A DNA stretch of 40,728 bases. It comes from a virus. Under the pieces are notes generated by a model that saw only the letters and a list, made by a program, of their open reading frames with translations, was not told the DNA's origin and made no database searches. Made by a program: the position numbers and the translations under genes. Shown here in pieces: positions 1 to 40,728 of the stretch (position 1 is its first letter; every line of letters begins with the position of its first letter). Location: positions 1 to 40,728 of the IMG/VR virus record IMGVR_UViG_3300047157_000045; one strand, 5' to 3'.

Positions 1-1198
1 AGGTGGTGAAGCTGAGTTAAACAAAGATGCTGTAAAGATACAAGACTTTAGTATGGCAAACAATCAAGCACAAGCTGATATGGCTATGGGAGACAGAGCT
101 GGATACCAAGATTCTGAAAGACTGCTTGCAAGAGATGTGGCTGCTGGTATGAATGATGGTCTTACAGAGCTTATGGCTAAAGGACAAGCACTTCAAGATA
201 GGTATGATGCACAAGAAAGAATACAAACAAAAGATAGAGTTTTAGACCAGCAATTTGATAGAAATCAAGCCGAGTATAAAGCACCTTTATTTGATGGCAG
301 TGCTTTAGAAGCTGCTATAGATTTAGAATACCCTGGGGCAAAACAAATTACTGATTTTGTAGATGCTATGGATGGTGATACAAATGCGTATAAAAAAATA
401 CTAGCTCAAGATGGTGAAATCAGTTCGGGCAGAGGAGGAATACCAGTTGAGATGCCAATAATATCAGATGGTGACTCAGAAAATATATTCCAAACTCAAG
501 ACGTTGACGCTGATGCTTACCAAAGAGCTTTAGATAAAGAGAGGTATCAGACACAAATTAATAATCCAACAGCAGATTTTAGTGGGTATATGAGAAACTA
601 TGGAGATGGTGGTGGATTTAAAGAGTCAGCTCCTGTTGTTAACCAAGCTGCGTTAGATAAACAAAGATACAACACTCAAGTTAACAATCCAACAGCAGAT
701 TTTAGTGGTTATATGAAAAACTATGGATCAGGGTTTAAAGAGCCAGCTCCTGTTGAGTCTCTTTTTAAAATAGAGCCTAGCGTGCAAAGAGAAATAGCAT
801 CTAGAGTTGCATCTGGAGGTGAAGCAGAAGGCAATGAATTAATGCTTGAGGCTATTGGTCTTGGCAATGTATTTACAGGAAGTAAAGTAAGCAATCCAGA
901 AAAGAAAAAAGCTGAAGCAGAAATTGTCAGCATATTTGCTGGCGGTCCTTCAAGAAAATCAGTTAAGTCAGAACCAGCAGTTGTCAAATCAACACCTAGA
1001 GTTAAAGTAGACTACAATAAGAACAAGCCTGTAGCAGTCAAGAAAACTAAACCTACTCCAAGAGGGCCACAGCCAGTTAAAGTAACAAGAACTACAGGTA
1101 GCAGAGGAAGCAGAGGTTCTTCTAGCAAGCCAAAGAGTTCATCACCTTCTCGTAGCTACAGTGTAGGACAGAGTGCTTACAGAAGGGGAAATAGATAA
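1..1198 (+). CDS. Internal virion-type protein, C-terminal part (continues from right end)
   Basis: The frame is open from base 2 with no stop upstream, so the ATG at 53 is probably internal. It encodes about 398 residues: Gln/Ala/Asp-rich N-terminal stretches, then two imperfect copies of a segment around NNPTADFSGYM (near 565 and 690), then a Lys/Ser/Arg/Pro-rich basic tail from about 1000. Base 1 completes the codon left open at 40728, so this is very likely the C-terminal half of the gene that starts at 39698. I recognise no catalytic domain. Its place after the other late virion genes and before a giant ejection-type protein suggests an internal core or tail-associated protein. The basic tail could bind DNA. 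Function is inferred from position only. Confidence 0.7.
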   Translation, partial: GGEAELNKDAVKIQDFSMANNQAQADMAMGDRAGYQDSERLLARDVAAGMNDGLTELMAKGQALQDRYDAQERIQTKDRVLDQQFDRNQAEYKAPLFDGSALEAAIDLEYPGAKQITDFVDAMDGDTNAYKKILAQDGEISSGRGGIPVEMPIISDGDSENIFQTQDVDADAYQRALDKERYQTQINNPTADFSGYMRNYGDGGGFKESAPVVNQAALDKQRYNTQVNNPTADFSGYMKNYGSGFKEPAPVESLFKIEPSVQREIASRVASGGEAEGNELMLEAIGLGNVFTGSKVSNPEKKKAEAEIVSIFAGGPSRKSVKSEPAVVKSTPRVKVDYNKNKPVAVKKTKPTPRGPQPVKVTRTTGSRGSRGSSSKPKSSSPSRSYSVGQSAYRRGNR

Positions 1199-1222
1199 TG
1201 AATAATTTTAAAGGAGAAAGAT

Positions 1223-2426
1223 AATGCCTTGTATGTACAACGGAATGCTGTAGTCAATAGGCAAACAAGGGTTCTTGCCAAGCTACCCTGAACAGCAACC
1301 TGGGTTGAAGGATGCACCGCAAGACTTCCAGTAGACGATAGAAACTTTTTTCAAAAAGCTGGATGGACCAATCAACTGGCAAATAACTTCTTGACATAGG
1401 AAGCAATGCTCTTCTTTTTGGAGGTGCTATGGCTATGGGTCCACTAGGAGGACCAGCTTATGTTCTGGAGGTCTCAGACTTCTTGCTGGTGCTGCTATGT
1501 CATCTAGAACTGGAAAGGTAATGGATAGATGATTTAGGAAAACCATGGGCAGTCTGTATTTACAGAACCTGTTCCTGGTGGTCCGAGTAATTCCAGGAGG
1601 TCAAAAATTGAAGCCTAAAATGTGTAATCAAACTACCAACCAGTGCAACCAAATTTTAATGGTCATCCTAGTGCCTTTTATGCAACAGACAGTCTTAGGA
1701 AGGGTAAGGCAGAGACTTTAAGTTCCTGGAAAAAGAGCTGCTGGTGTTGAACAGCATCAACACTGGAGCTGGTGCTAGGAATGGTTTGATATGCTTCTGG
1801 TGCAGATGAAAGAGCTCAGCAGCAACAGCTAGCTTGCTAAAACAACAGCTTGATCAGGTTATGGCTAGCCAAAAAGCATTTGATGCTGCATAACATCTAA
1901 AGCGTTGCTGCTGCTAAAGCAGAAGCTGACAGAGTAGCTGGTCTTAACCCTATGGAAAGAATGATGGAGAACCTAAAGACTCCTGGGTTTTTGAATGAAT
2001 CTATGAGTGGGGCTCCTGGAGACACTAGACTTAACAGACTAGGTCAATGCTTATGTCTTACTATGGCTCAACACCAAAACAAAGAGCTACTAAAACAGAC
2101 CCTATGCATACAATTTGCAGCAATAGAAAAGGGTGTAATGGATAATGCAGCAGCATTAGCAAAAGCACAAGCAAACTTTGTCATCACCGTTTGGCAAACC
2201 TTCTGTTAAAAATCTTGCTGATTCTTTGGTAAACAAAGTTAAGTCAGAGTTTGGAGACACTTGGCTTACTTTTGGAGCAGAGAAAGATGAGATTCCAGCA
2301 ATAGCAAATGCAGTTGCAATCAGAATTACACAACTAACACAGCAATATCCTGGTGCCGACCCAGCTCAAATTGAGGCAGAGGCATTTAAACAGATTGAAG
2401 AAGAAGGCTGGAAAAACGTAGCATAA
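1223..2426 (+). pseudogene. Heavily frameshifted internal virion protein gene
   Basis: An ATG at 1223 follows AAAGGAGAAAGATA, a good ribosome-binding site, but the frame stops after nine codons. Coding-like pieces continue in changing frames about every 30-100 bases: FFQKAGWTNQLA near 1350, ALLFGGAMAMGPLGG near 1410, MERMMENLKTPGFLNES at 1952, and KSEFGDTWLTFGAEKDEIP from about 2240 to a stop at 2426. The Gly/Ala-rich part resembles a membrane-active segment of an ejection protein. The next gene begins two bases after the stop, as in an intact operon, so one protein of roughly 400 residues probably existed. The density of shifts points to poor consensus sequence here. This stretch also contains the only CATG in the window. 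Confidence 0.55.
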
Positions 2427-2428
2427 TA

Positions 2429-5400
2429 TGGCACTTACTAGAGAGCAAGAAGAAGAAAGAATAAGAAGGCTTAGTGCTTTAGAAGCATCAACTGCCTCAG
2501 TATCTACAAATGCAAGGGGAAGGTTTGTCTGCCTTTGGTGACATTTTAGGAATAGATACTCCATCTGTTGATGCATTTGCTCAGAGCAAGACAAGAGAGA
2601 GCACTAGGTGGATTTCAGTCTAAATATCCTGGTAGATTGCTTGCGTCAGAAAAACCAGTTGAATGGTGGAAAGAAAAAGCTGCACTAAACTCTATGAATA
2701 CCATAGCTCCTATGCTTGGATTTGCTATAGGCAACACTATGAAAGCAATACCCACACCAGTAACCAGACTATTGGGTACTGCAATTAACTGGGGTACTGC
2801 AGCCACTACATACAATATGAATTTTGCAGACACACTTGCAGAGCACGAGCAAGCTGCTGGCAGAGAGCTGACACCAACAGAAAAAAGTTGGGCTGCAACT
2901 GTAGGTATGGGTGTAACTTATCTAGACCTGATCGCTCCAAGAAGAGGTGCTACTGAAACATCTAAGCTGTTGGCTAAATCCTTTGGCAAGGGTGGTGTTA
3001 ATGCAACAAAAGATTCTTTAGTTAAACTTGTCAATACAAATAGAGACAAGCTGGCTAAACAGATAGGCAAGGGTGCTAAGTTTGGTGCTGGTATTGTGGG
3101 CACAGAGATGGCTACTGAAGCTGGCCAGAAAGCACTGCAAATAGGAACAAGCCAAGACCCTGGAAAATTAAGTACGTCTGAAGGACTGCAAGAGCTAATG
3201 GAAGAAGCTGTTATTGCTGGTCCTATAGCTGGTGCTGTGTCTACTCCAGGTGCAGTTGGTGTGGCAAGAGAACAGAACAGAGACTTGTCTACTGCAAGAA
3301 GGTTGGTTAAGAATTACAACAGAGATTTGCTAGCTAATGCACCAGACACTTTAGATGCGGTTAAAGGGCAGATTAAACTACCAGAAGGTAAGGGCTATGA
3401 GTCAGAGTTTAAGTTACTTGCAGACAAAGGAAACAAGGCACTCAAGAGTCTTACTGGTGTTGATGTTAAAGAGTCAGCACAACAGCTAACAAGTGCCATA
3501 GCATTTAAAGGAACAGACCCACTACTTAAGCTAAGAAACAGAGCTAAGTCTGGTGCTGTATACCAAGGTGCTAATAGAATATTACAGATGTTCCAGGCAA
3601 CAGAGACTGGAACTGGTGAGCAAGGCGTGAGAGATAACTTCTTTAACTTGAAAGAAAGAAAGAGTGGTCAGTATCTCAAAGATGTAATCAACATAGTTAA
3701 CAGGTACTCAGACAAAAAGATGTTTATTGGTCAGATAGGTAAAGACATTAGTCCAGAGATGAGTGCTTATATACTACATAAGATAGACCCTAAGAGGCCC
3801 AAGGCAAACTTGCCAGCAGAATTTAAAGGTGACACAATACAGTTAGCTAACGACATACAAACAATAAAAGAAAAGATAGAAATTGTAAGAAAAGATATGG
3901 TAAACAGTGGCTTGCTGGCAGAGTCACAGTCAGTAGAGGATTACTTAACAAATCCAATAAGCAAAGAATCAGTCAAAGCTAACAAAGATAAATTCATTGA
4001 GCTTCTTGTTAAGTCCAGCCAGCAAGCAGTTAAAGATAAAGGTGGAAAGGTAAAAGAGATTACTAAAGAAGAGGCTACCGAAATAGCTAATGGTATTGTA
4101 AACGGTTATGACCCATCAGTTAGAATAGACAGACCAGATGACCCAGCCTTTGATGGACAAAAAAAGAAATCTTTTGAAAAATCTAGGAGTGAGGCTTGGG
4201 CAAACTTAGATGCACTAGCAGAAGCAGAAGGACTTAACTTTAGAGAACAGAATATAGAGAAGGTGCTTACCAATTACTTGCAGAATGCAGCAACCCGTGT
4301 TGCATCCGCTAACATTTTTGGAAAGGATGCATCTAAATTAAAAGCAGAGCTAGCTAAGTTGCAAAGTGCTGGAGAGATTACACAAAAAGAAGCAGACAGA
4401 GCTTATGATTTGTATGACGCATCACACAATATATACAAGAAAGATGCAAACCCAAATGCTTTGGCCGCATCTAAAGTTGCTACTACTATAGGTGCTATTA
4501 CACACCTAGGACTAGCAACACTATCATCACTATCAGAGCTTGCTTGGATAGGTGAGAGGGCTGGCTTTGGTAATATGCTAGCGACACTGCCTAAAGCATT
4601 TAAGTATGCAATAGATGGTACAAGAAAGGGTATGTCTGGTAAATACATAGAGCCTGGTGAGAGTGCAACAGCTATGGCTACACTAGGATTTAACTTAGAC
4701 CCAAGGGTCAATGAAAGGCTGGACCAGATATTTGCAACAGATACTAACAAGGTACTTAGCATTTACTTTAGAACACCACTAGGTGGTATGCTCACACAGT
4801 TTACTAACTTCAACAGGAACTGGGCTGCACAAGCGTGGATGGCTAACTTAAATCAAAGAGCCAACAGTATCATAGCTGGAGATATAAAAGACATAGACCA
4901 GCGTAGGCTTGACAGTGAGCTAAAAGAAAATGGATTGACTAGACAAGACTTTAGCCTGATCGCTAATGCATTCAGAGGTGAGAATGGTAGAGTCAAGATA
5001 GACATAACAAGAGATGACATACTGGACACAGTAGTCAAGAGAGAAACAAGACAAGTAGCACCAGCTAACAAGAAGAAAAAGAAGAAGGAAGATGTAAGAG
5101 AGCTTGATGTTACTGTAAGAGATTTACTTATACCTTGGATGCAAAAGGTAGTTGATGATGTTGTGGTACACCCAAGGGCTAGTAACAAACCACTGTGGAT
5201 GTCAGACCCTAGGATGGCTATCATTGCACAGCTCAAAACATTCCCAGTTGTGTTTGGTAATACAGTAGTCAAGAGACTTCTTAGAAAACTAAACCCAAAG
5301 CAGTGTACTCCAGACTATGGAGCTGCTGTTGGTGTGATAGGTGCTATTGCATTTGGTTACGCTGCTGTATACACAGGTGAGATGCTTAAGGATGCAATCA

Positions 5401-5720
5401 AAGGACAAGACTTTGAAGACCCATCATTTAAAGAGACTTTAGATAGGATGGGACTCACTGGTGCTCCAGGTATGATACTTGGTGCTGGTAGATTTGCTGA
5501 TGGTGCTGTGACTTCATTAGGTGGTACTGCTGTAGGTGCAATTGATACTCTATATGCTGATGTAATAACACCAGTGTGGACTGCTGATGAAGATGGCTTA
5601 GAAGATGTCAGTGTATTTGGCAATCTAGGAGATTGGTTTGCTAAGAGCCTTGATGGTTCTCTTGGTGCTGCTGGTGTAGGATTTAAACCAGCACAGAATT
5701 TATTTGGAGTAGATGACTAA
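2429..5720 (+). CDS. Giant internal virion (ejection) protein, frameshifted near its start
   Basis: The start is probably the ATG at 2429 (MALTREQEEERIRRLSALEA), three bases after the previous stop. Two shifts near 2518 and 2575 break the first 50 codons; after that, about 1,040 codons run uninterrupted from near 2580 to 5720. The protein is Ala/Lys-rich with long helical stretches and several Gly/Ala-rich hydrophobic segments (around 2700-2780, 3080-3270, 4470-4520 and 5310-5560). No lysozyme or transglycosylase motif is evident. Size and position among late genes match the large internal core proteins of podoviruses (T7 gp15/gp16 class) that leave the capsid and help DNA cross the envelope. 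That role is inferred from size and context, as no signature motif is seen. Confidence 0.6.
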
Positions 5721-6078
5721 TGGCTTGTGGAACAGAGATAGTACCTGGATACAATGAATTTAATAAAAAAGTAAAGAGGTTGCTAATGACCCAGCATTAG
5801 ATATGAAAATAAATCAACTCATATCTAGGCAATTTTCCTAACAAGAATCTCAAGTTAGGAATATGCCAATTGCATATGGTGATTCAATTGCTACAAGAAA
5901 AGGTGATGCAGTTACAGAAAAAATGCTTAGAAGACTTAAAGAGCAACAAAAAGCTGGTGTAATATCTGCTTCTGAAAGAAGAGCTAAGCTAGATGAAGAG
6001 ATAGAAAAAAATAGAAGAGCGTTTGAAATGAGCAAAGACTTTAGCAGAAAATCTTTCTTGGACCAGCTAGCTAGTTAG
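5720..6078 (+). CDS. Small coiled-coil late protein, frameshifted
   Basis: The ATG at 5720 overlaps the stop of the giant protein (TAATG). The first codons read MACGTEIVPGYNEF; shifts near 5775 and 5840 then separate VANDPALDMKINQLISRQF from the intact last part, MPIAYGDSIATRKGDAVTEK and onward, to 6078. Joined, it makes about 118 residues with a charged, probably helical C-terminal half. I do not recognise it. It is the last gene of the plus arm, and its stop lies 12 bp inside the 3' end of the converging minus-strand gene. It could be a minor virion component, but nothing specific shows this. Confidence 0.5.
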
Positions 6079-6450
6079 ACTTACATTTATATACCCTACT
6101 CTTTTGTTTATGTATTGCTGGCCACTGAAGTCAGTCTTTGATGGCATACGTCTGTCTTCCCAGCCAAAGTCATAGCCCTCTTCTCTTAGCTTGCTTATGT
6201 TAAATACATACTCACCCTCTGGTGTAGATATTATGTATAAAAATTCCTTTCCACTTTCGTCAGCCTGATCAAGGTTGGCTGTATACTTCTTGTGTTCTAT
6301 TAGTTGTGTATCGTAGTGTGTTCTTCTACATTTAAACTCAATAACATAATCTTCACTGTGCCCATCAAAGGTGCAGAACTCATTAGTAGTTGCTGTAATT
6401 AATGTCTTTAATTTATCAACAGCTATCCATTGCAATTCTTCTTGTGTCAT
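6067..6450 (-). CDS. PD-(D/E)XK nuclease-like protein, 127 aa
   Basis: The central block has the spacing of a PD-(D/E)XK nuclease core: an Asp in FCTFDGHSEDY (about residues 26-36) followed by a strand ending E-F-K in YVIEFKCRR (about 37-45). A hydrophobic strand, FLYIISTPEGEYVF, follows near residue 72. Such small domains act as phage nucleases or as restriction-endonuclease-like resolvases. The gene sits directly behind a RusA-type resolvase, overlapping it by four bases (ATGA), so a role in DNA branch processing or host DNA breakdown is plausible. I cannot name the family. It is the last gene of the minus arm and its 3' end overlaps the converging plus-arm gene. Confidence 0.5.
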   Translation of the reverse strand: MTQEELQWIAVDKLKTLITATTNEFCTFDGHSEDYVIEFKCRRTHYDTQLIEHKKYTANLDQADESGKEFLYIISTPEGEYVFNISKLREEGYDFGWEDRRMPSKTDFSGQQYINKRVGYINVSLTS

Positions 6451-6845
6451 AGCTTCTCTCCTTTTATCTCAACAACAACATAACTATCTTTATCTATACC
6501 GCCAAACTTTGTAATAATTTTTGGCACATAATCATAGTCATCATCAGCAATCACACCGCCTTTGACCAAAGCATCCATAAGAAACTTGTGCATAGGAAAA
6601 GTGTAGTTGTCTAAATCTTTTTTTCTTTTGTTGTTAAAGTACAGTGTGTATGAAGGTGTTATCTTTTTGTACTTAGGCAAAGTCTTTACAAACTCCTTGA
6701 CTACTTCATAGTAATCATCCTTGCATTTGCCTTTAGCGAAAGGATGTAGGTGTATAAAAACATTAAGACTAAGCAAGTTTGTTTTCTTGTTGTCTCCTCT
6801 ACCCTTTGAGTATGTGGGCATAGGCAAGATTCCCTTGCTTATCAT
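6447..6845 (-). CDS. rusA: RusA-family Holliday junction resolvase
   Basis: The sequence KKDLDNYTFPMHKFLMDAL (about residues 75-93) followed by GGVIADDDYDYV carries the RusA signature: a D-x-D-N pair (D77, D79), an Asp in the helix (D91) and an acidic D-D before the next strand (about 101-103). RusA dimers cut Holliday junctions with Mg2+ at these carboxylates. The length of 132 residues matches the family. In a phage this trims branched replication intermediates before packaging. The ATG overlaps the stop of the DUF3310 gene upstream (ATGA), and the ribosome-binding site GAGGAG lies inside that gene, so translation is probably coupled. Confidence 0.82.
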   Translation of the reverse strand: MISKGILPMPTYSKGRGDNKKTNLLSLNVFIHLHPFAKGKCKDDYYEVVKEFVKTLPKYKKITPSYTLYFNNKRKKDLDNYTFPMHKFLMDALVKGGVIADDDYDYVPKIITKFGGIDKDSYVVVEIKGEKL

Positions 6846-7075
6846 TTAAGTAACTCCTCTATTTGTTTCTCAATAAAGAACCTAGCTTTTCTTAAGTCTT
6901 CAATCTGTCCATCACCCTTATGCTTATGTTCCCACCTGCATAAATACTTACACGCACTTGCGGTTAGGTAATTCATATTCTGGTCTATTATAAAATCTAT
7001 TACTTCTATCTTTCCCTTTGTGTAATGACTAGGTGAGTTGACTACATCACCTATTTGCTCCAGTCCCTTTTCCAT
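6842..7075 (-). CDS. DUF3310 family protein (SaV-like)
   Basis: This 77-residue protein has the DUF3310 pattern: S-P-S-H-Y near residue 14, then GKIEVIDFI, an aromatic/Cys helix with KYLCRW, and a closing DLRKARFFIEKQI helix. The family is very common in phage replication regions and is sometimes annotated as a nucleotide kinase (SaV), although its biochemical role is poorly supported. Here it lies between a small Lys-rich gene and the RusA gene with overlapping ends, as part of the nucleotide and DNA metabolism block that begins with NrdJ. Family assignment is confident; function is not. Confidence 0.8.
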   Translation of the reverse strand: MEKGLEQIGDVVNSPSHYTKGKIEVIDFIIDQNMNYLTASACKYLCRWEHKHKGDGQIEDLRKARFFIEKQIEELLK

Positions 7076-7188
7076 AATTCCCTCGGCTTAGTTGTTTTGT
7101 TTTTCTTTTGTAATTCTTGGTAGAGTCTAGCAGTCTTGTCCAACTGAACAAGACCACTAGGTTTTTTGATTGGCTTACTTGCCTCCAC
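7051..7188 (-). CDS. Possible small Lys-rich protein, 45 aa, GTG start
   Basis: A frame opened by GTG at 7188 encodes VEASKPIKKPSG... and ends in KRDWSK at 7051. It starts inside the last codons of the membrane protein gene upstream and overlaps the start of the DUF3310 gene by 25 bases. The product is basic and Gln/Lys-rich with no hydrophobic segment. It fills the otherwise empty 99 bases between its neighbours. No strong ribosome-binding site precedes the GTG, so the call rests on gene packing and codon-like composition only. Confidence 0.35.
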   Translation of the reverse strand: MEASKPIKKPSGLVQLDKTARLYQELQKKNKTTKPRELWKRDWSK

Positions 7189-7414
7189 TCGTTATGTCTT
7201 TATCGAGTAGTTTCCAGATAATACCAGCAGCAATTATTCCTGCCAGTCCAGCGTTACCTAGTGTCCATACTATATCAAGTATAGAGCCGATTACATTTCC
7301 TGTCAGGAAGGCTACCTTCTGACCAAAAATAATCTGCAATACAATTGATAAACTAATCAGCTTGATGCCTACATCTATTGCACCATCAGCACCGTTCTTG
7401 ATTTTCTCTAACAT
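7175..7414 (-). CDS. Two-segment membrane protein, holin candidate, 79 aa
   Basis: The ATG at 7414 is preceded by AAAGGAGTTAAT, a strong ribosome-binding site; longer versions starting upstream lack one. The protein has a short charged N-terminus (MLEKIKNGADGAIDVG), a hydrophobic segment of about 20 residues (KLISLSIVLQIIFG), a short linker, a second long hydrophobic stretch from SILDIVWTLGNAG to IIWKLL, and a charged tail (DKDITSGGK). Size and topology fit a two-segment (class II) holin, which would permeabilise the inner membrane at lysis. It follows two tiny membrane or lipoprotein genes that could belong to the same lysis set. No sequence family is recognised. Confidence 0.5.
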   Translation of the reverse strand: MLEKIKNGADGAIDVGIKLISLSIVLQIIFGQKVAFLTGNVIGSILDIVWTLGNAGLAGIIAAGIIWKLLDKDITSGGK

Positions 7415-7442
7415 ATTAACTCCTTTATTATTTAACAATGTG

Positions 7443-7562
7443 CTATACAAGCCACCCTTTTCTAAGAGCTTCTAGCCACATAACTATGTAAACTAAACAC
7501 CCTGTAGAAATCATTCCCGCTACAAAGTAAGCGGTGTATAAAATGTTCTCTAGTATTTTCAT
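7443..7562 (-). CDS. Tiny single-pass membrane protein, 39 aa
   Basis: The ATG at 7562 overlaps the stop of the upstream lipoprotein gene (ATGA). The product begins MKILENILYTAYFVAGMIST and continues with a hydrophobic stretch to a charged end (WLEALRKGWLV). One membrane helix fills most of the protein. It is too short for most gene finders. The overlap with its neighbour and the good reading frame support it. It may be part of a small lysis or membrane-modifying set with the flanking genes, but no family is recognised. Confidence 0.5.
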   Translation of the reverse strand: MKILENILYTAYFVAGMISTGCLVYIVMWLEALRKGWLV

Positions 7563-7705
7563 TCTGTTTTCCACCCCGCACATTGTGTTGAATCAACTGG
7601 TGATTTACACTGTAGTTGTTCCATTCTTTCTTCAAACACACTACAGCTAGTGAGCAGAATAACTGCTACTTGCAACACTATTATTAAAAGTATCCCGTTA
7701 ATCAT
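7559..7705 (-). CDS. Small lipoprotein, outer-membrane spanin candidate, 48 aa
   Basis: The ATG at 7705 overlaps the NrdJ stop (ATGA), so translation is probably coupled to NrdJ. The protein starts MINGILLIIVLQVAVILLTSC: a hydrophobic signal followed by a lipobox-like L-T-S-C at residues 18-21. About 27 mature residues follow, with two further Cys. That layout resembles small phage Rz1-type outer-membrane lipoproteins. Against it, the signal lacks the usual N-terminal Lys/Arg and the mature part is not proline-rich. The next gene is a tiny membrane protein and the one after it a holin candidate, which supports a lysis role. This is an inference from motif and order. Confidence 0.5.
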   Translation of the reverse strand: MINGILLIIVLQVAVILLTSCSVFEERMEQLQCKSPVDSTQCAGWKTE

Positions 7706-9663
7706 TCTATTTCCCTTTCTTCTTCTACTAAATCTACAAGCTCACAGACACTACCAGTGCACGCCAGTGTCTTAGTACCTACTGTCATATCTGTCAGCTC
7801 ATATGTGCTAATCAAGTTCCAGTCGACAGACTTAGGCATTGTTTTTGCTAGCTCTGTGTACTGTTCTTTGGTGCAGTCTTCATATGGTGCTTGCTGATAT
7901 GTGTGGTCAGAGTGTGGTAAGAAACTAACACCACTGACTTCATCAAAGTGTTTGTATACCCACGCACCTACTTCCATCCACTCGTGTTCTCTCACACTAA
8001 CAGTAACACTAGGCTTATGCTCACAGTAATATCTTTGATACATAAGCCATAACTCTAGTTGTTCGATAGCACTTCTTTCATTCCTGGTTACTGCACCTTT
8101 AGGGGCTTTCATAGGGAATGTAAAGACCTTAACACTATTAGGTTTCATAACATCAGCCTCACAAGGGATGCCCTGATCTTCCATAAGTTGTGCTATTGGG
8201 TCTTTGGCATCTGCTCTTACTCTTCTAAAGTAATAGTCGTTGTGTCTAGTGTGTATGCCACTAGCACTGTCAACTAACTGACTGACTGTACCACTGGGTT
8301 TAATAGCGGTGGTTGCAGTAGCTTGCTTAATGCCTAATGCTGCAGACCATTTCTTGTTTGTTGCTACGGTCTGCTTTCTGAGTTCGGTTAAGAAGTCTGG
8401 CAAAGATTTTTTAGTGTGGTATCCTCTGCTTGAACTTCCGTTCATAAATGAGTTGTCCATTATACCAGTTAATGACACGCCCAAGAGAGCTTCTTCTTCT
8501 GTATTGTGAACCCACTTAGGCCTTAATCTTTTGATGTCAGTAAGAGAAGCCTGGAACGTGCCCAGTATAGTAGCCAACTTAACCTTGCGTAGTATGTCAT
8601 CTTGCTTGTCTTCTGCTCTAACTACTACTTCAGTTAGATTACAGAACTGCCCATCTCTTAATATAATTTCACTGCAAGGATTGCATCCGAAGTCGTGCTC
8701 AGTATCACGTCTGCCTATAGATGCTACTTGTTTAATTGCTGCCTCTCTGTTAAAGATTCCACGCTCACCAGACTTAGACTCATAAAGCGATAGCCATTCC
8801 TTCATAAAGATTCCTATGTCTGGCTTCTCTGTGTAACACACACTGTTGTTACTAAGTGCCATCTCTGGTGTATCAGACCACCACTGACCAGACTTAGCAT
8901 TACGCATACGCTCATCAGTTAAGTTAGATAAAGAGATCAGGGCACTTCGTCTAACACCACCCACTACAACTACCTCTGCTACCTTACACATCATACGGTG
9001 GCACTCATAGCTGGTTAGCTTACGGCCTACTGCATCTTTAAACATATTGGTAGCAAAATTAAATAAATCTAGTAGTGGCTCTGGACCACTGGCTCTGCCA
9101 CCAAACTTACTTAGCCTGGCACCTTTAGGTCTTACTCTAGAGAAGTCCCACTTAGGCATCTCACCGTTGTATAAATAGTTAATTAGTTTTCTGAATGCAG
9201 ACTGCCAACCTTCCTTGCTGTCTTGCACTACTACGATGTCATCAACATCAATCATTTCTTCTGGCACTTCTGGTAGCTTGTTAGTGTGTTGTCTCTCTAC
9301 ACTAAAGCCCACTCCAGTACCGTGCATAAGCACATACAAACATTCATCAAATGCTTTGGGGTGGTCAACACTAAGATAAGCACAGTTGTATCCAGCTATG
9401 TTGTTGTCTTTAAGTGCTGGACCAGCAGTCATTAAAGCTCTCATACTAGGCATAACATCTAAGTTAAGCACAGCTTCTTCAAGAATCTTTCTAGTCTTAG
9501 CAGTAAGCTCGCCTTCAGTATTTTCTTTTAGGTGCTCTTCCATAAAGTCAAAGTACCTAGCTACAGTTTCTTCCCACGTCTCTCGCCTATTTTTTTCAGG
9601 CAGCCACCTTGCATATCTGCTAAGTGCTATAAAATTTTGGTAATCATTTGGTAGTGTGTTCAT
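7702..9663 (-). CDS. nrdJ: Adenosylcobalamin-dependent class II ribonucleotide reductase
   Basis: This 653-residue protein reduces ribonucleotides to deoxynucleotides for phage DNA synthesis, using a coenzyme-B12 radical. Visible signatures are the barrel motif N-P-C-S-E-I (about residue 330, with the radical-bearing Cys), GGVRRSALISL near 235, and a C-terminal C-T-G-S-V-C pair near 640 that would re-reduce the active site. Length and C-terminal pattern fit the monomeric triphosphate reductase type (Lactobacillus leichmannii RTPR group). The frame is uninterrupted. It lies between a small membrane protein gene (ATGA overlap, upstream) and the lipoprotein gene (ATGA overlap, downstream). Use of B12 implies that the host makes or imports cobalamin. 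Confidence 0.93.
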   Translation of the reverse strand: MNTLPNDYQNFIALSRYARWLPEKNRRETWEETVARYFDFMEEHLKENTEGELTAKTRKILEEAVLNLDVMPSMRALMTAGPALKDNNIAGYNCAYLSVDHPKAFDECLYVLMHGTGVGFSVERQHTNKLPEVPEEMIDVDDIVVVQDSKEGWQSAFRKLINYLYNGEMPKWDFSRVRPKGARLSKFGGRASGPEPLLDLFNFATNMFKDAVGRKLTSYECHRMMCKVAEVVVVGGVRRSALISLSNLTDERMRNAKSGQWWSDTPEMALSNNSVCYTEKPDIGIFMKEWLSLYESKSGERGIFNREAAIKQVASIGRRDTEHDFGCNPCSEIILRDGQFCNLTEVVVRAEDKQDDILRKVKLATILGTFQASLTDIKRLRPKWVHNTEEEALLGVSLTGIMDNSFMNGSSSRGYHTKKSLPDFLTELRKQTVATNKKWSAALGIKQATATTAIKPSGTVSQLVDSASGIHTRHNDYYFRRVRADAKDPIAQLMEDQGIPCEADVMKPNSVKVFTFPMKAPKGAVTRNERSAIEQLELWLMYQRYYCEHKPSVTVSVREHEWMEVGAWVYKHFDEVSGVSFLPHSDHTYQQAPYEDCTKEQYTELAKTMPKSVDWNLISTYELTDMTVGTKTLACTGSVCELVDLVEEEREIE

Positions 9664-9863
9664 TCATCATCCTCTATTGGGTCTATCTCTATGTCAACCA
9701 TACGCTCACCGTTGTCATCTAGATAGTCTTTGTATTTTAATCTACCTTGTCTGTGCATCAGCACAGCATCAGTAATTCCTTTTTGGTACGCTTGCTTGTG
9801 TGTAAAGTATATACCTACAGCACCAAGCACTGTAAAAGCTACGCTTAGACTTAAATAGTCCAT
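9660..9863 (-). CDS. Small N-terminally anchored membrane protein, 67 aa
   Basis: The ATG at 9863 overlaps the stop of the preceding small gene (TGATG). A TTG one codon upstream is in frame but unlikely to be used. Residues 3-20 (YLSLSVAFTVLGAVGIYF) form one membrane segment; the rest is soluble, with a basic stretch (HRQGRLKYKDY) and an acidic end (IEIDPIEDDE). The stop overlaps the NrdJ start (ATGA), so it is translationally linked to NrdJ. The family is not recognised. Confidence 0.6.
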   Translation of the reverse strand: MDYLSLSVAFTVLGAVGIYFTHKQAYQKGITDAVLMHRQGRLKYKDYLDDNGERMVDIEIDPIEDDE

Positions 9864-10033
9864 CAATAACTCTCCTCAAATTCCTCCAGAAATCTATCTT
9901 GCTTTTCTAATAATCTTTTTTCAAAAGCATTTAATAATTCTTCGGGTTCAATTTCTAATTCATCACAGATTAGGCATACATCATACGTTGCTGCAATGTA
10001 TGCCTTCAGTTCTGGTAGTTGTTTTGTTATCAA
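9863..10033 (-). CDS. Small acidic helical protein, 56 aa, TTG start
   Basis: The TTG at 10033 overlaps the stop of the exonuclease gene (TTGA). The product contains ITKQLPELKAYIAATYDVCL and then a Glu/Leu-rich, probably coiled-coil end (LEKQDRFLEEFEESY). The stop overlaps the next ATG. Without it there would be a 160-base hole in a tightly packed operon. The family is not recognised. The TTG start rests on the overlap rather than on a clear ribosome-binding site. Confidence 0.5.
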   Translation of the reverse strand: MITKQLPELKAYIAATYDVCLICDELEIEPEELLNAFEKRLLEKQDRFLEEFEESY

Positions 10034-10836
10034 AAGTCAGCTCCACTTGATACATAATAGTTAGTTATCTTACCAGATGGAATAGGTCTTGCTTCCAGAC
10101 TACCAAAGCAATCTTCCTTGAACCCACAAAATGCACACGTCATACATAGCTTCTCTTCTGTCTTGGCTTTGTTCCAAGTTGTAGCGTTAGCTAATCGCAT
10201 AGGTGGTGTATCTAATTCCATCTTGGCTTTTAAATCAACAACAAAGGTATCTATGTCTTGCTCTAATGGCTGTTCACATAACTTAAGTGTTGATTTGTTT
10301 TTATTGAAAGCAAGGAAGTATCCTTTCTTTCTTTTGTCTGCTTTACCATAGGCAGATAGTTGCTTGATGTAGCCAAAGGCATCATCAGTAAGTCCAGTCT
10401 CTTGGAACTTATTGTCCCAAGACCAAGCACTTGCTGTCTTGATATCCACTAGCTCACCATCTATGGTACAGTCCTGGCTACCATTCACACCTTCCAGTGT
10501 GTGCTTCTTTTGTTGGTCTTCTACTGTGTGTCCCGATAGCTTAAGTAAAGCAACCAGCACCGCTTCTAGTATGTGACCTTGCAAGAAGGTTAGGTAAACC
10601 TCACCCTTTATTTCTTCGGGTGTATGACCGTGGTAGTTGTACCACTGTGCTCTTTCACACTTGCCTAAAGATGACATCCTTAAGCCACGGTTTTCTTCTC
10701 TTGGTGTGAACGCATCCTTAATTGCATCCTCTACCTCTCGACCAGCTTGCATAGCTATCGAGCCCAAGTCTCCAGAATAATCTTTTGACTTCATTACATC
10801 ATATACATCTTGTACTACTGTATTTATAGACTTCAT
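10030..10836 (-). CDS. Cas4/RecB-like PD-(D/E)XK exonuclease
   Basis: This 268-residue protein has the Cas4/RecB nuclease layout: a first Cys (C60, in GKCERAQWYNY), then the catalytic block C-T-I-D-G-E-L-V-D-I-K (D126, D131, K133) followed by KTAS and a Q-L-S-A-Y-G motif near residue 158, and a C-terminal Cys cluster, CMTCAFCGFKEDC (about 232-244). Four Cys so placed hold a 4Fe-4S cluster in this family. Such enzymes act as exonucleases in phage recombination and replication. The gene starts after GAGAGGAGTAGACA and follows the DNA polymerase across a 47-base gap that carries a hairpin. Confidence 0.83.
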   Translation of the reverse strand: MKSINTVVQDVYDVMKSKDYSGDLGSIAMQAGREVEDAIKDAFTPREENRGLRMSSLGKCERAQWYNYHGHTPEEIKGEVYLTFLQGHILEAVLVALLKLSGHTVEDQQKKHTLEGVNGSQDCTIDGELVDIKTASAWSWDNKFQETGLTDDAFGYIKQLSAYGKADKRKKGYFLAFNKNKSTLKLCEQPLEQDIDTFVVDLKAKMELDTPPMRLANATTWNKAKTEEKLCMTCAFCGFKEDCFGSLEARPIPSGKITNYYVSSGADF

Positions 10837-10865
10837 TGTCTACTCCTCTCTTATTAAAATTCATT

Positions 10866-10882
10866 CTCCGAAGTCCTCGGAG
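10866..10882 (-). repeat. Intergenic hairpin, copy of dispersed CTCCGAGGACTTCGGAG repeat
   Basis: On the minus strand this reads CTCCGAGGACTTCGGAG: a 6-bp perfect stem (CTCCGA/TCGGAG) closing a 5-base loop. It starts one base after the DNA polymerase stop and ends before the exonuclease ribosome-binding site. No U-run follows, so it looks more like an mRNA-processing or stability hairpin than a terminator. Near-identical copies occur at 18109, 19852, 20537, 20562 (partial) and 20597. Confidence 0.7.
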
Positions 10883-10883
10883 T

Positions 10884-12610
10884 TCAGTGTGTTTCATTCC
10901 AGCTCTTTCCAACCTTGTACTCGCCAGTAATTGGACAGTTTAGTTTGTAGTATTCTGTTGTCTCTTCCATAGCCTGGACAACCAGCTTACCTATAACCTC
11001 TGCATCTGTAGGGTCACACTCTATCTGTATCTCATCGTGTATCACACCCAGTTGCTTGTAATCAAACTGATAAGCAAGCGAATGGAAAATAACCCAAGCC
11101 CTCTTAGCTATGATAGAGCCAGCACTCTGTAGCAAAAAGTTAAGTGCTGAGTGTGGACTGCGGACATATACTCTGCGACCATCAATGTTTTAATCCAGCC
11201 CTTCTTGGATGCGTGCTCAATCTTTTTTCTAAGCACAGCAAGTGCTGGTGTGTTAGATAAGAACTGATGTTTAATTTTCTTTCCCAACTTCTTACCTCCT
11301 CCACATATCTTGCCGATCAGGTCATCACCACCACCATACAAGTAAGCATAGATGAAACGCTTTGACTCATCTCTGGTGCTCAAGACCCGCAGCCTTTTGG
11401 TTAGCTGTGTGTATGTCACCACTTAATATCTCTTCAGTATACCCTGGGTCTTTCATATAATGTGCCAAACATCTAAGCTCAAGTCCAGATAAATCAGCAC
11501 CAACAATTACCTTGTCATCTGGAACAGTAAACAAGCCACGCATCTGCTGTACCATACTCCTTGTTGCTTGCAGTTACTTGCTGTAAGTTAGGGTTACTGC
11601 TAGACATACGGTGTGTGACAGTGCCCATAGTGTGGACTCTGCTGTGTATCCTTCGAGTATCGTAGTTGTACTCATCAACCCAGCTACTCACTTGCCCTGT
11701 CTTTTCTGCAGCATAAGATACCTAGCTATAATCTTAGCCTCTGGTATGTCCACATCTTTAAGTGTTGACTCATCAACCTTGGGCAGTCCAGTCTCAGTAA
11801 ACACAGAAGGCTTCCATCCATAGTGCATAAGGTGTCTGCCTACTTGCTGTCTACTTCCAAGATTTAACTCTGGATAAGACCAGTATCCATAGTCACCATC
11901 ATCATTGGTGTGACACTCAAGTCCACCTCTGTCTGATAGTGCTTAGTTCTCTGTCCTCTCTTGGTAAACCTATTCTTAACTGGTGTCTTGCTTTTCCATA
12001 CAGGCAGTGGTACAAAAGTCTTGTGCACCTTCTCCTCTGCAAGTCTTAAGTCATCATTAATTTCAACTAATAAATTATAGCACCTTTAATATCAAAGAAC
12101 CATCCAGTCCTCTCTTGTAGTGAGCAGTGCTTCTTTGTTTCATACTCAAGCTCTTTGGCATCATCACTTAATTTATTCTTCAATAGATACTTGTACACCT
12201 TGGTAGTAACCTTGGTATCTCTGATGCAATACTTAAGCATCTCGTCTGTAAACTTAGACCAGTCTTCATAGTCACCCTTTGCAAACCCAAGCCTCTCACC
12301 CCACGCTGCAAGTGAATGACCACCATCTAGTCTGGGTTTGTACAACTGGCTCATCACCATCGTGTCCTCTATCTGTACACTACTAAAGTCTACATCAAGC
12401 AAGTCTCTCCAGCACTGGCACATCAAACGCTATGCCATTATGAAAGATCAGGCAGTCAGCCTCTGTTTCTACCCAGGACTTGAACAAATCAAGACAAGTG
12501 CCAGCAAATGTAGTTACCTCATCTGTATCTATATTGTGGACAGAAATGCACCAAACAACAGTAGCATCTATACCATCCGTTTCTATGTCACAACTAAAAG
12601 TCCGCATCAT
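10884..12610 (-). CDS. T7-like family A DNA polymerase, split by several frameshifts
   Basis: The pieces in order make one replicative polymerase of about 575 residues. The 3'-5' exonuclease domain shows S-C-D-I-E-T-D-G (Exo I, start), HNGIAFDVPVLERL (Exo II) and YCIRDTKVT (Exo III). The polymerase domain shows THRMSSSNPNLQQV, motif A DLSGLELRCLAHY (about 11480), motif B RDESKRFIYAYLYG (about 11365) and motif C GVIHDEIQIEC (about 11020). The residue matching E. coli Pol I Phe762 is Tyr, as in T7. Frameshifts fall near 12420, 12070, 11950, 11700, 11555, 11400 and 11120. All motifs are intact, so the breaks look like sequence errors. The start overlaps the end of the helicase gene. Confidence 0.85.
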
Positions 12611-14252
12611 CGTCTCCCATAACTGGTGAGTGTCCCTTCTCTAGTCTTCCAGTCTCACCATTGAAGTATGCCCATCCAGCCTCACCAGTCTGACCAGTCC
12701 TTCTCATCTTAGGCACACGGATTCTAGTTGCATTTCTCTCGTAGTCATCCTCTGCTAGCTTGTCTCTTGAGAATAGTATGTTGGTATGGCAAGCCTGGGG
12801 TATAGCACCACTACCCTTGACATCATACTCACTAATCTTATGTGGGTGGCTGCCATCATCTGGCTTTCTTGTATGTGTAGACAGTATCACTGTAGCCTTT
12901 GGTCTCCTTGCATAGCTTAATAAACCTATCCATTACTTCCTCGATGTTCTCATTAGATAGATTCTTAATGGCTGTATGTAGTGGGTCAACAAGTATAACA
13001 GTACATCCTACTCCCTTGACAAAGTATCTAATCTTGCAAACATTTCTTCAAGGTCTATACTACCACCACCATCATCGTGTAGTTGTATCTTAGATGCAAA
13101 TCCTATGTCAACAGCATCTTTCATAATACTATCAACATTCAAATCATTAGGTTTGAGTCAACTGCATATTCTCACCAGTGTGTACACTCACTACTTTCCT
13201 GATCGTCTCATCTATATTATCCTCAACCATAAAGCAACCTATCTTTTCTTTCGTATTGGTAGAGAAATGGTAGATTAACTCATTAAGTATTGTTGTCTTA
13301 CCTATAGATGTGTGTGCAATGATAGACACCAGCTCACCACGGGCTACACCACCACGCATCATCTCATTTAGATTGCCAAACGAATCGGGCAAAGGTATTA
13401 ACTCGGTGTCTCTGTACTGCATCATAGCATTACGCATATCCTCTACACTAGCAACACCAGATACAGTGTATGGCTTGGCAAAGTCCCACCATTCGTGACA
13501 TAGAACTGCTTGCCATCACCGTTAATCAAATACTCACAAGCATCCTTCCACTTAGATAGTGTCAGTATCTTACATTTGTTAGGGCCTAGTATAGGGGCTA
13601 CTGCATTTGCTGCATCCCTACCCGCCTCATCATTATCAAATGCAAGAACAACTGTCTCGAAAGAATCGAGCCATTCTATATTAGCTTTGATATTATCCAC
13701 ACAGTTAGAACCATTAATCACACTAACAAAAGCCCACTTACTACCAAACATCTCATATGCTGCCATCGCATCCAGCTCACCTTCCAGTATGGTAACAAAC
13801 TTTCCCCCAGGTCTCTCTATATGCTGACCAAAGAGTGCGTTGTTCTTGCTAGTATCACCACTGCCAAAGAATTTCTTTCCTTCCACTATCCTTGTCTTCA
13901 TACCAACCATCTCACCTTTCTTATTATGTATGGGGTAGTGGTGCTTGATGATGTTGCCATCCTTATCCTTCTCGGCCTTGACTTTGTACTTCTCAAGAGT
14001 CTCAGCTCTTAGCTTACGATCAGGCAGGCTAAAATACTCACCTCTATAGTCAGCTATCCAGTCATCATCCTTGGTTTGTTTTACTTTTACCCCACCTAGT
14101 GCCTCCTTGCCTCCCCTATGGTGGGTGCCGCAAGCAAAGCAGTGGGTCTGACCATCTGAATAGACAGCCATATTGTCCTTACTTGTGTCCTTGCCTCGCA
14201 TTGCACAAGTAGGACACTGTTCTTTCCTTAAAAGTATATTACCTTTATTCAT
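12594..14252 (-). CDS. T7 gp4-like DNA primase-helicase, frameshifted
   Basis: The ATG at 14252 follows GGGAGGAGAT. The N-terminus has a zinc-binding domain (C13, C16, C38, C41), then a TOPRIM primase core with EGELDAMAAYE and a D-N-D-E-A-G-R-D-A block. The C-terminal half is a RecA-type hexameric helicase: Walker A H-T-S-I-G-K-T-T (near 13300), Walker B VILVDPLHTAI (near 12990) and VILSTHTRKP (near 12880). The end is acidic (GDDDADF). Together they unwind the fork and lay down primers, working with the adjacent polymerase and SSB. Frameshifts near 13500, 13155, 13025 and 12897 split the helicase part, but both sides of each break read as the expected protein. Confidence 0.87.
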
Positions 14253-14267
14253 ATCTCCTCCCATTTT

Positions 14268-14299
14268 AAAATAAAAAGGCAGCCACCCTCGTAGCTGCC
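14268..14299 (-). terminator. Rho-independent terminator after ssb
   Basis: On the minus strand a GGCAGC/GCTGCC stem with a 10-base loop (14299-14278) is followed by TTTTTATTTT. It lies between the ssb stop (14324) and the primase-helicase start (14252). It would end or reduce transcription after ssb, so that SSB is made in excess over the polymerase and helicase. Confidence 0.75.
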
Positions 14300-14323
14300 C
14301 CATCTAACACTGCCTATCTTACA

Positions 14324-14707
14324 TTAGAAATCAGATTCATCTAGTTCCCCAGCACCATCTGCTTTCTCTTCAACTCGCACTGCTTCTAAGTAACTAAAAG
14401 CAGACCAGTCACCCTTGCCAGGCTTAACCTTCATAGTCACAGTGTCACCGTATAGAGAAAGATGATTGATACCAACCTCCTCCTTGTCGACATTGTAAAC
14501 TTTAGGTGCACCGAAATCTATCTTACGAGTAGCGGTGATTTGCGTAGCACCATCATACTCCTTAGTTTTCAGTCCTTGTTTCTCAGCAAGTTTCTTACTA
14601 TCCTTATCCAACGCAATCGTCAAAGAATATTTCTCCGTTCCCTTATACACATCGGGCTTTAAAACGTGGTTAAAAACCACAGTACCAACTAAACTCATAG
14701 CACTCAT
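14324..14707 (-). CDS. ssb: Single-stranded DNA-binding protein, T7 gp2.5-like
   Basis: This 127-residue protein starts at the ATG at 14707 (MSAMSLVGTVVFNHVL) after AGGAGTTATAT; upstream in-frame Met codons lack a ribosome-binding site. The N-terminal block (KPDVYKGTEKYSLTIALDKD) and the following beta-rich region fit the phage OB-fold SSB family. The acidic end, ELDESDF, finishes in Phe, the feature by which T7 gp2.5 contacts polymerase and helicase. It coats single strands at the fork. It has its own structured leader upstream (14733-14895) and a terminator downstream, which suggests separate control of its amount. Confidence 0.83.
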   Translation of the reverse strand: MSAMSLVGTVVFNHVLKPDVYKGTEKYSLTIALDKDSKKLAEKQGLKTKEYDGATQITATRKIDFGAPKVYNVDKEEVGINHLSLYGDTVTMKVKPGKGDWSAFSYLEAVRVEEKADGAGELDESDF

Positions 14708-14732
14708 ATATAACTCCTGTAACATTAACATT

Positions 14733-14895
14733 TATGACCCGTGGGTCTCCAACTAGTAGGTAATCCTACTAAGGGTACACTGGAAAATAAGGAAGGAAAA
14801 CCAGTGTACTCTTAGAAAGACTAAGAACCTAAGACTATCTAGGAGTGAGTGTTTGGGTACTCACCCACAAACTCAAACCTAGACTGTCTTAGTAT
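14733..14895 (-). promoter_or_regulatory. Highly structured leader upstream of ssb (five stem-loops)
   Basis: A 163-base non-coding stretch is almost fully self-complementary. The stems are CTAAGAC (14829-14835) with GTCTTAG (14886-14892), enclosing TCTAGG/CCTAGA with a 2x2 internal loop and GAGT/ACTC plus GGGT/ACCC inside; CTTAG/CTAAG (14811-14825); GTACACTGG (14775-14783) with CCAGTGTAC (14801-14809); TAGTAGG/CCTACTA (14754-14771); and GACC/GGTC (14736-14747). No U-run follows any stem, so these are not simple terminators. As minus-strand RNA it would be the ssb 5' leader. A structured control element or a separate RNA is likely; a replication-origin role is also possible. Confidence 0.6.
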
Positions 14896-14913
14896 TGTAG
14901 GAGATACAAGTAA

Positions 14914-15114
14914 TTAAATTTTAGCTGACGTTTCAGGATGTGTCAAGCTATTTGCTATCTTTTTTTCCTGATCCATATGCTCCTTGTTGTATGCATCTGA
15001 ACGCATATACTCCTCGACCATAGCATCGATGATGTCTTGCTCGGTAACTTTATCTATGTCACCACCGCGTAGCTCATCCATCTTATCTATCATCATTTGT
15101 TTAAATACTCCCAT
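14914..15114 (-). CDS. Small acidic protein, 66 aa
   Basis: The ATG at 15114 follows GGGAGGTAATTA. The product (MGVFKQMMIDKMDELRGGDI and onward) is Met/Asp/Glu/Lys-rich, predicted helical, with no membrane segment or known motif. It overlaps the preceding gene by one base (TAATG). It belongs to the run of small early genes before ssb; such genes often encode host-takeover factors, but nothing in the sequence shows a target. Confidence 0.65.
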   Translation of the reverse strand: MGVFKQMMIDKMDELRGGDIDKVTEQDIIDAMVEEYMRSDAYNKEHMDQEKKIANSLTHPETSAKI

Positions 15115-15371
15115 TAATTACCTCCCTTTGTTGGTATCCTATAATCGCTGTAATAGTGGTCGTGTATCTTCTTGAATCCTAGACCGTGTATCAAAGCATA
15201 CTTAAGATTATCTATGCCACTCATCTGGCTTACCTTGAGGTCCATCGTTTCTTGGTAATCATTGAGTGCTTCATTAAGTGTGTTAAAACCTTGCAGCACA
15301 TTGTTGTACTGCGACAAGGGCATCGTTATCTCTACCCTATTTTTTACATACCTTACTTTTACTTCTTTCAT
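15114..15371 (-). CDS. Small protein, 85 aa, unknown
   Basis: The ATG at 15371 follows GGGAGGGAATA and overlaps the upstream stop. The product starts MKEVKVRYVKNRVEITMPLS, a short beta-like hairpin, followed by a helical middle (YNNVLQGFNTLNEALNDYQE) and a C-terminus with HDHYYSDYRIP. No known motif. It is part of the small-gene run in the early arm. Confidence 0.65.
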   Translation of the reverse strand: MKEVKVRYVKNRVEITMPLSQYNNVLQGFNTLNEALNDYQETMDLKVSQMSGIDNLKYALIHGLGFKKIHDHYYSDYRIPTKGGN

Positions 15372-15613
15372 TATTCCCTCCCTGGGTAATCATCATCATC
15401 ATCGAGTGAACCATCATCTAAGATAATCTCATCGACACTCACTATCTCAAACTCATCGTGCAGTTGAGATGCTCTTGCTTCACGGTGGTATTGGTCGTTC
15501 CAATATTCTGTATCGGCTATCGCTTCTGCTTCACCCATATCATCAGCATCAACCTCCACCTCGAAATCATAAGATACAGTTGCCTGTATTTGTACTCGAA
15601 AACACTTACTCAT
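15371..15613 (-). CDS. Small acidic protein, 80 aa
   Basis: The ATG at 15613 (MSKCFRVQIQATVSYDFEVE) is preceded by AGGAAAGGA; earlier in-frame Met codons have no ribosome-binding site. The beta-strand-rich start and the following VDADDMGEAEAIADTEY helix resemble small phage proteins of the type x-V-x-V-x-A-x-x-x-x-E-A. The C-terminus ends in an Asp run (LDDGSLDDDDDYPGRE). Strong acidity is typical of DNA-mimic or host-binding early proteins, but that is only a possibility here. Confidence 0.65.
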   Translation of the reverse strand: MSKCFRVQIQATVSYDFEVEVDADDMGEAEAIADTEYWNDQYHREARASQLHDEFEIVSVDEIILDDGSLDDDDDYPGRE

Positions 15614-15872
15614 TCCTTTCCTCCTTAGTTTTATATAAATTGTTAATCTCATTATACAGATTAGATATCTTATCTTCAAGCTCTGTTATCTGATTCTGTT
15701 GGTTCTGTAGCACATCGATCAGGTGTCCTGGTTGGAATCCAATTCTGTGGTATCCTACCTTGCCCTCTTATCAAACAAATCAGCACCATACACGCTGCCA
15801 AAGTTCAAACGCACTGTTCTATGCGTTCATCGATGACCTGATCTAACTTGCATAACTATCAAATGTAATCAT
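15606..15872 (-). CDS. Small coiled-coil protein, frameshifted
   Basis: The ATG at 15872 follows CGGGAGGTAAT. The frame MITFDSYA shifts into LDQVIDERIEQC, then RLNFGSVYGADLFDK, then VGYHRIGFQPGHLIDVLQNQ and a heptad-like end (ITELEDKISNLYNEINNLYK), stopping at 15606 inside the start of the next gene. At least three one-base shifts are needed. The restored protein would be about 88 residues with a C-terminal coiled coil. The close match of start and stop to its neighbours argues for a real gene with sequence errors. Confidence 0.5.
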
Positions 15873-15873
15873 A

Positions 15874-16113
15874 TTACCTCCCGTTTCTTGGTATCACATT
15901 CATTTTCGGAGCAGATGTAAAAAGTGCACCAGCATCGTTACCTTCATCATCACTGCTTGCTATTATCCAAGACCCATCAGTGAATACTATGACTGGTGCG
16001 TTACTGTACCATCCCATATGATTCATCTCATCATCCGTTAGATATTCTATCTTCCTAACTGTCTTACCTTTGAAGATTTTAGTGGCATCTCCAGACCAGT
16101 CACGCATCCCCAT
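15874..16113 (-). CDS. Small protein, 79 aa, unknown
   Basis: The ATG at 16113 follows ATAGGAGGTAAGA. The product begins MGMRDWSGDATKIFKGKTVR and has a compact beta-rich pattern (VRKIEYLTDDEM, APVIVFTDGSWIIASS) that could form a small barrel. No known family. It overlaps the stop of the preceding frameshifted gene by 14 bases. It is part of the early small-gene run. Confidence 0.65.
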   Translation of the reverse strand: MGMRDWSGDATKIFKGKTVRKIEYLTDDEMNHMGWYSNAPVIVFTDGSWIIASSDDEGNDAGALFTSAPKMNVIPRNGR

Positions 16114-16334
16114 TCTTACCTCCTATATTTTTTATAGTATTTTTATTATCCAATCGCCACTGTTCTCTAGCTTCAACCCTAAACTTATTGAGCCTAGCTA
16201 CATCACTGTAGTTCATAGTCTTACCGTACCTATCCTTCACCTTACCACCGTGTGAATAGATACCATCTAGGTAGCTTGGGTTTATCTGTATCCCATATGC
16301 TACCTTAACTTCATCGTCTTGCCACTTCTTTCAT
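16100..16334 (-). CDS. Small protein with one frameshift, about 77 aa
   Basis: The ATG at 16334 follows AGGAGGGATA. Removing one extra G near 16325 turns the start into MKEWQDDEVKVAYGIQINPS, which then reads through YLDGIYSHGGKVKDRYGKTM and a basic helix (VARLNKFRVEAREQWRLD) to a stop at 16100. It overlaps both neighbours. Family unknown. The single shift is best explained as a sequence error. Confidence 0.5.
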
Positions 16335-16419
16335 TATCCCTCCTATCTTTTCTACGTTGTGTTCGACTTAACTTTCTTTTCTTAATCCTACGATTCCATC
16401 CAATGTATCGCTTAGACAT
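16300..16419 (-). CDS. Tiny, very basic peptide, 39 aa or shorter
   Basis: The ATG at 16419 overlaps the upstream stop (ATGTCTAA). The product starts MSKRYIGWNRRIKKRKLSRT and is almost half Lys/Arg. As given it runs to 16300; if the extra G near 16325 is corrected it ends a few codons earlier (about 35 residues). It is probably a nucleic-acid-binding peptide, judged only by charge. It is too short for standard calling, and the overlap with both neighbours is the main support. Confidence 0.45.
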   Translation of the reverse strand: MSKRYIGWNRRIKKRKLSRTQRRKDRRDNERSGKTMKLR

Positions 16420-16624
16420 CACCATACCTCGGATAGTTTAACGTCTGGTCAACACGATGCCTGATCTCACCTATTGGCGTATCCTTGTTTTGTATCTCGT
16501 GATAGAACCTATCATCCAGTGTTCTTAATACAAACACAAGTGTATCTCGCAGCTCATCGTTTCTATCTTGCAACTTGTAGATGTGCTCAACACAATCCAC
16601 AGTCGTGTGTCTTTCTTTACTCAT
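16412..16624 (-). CDS. Small helical protein, 70 aa
   Basis: The ATG at 16624 follows GGAGGAATAAT. The product (MSKERHTTVDCVEHIYKLQD and onward) is charged and probably helical, with LVFVLRTLDDRFYHE in the middle. No membrane segment or known motif is visible. It lies two bases downstream of the coiled-coil gene and overlaps the next tiny gene. Confidence 0.62.
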   Translation of the reverse strand: MSKERHTTVDCVEHIYKLQDRNDELRDTLVFVLRTLDDRFYHEIQNKDTPIGEIRHRVDQTLNYPRYGDV

Positions 16625-16627
16625 ATA

Positions 16628-17047
16628 TTATTCCTCCCATTTGTATGAACCCTTCTCTGGGTACTCATTAATCTTAGTGTATCCTTGACGCTCTTGATAA
16701 GGTCTAGGTTCTTTGCCATCAATCACCCATTTTTTCATCATAAACGTGTCTGCAGCTAGCTCTTCATATCCTTGAATCGGTCTATCAAAAGCGTAGTGCT
16801 TGGATGCTTGTTTATTTATAAAAAGTTTTGGTATCAGATTTCTTGTCAAGAAGTCATCCATATCTTCTAATATACAGAGAAACTTTCTTCTATCCAACTC
16901 TCTCTCGTGTACCTCTTGCTTTAATCTAGCAATCTCACTCTCTAGATACTTGATATCCACGAGTTCTAAGTCACGAGAAATCTCATCCTCCAAATCACTA
17001 ACTCTAGCAGCTAGCTTATCTATTATCTTATCTTTTTTCTTGCTCAC
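16628..17047 (-). CDS. Coiled-coil protein, 139 aa, GTG start
   Basis: The start is the GTG at 17047 (SKKKDKIIDKLAARVSDLED), preceded by AGGAGGATTTGC and overlapping the methyltransferase stop (GTGA); an ATG further upstream lies inside the methyltransferase and lacks a ribosome-binding site. Residues 5-60 are heptad-like (LEDEISRDLELVDIKYLESE, then IARLKQEVHERELDRR). The C-terminal half has aromatic and charged segments (IQGYEELAADTFMMKKW). It could be a partner of the methyltransferase because of the coupling, but the function is unknown. Confidence 0.62.
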   Translation of the reverse strand: MSKKKDKIIDKLAARVSDLEDEISRDLELVDIKYLESEIARLKQEVHERELDRRKFLCILEDMDDFLTRNLIPKLFINKQASKHYAFDRPIQGYEELAADTFMMKKWVIDGKEPRPYQERQGYTKINEYPEKGSYKWEE

Positions 17048-18072
17048 GCAAATCCTCCTTGTTTTAGTATGTGGACTATCACATCGACAGTCCATCCGTT
17101 GCCCAACATCTTCTTGCGTTGGGTATTGCTTACACCATCCGTATAGTTATCGGGCAGTGTTTGTAATCGCTCCATCTCTAATGGTAACAGTGGGCGATAC
17201 GTTCCCTTATCCACTTGTGCATTTTTAAATCTTACACCAGTCAATACTTTAGGCTCACGATTACCGCCACCCATAGTATTTAGAGTTGGGCTTTTACCCG
17301 TATCCGAATACACACGCTTGAGTATATCGTGACCATTAATGTCTAGTGCAGTGCCAATGTGGTGACACTCTTCATCCTTGTCATACTCTCTAAGTTCACA
17401 AGTTCTGACACCAGTCATAGCTTGGTTGCCAAATCCCTTGTAATCCCTAGCTAATAGACAAGCAGCCTTATCCACATTTGTCTGCTTAACAGTTGTGCCT
17501 TGGTCAGCCACACTATCACCGTATCCTTCAACAAGTATATCTTTCAAGACTACACCTTTGTCATCGGGCTGAGTTATATCCCAGTTGGCCCAATACAAAC
17601 GGTATCTGTTTTGTGCTGATACAAGTGACGAGTTTATCGCTACTGGTTCTACACCTAGATACTTGCTGATGATGTCTTGATACTCTTGCTTCATCCTTAC
17701 ATTTTCTAGTAAGAATTTAACATTAGGATTGTATCTTCGACACTCATCCAGGACTCTAAGAAACTCAAAGAATAGTGCTGACCTAGGGTCATCAAAAGCT
17801 AATTGCTTACCCGCAAAACTAAATCCTTGACAAGGTGAACCTGCAAGGATCAGGTCTATGTTTGGCAACTGTATCCCACTGACAAAACTAACATCGCCAA
17901 CAGAAACAGTGCTTGGGTAATTTTTAAGGGCAATCTTTTCTGCATACTTATCTATCTCTGATGCAAAATAATTATTAACCTTAATCCCTGATCGTTCAAG
18001 GGCTACTTGACCGCAGCTCGAACCATCAAACAGACTTAGCACGTTAATGCCTAGATTGTTATCTGTATCCAT
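17044..18072 (-). CDS. DNA cytosine-5 methyltransferase
   Basis: This 342-residue enzyme transfers a methyl group from S-adenosylmethionine to carbon 5 of cytosine in DNA. Motif I is FDGSSCG (residues 15-21), motif IV is G-S-P-C-Q-G-F-S with catalytic C81, motif VI is E-N-V, motif VIII is QNRYRLYW and motif X is MLGNGWTVDVIVHIL. A variable target-recognition stretch lies between about residues 165 and 280. The pattern resembles DNMT3-like phage enzymes, which usually stand alone and protect against host restriction. No restriction endonuclease gene is adjacent. It starts after GGAAGGAGTAAGT and downstream of a hairpin leader (18104-18130). The target site is unknown. Confidence 0.93.
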   Translation of the reverse strand: MDTDNNLGINVLSLFDGSSCGQVALERSGIKVNNYFASEIDKYAEKIALKNYPSTVSVGDVSFVSGIQLPNIDLILAGSPCQGFSFAGKQLAFDDPRSALFFEFLRVLDECRRYNPNVKFLLENVRMKQEYQDIISKYLGVEPVAINSSLVSAQNRYRLYWANWDITQPDDKGVVLKDILVEGYGDSVADQGTTVKQTNVDKAACLLARDYKGFGNQAMTGVRTCELREYDKDEECHHIGTALDINGHDILKRVYSDTGKSPTLNTMGGGNREPKVLTGVRFKNAQVDKGTYRPLLPLEMERLQTLPDNYTDGVSNTQRKKMLGNGWTVDVIVHILKQGGFA

Positions 18073-18103
18073 ACTTACTCCTTCCTTAGTTATAAAGAGT
18101 AAA

Positions 18104-18130
18104 GGATACTCCGAAGTCTTCGGAATATCC
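18104..18130 (-). promoter_or_regulatory. Hairpin leader before methyltransferase gene
   Basis: A near-perfect palindrome (GGATA, one base, TCCGAA, GTC loop, TTCGGA, one base, TATCC) sits 32 bases before the methyltransferase start. On the minus strand it is followed by TTTACTCTTTATAAC, a weak U-rich tract. It is a member of the dispersed CTCCGAAG-type hairpin family. The flanks (AAACTAAGGG before, TTTACTCTTT after) recur around the hairpin at 19326-19344. It could be an attenuator or a transcript-end hairpin. Confidence 0.6.
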
Positions 18131-18138
18131 CTTAGTTT

Positions 18139-18422
18139 TTACAACTCAGATAAGAAATCTCTAGGACTCATACCTTTATCTCTGTAATCATCCATTAGCT
18201 TATCACTATACTTATCTCTCAATCTCTTATCTTGTATATCAGCCCACATATTCTCTCTTTTAGGGTAGTAAATACATAACTATTTTCCCCCGCTAGTGAG
18301 TCAGATGCAAACGATTCATTTGAGTTAAAAACTGTACAGAAATCCTCGACACGAACTTCCCATCTTTCGACAAGCCATTCATCTATCAAGGTGTATCCAT
18401 ACATTAGCGTTTCATCGTGCAT
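18139..18422 (-). CDS. Small acidic protein, probably frameshifted at its C-terminus
   Basis: The ATG at 18422 opens a 67-codon frame (MHDETLMYGYTLIDEWLVER) that ends at 18219. A second frame begins at an ATG at 18249 and encodes MWADIQDKRLRDKYSDKLMD, ending DFLSEL at 18139. The second frame lies directly in phase with a one-base slip near the CTAAAAGAG run at 18260, so the two parts probably form one protein of about 94 residues. If not, the 36-residue frame is a separate gene. The family is not recognised. Confidence 0.5.
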
Positions 18423-18431
18423 ATATCCTCC

Positions 18432-18626
18432 TTATTCGTGACCATTTTCTTGCATAAACTCTACTGCCTCCTCTATCTGGTCAGTTACTGTTAGTTGTGG
18501 TATGAAATTAGCCCAGTTCACACTAAAATAATCCAACAACTCCTCTACTTGGTACACATCTATCATATCATTCTCATAACAATGTACGATAGCTTCAATA
18601 GTACCATCCGTAAACTTATCAACCAT
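18432..18626 (-). CDS. Small acidic protein, 64 aa
   Basis: The ATG at 18626 follows AGGAGGTGATAAAGT. The product (MVDKFTDGTIEAIVHCYEND, then VYQVEELLDYFSVNW) is acidic and helical; the last part repeats Glu/Phe (IEEAVEFMQENGHE). No membrane segment or known family. It is one of the early small genes beside the methyltransferase. Confidence 0.62.
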   Translation of the reverse strand: MVDKFTDGTIEAIVHCYENDMIDVYQVEELLDYFSVNWANFIPQLTVTDQIEEAVEFMQENGHE

Positions 18627-18640
18627 ACTTTATCACCTCC

Positions 18641-19295
18641 TTAATGTTTAAAGTAACTTACATTTTTTACACTACTATCCCAGCATTGTCTACAATCACC
18701 GCACTCACCGTTATTTTCAAAGGCTCTGCAAGTTGCATCATCCTTATTGGTAACAACTGTGCTAGTGTTTGCATACTTGGGTGGTTTACCATCTACAAAA
18801 CTACCACTTAGCCTGATCACTAGATTTTTAGGGATAGGCTTACTGTAATTCTGTATCCAATTGCTTTCTTTAGTAGGCAGCCAGTATTTTACATCGGGTG
18901 TAGCTTGTGCAATCTGCACAATCTTATCCAAATGCTCAACACCTTGTATATCACCGCTATCGTGCCATCTAAAAACTTTATCTTTAGTATTGCTTTAGCG
19001 TGAGTCATCACAAATATCATTGCTTCAACCCATTGAGGCTTATCAATACTATCAAGACGTCTGTATTGTGCTTTCTTTACTTCGGGATACACCGTATAAA
19101 ATCCTTTATCGCATAGCAATCAGCACACACAGAAGTAGGTATTTTTTTGAGTATCATCCCAGTCTTGCACATATCTGTAGGCAATCCGTAAGACCAACCA
19201 GGCATTTTCTTAGGTTTAGAAAATTTGCCCACATAATCTATGGCTGCCTTCAGCGTTTTGAATGGCACTAACAATAAATTGTTTTGTATATCCAT
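18641..19295 (-). CDS. GP88-family phage protein, frameshifted
   Basis: The three fragments join as one protein of about 217 residues. The start is MDIQNNLLLVPFKTLKAAID, followed by Cys motifs C-K-T-G near residue 44 and CADCYA near 58, then YPEVKKAQYRRLD, the block FRWHDSGDIQG (readable across a shift near 18960) and a C-terminal Cys group, CRAFENNGECGDCRQCW. Spaced Cys, the D-S-G-D block and size match the gene product 88 family of phages, suggested to bind metal clusters. Its biochemical role is not established. Frameshifts occur near 19095 and 18940. The ATG at 19295 follows AAGGAAACAAT, behind a hairpin leader. Confidence 0.65.
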
Positions 19296-19325
19296 ATTGT
19301 TTCCTTCCTAGTTAAAAAGAGTAAA

Positions 19326-19344
19326 GGCTACCGATCAGGCAGCC
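19326..19344 (-). promoter_or_regulatory. Hairpin leader before the GP88-family gene
   Basis: The stem pairs GGCT-A-CC with GG-C-AGCC around the loop GATCA; the loop and one arm contain a GATCAGG motif. On the minus strand TTTACTCTTTTTAACTA follows, then the GGAAGGA ribosome-binding site of the gene at 19295. The same flanks surround the hairpin at 18104-18130. It may act as an attenuator or partial terminator between the 43-residue membrane protein gene and the GP88-family gene. Confidence 0.55.
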
Positions 19345-19358
19345 CTTAGTTTTTCTAA

Positions 19359-19490
19359 CTACTTTTTAACGATGTAATTACCTTGCTTATCCTTGTAATC
19401 CATCTTCATAGTTGTTGCAAAAATCCACATTCCAGCTAATCCAATAACTAAGATTGTGAATACTAAAAACATAATAATAGTATCTAACAT
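19359..19490 (-). CDS. Tiny single-pass membrane protein, 43 aa
   Basis: The ATG at 19490 lies two bases after the stop of the SH3-like gene, with GGAGGGTGTTTAAT as its ribosome-binding site. The product is MLDTIIMFLVFTILVIGLAG followed by MWIFATTMKM and a polar tail (DYKDKQGNYIVKK). One membrane helix covers residues 3-25, with the charged tail probably cytoplasmic. It may modify the host membrane early in infection, but no family is recognised. Confidence 0.6.
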   Translation of the reverse strand: MLDTIIMFLVFTILVIGLAGMWIFATTMKMDYKDKQGNYIVKK

Positions 19491-19491
19491 A

Positions 19492-19818
19492 TTAAACACC
19501 CTCCATTAGTTGTTCTGTTAAAAACACATCCGCACGTTTACCACCAGCCTTGATGTAAAAAACTTTATCTAAATTGATTGTTCGGTAGTCATTCGCTTGA
19601 ACGTCAAATACAACCCGTAAATTGGGCTTATCCTCTGGTCGATACGATAATTCACCACCTTTTAACCATTTTTTAACACCGATTCTGCAATTCATTTTCC
19701 GAATTGAACCATCAACTTTATGAAATTTAACGGTGAAAAATTTACCGCCATTTTCATTGATAATTGATTTGATTTTTGTGCGTCTATTCAAGACTCTAAA
19801 AGTTTGTTTTCTATTCAT
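19492..19818 (-). CDS. SH3-barrel-like phage protein, 108 aa
   Basis: The product contains the pattern FFTVKFHKVDGSIRKMNCRI, then GVKKWLKGGELSYRPED, and VFDVQANDYRTINLDKVFYI. This pattern recurs in many phage proteins annotated as having an SH3-type beta-barrel fold. Their molecular role is not established. The ATG at 19818 follows CAAGGGAGTTATTAAATTT. Immediately upstream is an intrinsic terminator (19844-19868), so its expression may depend on read-through, as in an attenuated operon. Confidence 0.65.
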   Translation of the reverse strand: MNRKQTFRVLNRRTKIKSIINENGGKFFTVKFHKVDGSIRKMNCRIGVKKWLKGGELSYRPEDKPNLRVVFDVQANDYRTINLDKVFYIKAGGKRADVFLTEQLMEGV

Positions 19819-19843
19819 AAATTTAATAACTCCCTTGTTAGTT

Positions 19844-19868
19844 AAAAAAAACTCCGAGGACTTCGGAG
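19844..19868 (-). terminator. Intrinsic terminator upstream of the SH3-like gene
   Basis: Stem CTCCGA/TCGGAG with a 5-base loop, followed on the minus strand by TTTTTTTT. It has all the features of a rho-independent terminator, yet it lies in front of a gene rather than after one: the previous gene already has its own terminator at 19995-20020. Confidence 0.75.
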
Positions 19869-19899
19869 AAAATATAGGGACGCGTTCACAAGCCCTATA
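19844..19899 (-). ncRNA. Candidate small RNA: two hairpins ending in an intrinsic terminator
   Basis: On the minus strand, from about 19899, the sequence forms a 7-bp stem TATAGGG/CCCTATA with a 13-base loop, then a linker, then CTCCGAAGTCCTCGGAG followed by eight T (19851-19844). A promoter-like pair lies 7 bases upstream of the first hairpin (19906-19934). The product would be about 56 bases and non-coding. The gene downstream (19818) starts 26 bases after the terminator, so this could instead be an attenuated leader. Both readings predict a short, stable RNA. Confidence 0.55.
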
Positions 19900-19905
19900 A
19901 GTACC

Positions 19906-19934
19906 AATATACGCTCTTTTAGATGTTTAGTCTA
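19906..19934 (-). promoter_or_regulatory. Sigma-70-type promoter candidate, minus strand
   Basis: On the minus strand TAGACT (-35, 4 of 6 consensus) and TATATT (-10, 5 of 6) are 17 bases apart. The predicted start near 19899 coincides with the first base of the TATAGGG hairpin. It lies between two terminators and could drive the candidate small RNA and, with read-through, the rest of the minus arm. Confidence 0.45.
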
Positions 19935-19994
19935 CCTTTGCCCCTACTAAGTAAAAAAGTCTTAAATATGGGAGTATTTGATTTATTAGGGACG

Positions 19995-20020
19995 AAAAAA
20001 AACCCCGCGATTAAGCGGGG
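19995..20020 (-). terminator. Strong rho-independent terminator
   Basis: On the minus strand CCCCGC, TTAATC loop, GCGGGG, then eight T. It is 18 bases after the stop of the gene ending at 20038 and separates that gene from the rest of the minus arm. Confidence 0.85.
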
Positions 20021-20037
20021 CTCTCTTTGGTTGGTTC

Positions 20038-20535
20038 TTAAGACTTAGCGATTTTCTTTTTAAGGAACTCCGCTCTATTGTCTTTTAGTGCTTTGTACCA
20101 TTCATTAAAAGATACAACGTCTAGATCATTGGCATAGTCTTGAATCTTGTTCAAAAATGCTAGGTTTTCCGCGTTCTCTTTGTTTTCTTTAGCAAGTCTT
20201 TTTTTCTCGCTTTGTTCAACACTAAGAACGGGCTTGAAGTCTTTACGGTTGAATTTAGGACTATTAGGTTTCGTTCCTATATTCACAAGGCAAAGAATGT
20301 CACCATCTTTCAGCTTGTTTTCTTTGTCATTAACGAAAGGCTTAAAAGCGTCTTTGATATTGTGATTCAAAGAATCGTTGGCTCTGTAGCCGTCCGAATC
20401 TCTAACGCCTTGAGCGTCTTTTTTAAAGCCCATAGCAACGGTCAACAAAGACTTCTTACCGCTCTCACTCACTCTCCCATTGGCTAAGTCTAAGACCTCG
20501 CGTATTTCGTTTATGAATCTGCTTTTTACTCTCAT
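20038..20535 (-). CDS. Unknown basic protein, 165 aa, first gene of the minus arm
   Basis: The start is taken as the ATG at 20535 (MRVKSRFINEIREVLDLANG). A longer frame to 20754 would translate a repeat-laden leader as protein and is rejected. The protein is Lys/Asp/Asn-rich: a helical start, SGKKSLLTVAMGFKKDAQG, DGDILCLVNIGTKPN (a beta pair) and a charged C-terminal coiled segment (EKKRLAKENKENAENLAFL). Family unknown. It is a single-gene transcription unit bounded by a strong terminator and preceded by hairpins, one of which folds the GGAG just before the ATG. Two of the three GATC sites outside the GATCAGG motif lie in this gene or its leader, as expected if it is a recent arrival. Confidence 0.65.
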   Translation of the reverse strand: MRVKSRFINEIREVLDLANGRVSESGKKSLLTVAMGFKKDAQGVRDSDGYRANDSLNHNIKDAFKPFVNDKENKLKDGDILCLVNIGTKPNSPKFNRKDFKPVLSVEQSEKKRLAKENKENAENLAFLNKIQDYANDLDVVSFNEWYKALKDNRAEFLKKKIAKS

Positions 20536-20536
20536 T

Positions 20537-20636
20537 CTCCGAGGACTTCGGAATGAATGTTTCCGAGGACTTCCCTCGAATATCTCCCCGCCAAAACTCC
20601 GAGGACTTCGGAGAATTTCCCCAGGAAAGATCCTGG
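20537..20636 (-). repeat. Cluster of four hairpins in the leader of the first minus-arm gene
   Basis: Three copies of the dispersed hairpin lie here: 20537-20552 (complete stem), 20562-20574 (half only, CCGAGGACTT then diverging) and 20597-20613 (perfect CTCCGAGGACTTCGGAG). A different hairpin, CCAGGA-AAGA-TCCTGG, follows at 20621-20636. The first copy ends two bases before the ATG at 20535 and includes the only Shine-Dalgarno-like GGAG, so it could hide the start site. Confidence 0.65.
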
Positions 20637-20973
20637 AATATCCACACAGAAAGTAGGGGTATATGCGAGGGGGAGCACCCTGTTTGGAATTTTCTTCACA
20701 CGAGCGAAACCTATGCACAAGTAAAATTATTATTTTTTCAATATTCCGCAACACACCGCGACAGATTCGGGCATACTGTGTTAATCAATGCCAAACTGGG
20801 GTTGACTTTTAGTGGTTTATACTTTATAATATTGTTTATCTTTGTTGTGAAACACTAGATACCTAGATAATGCTAAAGAAGGTGCGTTTGTGAGTCGTAC
20901 CTATTTAAAATACTTTCTGATATTCTAGGAATCTAAGAGGCAACAATATTATTTTAAGGTATAATACTAGTAT
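20637..20973. other. Divergent control region between the two arms
   Basis: About 340 bases with no supportable gene. It holds the plus-arm promoter (20802-20830) and a 137-base leader for TerS. The leader contains A/T-rich stretches and a second TATAAT at 20960-20965 just before the TerS start, without a matching -35. I could not identify a convincing minus-strand promoter; the A/T-rich tract at 20725-20745 is the likeliest place. A replication origin here is possible but no iterons are seen. Confidence 0.6.
20802..20830 (+). promoter_or_regulatory. Near-consensus sigma-70 promoter for the late/packaging arm
   Basis: TTGACT (20802-20807) and TATAAT (20825-20830) are separated by exactly 17 bases; 11 of 12 positions match the consensus. 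The start of transcription would be near 20837. It points at TerS and the whole plus arm. No phage RNA polymerase gene is seen, so the host enzyme probably uses it. Confidence 0.75.
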
Positions 20974-21561
20974 ATGGCACAAAAAGGCAAAGCAATAGCT
21001 GACTCAGAGGATGAGATCAGGCAAATTGAAAAAGAATTAGAGGAAGAAGCTAGATATGCAGTAGCTTCAGCCAAAGGAATAGTACCAGCAGATGCTGTAA
21101 TTAAGATTGAACGTAAGATGGGCAGACCAACTGGTGGCTTATCCCAGCAATCTAAGGCAGCAGGAGGCAAAAAGTCTAGAATCAAGAGAGGGCAGAAGTA
21201 TAAGCCTAGCGATGATGACTATTCTAAGGTAGAAGAGATGGTTACTATAGGGCTGGACCAACACACAATAGCAAAAGTGATGGGTATCTCTAATGCCACC
21301 CTAACAAAATATTTTGCACACAATTTGCTAGTTGGTAAGGACAAAAGGACCGCCCGCGTTGCTGGTGTAGCCTACGAAATGGCAGTATCTGGGGAGTCCC
21401 CTAGTATGACTACGTTCTGGCTAAAGACACAAGCTGGCTGGTCTCCAAAGCACCACGTTGTTGTAGAAGATAGACAGTTTGATATACAGTGGGCCCAGGA
21501 TGAAAAAGATATTGCAGACGCTAATCAGTTTTTAAAAGACGCAGACAGTAAAGTGCACTAG
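20974..21561 (+). CDS. terS: Terminase small subunit
   Basis: This 195-residue protein recognises phage DNA and delivers it to the large terminase for packaging. The N-terminus is acidic and helical (SEDEIRQIEKELEEEARYAV); a basic linker (GRPTGGLSQQSKAAGGKKS) precedes a helix-turn-helix (TIAKVMGISNATLTKYF, about residues 100-116), then a helical oligomerisation region. It sits directly upstream of TerL, five bases apart, at the head of the plus arm. The ATG at 20974 has only a weak AAGG upstream. Family assignment rests on the helix-turn-helix and the position. Confidence 0.8.
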   Translation: MAQKGKAIADSEDEIRQIEKELEEEARYAVASAKGIVPADAVIKIERKMGRPTGGLSQQSKAAGGKKSRIKRGQKYKPSDDDYSKVEEMVTIGLDQHTIAKVMGISNATLTKYFAHNLLVGKDKRTARVAGVAYEMAVSGESPSMTTFWLKTQAGWSPKHHVVVEDRQFDIQWAQDEKDIADANQFLKDADSKVH

Positions 21562-21566
21562 CATTT

Positions 21567-22856
21567 ATGCAAGAGGAGAGAAAGCCTATAGTAATACCCT
21601 ATACACCTAGGGAATTACAAAGACATTTGCACACAACGCTAGATAGATTTAATGTTGTGGTATGCCACAGGCGATTTGGTAAGACTGTGTTTGCTATAAA
21701 CCAGTTAATCAAAAGCTCTGTAGAAGATATAGGTAAAGGTAAGCCCGCACCTAGATATGCATACATAGCACCACTATTCAAGCAAGCTAAAACAGTTGCC
21801 TGGGATGAACTTAAGAGATTATGTTCTGTATTTCCCGAAGTAAAGTTTAATGAGGCAGAGCTAAGAGCCGACTTTATGGGAGCGAGGATACAGTTGTACG
21901 GGGCAGACAATTACGACACACTCCGTGGAATTTATTTAGATGGGGTCGTGCTCGATGAGTACGCTCAGATGAACCCTAAGATGTTTTCTGAGGTTATAAG
22001 GCCCGCACTATCAGATAGAAAGGGGTATGCAATATTTATTGGTACACCTAAAGGAAAGAACGAATTTTATGATTTATACCACTCTGCCCCAGAGAAGAAG
22101 GGATGGGCTAGATTCTTATACAAGGCGAGTGAAACAGGAATACTAGACGATGAAGAGCTGGAACTTGCGAAACAAGATATGGCAGAGACTGAATTTGAAC
22201 AAGAATACGAGTGTTCTTGGTCTGCTGCACTTAGAGGTGCGTATTATGCTAAAGAGATTGAAACTGCTTATGAAGAAGACCGAGTGGGGAAAGTCCCTTA
22301 TGACCCGGCTAAACAAGTAGTAACAGCCTGGGACCTTGGGGTCTCAGACGCAACCAGCATATGGTTCTGTCAGTTTGTAGGTAAAGCAGTACACGTTATA
22401 GATTATTATGAAAACTCTAATGAAGGACTACCTCACTATATAGAGGTACTTAACAGAAAGGGTTATCATTATGGTGCACACATAGCACCACACGATATAG
22501 TAGTTAGAGAATTTTCTACTGGTAAGTCAAGACGAGACCTAGCATTTGACCTAGGCATAGACTTTCAAGTAGCACCTAAGTTAAAGGTAATGGATGGTAT
22601 AGATACCACCAGAACTTATTTAAACAAGTGTTGGTTTGATCAGGACAATACTAAAAAAGGACTAGAAGCATTACTGCAATATAGAAGTAGCTATGATGAC
22701 AAGAAAAAGATATGGTCACAAAGACCAGTCCACGATTGGACATCACACGCTAGCGATGCATTTAGGTACTTGTGTGTAACAGATGTTGTGTTTACAGGCA
22801 ATGATAGTGTCTGGGGAAGGGAACTCCCTAAGACTGATTTAAGTTGGATAGTATAG
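21567..22856 (+). CDS. terL: Terminase large subunit (ATPase and nuclease)
   Basis: This 429-residue packaging motor has the Walker A block CHRRFGKT (residues 33-40, K39), Walker B VVLDEYAQM (D130, E131) and the coupling motif IGTPKGKNEFYDLY near 165. The nuclease domain follows, with AWDLGVSDAT (first catalytic Asp, near residue 250), APHDIVVREFSTGKSRRD, and HDWTSHASDAFRYL (last catalytic Asp, near 405). It drives DNA into the procapsid and cuts the concatemer. The frame is intact. The start is the ATG at 21567, five bases after TerS. Confidence 0.93.
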   Translation: MQEERKPIVIPYTPRELQRHLHTTLDRFNVVVCHRRFGKTVFAINQLIKSSVEDIGKGKPAPRYAYIAPLFKQAKTVAWDELKRLCSVFPEVKFNEAELRADFMGARIQLYGADNYDTLRGIYLDGVVLDEYAQMNPKMFSEVIRPALSDRKGYAIFIGTPKGKNEFYDLYHSAPEKKGWARFLYKASETGILDDEELELAKQDMAETEFEQEYECSWSAALRGAYYAKEIETAYEEDRVGKVPYDPAKQVVTAWDLGVSDATSIWFCQFVGKAVHVIDYYENSNEGLPHYIEVLNRKGYHYGAHIAPHDIVVREFSTGKSRRDLAFDLGIDFQVAPKLKVMDGIDTTRTYLNKCWFDQDNTKKGLEALLQYRSSYDDKKKIWSQRPVHDWTSHASDAFRYLCVTDVVFTGNDSVWGRELPKTDLSWIV

Positions 22857-22865
22857 GAGAAGTAT

Positions 22866-23009
22866 ATGCCAATGAATCCCAAGTGGTTAGAAAATAGAAT
22901 ATTAGAGATGGCACAAGACATCAAAGACCTTAAAGAAATAATGAAGGCAGTTAGTAGTAGTCCGCCACCAGCTAAAGAAACAAAATACCCGATAAACAAA
23001 GGTAAATAA
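22866..23009 (+). CDS. Small protein between TerL and portal, 47 aa
   Basis: The ATG at 22866 follows ATAGGAGAAGTAT. The product is MPMNPKWLENRILEMAQDIK, then a helical DLKEIMKAV, then a Ser/Pro-rich linker and a basic end (KYPINKGK). It fills the gap between TerL and the portal, three bases before the portal ATG. Probably a minor packaging-related peptide; the family is not known. Confidence 0.6.
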   Translation: MPMNPKWLENRILEMAQDIKDLKEIMKAVSSSPPPAKETKYPINKGK

Positions 23010-23012
23010 CAT

Positions 23013-25054
23013 ATGGCAAAAATGACAAAGAGGGAGCTATCTGCTCACTTAGAGCAGGAAATAAGTGCTGCTCTAGGATACAAAGATGGCAAACTTACAG
23101 AGCAACGCTCAGATGCGTTAGACCGATACTATGGAAAGAAGTATGGTAACGAGCAAGAAGGCCGTTCTCAAATTGTCACAAGAGATGTAGCAGATGTAAT
23201 CGAATGGATTATGCCTAGCCTTATGAAGATATTTACTTCAGGCGATAAGGTAGTACAGTTTGAACCACAAGGTCCAGAAGATGTTGAGATGGCAAAGCAG
23301 TCTACAGACTATGTAAACTATGTCATTATGAGACAGAACCCTGGCTTTTCTACTATATACCAATGGTTCAAGGATGCACTGCTACAAAAGAATGGAGTTG
23401 TCAAACATTACTGGGATGACAGCACTGAGACTTTAAAAGAAGAGTACAAGAATTTAACAGAAGAAGAGTTTATGGCTCTTCTGATGGATGACAATGTAGA
23501 TGTAAAAGAACACACACAAAACGGTGGTGAAGAAGATGAGATGTCTTTACAGCCAGAGCAAGTAACACACGATGTTGTTGTAAATAGAACATATACTGAT
23601 GGGCAGGTAAGAATAGAACCTGTACCACCAGAAGAATTTTTAATTGACAAGTATGCCAAGACAATTGATACCGCAAGGTTTGTTGCCCACAGAGTCAAGA
23701 GAACTAAATCAGAGTTAATACAACAAGGCTATCCAAAGTCTAAGATTGAAAATGTATTTAACAATGATGAAGCCAACTACAAAGCTGAAAGACTTTCTAG
23801 ATTCTCTCACGAACAAGACAACTCACCAGAAGGTGATATTGATGATGGAATCTGGGTTACAGAGTGCTATTTAAAAGTAGACTTTGACAACGATGGCATA
23901 GCAGAATTAAGAAAAGTAACGAAGGTTGGAGACGAACTGTTAGATAATGAGGCTGTGGATAGTGTTCCCTTCTCCTCCCTTACACCTATCCCAATGCCTC
24001 ATAAGTTTTACGGTCTGAGTATTTATGACTTAATCTCCGACCTTCAACTCATTAAGACTACACTAATGCGTAACTTGTTAGACAATATGTATCTAACAAA
24101 CAATGGGCGATACGAGGTAGTGGAAGGTCAAGCGAATTTAGATGACCTAATGACTTCTAGACCAGGTGGAATCGTAAGAGTACGAACACCAGGTGCGGTA
24201 AATCCTTTAGGGACACCGCAACTAGACCAGAACTCTTTTAATATGCTGGGTTATTTAGACAGCATTAGAGAAGAACGAACTGGTGTTAGCAAGAACTCAA
24301 TGGGTCTATCTGATGGTGCATTAAAATCGCACCAAACTGCTACAGGCGTAGGTCAAGTAATGACCGCTGCACAGCAGAAAATAGAATTAATAGCCAGAAT
24401 ATTTGCTGAAACAGGTATGAAAGACCTAGCAAACTCTGTTTATATGTTAGTACAAAAGTTTGAAAAGCCAGAAAAAATTGTAAGGTTAAACAACAAATGG
24501 ACCACATTATATCCGCACGAGTGGAAAGAGAAAGTAGATTGTGTAGCACAGGTTGGTCTAGGCTTTGGCAATAAAGATATGAACCTAATGCATTTAGGTA
24601 GACTGTCACAAACAATACAAATGATTGCACACACCCATCTGCTGGTATGTTACTCAAGCCTAAGAATGTATACAACTTAGTAGCCGAGCAAATAAAAGCA
24701 ATGGGTATGAAGAATGTAGATGATTTTATTACAGACCCAGGCGATCAGGATGTTCCTAAGAAACAAGGACCTAGCCCAGAGGAACAAGCAAAGCAGATGG
24801 AAGCACAGCTTAAAGCTGAAGAAATTAAAGTTAAATTACAAAAACTACAGCAAGAGTCTGCTATTAAGCAACAAGAAATGCAACTTGAAGCTGACATAGC
24901 TGCACAAGATTTACAGCTTAAAAGAGAAGAAGCACAAGTAGATATGCAGATTAAAGCACAAGAGTTAGAAATTAAGAAAGCAGAACTTGCACTTAAACAA
25001 CAAGAGCTTGTACTTGAAAGAGACCAAGAGCGAGCAGTTAAGATAGGAAACTAG
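23013..25054 (+). CDS. Portal protein, P22-like, one frameshift
   Basis: The portal forms the dodecameric ring through which DNA enters and leaves the head. The N-terminal half (RYYGKKYGNEQEGRSQIVTR, then DVADVIEWIMPSLMKIFTSG) and the central region (FGLSIYDLISDLQLIKTTLM-like, VSKNSMGLSDGALKSHQTAT) match the P22-type portal family. A one-base shift near 24633 separates residues 1-540 from a C-terminal part (AGMLLKPKNVYNLVAEQIKA) with a long Gln/Glu/Lys-rich coiled coil, the barrel-type extension of this family. Length would be about 680 residues. The ATG at 23013 lies three bases after the previous stop. Confidence 0.85.
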
Positions 25055-25055
25055 T

Positions 25056-25316
25056 ATGGGGAAGAAGGGAGAAGAGATAGCAAGGGCAGACCAAGCTAAA
25101 CAAATTTTAGAACACCCTCTATATGTAGAGGCTCTAGCCACAGTCAAGCAGGCATTAGTACAATACTTACTTGACACCAAAGTTGCCGAAGAAGTGGAAA
25201 GAGATAGATTGTACATAACAATCAAAGCACTAGATTTAGTTAATCAACACATAACTTCAGTGCTTGAAACAGGCAAACTTGCTGAAAGGGAGCAAGAAGA
25301 TTTTTTAACACAGTAG
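25056..25316 (+). CDS. Small helical protein, 86 aa
   Basis: The ATG at 25056 lies directly after the portal stop. The product (MGKKGEEIARADQAKQILEH) is helical and charged throughout, with DRLYITIKALDLVNQHITSV in the middle. Proteins of this size and composition are common between portal and scaffold in marine podoviruses, with unknown function. A head-assembly role is likely from position. Confidence 0.65.
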   Translation: MGKKGEEIARADQAKQILEHPLYVEALATVKQALVQYLLDTKVAEEVERDRLYITIKALDLVNQHITSVLETGKLAEREQEDFLTQ

Positions 25317-25329
25317 AGGAGAGTAACTA

Positions 25330-26373
25330 ATGGATTCTCAAGAGAACACCCAGGAAGTTGTAAGTGACAATAGAGCTCAAGCAGGAACAACTGCTGAAGC
25401 AGGTAATAAAATCCTAAGTATGTGGGACTCACAAGAGCAAACCGCAAACGAGGAAACCGAAGCCCCTGTTGACGAGGAAGTGGTAGAGGATACAGAGGAA
25501 GCTGAAGAGGTAGAAGAAGAAGCCCCTGAATCGGAAGAGGAAGGACAAGCTGAAGAAGAAACCGAAGAAGAGGTAGCCGAAGAAGAAGAGTATGATGTAG
25601 TAGCTGAAGAAGATTTGAAATACACTATTAAAGTGGATGGAGAAGAACTAGAAGTTGGTATTGATGAACTCAAGAACGGTTATCAAAGGCAAGCTGACTA
25701 TACTCGTAAGTCTCAAGCATTAGCAGAGCAACGCAAAGAAACAGAGGCAATTCAATCTGAGCGTCAGCAGTTAGAGCAAGAGAGGCAAATGTACGCTAAT
25801 GGCTTACAAATGTTGCAAGAACAACAAAGCAGTAAACTTCAAGAGTTTGACAATGTTGATTGGACATCTTTAAAAACAGAAGACCCATATCAATATATGC
25901 TTAAGAAAGATGAGTACCGAGATGCCCAGGAAAAAGTACAAAACGTAGCCCAACAGCAAGTTCTTATACAACAAGAACAAGCTGAAGAAGCACAAAAAGC
26001 TAGAGCACATTTTGTTCAACAAGAATACAATAGACTAGTTGAGGCTTTACCTGAGTGGAACGATCAGGAATCTACTATTAAAAAAGACGTGCAAGAGTAC
26101 GCTAAATCAGTAGGTTTCTTGCCAGACGAGATTAACCAATTGGCTGACCACCGTAGTGTTTTAGTAATTAAAAAAGCTATGGAGTATGACAAGCTAACTA
26201 AAAAGGTAGCTCCAAAAAAGAAGGCAGTTAAGACAGTTCCTAAAGTACAGAAGTCTGGAAGAGGCAACTCTAAAGAAGATACAACTGCTGAAGCTATTAA
26301 GAAAAAGCGTGCAAGGTTACAGAAGTCAGGCAAGCAAGATGATGCCGCTTCTATTTTTTATGATATGCTTTAA
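25330..26373 (+). CDS. Scaffolding protein
   Basis: This 347-residue protein starts with a very acidic Glu/Ala/Val segment (residues about 30-95), then a short beta domain (YTIKVDGEELEVGIDELKNG), a long Gln/Glu-rich coiled coil (about 120-230) and a basic C-terminus (KKVAPKKKAVKTVPKVQKSG). An acidic, helical protein with a basic capsid-binding end just before the capsid gene is the standard pattern of a head scaffold, which shapes the procapsid and leaves. The ATG at 25330 follows GAGGAGAGTAACTA. Confidence 0.85.
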   Translation: MDSQENTQEVVSDNRAQAGTTAEAGNKILSMWDSQEQTANEETEAPVDEEVVEDTEEAEEVEEEAPESEEEGQAEEETEEEVAEEEEYDVVAEEDLKYTIKVDGEELEVGIDELKNGYQRQADYTRKSQALAEQRKETEAIQSERQQLEQERQMYANGLQMLQEQQSSKLQEFDNVDWTSLKTEDPYQYMLKKDEYRDAQEKVQNVAQQQVLIQQEQAEEAQKARAHFVQQEYNRLVEALPEWNDQESTIKKDVQEYAKSVGFLPDEINQLADHRSVLVIKKAMEYDKLTKKVAPKKKAVKTVPKVQKSGRGNSKEDTTAEAIKKKRARLQKSGKQDDAASIFYDML

Positions 26374-26384
26374 GGAGATAGGTA

Positions 26385-27287
26385 ATGCCTACACAATTCA
26401 AAACATATGATGCAACTGCAATCCGTGAGGATTTGTCAGATGTCATCTATGATATTTCACCAACAGATACTCCGTTCCTATCCAGTATTACTGGTAAAGG
26501 TTCAGTGTCTAACACTCTATTTGAGTGGCAAACAGAAGCACTCGCTGCTGCTGTAATTAATAACTACCACGTTGAAGGAGCTGCTGCTGGTACAGCTGCA
26601 ACTACTGCGACTGTTCGTGCAACTAACCAAACACAAATTTCTAAGAAAGTTGTTGAGGTTACTGGTACACACGAAACAGTTAACAACGCTGGTAAAAAAT
26701 CTGAGATGGCTCACCAACTCGCAAAGGCTTCTAAAGAGCTTAAGCGTGATATGGAAGGTTCACTACTAGCTGACAACGCTGCTGCTGCGGGTAACGCAAC
26801 AACTGCTCGTGAGACTCGTGGTGCTGCTAACTGGATTACAACTAATGTTGTAGACGCTGGTACTACTAGTACACACGCTGCTATGACTGAAGCTGATGTT
26901 CTTTCGGCTGCTGAAGCAGTATGGACACAAGGCGGTGAAGCGTCTACTATCCTACTTGGTGCAACTAACAAGAAGTTAATCACAGCTATGAATGGTCGTG
27001 CTGATGCAATCCGCTCAGTAGCAGATAACAATATGACTATCCAAAACTCAGTTGATGTATATGTATCAGACTTTGGTACTTACAACATCACTATGGATAG
27101 ATTCTGTGACCAAGACGTTGTATACTTCCTAGACCACGATATGTGGTCAGTTGACTACTTGCGTGATTTCCAAACTGTGGACATCGCTAAAGAAGGTGAC
27201 TCAGAGAAGAAGATGCTTCTAGTTGAGTACGGTCTACGTTGTGGCAACGAAGCTGCTAACGCTAAGATTAGATACACTACAGGTTAA
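26385..27287 (+). CDS. Major capsid protein, SU10/DUF5309-like
   Basis: This 300-residue shell protein begins MPTQFKTYDATAIREDLSDV, then YDISPTDTPFLSSI and TLFEWQTEALAAA. It matches the DUF5309 (phage SU10-type) major capsid family in start pattern and size, with an HK97-like fold expected. Codon use is visibly richer in GCT, GGT and CGT than its neighbours, as often seen in the most abundant virion protein. It follows the scaffold by 11 bases with AAGGAGATAGGTA as its ribosome-binding site, and is followed by a strong terminator. Confidence 0.88.
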   Translation: MPTQFKTYDATAIREDLSDVIYDISPTDTPFLSSITGKGSVSNTLFEWQTEALAAAVINNYHVEGAAAGTAATTATVRATNQTQISKKVVEVTGTHETVNNAGKKSEMAHQLAKASKELKRDMEGSLLADNAAAAGNATTARETRGAANWITTNVVDAGTTSTHAAMTEADVLSAAEAVWTQGGEASTILLGATNKKLITAMNGRADAIRSVADNNMTIQNSVDVYVSDFGTYNITMDRFCDQDVVYFLDHDMWSVDYLRDFQTVDIAKEGDSEKKMLLVEYGLRCGNEAANAKIRYTTG

Positions 27288-27299
27288 TATAACCGACTA

Positions 27300-27329
27300 C
27301 CACCCTAGGCAACTGGGGTGGTTTATTTT
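27300..27329 (+). terminator. Rho-independent terminator after the capsid gene
   Basis: CCACCC, a 10-base loop, GGGTGG, then TTTATTTT. It lies 13 bases after the capsid stop and directly abuts the next ATG (27330). It would raise capsid output relative to the tail genes. Confidence 0.8.
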
Positions 27330-27629
27330 ATGACAAGCCCAATCAATACAAAAATAATAGCAAATTTAGATGGAAGCCTTACAGTAGCTAGTCAGCAAAA
27401 TGACAAGGTAGTTAAGAAACTAGCCGAGCTAAACACAAAAGATAAGTTCCATAACAGAAGTACACAATACAAAGGTGATTCAGTAATGTCACACAAAGTA
27501 GCAAGCATACCCCTGATCGTAGTAGAACAAATGATGAGAGAAGGTATATGGGGCAATCAAGAAAGAATGAAAGTTTGGATGAACGACCCAGCCAACGCTA
27601 TGTGGAGAACTACTAAAGGAAAAGTATAA
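27330..27629 (+). CDS. Hypothetical virion-associated protein, 99 aa
   Basis: The ATG at 27330 (MTSPINTKIIANLDGSLTVA) lies at the foot of the capsid terminator; an earlier in-frame GTG falls inside the terminator stem. A second possible start, MSHKVASIPLIVVEQMMREG, lies at 27486 within a conserved-looking C-terminal block ending MWRTTKGKV. There is no clear ribosome-binding site for the first ATG because the terminator occupies it, so the shorter form is possible. Family unknown. The stop overlaps the adaptor start. Confidence 0.6.
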   Translation: MTSPINTKIIANLDGSLTVASQQNDKVVKKLAELNTKDKFHNRSTQYKGDSVMSHKVASIPLIVVEQMMREGIWGNQERMKVWMNDPANAMWRTTKGKV

Positions 27630-28274
27630 TGGCATTAAGTACATTTACAGAATTAAAAGATGCAATAGCAGACTGGTTAGATAGGTCAGACTTGACCGCA
27701 AGGATACCAGACTTTATTGCACTAGCAGAAGCTAGGATTAATAGGGAGCTACGCATACGCCCTATGGAAGTAAGAAGCATAATGTACACTACATCTGGAC
27801 AACAATATTTTAATTTACCAGGTGGTTACATACAAATGCGTAACATACAATTAAACACAAATCCAACACACCTCTTGAGTACATTACACCAGAGATGCTA
27901 GATAGGTTATATGGTAGCAACTACAACAGGTAAACCAAGGCTTATACACTAATAGGTGACGAGATACAATTAGTCACCAATACCAGATTCAGCTTATGAG
28001 CTTAGAGATGGCTTTCTATGAAAATTTACGTCACTTAGGAGATGGCACGTCAGGTACAGTCACAAGCAACTGGTTAACTAAGAATGCACCAGACATATTA
28101 TTATATGGTGCTCTTATGGAAGCAGAGCCTTTTATTAAGAATGATGAAAGAGTAGCAGTGTGGCTAAACGGATATGGCAATGCTGTAGACAAATTACAAA
28201 AAGCAGACCAAAGAGATAGACACTCTGGCTCTGCAATGAGAGTAAGAAATATTTACTCTGGAGTTGAAGGCTAA
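27629..28274 (+). CDS. Head-tail adaptor protein, SU10-like, several frameshifts
   Basis: The N-terminus STFTELKDAIADWLDRSDLT, then IPDFIALAEARINRELRI, is the typical start of the phage adaptor family found with SU10-type capsids. It forms the ring below the portal. After NIQLNTNP the frame shifts near 27860 (LEYITPEMLDRLYG), 27915, 27940, 27975 and 28000, before the intact C-terminus LEMAFYENLRHLGDGTSG to 28274. Restored length is about 215 residues. The pieces remain in order and read as one protein, so the shifts are probably sequence errors. Confidence 0.72.
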
Positions 28275-28705
28275 TGGCATCTAGCACTTGGTCAGCAGAC
28301 TCATCAACTTGGTCAGGTAATTCCTATATATGGGATAACAGTACATACCAAGTAACAGCCACTATGACCCAGACTATATTGTCAAAGTCATTACTAGAAG
28401 ATACTGTATTCCCTAGAGGAGTAACAATAGGTGGCAACTACGGAATGTCTGGTACAACAGCACACGTTATGCCAGCATCTATTTCACTAGCAAACTCTGG
28501 TGATGTAGCAGATAGTGCAACACTAGCAATGCCAGTTAATGGAACAATTGCTGGAACAAGTAACATAAAGAATAATGTAAACTTTCCAGAAAGTGGAACA
28601 ATGGGTATGACTGGTTCTGCCTCTAGTGACAACACATTCTTATGGAACGATGTAGAGGAAGATACGGACACACTTTGGACAAAGATAAGTGACCCAGATG
28701 AATAA
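28274..28705 (+). CDS. Ser/Thr-rich virion protein, 143 aa
   Basis: The ATG at 28274 overlaps the adaptor stop (TAATG). The N-terminus repeats WS/WSG motifs (SSTWSADSSTWSGNSYIW), and the centre is Gly/Ser/Ala-rich with beta-like segments. The C-terminus is acidic and aromatic (FLWNDVEEDTDTLWTKI). Composition fits a fibrous or surface-exposed tail or head protein. The family is not recognised. It lies between the adaptor and other tail genes. Confidence 0.62.
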   Translation: MASSTWSADSSTWSGNSYIWDNSTYQVTATMTQTILSKSLLEDTVFPRGVTIGGNYGMSGTTAHVMPASISLANSGDVADSATLAMPVNGTIAGTSNIKNNVNFPESGTMGMTGSASSDNTFLWNDVEEDTDTLWTKISDPDE

Positions 28706-28722
28706 CACAACAGGAGTATACA

Positions 28723-29214
28723 ATGACATTAGATAATGTAAACATAGGGCTGGCTAACTTTTGGAAAGTTACTTGTCTTGATAAAGATGGCAACATCAAA
28801 TGGGAAGAGAATAAAAAGAACCTGATCACTACAGTAGGTTTAAACCATATTCTAGATACACAATTTCACGCAAGTACACAGGTTACTACCTGGTACATAG
28901 GACTAAAAGGAGCTGGTACTCCAGTAGCCGCGGACACTATGGCATCACACTCAAGCTGGGCAGAACTTGCTGGCTATGCTGGTAACAGAAAAGAGTGGAC
29001 AGAAGGTGCAGCATCAAGTGGTAGTATGACTAACAGTTCTAGCGTAGACTTTACAATTAACGCAACAGCAACAGTAGCTGGTGCTTTTCTAAACACAGCA
29101 GCGACAGGAACAGCAGGTACACTATACGGTGTAGTTGACTTTAGTTCTTCAAGAGCAGTAATCTCTGGTGACACACTACAGGTAACGGTAACAGTAACAG
29201 CTGCTTCAGCATAA
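28723..29214 (+). CDS. Phage tail-type structural protein, 163 aa
   Basis: The block VGLNHILDTQFHASTQVTTW, then YIGLKGAGTPVAADTMASHS and a beta-rich C-terminus (TLYGVVDFSSSRAVISGDTL) form a pattern seen repeatedly beside tail genes in podoviruses, where these proteins are called structural. The role is not established. The ATG at 28723 follows CAGGAGTATACA. The frame is intact. Confidence 0.65.
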   Translation: MTLDNVNIGLANFWKVTCLDKDGNIKWEENKKNLITTVGLNHILDTQFHASTQVTTWYIGLKGAGTPVAADTMASHSSWAELAGYAGNRKEWTEGAASSGSMTNSSSVDFTINATATVAGAFLNTAATGTAGTLYGVVDFSSSRAVISGDTLQVTVTVTAASA

Positions 29215-29225
29215 AGGAGTAGAGA

Positions 29226-29780
29226 ATGGCTTTAGAGGATTTAACAGGTACTAAGTACATAGATGACCTCGTATCGACTAACCCAGCAGCGGGCGATAAT
29301 GTCTCTGAGGGTGATGACCATATACGAGGAATCAAGAATGTACTAAAAACTACATTCCCTAATATTGATGGTGCGGTTACACCAACAGATACTGAGATTA
29401 ATTATGTAGGTGGTGTTACCTCTGCTATTCAAACTCAGATAAATACTAAGGCAGCAACTACTGCGGTAGTAACTAAGACATCAGCCACAGGGTCAGGTGC
29501 TTTGCCAGCAGGTACAACAGGTCAGCGAGATGGCTCACCTTCTGCTGGTTTTATTAGGTTTAACACAACAGATACCAGTGCTGAGATTTATGATGGTTCA
29601 GCTTGGACTCCAGTAGGCGGTGGTAACACTACAGACAAAGGTCTATACGAACACGCACACACCATAGCAGCTAACTATAGCATAACAAGTGGCAACAACG
29701 CTATGACTGCTGGGCCGATTACAATTAACTCAGGGGTATCAGTCACAGTACCTACTGGTTCAACTTGGGTGATAGCATAA
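29226..29780 (+). CDS. Tail fibre-type protein, 184 aa
   Basis: The start, MALEDLTGTKYIDDLVSTNP, and the segment GDDHIRGIKNVLKTTFPNID are the N-terminal signature of many phage tail fibres (attachment part). A central region contains GFIRFNTTDTSAEIYDGSAW, a beta-prism-like fibre repeat. The C-terminal part, INSGVSVTVPTGSTWVIA, resembles a short beta-helix cap. A paralogue lies at 36058-36681 with the same start. The stop overlaps the next ATG. Confidence 0.75.
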   Translation: MALEDLTGTKYIDDLVSTNPAAGDNVSEGDDHIRGIKNVLKTTFPNIDGAVTPTDTEINYVGGVTSAIQTQINTKAATTAVVTKTSATGSGALPAGTTGQRDGSPSAGFIRFNTTDTSAEIYDGSAWTPVGGGNTTDKGLYEHAHTIAANYSITSGNNAMTAGPITINSGVSVTVPTGSTWVIA

Positions 29781-30328
29781 TGAGTAAAGTTAAAATACAA
29801 GGCAACGCTTCAGGAACAGGGGTACTAACTGTAACTGCTCCGAATACGAGTACAGATAGAACGATAACACTACCTGATGCTACAGGTACACTAGCAACGA
29901 CTGCTGATACTTTTAACCCTGATGCAGCAGTAACAATTAATGAAAGTGGTGCTGATGTAGACTTCAGAGTTGAGTCTGATACAGATACACACGCATTATT
30001 TTTACAAGGCTCAGATGGTAGCATCGGTGTTGGTATTTCAACTCCAGTAGGAGATAGTGCAAAAACAGTACATCTAGCTGATAATGTTGGTATAGGTTTT
30101 GGTAACGGAGCAAACAGCAGACCAGCTTTTCAAATACGGTCTTCTAGTGGTTCTAAGTTAGGATTTATATGTGGAGATGGTAGTGCAACTGAAGATATTG
30201 CAATGTCTACTGCTGGTGTTTTAGCTGTTCCTAATGGAATTGAACTTGGTTCAGGTACTGATTTTACAGCAGCCAATACTTTAGAGGACTATGAGGAAGG
30301 CACTTTTAATAATACTTCCGCTATTTAG
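29780..30328 (+). CDS. Tail fibre protein, broken at its C-terminus
   Basis: The segment GTGVLTVTAPNTSTDRTITL then PDATGTLATTAD is the standard start of phage fibre genes. Central parts (DADVDFRVESDTDTHALFLQ-like and SDGSIGVGISTPVGD) are typical fibre repeats. The protein ends NTLEDYEEGTFNNTSAI at 30328, where intact homologues continue with a receptor-tip domain (LEDYEEGTF is normally followed by a T-P-x-V segment). About 55 bases before the next gene may be remains. A frameshift or a deletion removed the tip. Confidence 0.72.
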   Translation: MSKVKIQGNASGTGVLTVTAPNTSTDRTITLPDATGTLATTADTFNPDAAVTINESGADVDFRVESDTDTHALFLQGSDGSIGVGISTPVGDSAKTVHLADNVGIGFGNGANSRPAFQIRSSSGSKLGFICGDGSATEDIAMSTAGVLAVPNGIELGSGTDFTAANTLEDYEEGTFNNTSAI

Positions 30329-30383
30329 TGGATGCTCCTATACAAGAGTCAACGGACATTTAAGTAACAGGAGAAGTTTGGCA

Positions 30384-30672
30384 ATGGCTGTAGGGGTTTT
30401 AACAAAAGAAACAGTAAGTAGACAAGATTGAAGTATTAGACAAGATGGGGCAAGTTCAAGTACGCACAGCAACAAGAGTCAAGGAAGATGGAGCAGTATT
30501 GTCAACATCATTTCACAGACACGTTGTAAACCCTAGCACTAAAGCTAGTGGTTCTTGGGCAGACACAGACATTAGCGGTGAAGATGCTAGAGTACAGGCA
30601 GTAGCTAATGCAACTTGGACAGACTCAGTAAAGACAGCCTATCAAGCAATGATAGACGAACAAGAATTATAG
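30384..30672 (+). CDS. Small protein with one frameshift, about 95 aa
   Basis: The ATG at 30384 gives MAVGVLTKETVSRQD before a shift near 30428; the other frame continues KIEVLDKMGQVQVRTATRVK to 30672. The C-terminus (WTDSVKTAYQAMIDEQEL) is helical. Such small proteins following tail fibres may be assembly helpers. A good GGAG ribosome-binding site precedes the ATG. The family is not recognised. Confidence 0.5.
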
Positions 30673-30681
30673 GAGTAACGA

Positions 30682-31155
30682 ATGGCAATAGTAATTAATG
30701 GATCAGGCACAGTAACAGGACTATCTGTTGGTGGATTGCCTGATGGTACAGTAGCTAATGTAGATAGTAAATTAACTGGTGCTTTACCAGCAATATCAGC
30801 AGCTAACTTAACAGCTATTCCAGCAGCTAATATTACTGGAACATTACCAGCTATTAGTGGTGCTAACCTTACAGGTATTAGTGCTGGTAAAGTGTTACAA
30901 CTAAAGAGTATGAGAACAGGGGCAACTAATTTTAATAATAGTTCTGGAACTGTCACTTTAGATTCGTTGACATTTTCAAATGCTCATACTAGCGGTAATG
31001 GGGTGTTTATAGGATACCCTCTTACCACATATGCTACTTCAAGAGCAGCAGAATACCCATCAATAGCAGACCAACTAGATGACATATACCACAACGGTAT
31101 TGATGCTTGGAAGGCTACGATTAAGACAACTAAAGACAAGTACCCAAAACCATAG
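30682..31155 (+). CDS. Fibre repeat protein fused to a small tail-chaperone-like domain
   Basis: The N-terminal half contains pseudo-repeats of the type LTGALPAISAANLTAIP, ITGTLPAISGANLTGIS, typical of fibre shafts. The C-terminal 45 residues (TYATSRAAEYPSIADQLDDI, then YHNGIDAWKATIKTTKDKYP) match the small phage protein that normally stands alone after the fibre genes. Here both are in one frame. An indel could have produced the join; so could a real deletion or fusion. The ATG follows AGGAGTAACGA. Confidence 0.6.
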   Translation: MAIVINGSGTVTGLSVGGLPDGTVANVDSKLTGALPAISAANLTAIPAANITGTLPAISGANLTGISAGKVLQLKSMRTGATNFNNSSGTVTLDSLTFSNAHTSGNGVFIGYPLTTYATSRAAEYPSIADQLDDIYHNGIDAWKATIKTTKDKYPKP

Positions 31156-31164
31156 GAGTTATAG

Positions 31165-31952
31165 ATGAGTACAATAAAATCAAGTGACGAACATCTAACA
31201 CTAAACGCTGATGGTTCTTCTAAGGATATAAAGTTCCAAGCCAACGGAGTAGAGAAAGCGAGTATCAGTTCTGCTGGTGCGTTTACTTCTACTACGATTG
31301 ATGCGACCAAGCTGACAGGAGCGTTACCAGCCATATCGGGAGCTGCTTTAACAGGAGTTGGAGTTGCTGGTATTACATCTAGTGCTGATGCTACTGCTAT
31401 AACAATTGATTCAGTGAGAATGTAGGTATTGGAGTAAACTTACTGCAGCAGTATTCAAAAAAGTGCTTCTGCTGGTACAGATTGTGGTGTATCAATATTT
31501 AGTGGAACAACTGGTAACGCAAGATGATATATTTAAACCCAGATAGTGGTAATTCTACTGATGCAGGGCTTGACAAACGGTGATAATAATGATAATTCAT
31601 TAAGATTTAGTATTTTAGCAGAATAGATGCAGAAGCGTTACGAATTACTTCAGATGGCAGAGGCTTGTCACAGTTTACTGCGAAGGCTTGGGCAAGATTT
31701 GAGGACAGTACGATATGGGATTCACATAATTGCAGTAGTGTAAGTCAAAGCGGTAATACGGGTTATTATGATATTTCTTTTACAAATGCTATGGCTAATG
31801 CAAACTTTGCTGTAGCGGGTATGGCTCACGCAGACAGAATGTTGTCTTATCATTCAGCTCCTTCTACACAAAATCTTTATTTGTGGAGTTACAATTCAGC
31901 TGGTACTGCTGAAAATGGTAACTATCAATCAGTTATAGTTTTTGGAGATTAA
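31165..31952 (+). CDS. Tail fibre protein, frameshifted in the middle
   Basis: The N-terminal part (STIKSSDEHLTLNADGSSKD, then IKFQANGVEKASISSAGAFT) is the common fibre start, followed by a repeat (LTGALPAISGAALTG). Between about 31418 and 31660 the frame is lost, with remnants of NVGIGV- and ALRITSDGRG-like segments. The C-terminus, SQFTAKAWARFEDSTIWDSH, then GNTGYYDISFTNAMANANFA, is a typical receptor-tip domain. The restored protein would be about 260 residues. It is probably one host-recognition fibre with sequence errors. Confidence 0.65.
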
Positions 31953-31953
31953 T

Positions 31954-32238
31954 ATGAAAATAATATTTCATCATACTGAATCAAACACTCTTGGAGAAAT
32001 GACTCCAGCACCTAAGTTTTTAGCAACACTTACTGGTACTGAAGAAGAAAAAATGATTCATCTTGCTAATAAAGATTTACCTACTGGAACTAAGTATGAA
32101 ATTGTTGCAGACGATTATCTTCCTTCAGATAGAACATTTAGAATTGCTTGGGAATATGTAGCTGGTTCTGACGAAAAGACTTCAGAAGATTTAAGTGCAG
32201 AGGACTTAGCTAAATACAATATGAAGGAGAATAGATAA
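31954..32238 (+). CDS. Tail fibre assembly-type protein, 94 aa
   Basis: The ATG at 31954 lies two bases after the fibre stop. The product has the block LPTGTKYEIVADDYLPSDRT followed by FRIAWEYVAG and a charged helical end. That pattern is found in small proteins directly behind fibre genes, where they are thought to act as fibre assembly chaperones. Here the role is inferred from position and pattern. Confidence 0.6.
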   Translation: MKIIFHHTESNTLGEMTPAPKFLATLTGTEEEKMIHLANKDLPTGTKYEIVADDYLPSDRTFRIAWEYVAGSDEKTSEDLSAEDLAKYNMKENR

Positions 32239-32468
32239 TGCCAATGCAAATTAACATAAATAAGGCAAAGGCTGCTACTAAAGACAGACTTAGAGTAGAC
32301 AGAAAACCTCTGTTAGAAGAACAAGACATTCTGTTTATGAAGGCACAAGAAGCTGGTACATCAACTTCAGCTATTGTGACAGAGAAGCAAAGGCTCAGAG
32401 ATATTACAAATCAAGTAGATAGTATGACTACTACTGATGAATTAAAGGCAGCTAAAGTAGAAGCCTAA
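32238..32468 (+). CDS. Small helical protein, 76 aa
   Basis: The ATG at 32238 overlaps the previous stop (TAATG). The product contains INKAKAATKDRLRVDRKPLL, then EEQDILFMKAQEAGTSTSAI and VTEKQRLRDIT. Similar small helical proteins lie in the same place after fibre genes in other podoviruses and may be chaperones. No catalytic motif. Confidence 0.58.
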   Translation: MPMQININKAKAATKDRLRVDRKPLLEEQDILFMKAQEAGTSTSAIVTEKQRLRDITNQVDSMTTTDELKAAKVEA

Positions 32469-33059
32469 TGTCTGACAGACTGCGTAACAATGTAATAGCT
32501 GGGTTTATAGTTGTAGCTTTTTGGATAGTGTCGTTGCTCAGCTATGGCTGCTGACCCTATCGTAACAAACAGTACAAGTAATAGCACAGTAACTACAAGT
32601 ACAGATGCTAAGAGTACAATAAGGACAAACCCACCTAGTGCAATTAGTCCGAGCATTAACGCAAGTAATAGTGACTTATGTATGGTAGGAGTTAGTGGAG
32701 CAGTACAGACACAGATACTAGGTATCAGCACAGGACAGGCTTACTCAGATGAGAACTGTATGAGACTTAAGAATGCTAAAGTACTATATGATATGGGTAT
32801 GAAGGTAGCAGCAGTTGCTTTAATGTGCCAAACGAGGTCGGTGTTTGACGCAATGAAATTTGCCGGGACTCCCTGCCCGATAAACTCGCCCACTACAGGT
32901 GAGGGGCTAATAGGACAAGAAGCTACAGCAGAATGGAGATTGAATCCTAAGAAGATTCCAAAGAAACAACAGACAGCAAATATGGATAGAGGAGTATTTC
33001 TTGAGAAATTGGTTAGCGGTATTATTGGCGTTATCTTGCTCGCTATCCTCGTGGTCTGA
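32468..33059 (+). CDS. Exported protein with a C-terminal membrane segment, one frameshift
   Basis: The ATG at 32468 overlaps the previous stop. It encodes a signal-like MSDRLRNNVIAGFIVVAFWI, then reads SLLSY and shifts by one base near 32540 into AADPIVTNSTSNSTVTTSTD. Cleavage after S-Y-A would leave a Thr/Ser-rich mature part with four Cys (CMVG, CMRL, CQTR, CPIN), and a C-terminal hydrophobic tail (LVSGIIGVILLAILVV). The final 59 bases overlap the next gene in another frame. The family is not recognised; a membrane or envelope role is likely. Confidence 0.55.
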
Positions 33060-34470
33060 TCCGGAAATAATTGAGCATCAGATTGCAGACGATGGCTGGG
33101 TGGAAGTACCTCTTGACTTTACCTTTCCTTTTTATGGAAATAGTTATGTCACTAGCTTTATGTTTAGTAACGGTGTTGTGGGGTTTCTTGACCCTCTTGA
33201 TGTACCTGGCACTGGCATTGTATATGATGGGTTGTGTTGTCAAGGACAAGACCTAAGTTCATTTACAGGTGTAAGATTTAATTACACCATAATGCCTTGG
33301 AACACAGATTTAATAGACACAGGTGTAGGTAAGTTTTATACACAAGGTGACTCCACATTTCAAAAGTATATGTGGGAAAACTTATCAGAGTATTACGACA
33401 GAAACACAAGTAATACATTTGACCTGACAATATACCCAATGGGTAACATAGATGTAAACTATGAACAGGTACAAATAAATAACCACGCAGTAACAGTAGC
33501 AGTGGTAGGAGATTTAAGTCAAGGTGAGTATGAACAGTGGTTCTATAATCATCCGACAAGTGGAGCAATCTTTTGGAACAGTCAAGAAGATGACCCAGTA
33601 GAGATAGCAAACGGAGAGAGTGTATGCAGTGTAATACCAGACAGTCACATAAGTTGTTTATACTACCCACAAGTCTATGCTGATAATGTGTACAATCAAC
33701 AGTGTGACCTTGACCCTTTGTATGATTACGGATGTCCTGGCTGGGATGATGCTTACATAGAAGAATATGTTGAGGAAGATGTGCCAGAAGTTTGGGAAGA
33801 TGATCAGGAAGATATTGAATCAATATACGTCTTGGAAGAGCCAGAGATTTTTGAAGTAATAGAAATAGAAGCGTTGGATGATTACACTTTAATTGCTACT
33901 ACATTAGAAGAAGCAGTACCAGAGATGGAAGACTTGTTTGAAGAGATGGCACAAGAAGAATTAATAGAGGAAATAGAAGCAGAGTTAGAAGAATTCCTAG
34001 AGCCAGAGTTAGAAGAAGAACCTTTAGAAGAACCAATAGAAGAGGAACTTGATGAGCCAGAGCCAGAAGAAGACACCTTACAAGAAGAACAAACAGAAGA
34101 AGAGCCAGAACAAGAAGCAGTAGTAGAAGTTGTAAAGCAACCAGTATTAAAAAAGGTAGCTAAGAAAGCCAGCAAGAAAGATAAGATGCGTGAGATTATA
34201 GGTAACAAACTAAAGAATCTTGCAACTGAAATGGGCGAAGCTGCATCACTAGAAGAGCAACAGAAACTACAAAGCCTAATACTTGCACTCTTAAACTTTA
34301 ATGCTGGATTCAATAGCTACAACACACAACTACTTATTGATGGTGTATTTTATGAAGACAAGGGTATATACTTAGACAAAGACATACCAGACAATCAAAG
34401 AGGATTAAGAAACGGTTTGGCTAATGAAATACTACATAATAAACTAATGGACTTACAATGGCAGAAATAG
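33001..34470 (+). CDS. Secreted Glu-rich protein with NIDO-like domain, TTG start
   Basis: The TTG at 33001 has GGAG six bases upstream. The product starts with a signal peptide (MRNWLAVLLALSCSLSSWSD). The first 150 residues contain VPLDFTFPFYGNSYVTSFMF, then SNGVVGFLDP, resembling NIDO/nidogen-like beta domains of extracellular proteins. A Cys-bearing part follows, then an acidic tract of about 120 residues (33757-34125; Glu-Pro-Glu type repeats), a short basic patch (KKVAKKASKKDKM) and a helical C-terminus. The start lies 59 bases inside the upstream gene in another frame. It may interact with the host surface or envelope; the function is unknown. Confidence 0.68.
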   Translation: MRNWLAVLLALSCSLSSWSDPEIIEHQIADDGWVEVPLDFTFPFYGNSYVTSFMFSNGVVGFLDPLDVPGTGIVYDGLCCQGQDLSSFTGVRFNYTIMPWNTDLIDTGVGKFYTQGDSTFQKYMWENLSEYYDRNTSNTFDLTIYPMGNIDVNYEQVQINNHAVTVAVVGDLSQGEYEQWFYNHPTSGAIFWNSQEDDPVEIANGESVCSVIPDSHISCLYYPQVYADNVYNQQCDLDPLYDYGCPGWDDAYIEEYVEEDVPEVWEDDQEDIESIYVLEEPEIFEVIEIEALDDYTLIATTLEEAVPEMEDLFEEMAQEELIEEIEAELEEFLEPELEEEPLEEPIEEELDEPEPEEDTLQEEQTEEEPEQEAVVEVVKQPVLKKVAKKASKKDKMREIIGNKLKNLATEMGEAASLEEQQKLQSLILALLNFNAGFNSYNTQLLIDGVFYEDKGIYLDKDIPDNQRGLRNGLANEILHNKLMDLQWQK

Positions 34471-34947
34471 AATATCAAGGAGTTAAAGTAGGTGGTAGTA
34501 AACTTGCTTCTTGTTATACCATTATTAAGTATGATTGGTGGTGGTGCTTGGGCTGGGTTTGAATTGTACAACGAGTTTAGAGTTCTTAAAGCTACTGTAA
34601 TGGAATACCAACCACCTGACATTACTGGTATACAACAAGACATAGCTGTTATAGAAGAGACTTTAATAAGTGTAAGTGATTCAGTTGAACAAGCTAAAGA
34701 TTACACTAGGTCCATAAAGAATGATTTAAAAGATGACTTAGCTAGGCAAGAAGCATTAATGGAAAGATTAGAAGACAAAGTTAATAACTCACAAGATGAA
34801 ATAGATGAGACTATTGACGTAGCTGGCGAAAGGTTTGATGCCAGAAGAGATGCTCTTTATTCTGATACAGATAGAAAGATTAAGGAGTTAGAAGAAAGGC
34901 TCGGTAGTAAATTACAAAGAGCATTAGATAACCCATTAGCAAACTAG
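34458..34947 (+). CDS. Membrane-anchored coiled-coil protein, one frameshift
   Basis: The ATG at 34458 (MAEIEYQGVKVGGSKL) overlaps the previous stop by 13 bases. One extra base near 34505 breaks the frame; removing it gives SKLLLVIPLLSMIGGGAWAG, a membrane segment, followed by a long helical part (VEQAKDYTRSIKNDLKDDLA, then a heptad-rich MERLEDKVNNSQDEIDETID). The M-A-E-I-E-Y-x-G-V-K-V-G-G-S-K start is recurrent in marine podoviruses. The coiled coil after an N-terminal anchor could fit a spanin-like or tail-membrane role, but no proof is visible. Confidence 0.62.
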
Positions 34948-34956
34948 GAGAATAAT

Positions 34957-35028
34957 ATGCCACAGGGACCAGGAACATACGGAAAAAAAAGAGGTAGGCC
35001 ACCAGTAAAAAAGAAAGGTAAAAAGTAA
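34957..35028 (+). CDS. AT-hook-like basic peptide, 23 aa
   Basis: The ATG at 34957 follows TAGGAGAATAAT. The product starts MPQGPGTYGKKRGRPPVKKK and ends in more Lys. K-K-R-G-R-P-P matches the core of an AT-hook, which inserts into the minor groove of A/T-rich DNA. The stop overlaps the next ATG (TAATG). It is the first of three consecutive very basic small genes. Too short for standard gene calling, but the ribosome-binding site and packing support it. Confidence 0.6.
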   Translation: MPQGPGTYGKKRGRPPVKKKGKK

Positions 35029-35288
35029 TGGCTAAAGATTCAAGACTAACTAGGGCCGGAGTCTCTGGATACAATAAACCAAAGCGTACACCTAGCCACA
35101 AAACTAAGAGTCACGTTGTAGTTGCTAAATCTGGCAGTGAAGTTAAAACGATCAGGTTTGGGCAACAAGGAAAAACTGGTGACAAAACTAATACCGCAAG
35201 GGCTAAATCATTTAAAGCTAGGCACGGAAAAAACATAGCTAAAGGCAAAATGAGTGCAGCTTATTGGGCTAACAAGGTGAAATGGTAA
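35028..35288 (+). CDS. Basic phage protein, DUF6321-like, 86 aa
   Basis: The C-terminal block ARAKSFKARHGKNIAKGKMS followed by AAYWANKVKW is the hallmark of a family widespread in marine phages, often annotated DUF6321. The rest is Lys/Arg/Ser-rich (SGYNKPKRTPSHKTKSHVVV). No enzyme motif. It may be a virion-associated DNA-binding protein, judged by charge and position among late genes. Start and stop overlap the neighbours (TAATG at both ends). Confidence 0.7.
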   Translation: MAKDSRLTRAGVSGYNKPKRTPSHKTKSHVVVAKSGSEVKTIRFGQQGKTGDKTNTARAKSFKARHGKNIAKGKMSAAYWANKVKW

Positions 35289-35416
35289 TGGCAAAACGTG
35301 GATTGTATGCAAACATAAATGCTAGAAAAAAAGCTGGTACAAGTAGAAGCAAAAAAAAATCTACTATCAGTAAAAAAGCCTATGCAAATATGAAGAAAGG
35401 ATTTAAAAAGAAATGA
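35288..35416 (+). CDS. Tiny basic protein, 42 aa
   Basis: The ATG at 35288 overlaps the previous stop. The product is MAKRGLYANINARKKAGTSR followed by SKKKSTISKKAYANMKKGFK and a Lys end; about 40 percent is Lys/Arg. The MAKRGLYANI start is shared by small phage proteins of unknown function. The stop overlaps the next ATG (ATGA). Probably nucleic-acid binding. Confidence 0.6.
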   Translation: MAKRGLYANINARKKAGTSRSKKKSTISKKAYANMKKGFKKK

Positions 35417-35622
35417 ATGATGAGCTTAGTAGAATGCAATTACAATTAGACAAACACTCTGGACAAATAGCAAAGCTGTTTAGCAAGATTGATGACACTA
35501 ATTTGTGCATACAAAAAATTAACACTTCTTTGATGCAAATTAAATGGGGTGTGTTTGGTGCATTTGCTTGGTACATAATAGGGCAAGTAGGGATTATAGA
35601 AGCAATGAGGTTAGCAATATGA
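35413..35622 (+). CDS. Small coiled-coil plus membrane protein, 69 aa
   Basis: The N-terminal 40 residues are coiled-coil-like (MNDELSRMQLQLDKHSGQIA, then KLFSKIDDTNLCIQKINTSL), followed by one membrane segment (WGVFGAFAWYIIGQVGII). The topology resembles small lysis-associated proteins (haemolysin XhlA-like). Both ends overlap their neighbours (ATGA). A lysis role with the next gene is plausible; it is not proven. Confidence 0.6.
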   Translation: MNDELSRMQLQLDKHSGQIAKLFSKIDDTNLCIQKINTSLMQIKWGVFGAFAWYIIGQVGIIEAMRLAI

Positions 35623-36056
35623 TAGCATTTTTAACTAACGTAGCACCAATAGCACTGGGTTTTGTAGCCAAGTTGTTTGCACTTAAAAGTCAAGCAGCAC
35701 AAGAGCAGCAAAAACTAATGATACAAAATTTACAGGCTCGCAACGATTCAATAAACCAGGCTAGGGATAGAGCAGATAAAGAAAGCCCAATGGCTGCCCT
35801 TAACAGGCGAGTTATTATATTTGTAATACTAGCATTAATAATATTTACACAAGTAGCTCCAGTGTGGTTTGATGTACCTACAGTTATACCTACAGTAACA
35901 GAGGGCTTTAGTTTCTTTGGTATACAGTTTACACCAGACATAGTAGAGTACATAGAAATACAGGCTGGTTCAGTATTAAAGATGGATGAAATCTTTGGCT
36001 GGGCTACGATGATAATAGAGTTCTATTTTGGAGCTCAGTTGGCTAAAGGAAAATAA
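35619..36056 (+). CDS. Membrane protein, holin candidate, 145 aa
   Basis: The ATG at 35619 overlaps the previous stop. The sequence has a hydrophobic N-terminal segment (MIAFLTNVAPIALGFVAKLF), a polar Gln-rich helical part, a basic NRR turn, a second hydrophobic segment (VIIFVILALIIFTQVAPVWF) and a third, weaker one near the C-terminus (IFGWATMIIEFYFGAQLAKG). Two or three membrane passes and late position fit a holin. It pairs with the coiled-coil membrane protein upstream. The family is only partly recognised. Confidence 0.6.
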   Translation: MIAFLTNVAPIALGFVAKLFALKSQAAQEQQKLMIQNLQARNDSINQARDRADKESPMAALNRRVIIFVILALIIFTQVAPVWFDVPTVIPTVTEGFSFFGIQFTPDIVEYIEIQAGSVLKMDEIFGWATMIIEFYFGAQLAKGK

Positions 36057-36057
36057 T

Positions 36058-36681
36058 ATGGCATTAGAATCAACAACATATATAGATGGGCTAGTAGCAA
36101 CAAACCCAACAGGCACAGACCCAAGAAGTCAAGGTGATGACCACATAAGACTGGTTAAGTCAGCAGTAGCTGCTACTTTTCCTAATATTGCTGGTGCTGT
36201 AACAGCTACACATACAGAAATAAACCTAAAATCGATGGATACACTGGCACAACAGCAGAGCTAAACTACAATGACGTACCAACATTAGGTACAGTAGAGG
36301 CATCAAGAACTGTGACTGCTGATGCTGTAGGAACAACAACTAATTTAAAGACAAAAAAACAAACAGAAATTGTTAATGCTGTAGGCACAGTAAGCACTTC
36401 TACTGCAATTAATTTTGCACTAGGTAATGTGGTTACTGCGGTGCTTGCAAGCGGTGGTGCTTTTACAATAAGCAACGCACCAAGCATCTGGTATATATGG
36501 TAAGTTTAGATTGATATTAACTAACGGTGGTACAGTAACAGACCCTTGGCCTTCAAGCGTTAAGTTTGCTGGTGGTACTACACCTACTTTAACAACAAGT
36601 GGAATAGACATTTTAACTTTTGAAACTATTGACGCTGGCACTAACTGGTACGCGGTTGTTGATGGTTTGAATATGAGCTAA
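36058..36681 (+). CDS. Tail fibre-type protein, two frameshifts
   Basis: The start, MALESTTYIDGLVATNPTGT, then GDDHIRLVKSAVAATFPNIA, is paralogous to the gene at 29226. A shift near 36231 leads into IDGYTGTTAELNYNDVPTLG, and another near 36495 into GKFRLILTNGGTVTDPWPSS and onward to 36681 (ending VVDGLNMS). Restored length is about 207 residues, with a beta-rich C-terminal domain. Probably a short tail fibre or a fibre-anchoring protein. The next gene starts two bases later. Confidence 0.68.
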
Positions 36682-36682
36682 T

Positions 36683-38235
36683 ATGGCACAATCACAGATA
36701 ACAGTATTAAACCCTAATGGTATTAACAAGGATATGAGTCCTTATGAGTCACCTAAAGACAAGTGGTCTGATGGTAACAACATAGAGTTTGATAATAATA
36801 AAACAGCTAAAGTTTTAGGAAACCAACAAGTGTTTGGCACACCTACGCAAGCACCTTATTGGTTAATGCCTTTTGATACCATAAGCACTAACTCTTGGAT
36901 TTATCCTAGTTTAACTAAAATATTTAGAGTGCATACATCTGGTTCAACTACTACGCACACAGATATAACTAGAACTTCTGGCGGTGATTACTCAGCTACT
37001 GCTGGCACAGGATGGAACGGTGGTGTGCTGGGTGGTGTTGCTATTATTAATAATGGTGTAGATAACCCACAGTTTATGGGCACAGCCAACAACGCTAAGT
37101 TTGCTGACTTAACTAACTGGCCTAGCAATACAACGTGCACAGTCATAAGACCTTTTAAAAGATTTTTAGTAGCACTAGACATAACAGAATCAAGCACGCG
37201 TTACCCATTTAGAGTTAAGTGGTCACATCCAGCAGAAGGTGGTACTATACCCACTACTTGGAATCCAGCAGATGGCACTAAAGATGCGGGCTATGTGGAC
37301 TTGTCACAAACAAAAGGATTTGTAGTTGATTGTGTACCTCTAGGTGACGTTAATATTATTTACAAAGAAGATTCTATTTGGTCTATGGCATTTGAAGGTG
37401 GTCAATCTATATTTGGATTTAGACAGCTCTTTGATGACGTTGGTATTTTAGGAAGGCACTGTGCAAAAAGTTTTAACAACCAGCACTTTGTTGTATCTGA
37501 AGATGATGTTTACATACACGATGGACAAACAAAACAATCTATTGTAGATACCCAAATTAGAGATGAGCTATTTAACTCTATGCATCCAGATTACAAGACA
37601 AGAACATTTGTGGCTGCTAACAGAGAAAAGAATGAAATGTGGGTGTGTTTTGTATCTAACACAAATGACACCAACGCATTTGCAGACACAGCCTATGTAT
37701 ATAATTGGAGAAACAATAGCTGGTCTAAAAGAGATTTGCCATATGCAAGTTATGTTGACTGGGGTATTGTTGAGTTTGATTCTACTACAGACTGGTCTGA
37801 ATCTGGTGAGTGGGATACAGACAGTGAGTCTTGGAACTCTCCACTTAAACCAACTCTATTAATTGCAGCGGCATCAGCAACTAAATTATACATCTTAGGA
37901 AGTAATCAGAATGCTGGCAGTAACTTTAGAGCATTTGTAGAAAAAGACAATATGCATCTAGGACTAGCGACACTAAGTCTGTAATGAAAATTGTTCCTAG
38001 GTTAAGTGGTACTGGTGCTGTAGATTTTTATGTGGGCACAGAAATGAGAGCACACGAAGGCACAACTTGGAAAGGGCCTTATGCGTTTACACCTGGGACA
38101 CACTCAGAAATACCAGTTAGAGCTACTGGAAATTACATAGGGATCAGGGCTGAATCTACAGATGACAAGACTTGGGCTATAGATAACGTAGAGATACACT
38201 GGAAACCAACTGGGAGCAGAGGTGTTGGTGTATGA
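36683..38235 (+). CDS. Tail nozzle/tubular protein, one frameshift
   Basis: About 430 residues in the first frame (MAQSQITVLNPNGINKDMSP, then ESPKDKWSDGNNIEFDNNKT) match the beta-propeller-like nozzle (P22 gp10/T7 gp12 type) of podovirus tails, with aspects such as VVDCVPLGDVNIIYKEDSIW and FVVSEDDVYIHDGQ. A shift near 37970 separates this from MKIVPRLSGTGAVDFYVGTE, which forms the C-terminal domain in homologues (read through as DTKSVMKIVPRL). Total is about 517 residues. It forms the tip of the tail through which DNA leaves. Confidence 0.78.
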
Positions 38236-38483
38236 GTATAAGATATGCTAAGTCACCAGTACCTAGTAATCCAGAAGATATACCAGCTTACTTGCAATCA
38301 GAACTAGATAAGATATCTGCAATTGTAAGCAACATAGCTGAAGGACATTTTGATGAATCAAATGTTGTTCCATCTAAGCCAAGAGCTGGTGATGTTAGAT
38401 ATGCTGATGGTACAAACTGGAATCCTGGGAGTGGTGAAGGATTGTATCTTTATTTAAGTACAGGAGCGTGGAGTAAACTTTGA
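38232..38483 (+). CDS. Small tail-type protein, 83 aa
   Basis: The product has a two-part pattern: a helical start (NPEDIPAYLQSELDKISAIV) and a beta end (KPRAGDVRYADGTNWNPGSG, then LYLYLSTGAWSKL). This pattern is common immediately after the nozzle gene in podoviruses. It probably binds the tail, though the exact role is not known. It starts inside the last codons of the nozzle gene (ATGA) and its stop overlaps the next start (TTGA). Confidence 0.65.
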   Translation: MSIRYAKSPVPSNPEDIPAYLQSELDKISAIVSNIAEGHFDESNVVPSKPRAGDVRYADGTNWNPGSGEGLYLYLSTGAWSKL

Positions 38484-38887
38484 TTGAAGGGATAAAGGGA
38501 GAAAGTGTAGAGGTCTGGTGGCCTCTCGTTGAAGAATACTTGAATACAGCCCTTGAATATAGTTTGGGCGAGTATAGTATAGATGACATAAAGAACGCTT
38601 GCATATCAAAGAATATGCAGCTCTGGGTAAAAGTAGGTAAACAAGCCAAGGGTGCTTTTGTTACAAAGATAGCAAAATACCCACAAAAGAATTTGCTCAT
38701 AGTCATATTATTAGGTGGCGATGAGTTCCAGGAATGGAGAGATGAAGCAGATGCACTCTTAAACGCATTTGGAAAACAAAATAACTGTGAGTATGTAGAA
38801 CTGTTTGGTCGCAAAGGCTGGGGAAAGATGCTCAAAGATATAGATTATAAAGAAGTAACAAGACTATTCGCAAAGGAGATAAGATAA
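38480..38887 (+). CDS. GNAT-fold-like virion protein (T7 gp13-like), TTG start
   Basis: The TTG at 38480 overlaps the previous stop (TTGA). The 135-residue product has the order MQLWVKVGKQAKGAFVTKIA, then YPQKNLLIVILLGGDEFQEW, ALLNAFGKQNNCEYVELFGR and KGWGKMLKD. This resembles small acetyltransferase-fold (GNAT-like) proteins that sit before the internal virion proteins of podoviruses (T7 gp13 position). A catalytic role is doubtful; assembly of the core is more likely. Confidence 0.65.
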   Translation: MIEGIKGESVEVWWPLVEEYLNTALEYSLGEYSIDDIKNACISKNMQLWVKVGKQAKGAFVTKIAKYPQKNLLIVILLGGDEFQEWRDEADALLNAFGKQNNCEYVELFGRKGWGKMLKDIDYKEVTRLFAKEIR

Positions 38888-39686
38888 TGTCAAAGAGTCC
38901 AGATACAGAAACAGTCGACAGAGACCCGTGGGATGTAGCCATTCCATATATGAAGGGTGGCTTCGAGGAGTCTGCTAAATTATATAATGAATACACACCA
39001 CAGTATTACAGTGGTCAGACACAGGCTGGATTTACACCTGATCAAATGACAGCACAGCAAGGCATAAGAGACTTTGCAATACAAGGTGCACCAAGTATTA
39101 TGAACCCAGCTATAAGTGCATATCAGCAAGGTGTGGGCTCTAATATGACTGATGTGGCTAACAATCCATATGTTAATAATATGGCACAATCTGCAGCAGA
39201 CAGGGCAATGGGTGGTGTCTATGATAAGCTTAGCAGACATAGGACACAGTGCTATTGCATCTGGAGGTTATGGTGGTGGCAGACAAGGTATTGCAGAAGG
39301 CCAATGCAATTGCTGGAGCTGCAGATTCAGCTAACCAAGCAGCGGCACAGATATACAGTGATGCATACGGGCAAGGATTAGGACAACAAAGAGCTACACT
39401 TGGTATGACTGGAGGTCTTATGAGTGCTGGCTTTAGTCCATACAGTGCATTAGGTACTTCTGGTGGTCAACAGCAAGCTAGAGAGCAAGCACTAATACAA
39501 GATGCTATGTCACAGCAACAGTTCGAGCAGAACTTACCATACGACAAGCTAGCTAAATTCCAAGCTGGTATTACAGGGTTTAGTCCTCTGGTTGGCAATG
39601 CTGGCCAGACAATAGGCACGACACCTGGAGCCAGTCTTATGAGTAATCTAGGCGGTGTTGCACAAGCATACTCACTTTTATCATAG
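38887..39686 (+). CDS. Internal virion protein (gp14-like), two frameshifts
   Basis: The ATG at 38887 overlaps the previous stop (TAATG). The first frame (DRDPWDVAIPYMKGGFEESA, then GIRDFAIQGAPSIMNPAISA) shifts near 39235 into GHSAIASGGYGGGRQGIAEG and near 39300 into AIAGAADSANQAAAQIYSDA. The rest runs to 39686 with LMSAGFSPYSALGTSGGQQQ and a Gly/Ala-rich end. Restored length is about 265 residues. The Ala/Gly/Gln-rich composition and position match small internal core proteins that help form the ejection channel (T7 gp14 type). Confidence 0.65.
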
Positions 39687-39697
39687 GAGAAACATAG

Positions 39698-40728
39698 ATG
39701 CCAGCTAAAGATTACGGATTGTTTGGAAAACCTAGCACAGCAACTCCCATAAACACTCCTGGACTAACATACAACGCTAGCAATTATATGCTACAACCTG
39801 TGGTTTCTTCTGGTGCTACTGATGACAGCACACCTTTTAACAACAGCAATCTTAGCTACAGTCAAGCTGATGTAGATAAACTACCTATAAATTCATATCA
39901 ACAGTCATTAGTTAATAGTCCCAGTTCTTATTACAGCCCAATGAATGATGCGTCAGGATATGATAAATATCTTGGAAATCCAACTGCTGGAAGCAGAGGT
40001 GGTAGAGGTAATGTAGGAGCTAATGAAGAGTATAGAGATTTTATGGCGGATAGAAATGCCAGTGTAAACAGAACACCTAACACAAGCCCAACAACAAGCC
40101 CGACAGGTGGTGGCTCTAGAGCACAAAGCACTGGACCAGCTCCTATACCACAAGTCCTTATATCACAAGACTTAACACAAAGACCACAGACTGGCAACAT
40201 ATATGCACCTGATCTTTCAGCCTACAATGACTCATCTTTATTTAATTACACAGGCCCAGGCGGGGTTGATGAGTATACCTATGGACAAGGACTAAGAACG
40301 GGTGGTGCTGACTATAGTATATTTGGTAGCCCAGCAGACATAGCTAACCCATATTATGAAGGACAGTTTGCTCCAAAACCAACAGGCCCAGCAGATGGTG
40401 CTATTGGTATGAATCCAGTACAACTGCCTAGTGACTTGCCTCAAATAGAAGTAAGTGCCGATGTCAGTATGCCTGGATTTGTTGGTGGTGGTAATCAAGT
40501 TATAGGTGGCAGTTTACCTACTGACCTAACTTATCAACAAACAATAGATTCGATGGGAATCTTTGGGCCAGACAATCCTCCTCCTAGCACTACATTCCCT
40601 AGTCCTGGGGATAACACTGGACTGACCCAGAATATGACTGCCAGTGACAAAGAGTATCAAGATATGTTGAACCAGTCTCTTATGATGGACAACCAGCTAA
40701 TGAACCAGCTTGACTCAAGTGACCCTAG
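39698..40728 (+). CDS. Large virion protein, N-terminal part, runs off the right end
   Basis: The ATG at 39698 follows TAGGAGAAACATAG. The frame is open to the last base (343 codons plus two bases), so it has no stop in the window. The product (MPAKDYGLFGKPSTATPINT) is Ser/Thr/Asn/Pro/Gly-rich and low in complexity, with TPNTSPTTSPTGGGSRAQST and YGQGLRTGGADYSIFGSPAD. It joins in frame to the open frame at the left edge, giving a 742-residue protein. Position suggests an internal virion or tail protein; no enzyme domain is visible. Confidence 0.7.
   Translation, partial: MPAKDYGLFGKPSTATPINTPGLTYNASNYMLQPVVSSGATDDSTPFNNSNLSYSQADVDKLPINSYQQSLVNSPSSYYSPMNDASGYDKYLGNPTAGSRGGRGNVGANEEYRDFMADRNASVNRTPNTSPTTSPTGGGSRAQSTGPAPIPQVLISQDLTQRPQTGNIYAPDLSAYNDSSLFNYTGPGGVDEYTYGQGLRTGGADYSIFGSPADIANPYYEGQFAPKPTGPADGAIGMNPVQLPSDLPQIEVSADVSMPGFVGGGNQVIGGSLPTDLTYQQTIDSMGIFGPDNPPPSTTFPSPGDNTGLTQNMTASDKEYQDMLNQSLMMDNQLMNQLDSSDP

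Follow-up and report, generated by a model that had tools for sequence, protein, structure and literature searches.

A conserved structured RNA in the ssb leader of a group of uncultured viruses

Bacteriophage T4 gp32 represses its own translation when it is in excess over single-stranded DNA. Its binding nucleates at a structured element and extends through UUAA(A)-rich sequence as far as the ribosome-binding site (PMC535899, PMC3014915). Here we describe an element, at positions 14733-14895 of a 40.7-kb viral record (the window, meaning the whole stretch of DNA that was analysed), that precedes the gene for a single-stranded DNA-binding protein (SSB) and shares part of this arrangement. As in the T4 operator, an A+U-rich UUAA(A) stretch covers the ribosome-binding site: a UUAAUGUU-type sequence stands before the Shine-Dalgarno AGGAG in the window (14714-14733, minus strand, the 3' end of the leader) and in most relatives, where an AUGUUAA-type stretch recurs a few bases upstream of the Shine-Dalgarno. 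The UUAA(A) repeats lie outside the predicted hairpins, while the window's Shine-Dalgarno itself is predicted to pair with a small hairpin at the 5' end of the leader (hairpin 0).

The ssb transcription unit and its carriers

The window has no close isolated relative. Its ssb region, searched as DNA and as protein, gave zero matches among 50,697 records of isolated phages, and the best identities of its portal protein and primase are about 44% and about 40%. Nor was any contig encoding a relative of the window SSB found in bacterial or archaeal genomes. Relatives were collected via ssb, primase and DNA patterns; 36 viral contigs (31 distinct cores) have the element between promoter and ssb, as does a divergent 37th. 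The carriers are a group of uncultured viruses, apparently tailed phages.

The element has a small ORF (14914-15114) on one side and ssb on the other, each encoded on the minus strand. A sigma-70-like promoter on that strand (TTGACA-17-TAAAAT, 14946-14918) has 11 of 12 consensus bases, with a -10-like box at the same place in 36 of 36 relatives, and puts the predicted transcript start near 14911. Translation of ssb probably does not begin at the listed ORF start, 14731. The best ribosome-binding site, AGGAG at 14714-14718, matches an ATG at 14705-14707, eight codons inside the listed ORF, so that the leader spans about 14911 to 14708 and ssb (14324-14707, minus strand) encodes 127 amino acids. 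An intrinsic terminator follows directly (14276-14301, minus strand), and all relatives examined have a G+C-rich hairpin there, mostly with a T-rich tail. The element is wholly within the 5' leader (about 200 nt) of a monocistronic ssb unit consisting of promoter, leader, ssb and terminator. The order of -10-like box, leader, ssb and G+C-rich hairpin recurs across the 36 compared sequences, and in L125-L132 the promoter-leader-ssb unit is retained although the sequence upstream of the promoter differs.

The SSB carries an acidic C-terminal tail with a terminal Phe, conserved in its relatives, and is predicted to have an OB fold of the Enc34/T7 gp2.5 type. The ORF matches phrog_112 (gp2.5-like SSB) weakly (1e-4), and Foldseek matches to a structural model (mean pLDDT 76) include the Enc34 SSB (3.8e-5), a DUF2815 protein and T7 gp2.5 (7e-4); since the TM-scores are moderate (0.5-0.64), membership of this fold is likely rather than certain. 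Sequence searches of Pfam and PDB with the SSB gave nothing usable, including no Pfam match to the DUF2815 family, and no gp32 appears among the 50 best fold matches listed.

How closely is the element tied to this gene? The core loop-and-stem sequence TTCCTTCCTTATTTTCCAG is found before ssb in 21 of 21 viral contigs. A covariance model run on the window matches the element and its reverse complement only, so that the element, found once, is specific to the ssb gene. The same model found no clear relative at loci with more distant ssb genes, which implies that the element is not needed for ssb generally; marginal matches were L074 (E 0.019) and a second place in L278 (E 0.011). A search with TTTTTNCTTCCATTTTT returned, among the matches listed, mostly unrelated AT-rich sequence, the 23-bp long stem being present in these only at two ssb loci (L148, L160) and reaching at most 8 bp in the others. 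No Rfam 15 family reached its gathering threshold in the window, and with E relaxed to 10 the matches were all to microRNAs, below threshold and of a chance type, in line with the earlier suggestion of a new structured RNA. Some distant ssb homologues (L068, L080, L089, L091-L094) have long A+T-rich post-promoter leaders with hairpin-like repeats that the model does not match, possibly a different family of structured leaders.

Folding of the leader and its core hairpin

The sequence-only reading had described a strongly paired non-coding stretch of five tandem stem-loops, one of them branched and none followed by a U-run. The strong pairing is confirmed, with z-scores of -6.2 to -6.9 against shuffles. 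The stretch 14733-14895 folds at -64.5 kcal/mol on the plus strand (z -6.86) and at -67.7 kcal/mol on the minus strand, that of ssb (z -6.21; 0 of 200 shuffles as good), and the whole leader (14911-14708) at -77.5 kcal/mol (z -6.94); in a 160-nt scan across the window the element ranks third of 1016 stretches (z -6.2). Relatives' leaders, folded from the right start, give z of about -3 to -8.5, a range that leaves out L003, L028 (leader >330 nt), L044, L139 and L023. All five stem-loops are present and a U-run follows none of them, but the layout needs amendment: the big stem thought to be branched (14829-14892) is a single hairpin with internal loops, there is a sixth small hairpin at the 5' end (14895-14909, loop UCUCC), and hairpins 2-4 (14754-14826), nearly equal in energy to their alternative in the window, give way to one long hairpin in most relatives and in the comparative consensus.

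The best stretch of the scan is a strong 16-bp hairpin at 18100-18134 (minus strand, z -6.5), with a small ORF on one side and a C5-cytosine methyltransferase gene on the other. Elsewhere in the window, CTCCGAGGACTTCGGA occurs at 20534-20616 in two exact copies (20537-20552, 20597-20612) and one partial copy; these self-complementary hairpins adjoin a divergent region at 20.64-20.97 kb, near the cumulative GC-skew minimum.

The conserved core is the long hairpin (14761-14823, minus strand), whose arms, 14801-14823 and 14761-14783, are the top inverted repeat of the window (I1) and which is paired in 94.5% of 713 cells. Across relatives it is a hairpin of 22-25 bp, its stem rewritten by compensatory changes and its loop of 13-19 nt retained. 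In alignment A3, which comprises 36 viral loci with 31 distinct core sequences, window included, and leaves out L012 with its 44-nt loop, two-sided changes occur at 12 of 23 aligned core pairs; cells with such changes number 85, while shuffles gave 26.3 and slid controls no more than 7. L012 has a 25-bp stem and still matches the covariance model with 41.8 bits. The upper 9 bp of the long hairpin, hairpin C (14775-14809, minus strand), are paired in 99.6% of cells, with two-sided changes at 7 of 9 pairs in alignment A2. The covariation search proposed earlier has found conserved pairing, with compensatory changes in the core hairpin. Both the structure and the RNA nature of the element are well supported.

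The pyrimidine-rich loop UUUUCCUUCCUUAUUUU (14784-14800, minus strand) is kept across the stem rewriting in alignments A2 and A3 and is predicted to be unpaired, with probability 0.99 in the window and 0.84-1.00 elsewhere where computed. It is U-rich throughout, and UUCC is present except in L039 and L040, in which the loop motif is weaker. By sequence, a pseudoknot of the loop with the Shine-Dalgarno (UUCC with GGAG) is possible; nested folding and comparison give hairpins, and because the Shine-Dalgarno is invariant, covariation with the loop cannot occur.

Two smaller hairpins compete with parts of the core. Hairpin D (14754-14771, minus strand), which excludes the base of the long hairpin, is paired in 96.8% of cells and shows on the tree 3 double compensations, 6 changes to G-U, 0 to A-C and 2 pair-breaking changes. 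The strand 14771-14766 has stayed able to pair with either of two partners, the lower arm of the long hairpin and the 3' arm of D. Hairpin B (14810-14826, minus strand), an alternative to the lower long hairpin, is poorly supported by comparison (81% of cells paired). While the two arrangements are nearly equal in energy in the window (-26.5 versus -25.5), almost every relative folds better into the long hairpin. We therefore reject five independent tandem hairpins as the conserved structure, given the 27 pair-breaking changes in B and the better fit of the long hairpin, with D still supported.

At the 5' end, hairpin 0 (14895-14909, minus strand; UUGUA-UCUCC-UACAA) presents a CUCC complementary to the GGAG of the Shine-Dalgarno. 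Such CUCC loops, on stems of 5-12 bp, occur in 11 of 36 sequences, the window among them, all in its own subgroup. The pairing is predicted in several subgroup members and in the window, where the Shine-Dalgarno has an unpaired probability of 0.01; in most relatives the Shine-Dalgarno is not predicted to be sequestered (about half unpaired). Stem A (14829-14892, minus strand) has 15-nt arms, CUAAGACAGUCUAGG and CCUAGAUAGUCUUAG, with internal loops; the arms can be recognised in 21 sequences, in 20 of which 13-15 of the 15 positions are paired. Its tip is replaced completely from one relative to another, and the stem is absent or unrecognisable in some and hence not universal. Hairpin E (14736-14747, minus strand; GACC-CACG-GGUC) is kept in most relatives though its stem sequence is replaced, has a UUCG loop in several, and is missing from L134, L148 and L160.

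Leaders of relatives measure 187-257 nt, the exceptions being those with a small ORF inside (L005, L006, L270) or another insert (L028). The small ORF (about 4250-4500 in L005) is inserted between stem A and the long hairpin, and by eye it looks like the last part of the gene that precedes the ssb leader in L126, L131 and L132. The insert in L028 (4310-4540), of roughly 240 nt, lies between hairpin D and the ribosome-binding site, and the single frame translated contains stops.

RNA signal and candidate functions

Do the hairpins act as RNA or as DNA? One-sided changes in hairpins C and D, the two best stems, with ancestral states by parsimony on a single 380-nt ssb gene tree and columns chosen for pairing, give 16 changes to G-U on the ssb-sense strand and 0 to A-C, which on the opposite strand would read as G-T (p = 1.5e-5); with the stem base added, G-U stands at 25 and A-C at 3 (p = 1.4e-5). 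Transitions at ssb third codon positions are balanced (A to G plus C to T 202, G to A plus T to C 217). The excess of G-U indicates selection on the RNA of the ssb strand, which counts against an origin of replication, the main alternative of the sequence-only reading. An origin or other DNA hairpin site would be expected to show strand-symmetric pairing, and the ratio is 16:0. The origin is disfavoured further by the position between promoter and ssb in every relative.

The features expected of a cis-acting structured mRNA leader are all found: an upstream promoter, the gene's own strand and a structure kept by compensatory change. Together with conservation alongside ssb and the strand-specific G-U bias, they strongly support the proposal that the element is a structured mRNA leader of ssb. 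Our favoured reading, to which we assign a probability of about one half, is that the element is a cis-acting RNA controlling ssb expression, most likely through autogenous translational control by SSB; its position, its gene specificity, the conserved single-stranded loop and the UUAAUG run before the Shine-Dalgarno all fit the T4 pattern. By analogy with that pattern we infer that SSB would bind the leader, and T4-like autoregulation is plausible.

In such a mechanism the leader would set the level of ssb translation. Excess SSB, free of single-stranded DNA, would bind the pyrimidine-rich loop that the long hairpin presents and would also cover the unstructured UUAAUG-rich stretch over the Shine-Dalgarno, blocking ribosome entry; in the window's subgroup the extra 5' CUCC loop could pair with the Shine-Dalgarno as well. 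Since the Shine-Dalgarno is mostly unsequestered in relatives, repression would have to come from bound protein and not from the fold alone. In the Enc34 SSB-DNA complex, hydrogen bonds are made to thymine bases; the paper in question describes no binding of RNA by Enc34-type SSBs, and the word RNA is absent from it (PMC5686142). The thymine contacts are in keeping with a U-rich RNA site for a similar SSB.

What else could such a leader do? It might be a passive stabiliser and translation enhancer: host ribonucleases would be kept off the ssb mRNA by the 5' stems, and ribosomal protein S1 or the 30S subunit would be recruited by the U-rich loop, giving high SSB output without feedback. The stems do start near the predicted 5' end, the unit's own promoter and terminator suggest a strongly expressed and stable message, and the loop is single-stranded and U-rich; however, a pure stabiliser needs no conservation of the loop, which was kept during stem rewriting, nor the maintenance of two mutually exclusive folds, and we consider this reading rather unlikely. 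Those two folds, both supported, make a switch possible, and the retention of both the long hairpin and D is compatible with one, as it is with D as a fallback fold. That the leader is a bistable RNA switch, flipped between the folds by SSB level (or translation), we hold to be a somewhat more doubtful proposition; if true, it would be a convergent and mechanistically different answer to T4's SSB autoregulation.

Large structured leaders often bind ligands or factors, and here the element follows a promoter, with a strong terminator just downstream and replication genes beyond. The RNA could thus sense a factor other than SSB (a host or other phage protein, or a metabolite) or act as an antiterminator past the ssb terminator, perhaps in the manner of HK022 put RNA. 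Against this, the element occurs beside ssb only, once in the window, and resembles no Rfam family, so that we find such a role improbable. Least credible by far is that the hairpins work as DNA, whether as an origin of replication or as a primase or single-strand initiation site. They are close to replication genes, yet a DNA hairpin or cruciform offers no cause for the G-U bias of 16:0 (25:3), the element always lies between the promoter and the ssb start, and the cumulative GC skew has its extremes near 6 and 20 kb and none at the element.

Relation to known systems

The SSB shares its fold and its acidic tail ending in Phe with T7 gene 2.5, for which we know of no structured autoregulatory leader. 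A DUF2815 RNA motif was reportedly proposed by Weinberg in 2017 as a candidate RNA in front of genes from the DUF2815 family, to which the Enc34 SSB belongs. The present element differs in that it has no Rfam match at the gathering threshold and none to a motif of this kind at E up to 10, in a copy of Rfam that may not include this motif, and its SSB shares only fold similarity with the DUF2815 family. Like our element, the STAXI motif (PMC2864571) is a structured element often near genes for SSB or other DNA-handling proteins, and the UUCG loops in hairpin E of several relatives are a further likeness. However, STAXI consists of two or three copies of a pseudoknot, while the core here is a single long hairpin; neither tandem pseudoknot repeats nor an Rfam match was found.

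The gene 32 operator of T4 and RB69 likewise has a structured element on its 5' side and, after it, unstructured A+U-rich sequence that covers the ribosome-binding site of a phage SSB gene (PMC535899, PMC3014915). In both, the start codon is preceded by UUAA-type repeats, and an extra ORF adjoins the operator in T4 (segG) as a small ORF does in L005, L006 and L270. Yet the T4 element is a pseudoknot of ~28 nt about 67 nt upstream, whereas the long hairpin here, with its U-rich loop, spans 63 nt and lies inside a multi-hairpin leader of ~200 nt, and the SSB resembles Enc34/gp2.5 and not the gp32 family. The leader would work like that of T4 gene 32 but is not considered its homologue. With this element, the small set of structured RNAs known at phage replication genes gains a well-supported member that Rfam lacks; since the loop is conserved, the binding hypothesis is directly testable with short RNAs. 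More generally, this locus offers a clear test of whether SSB autoregulation, detailed in T4-like phages, arose a second time, with neither the SSB fold nor the RNA related to those of T4.
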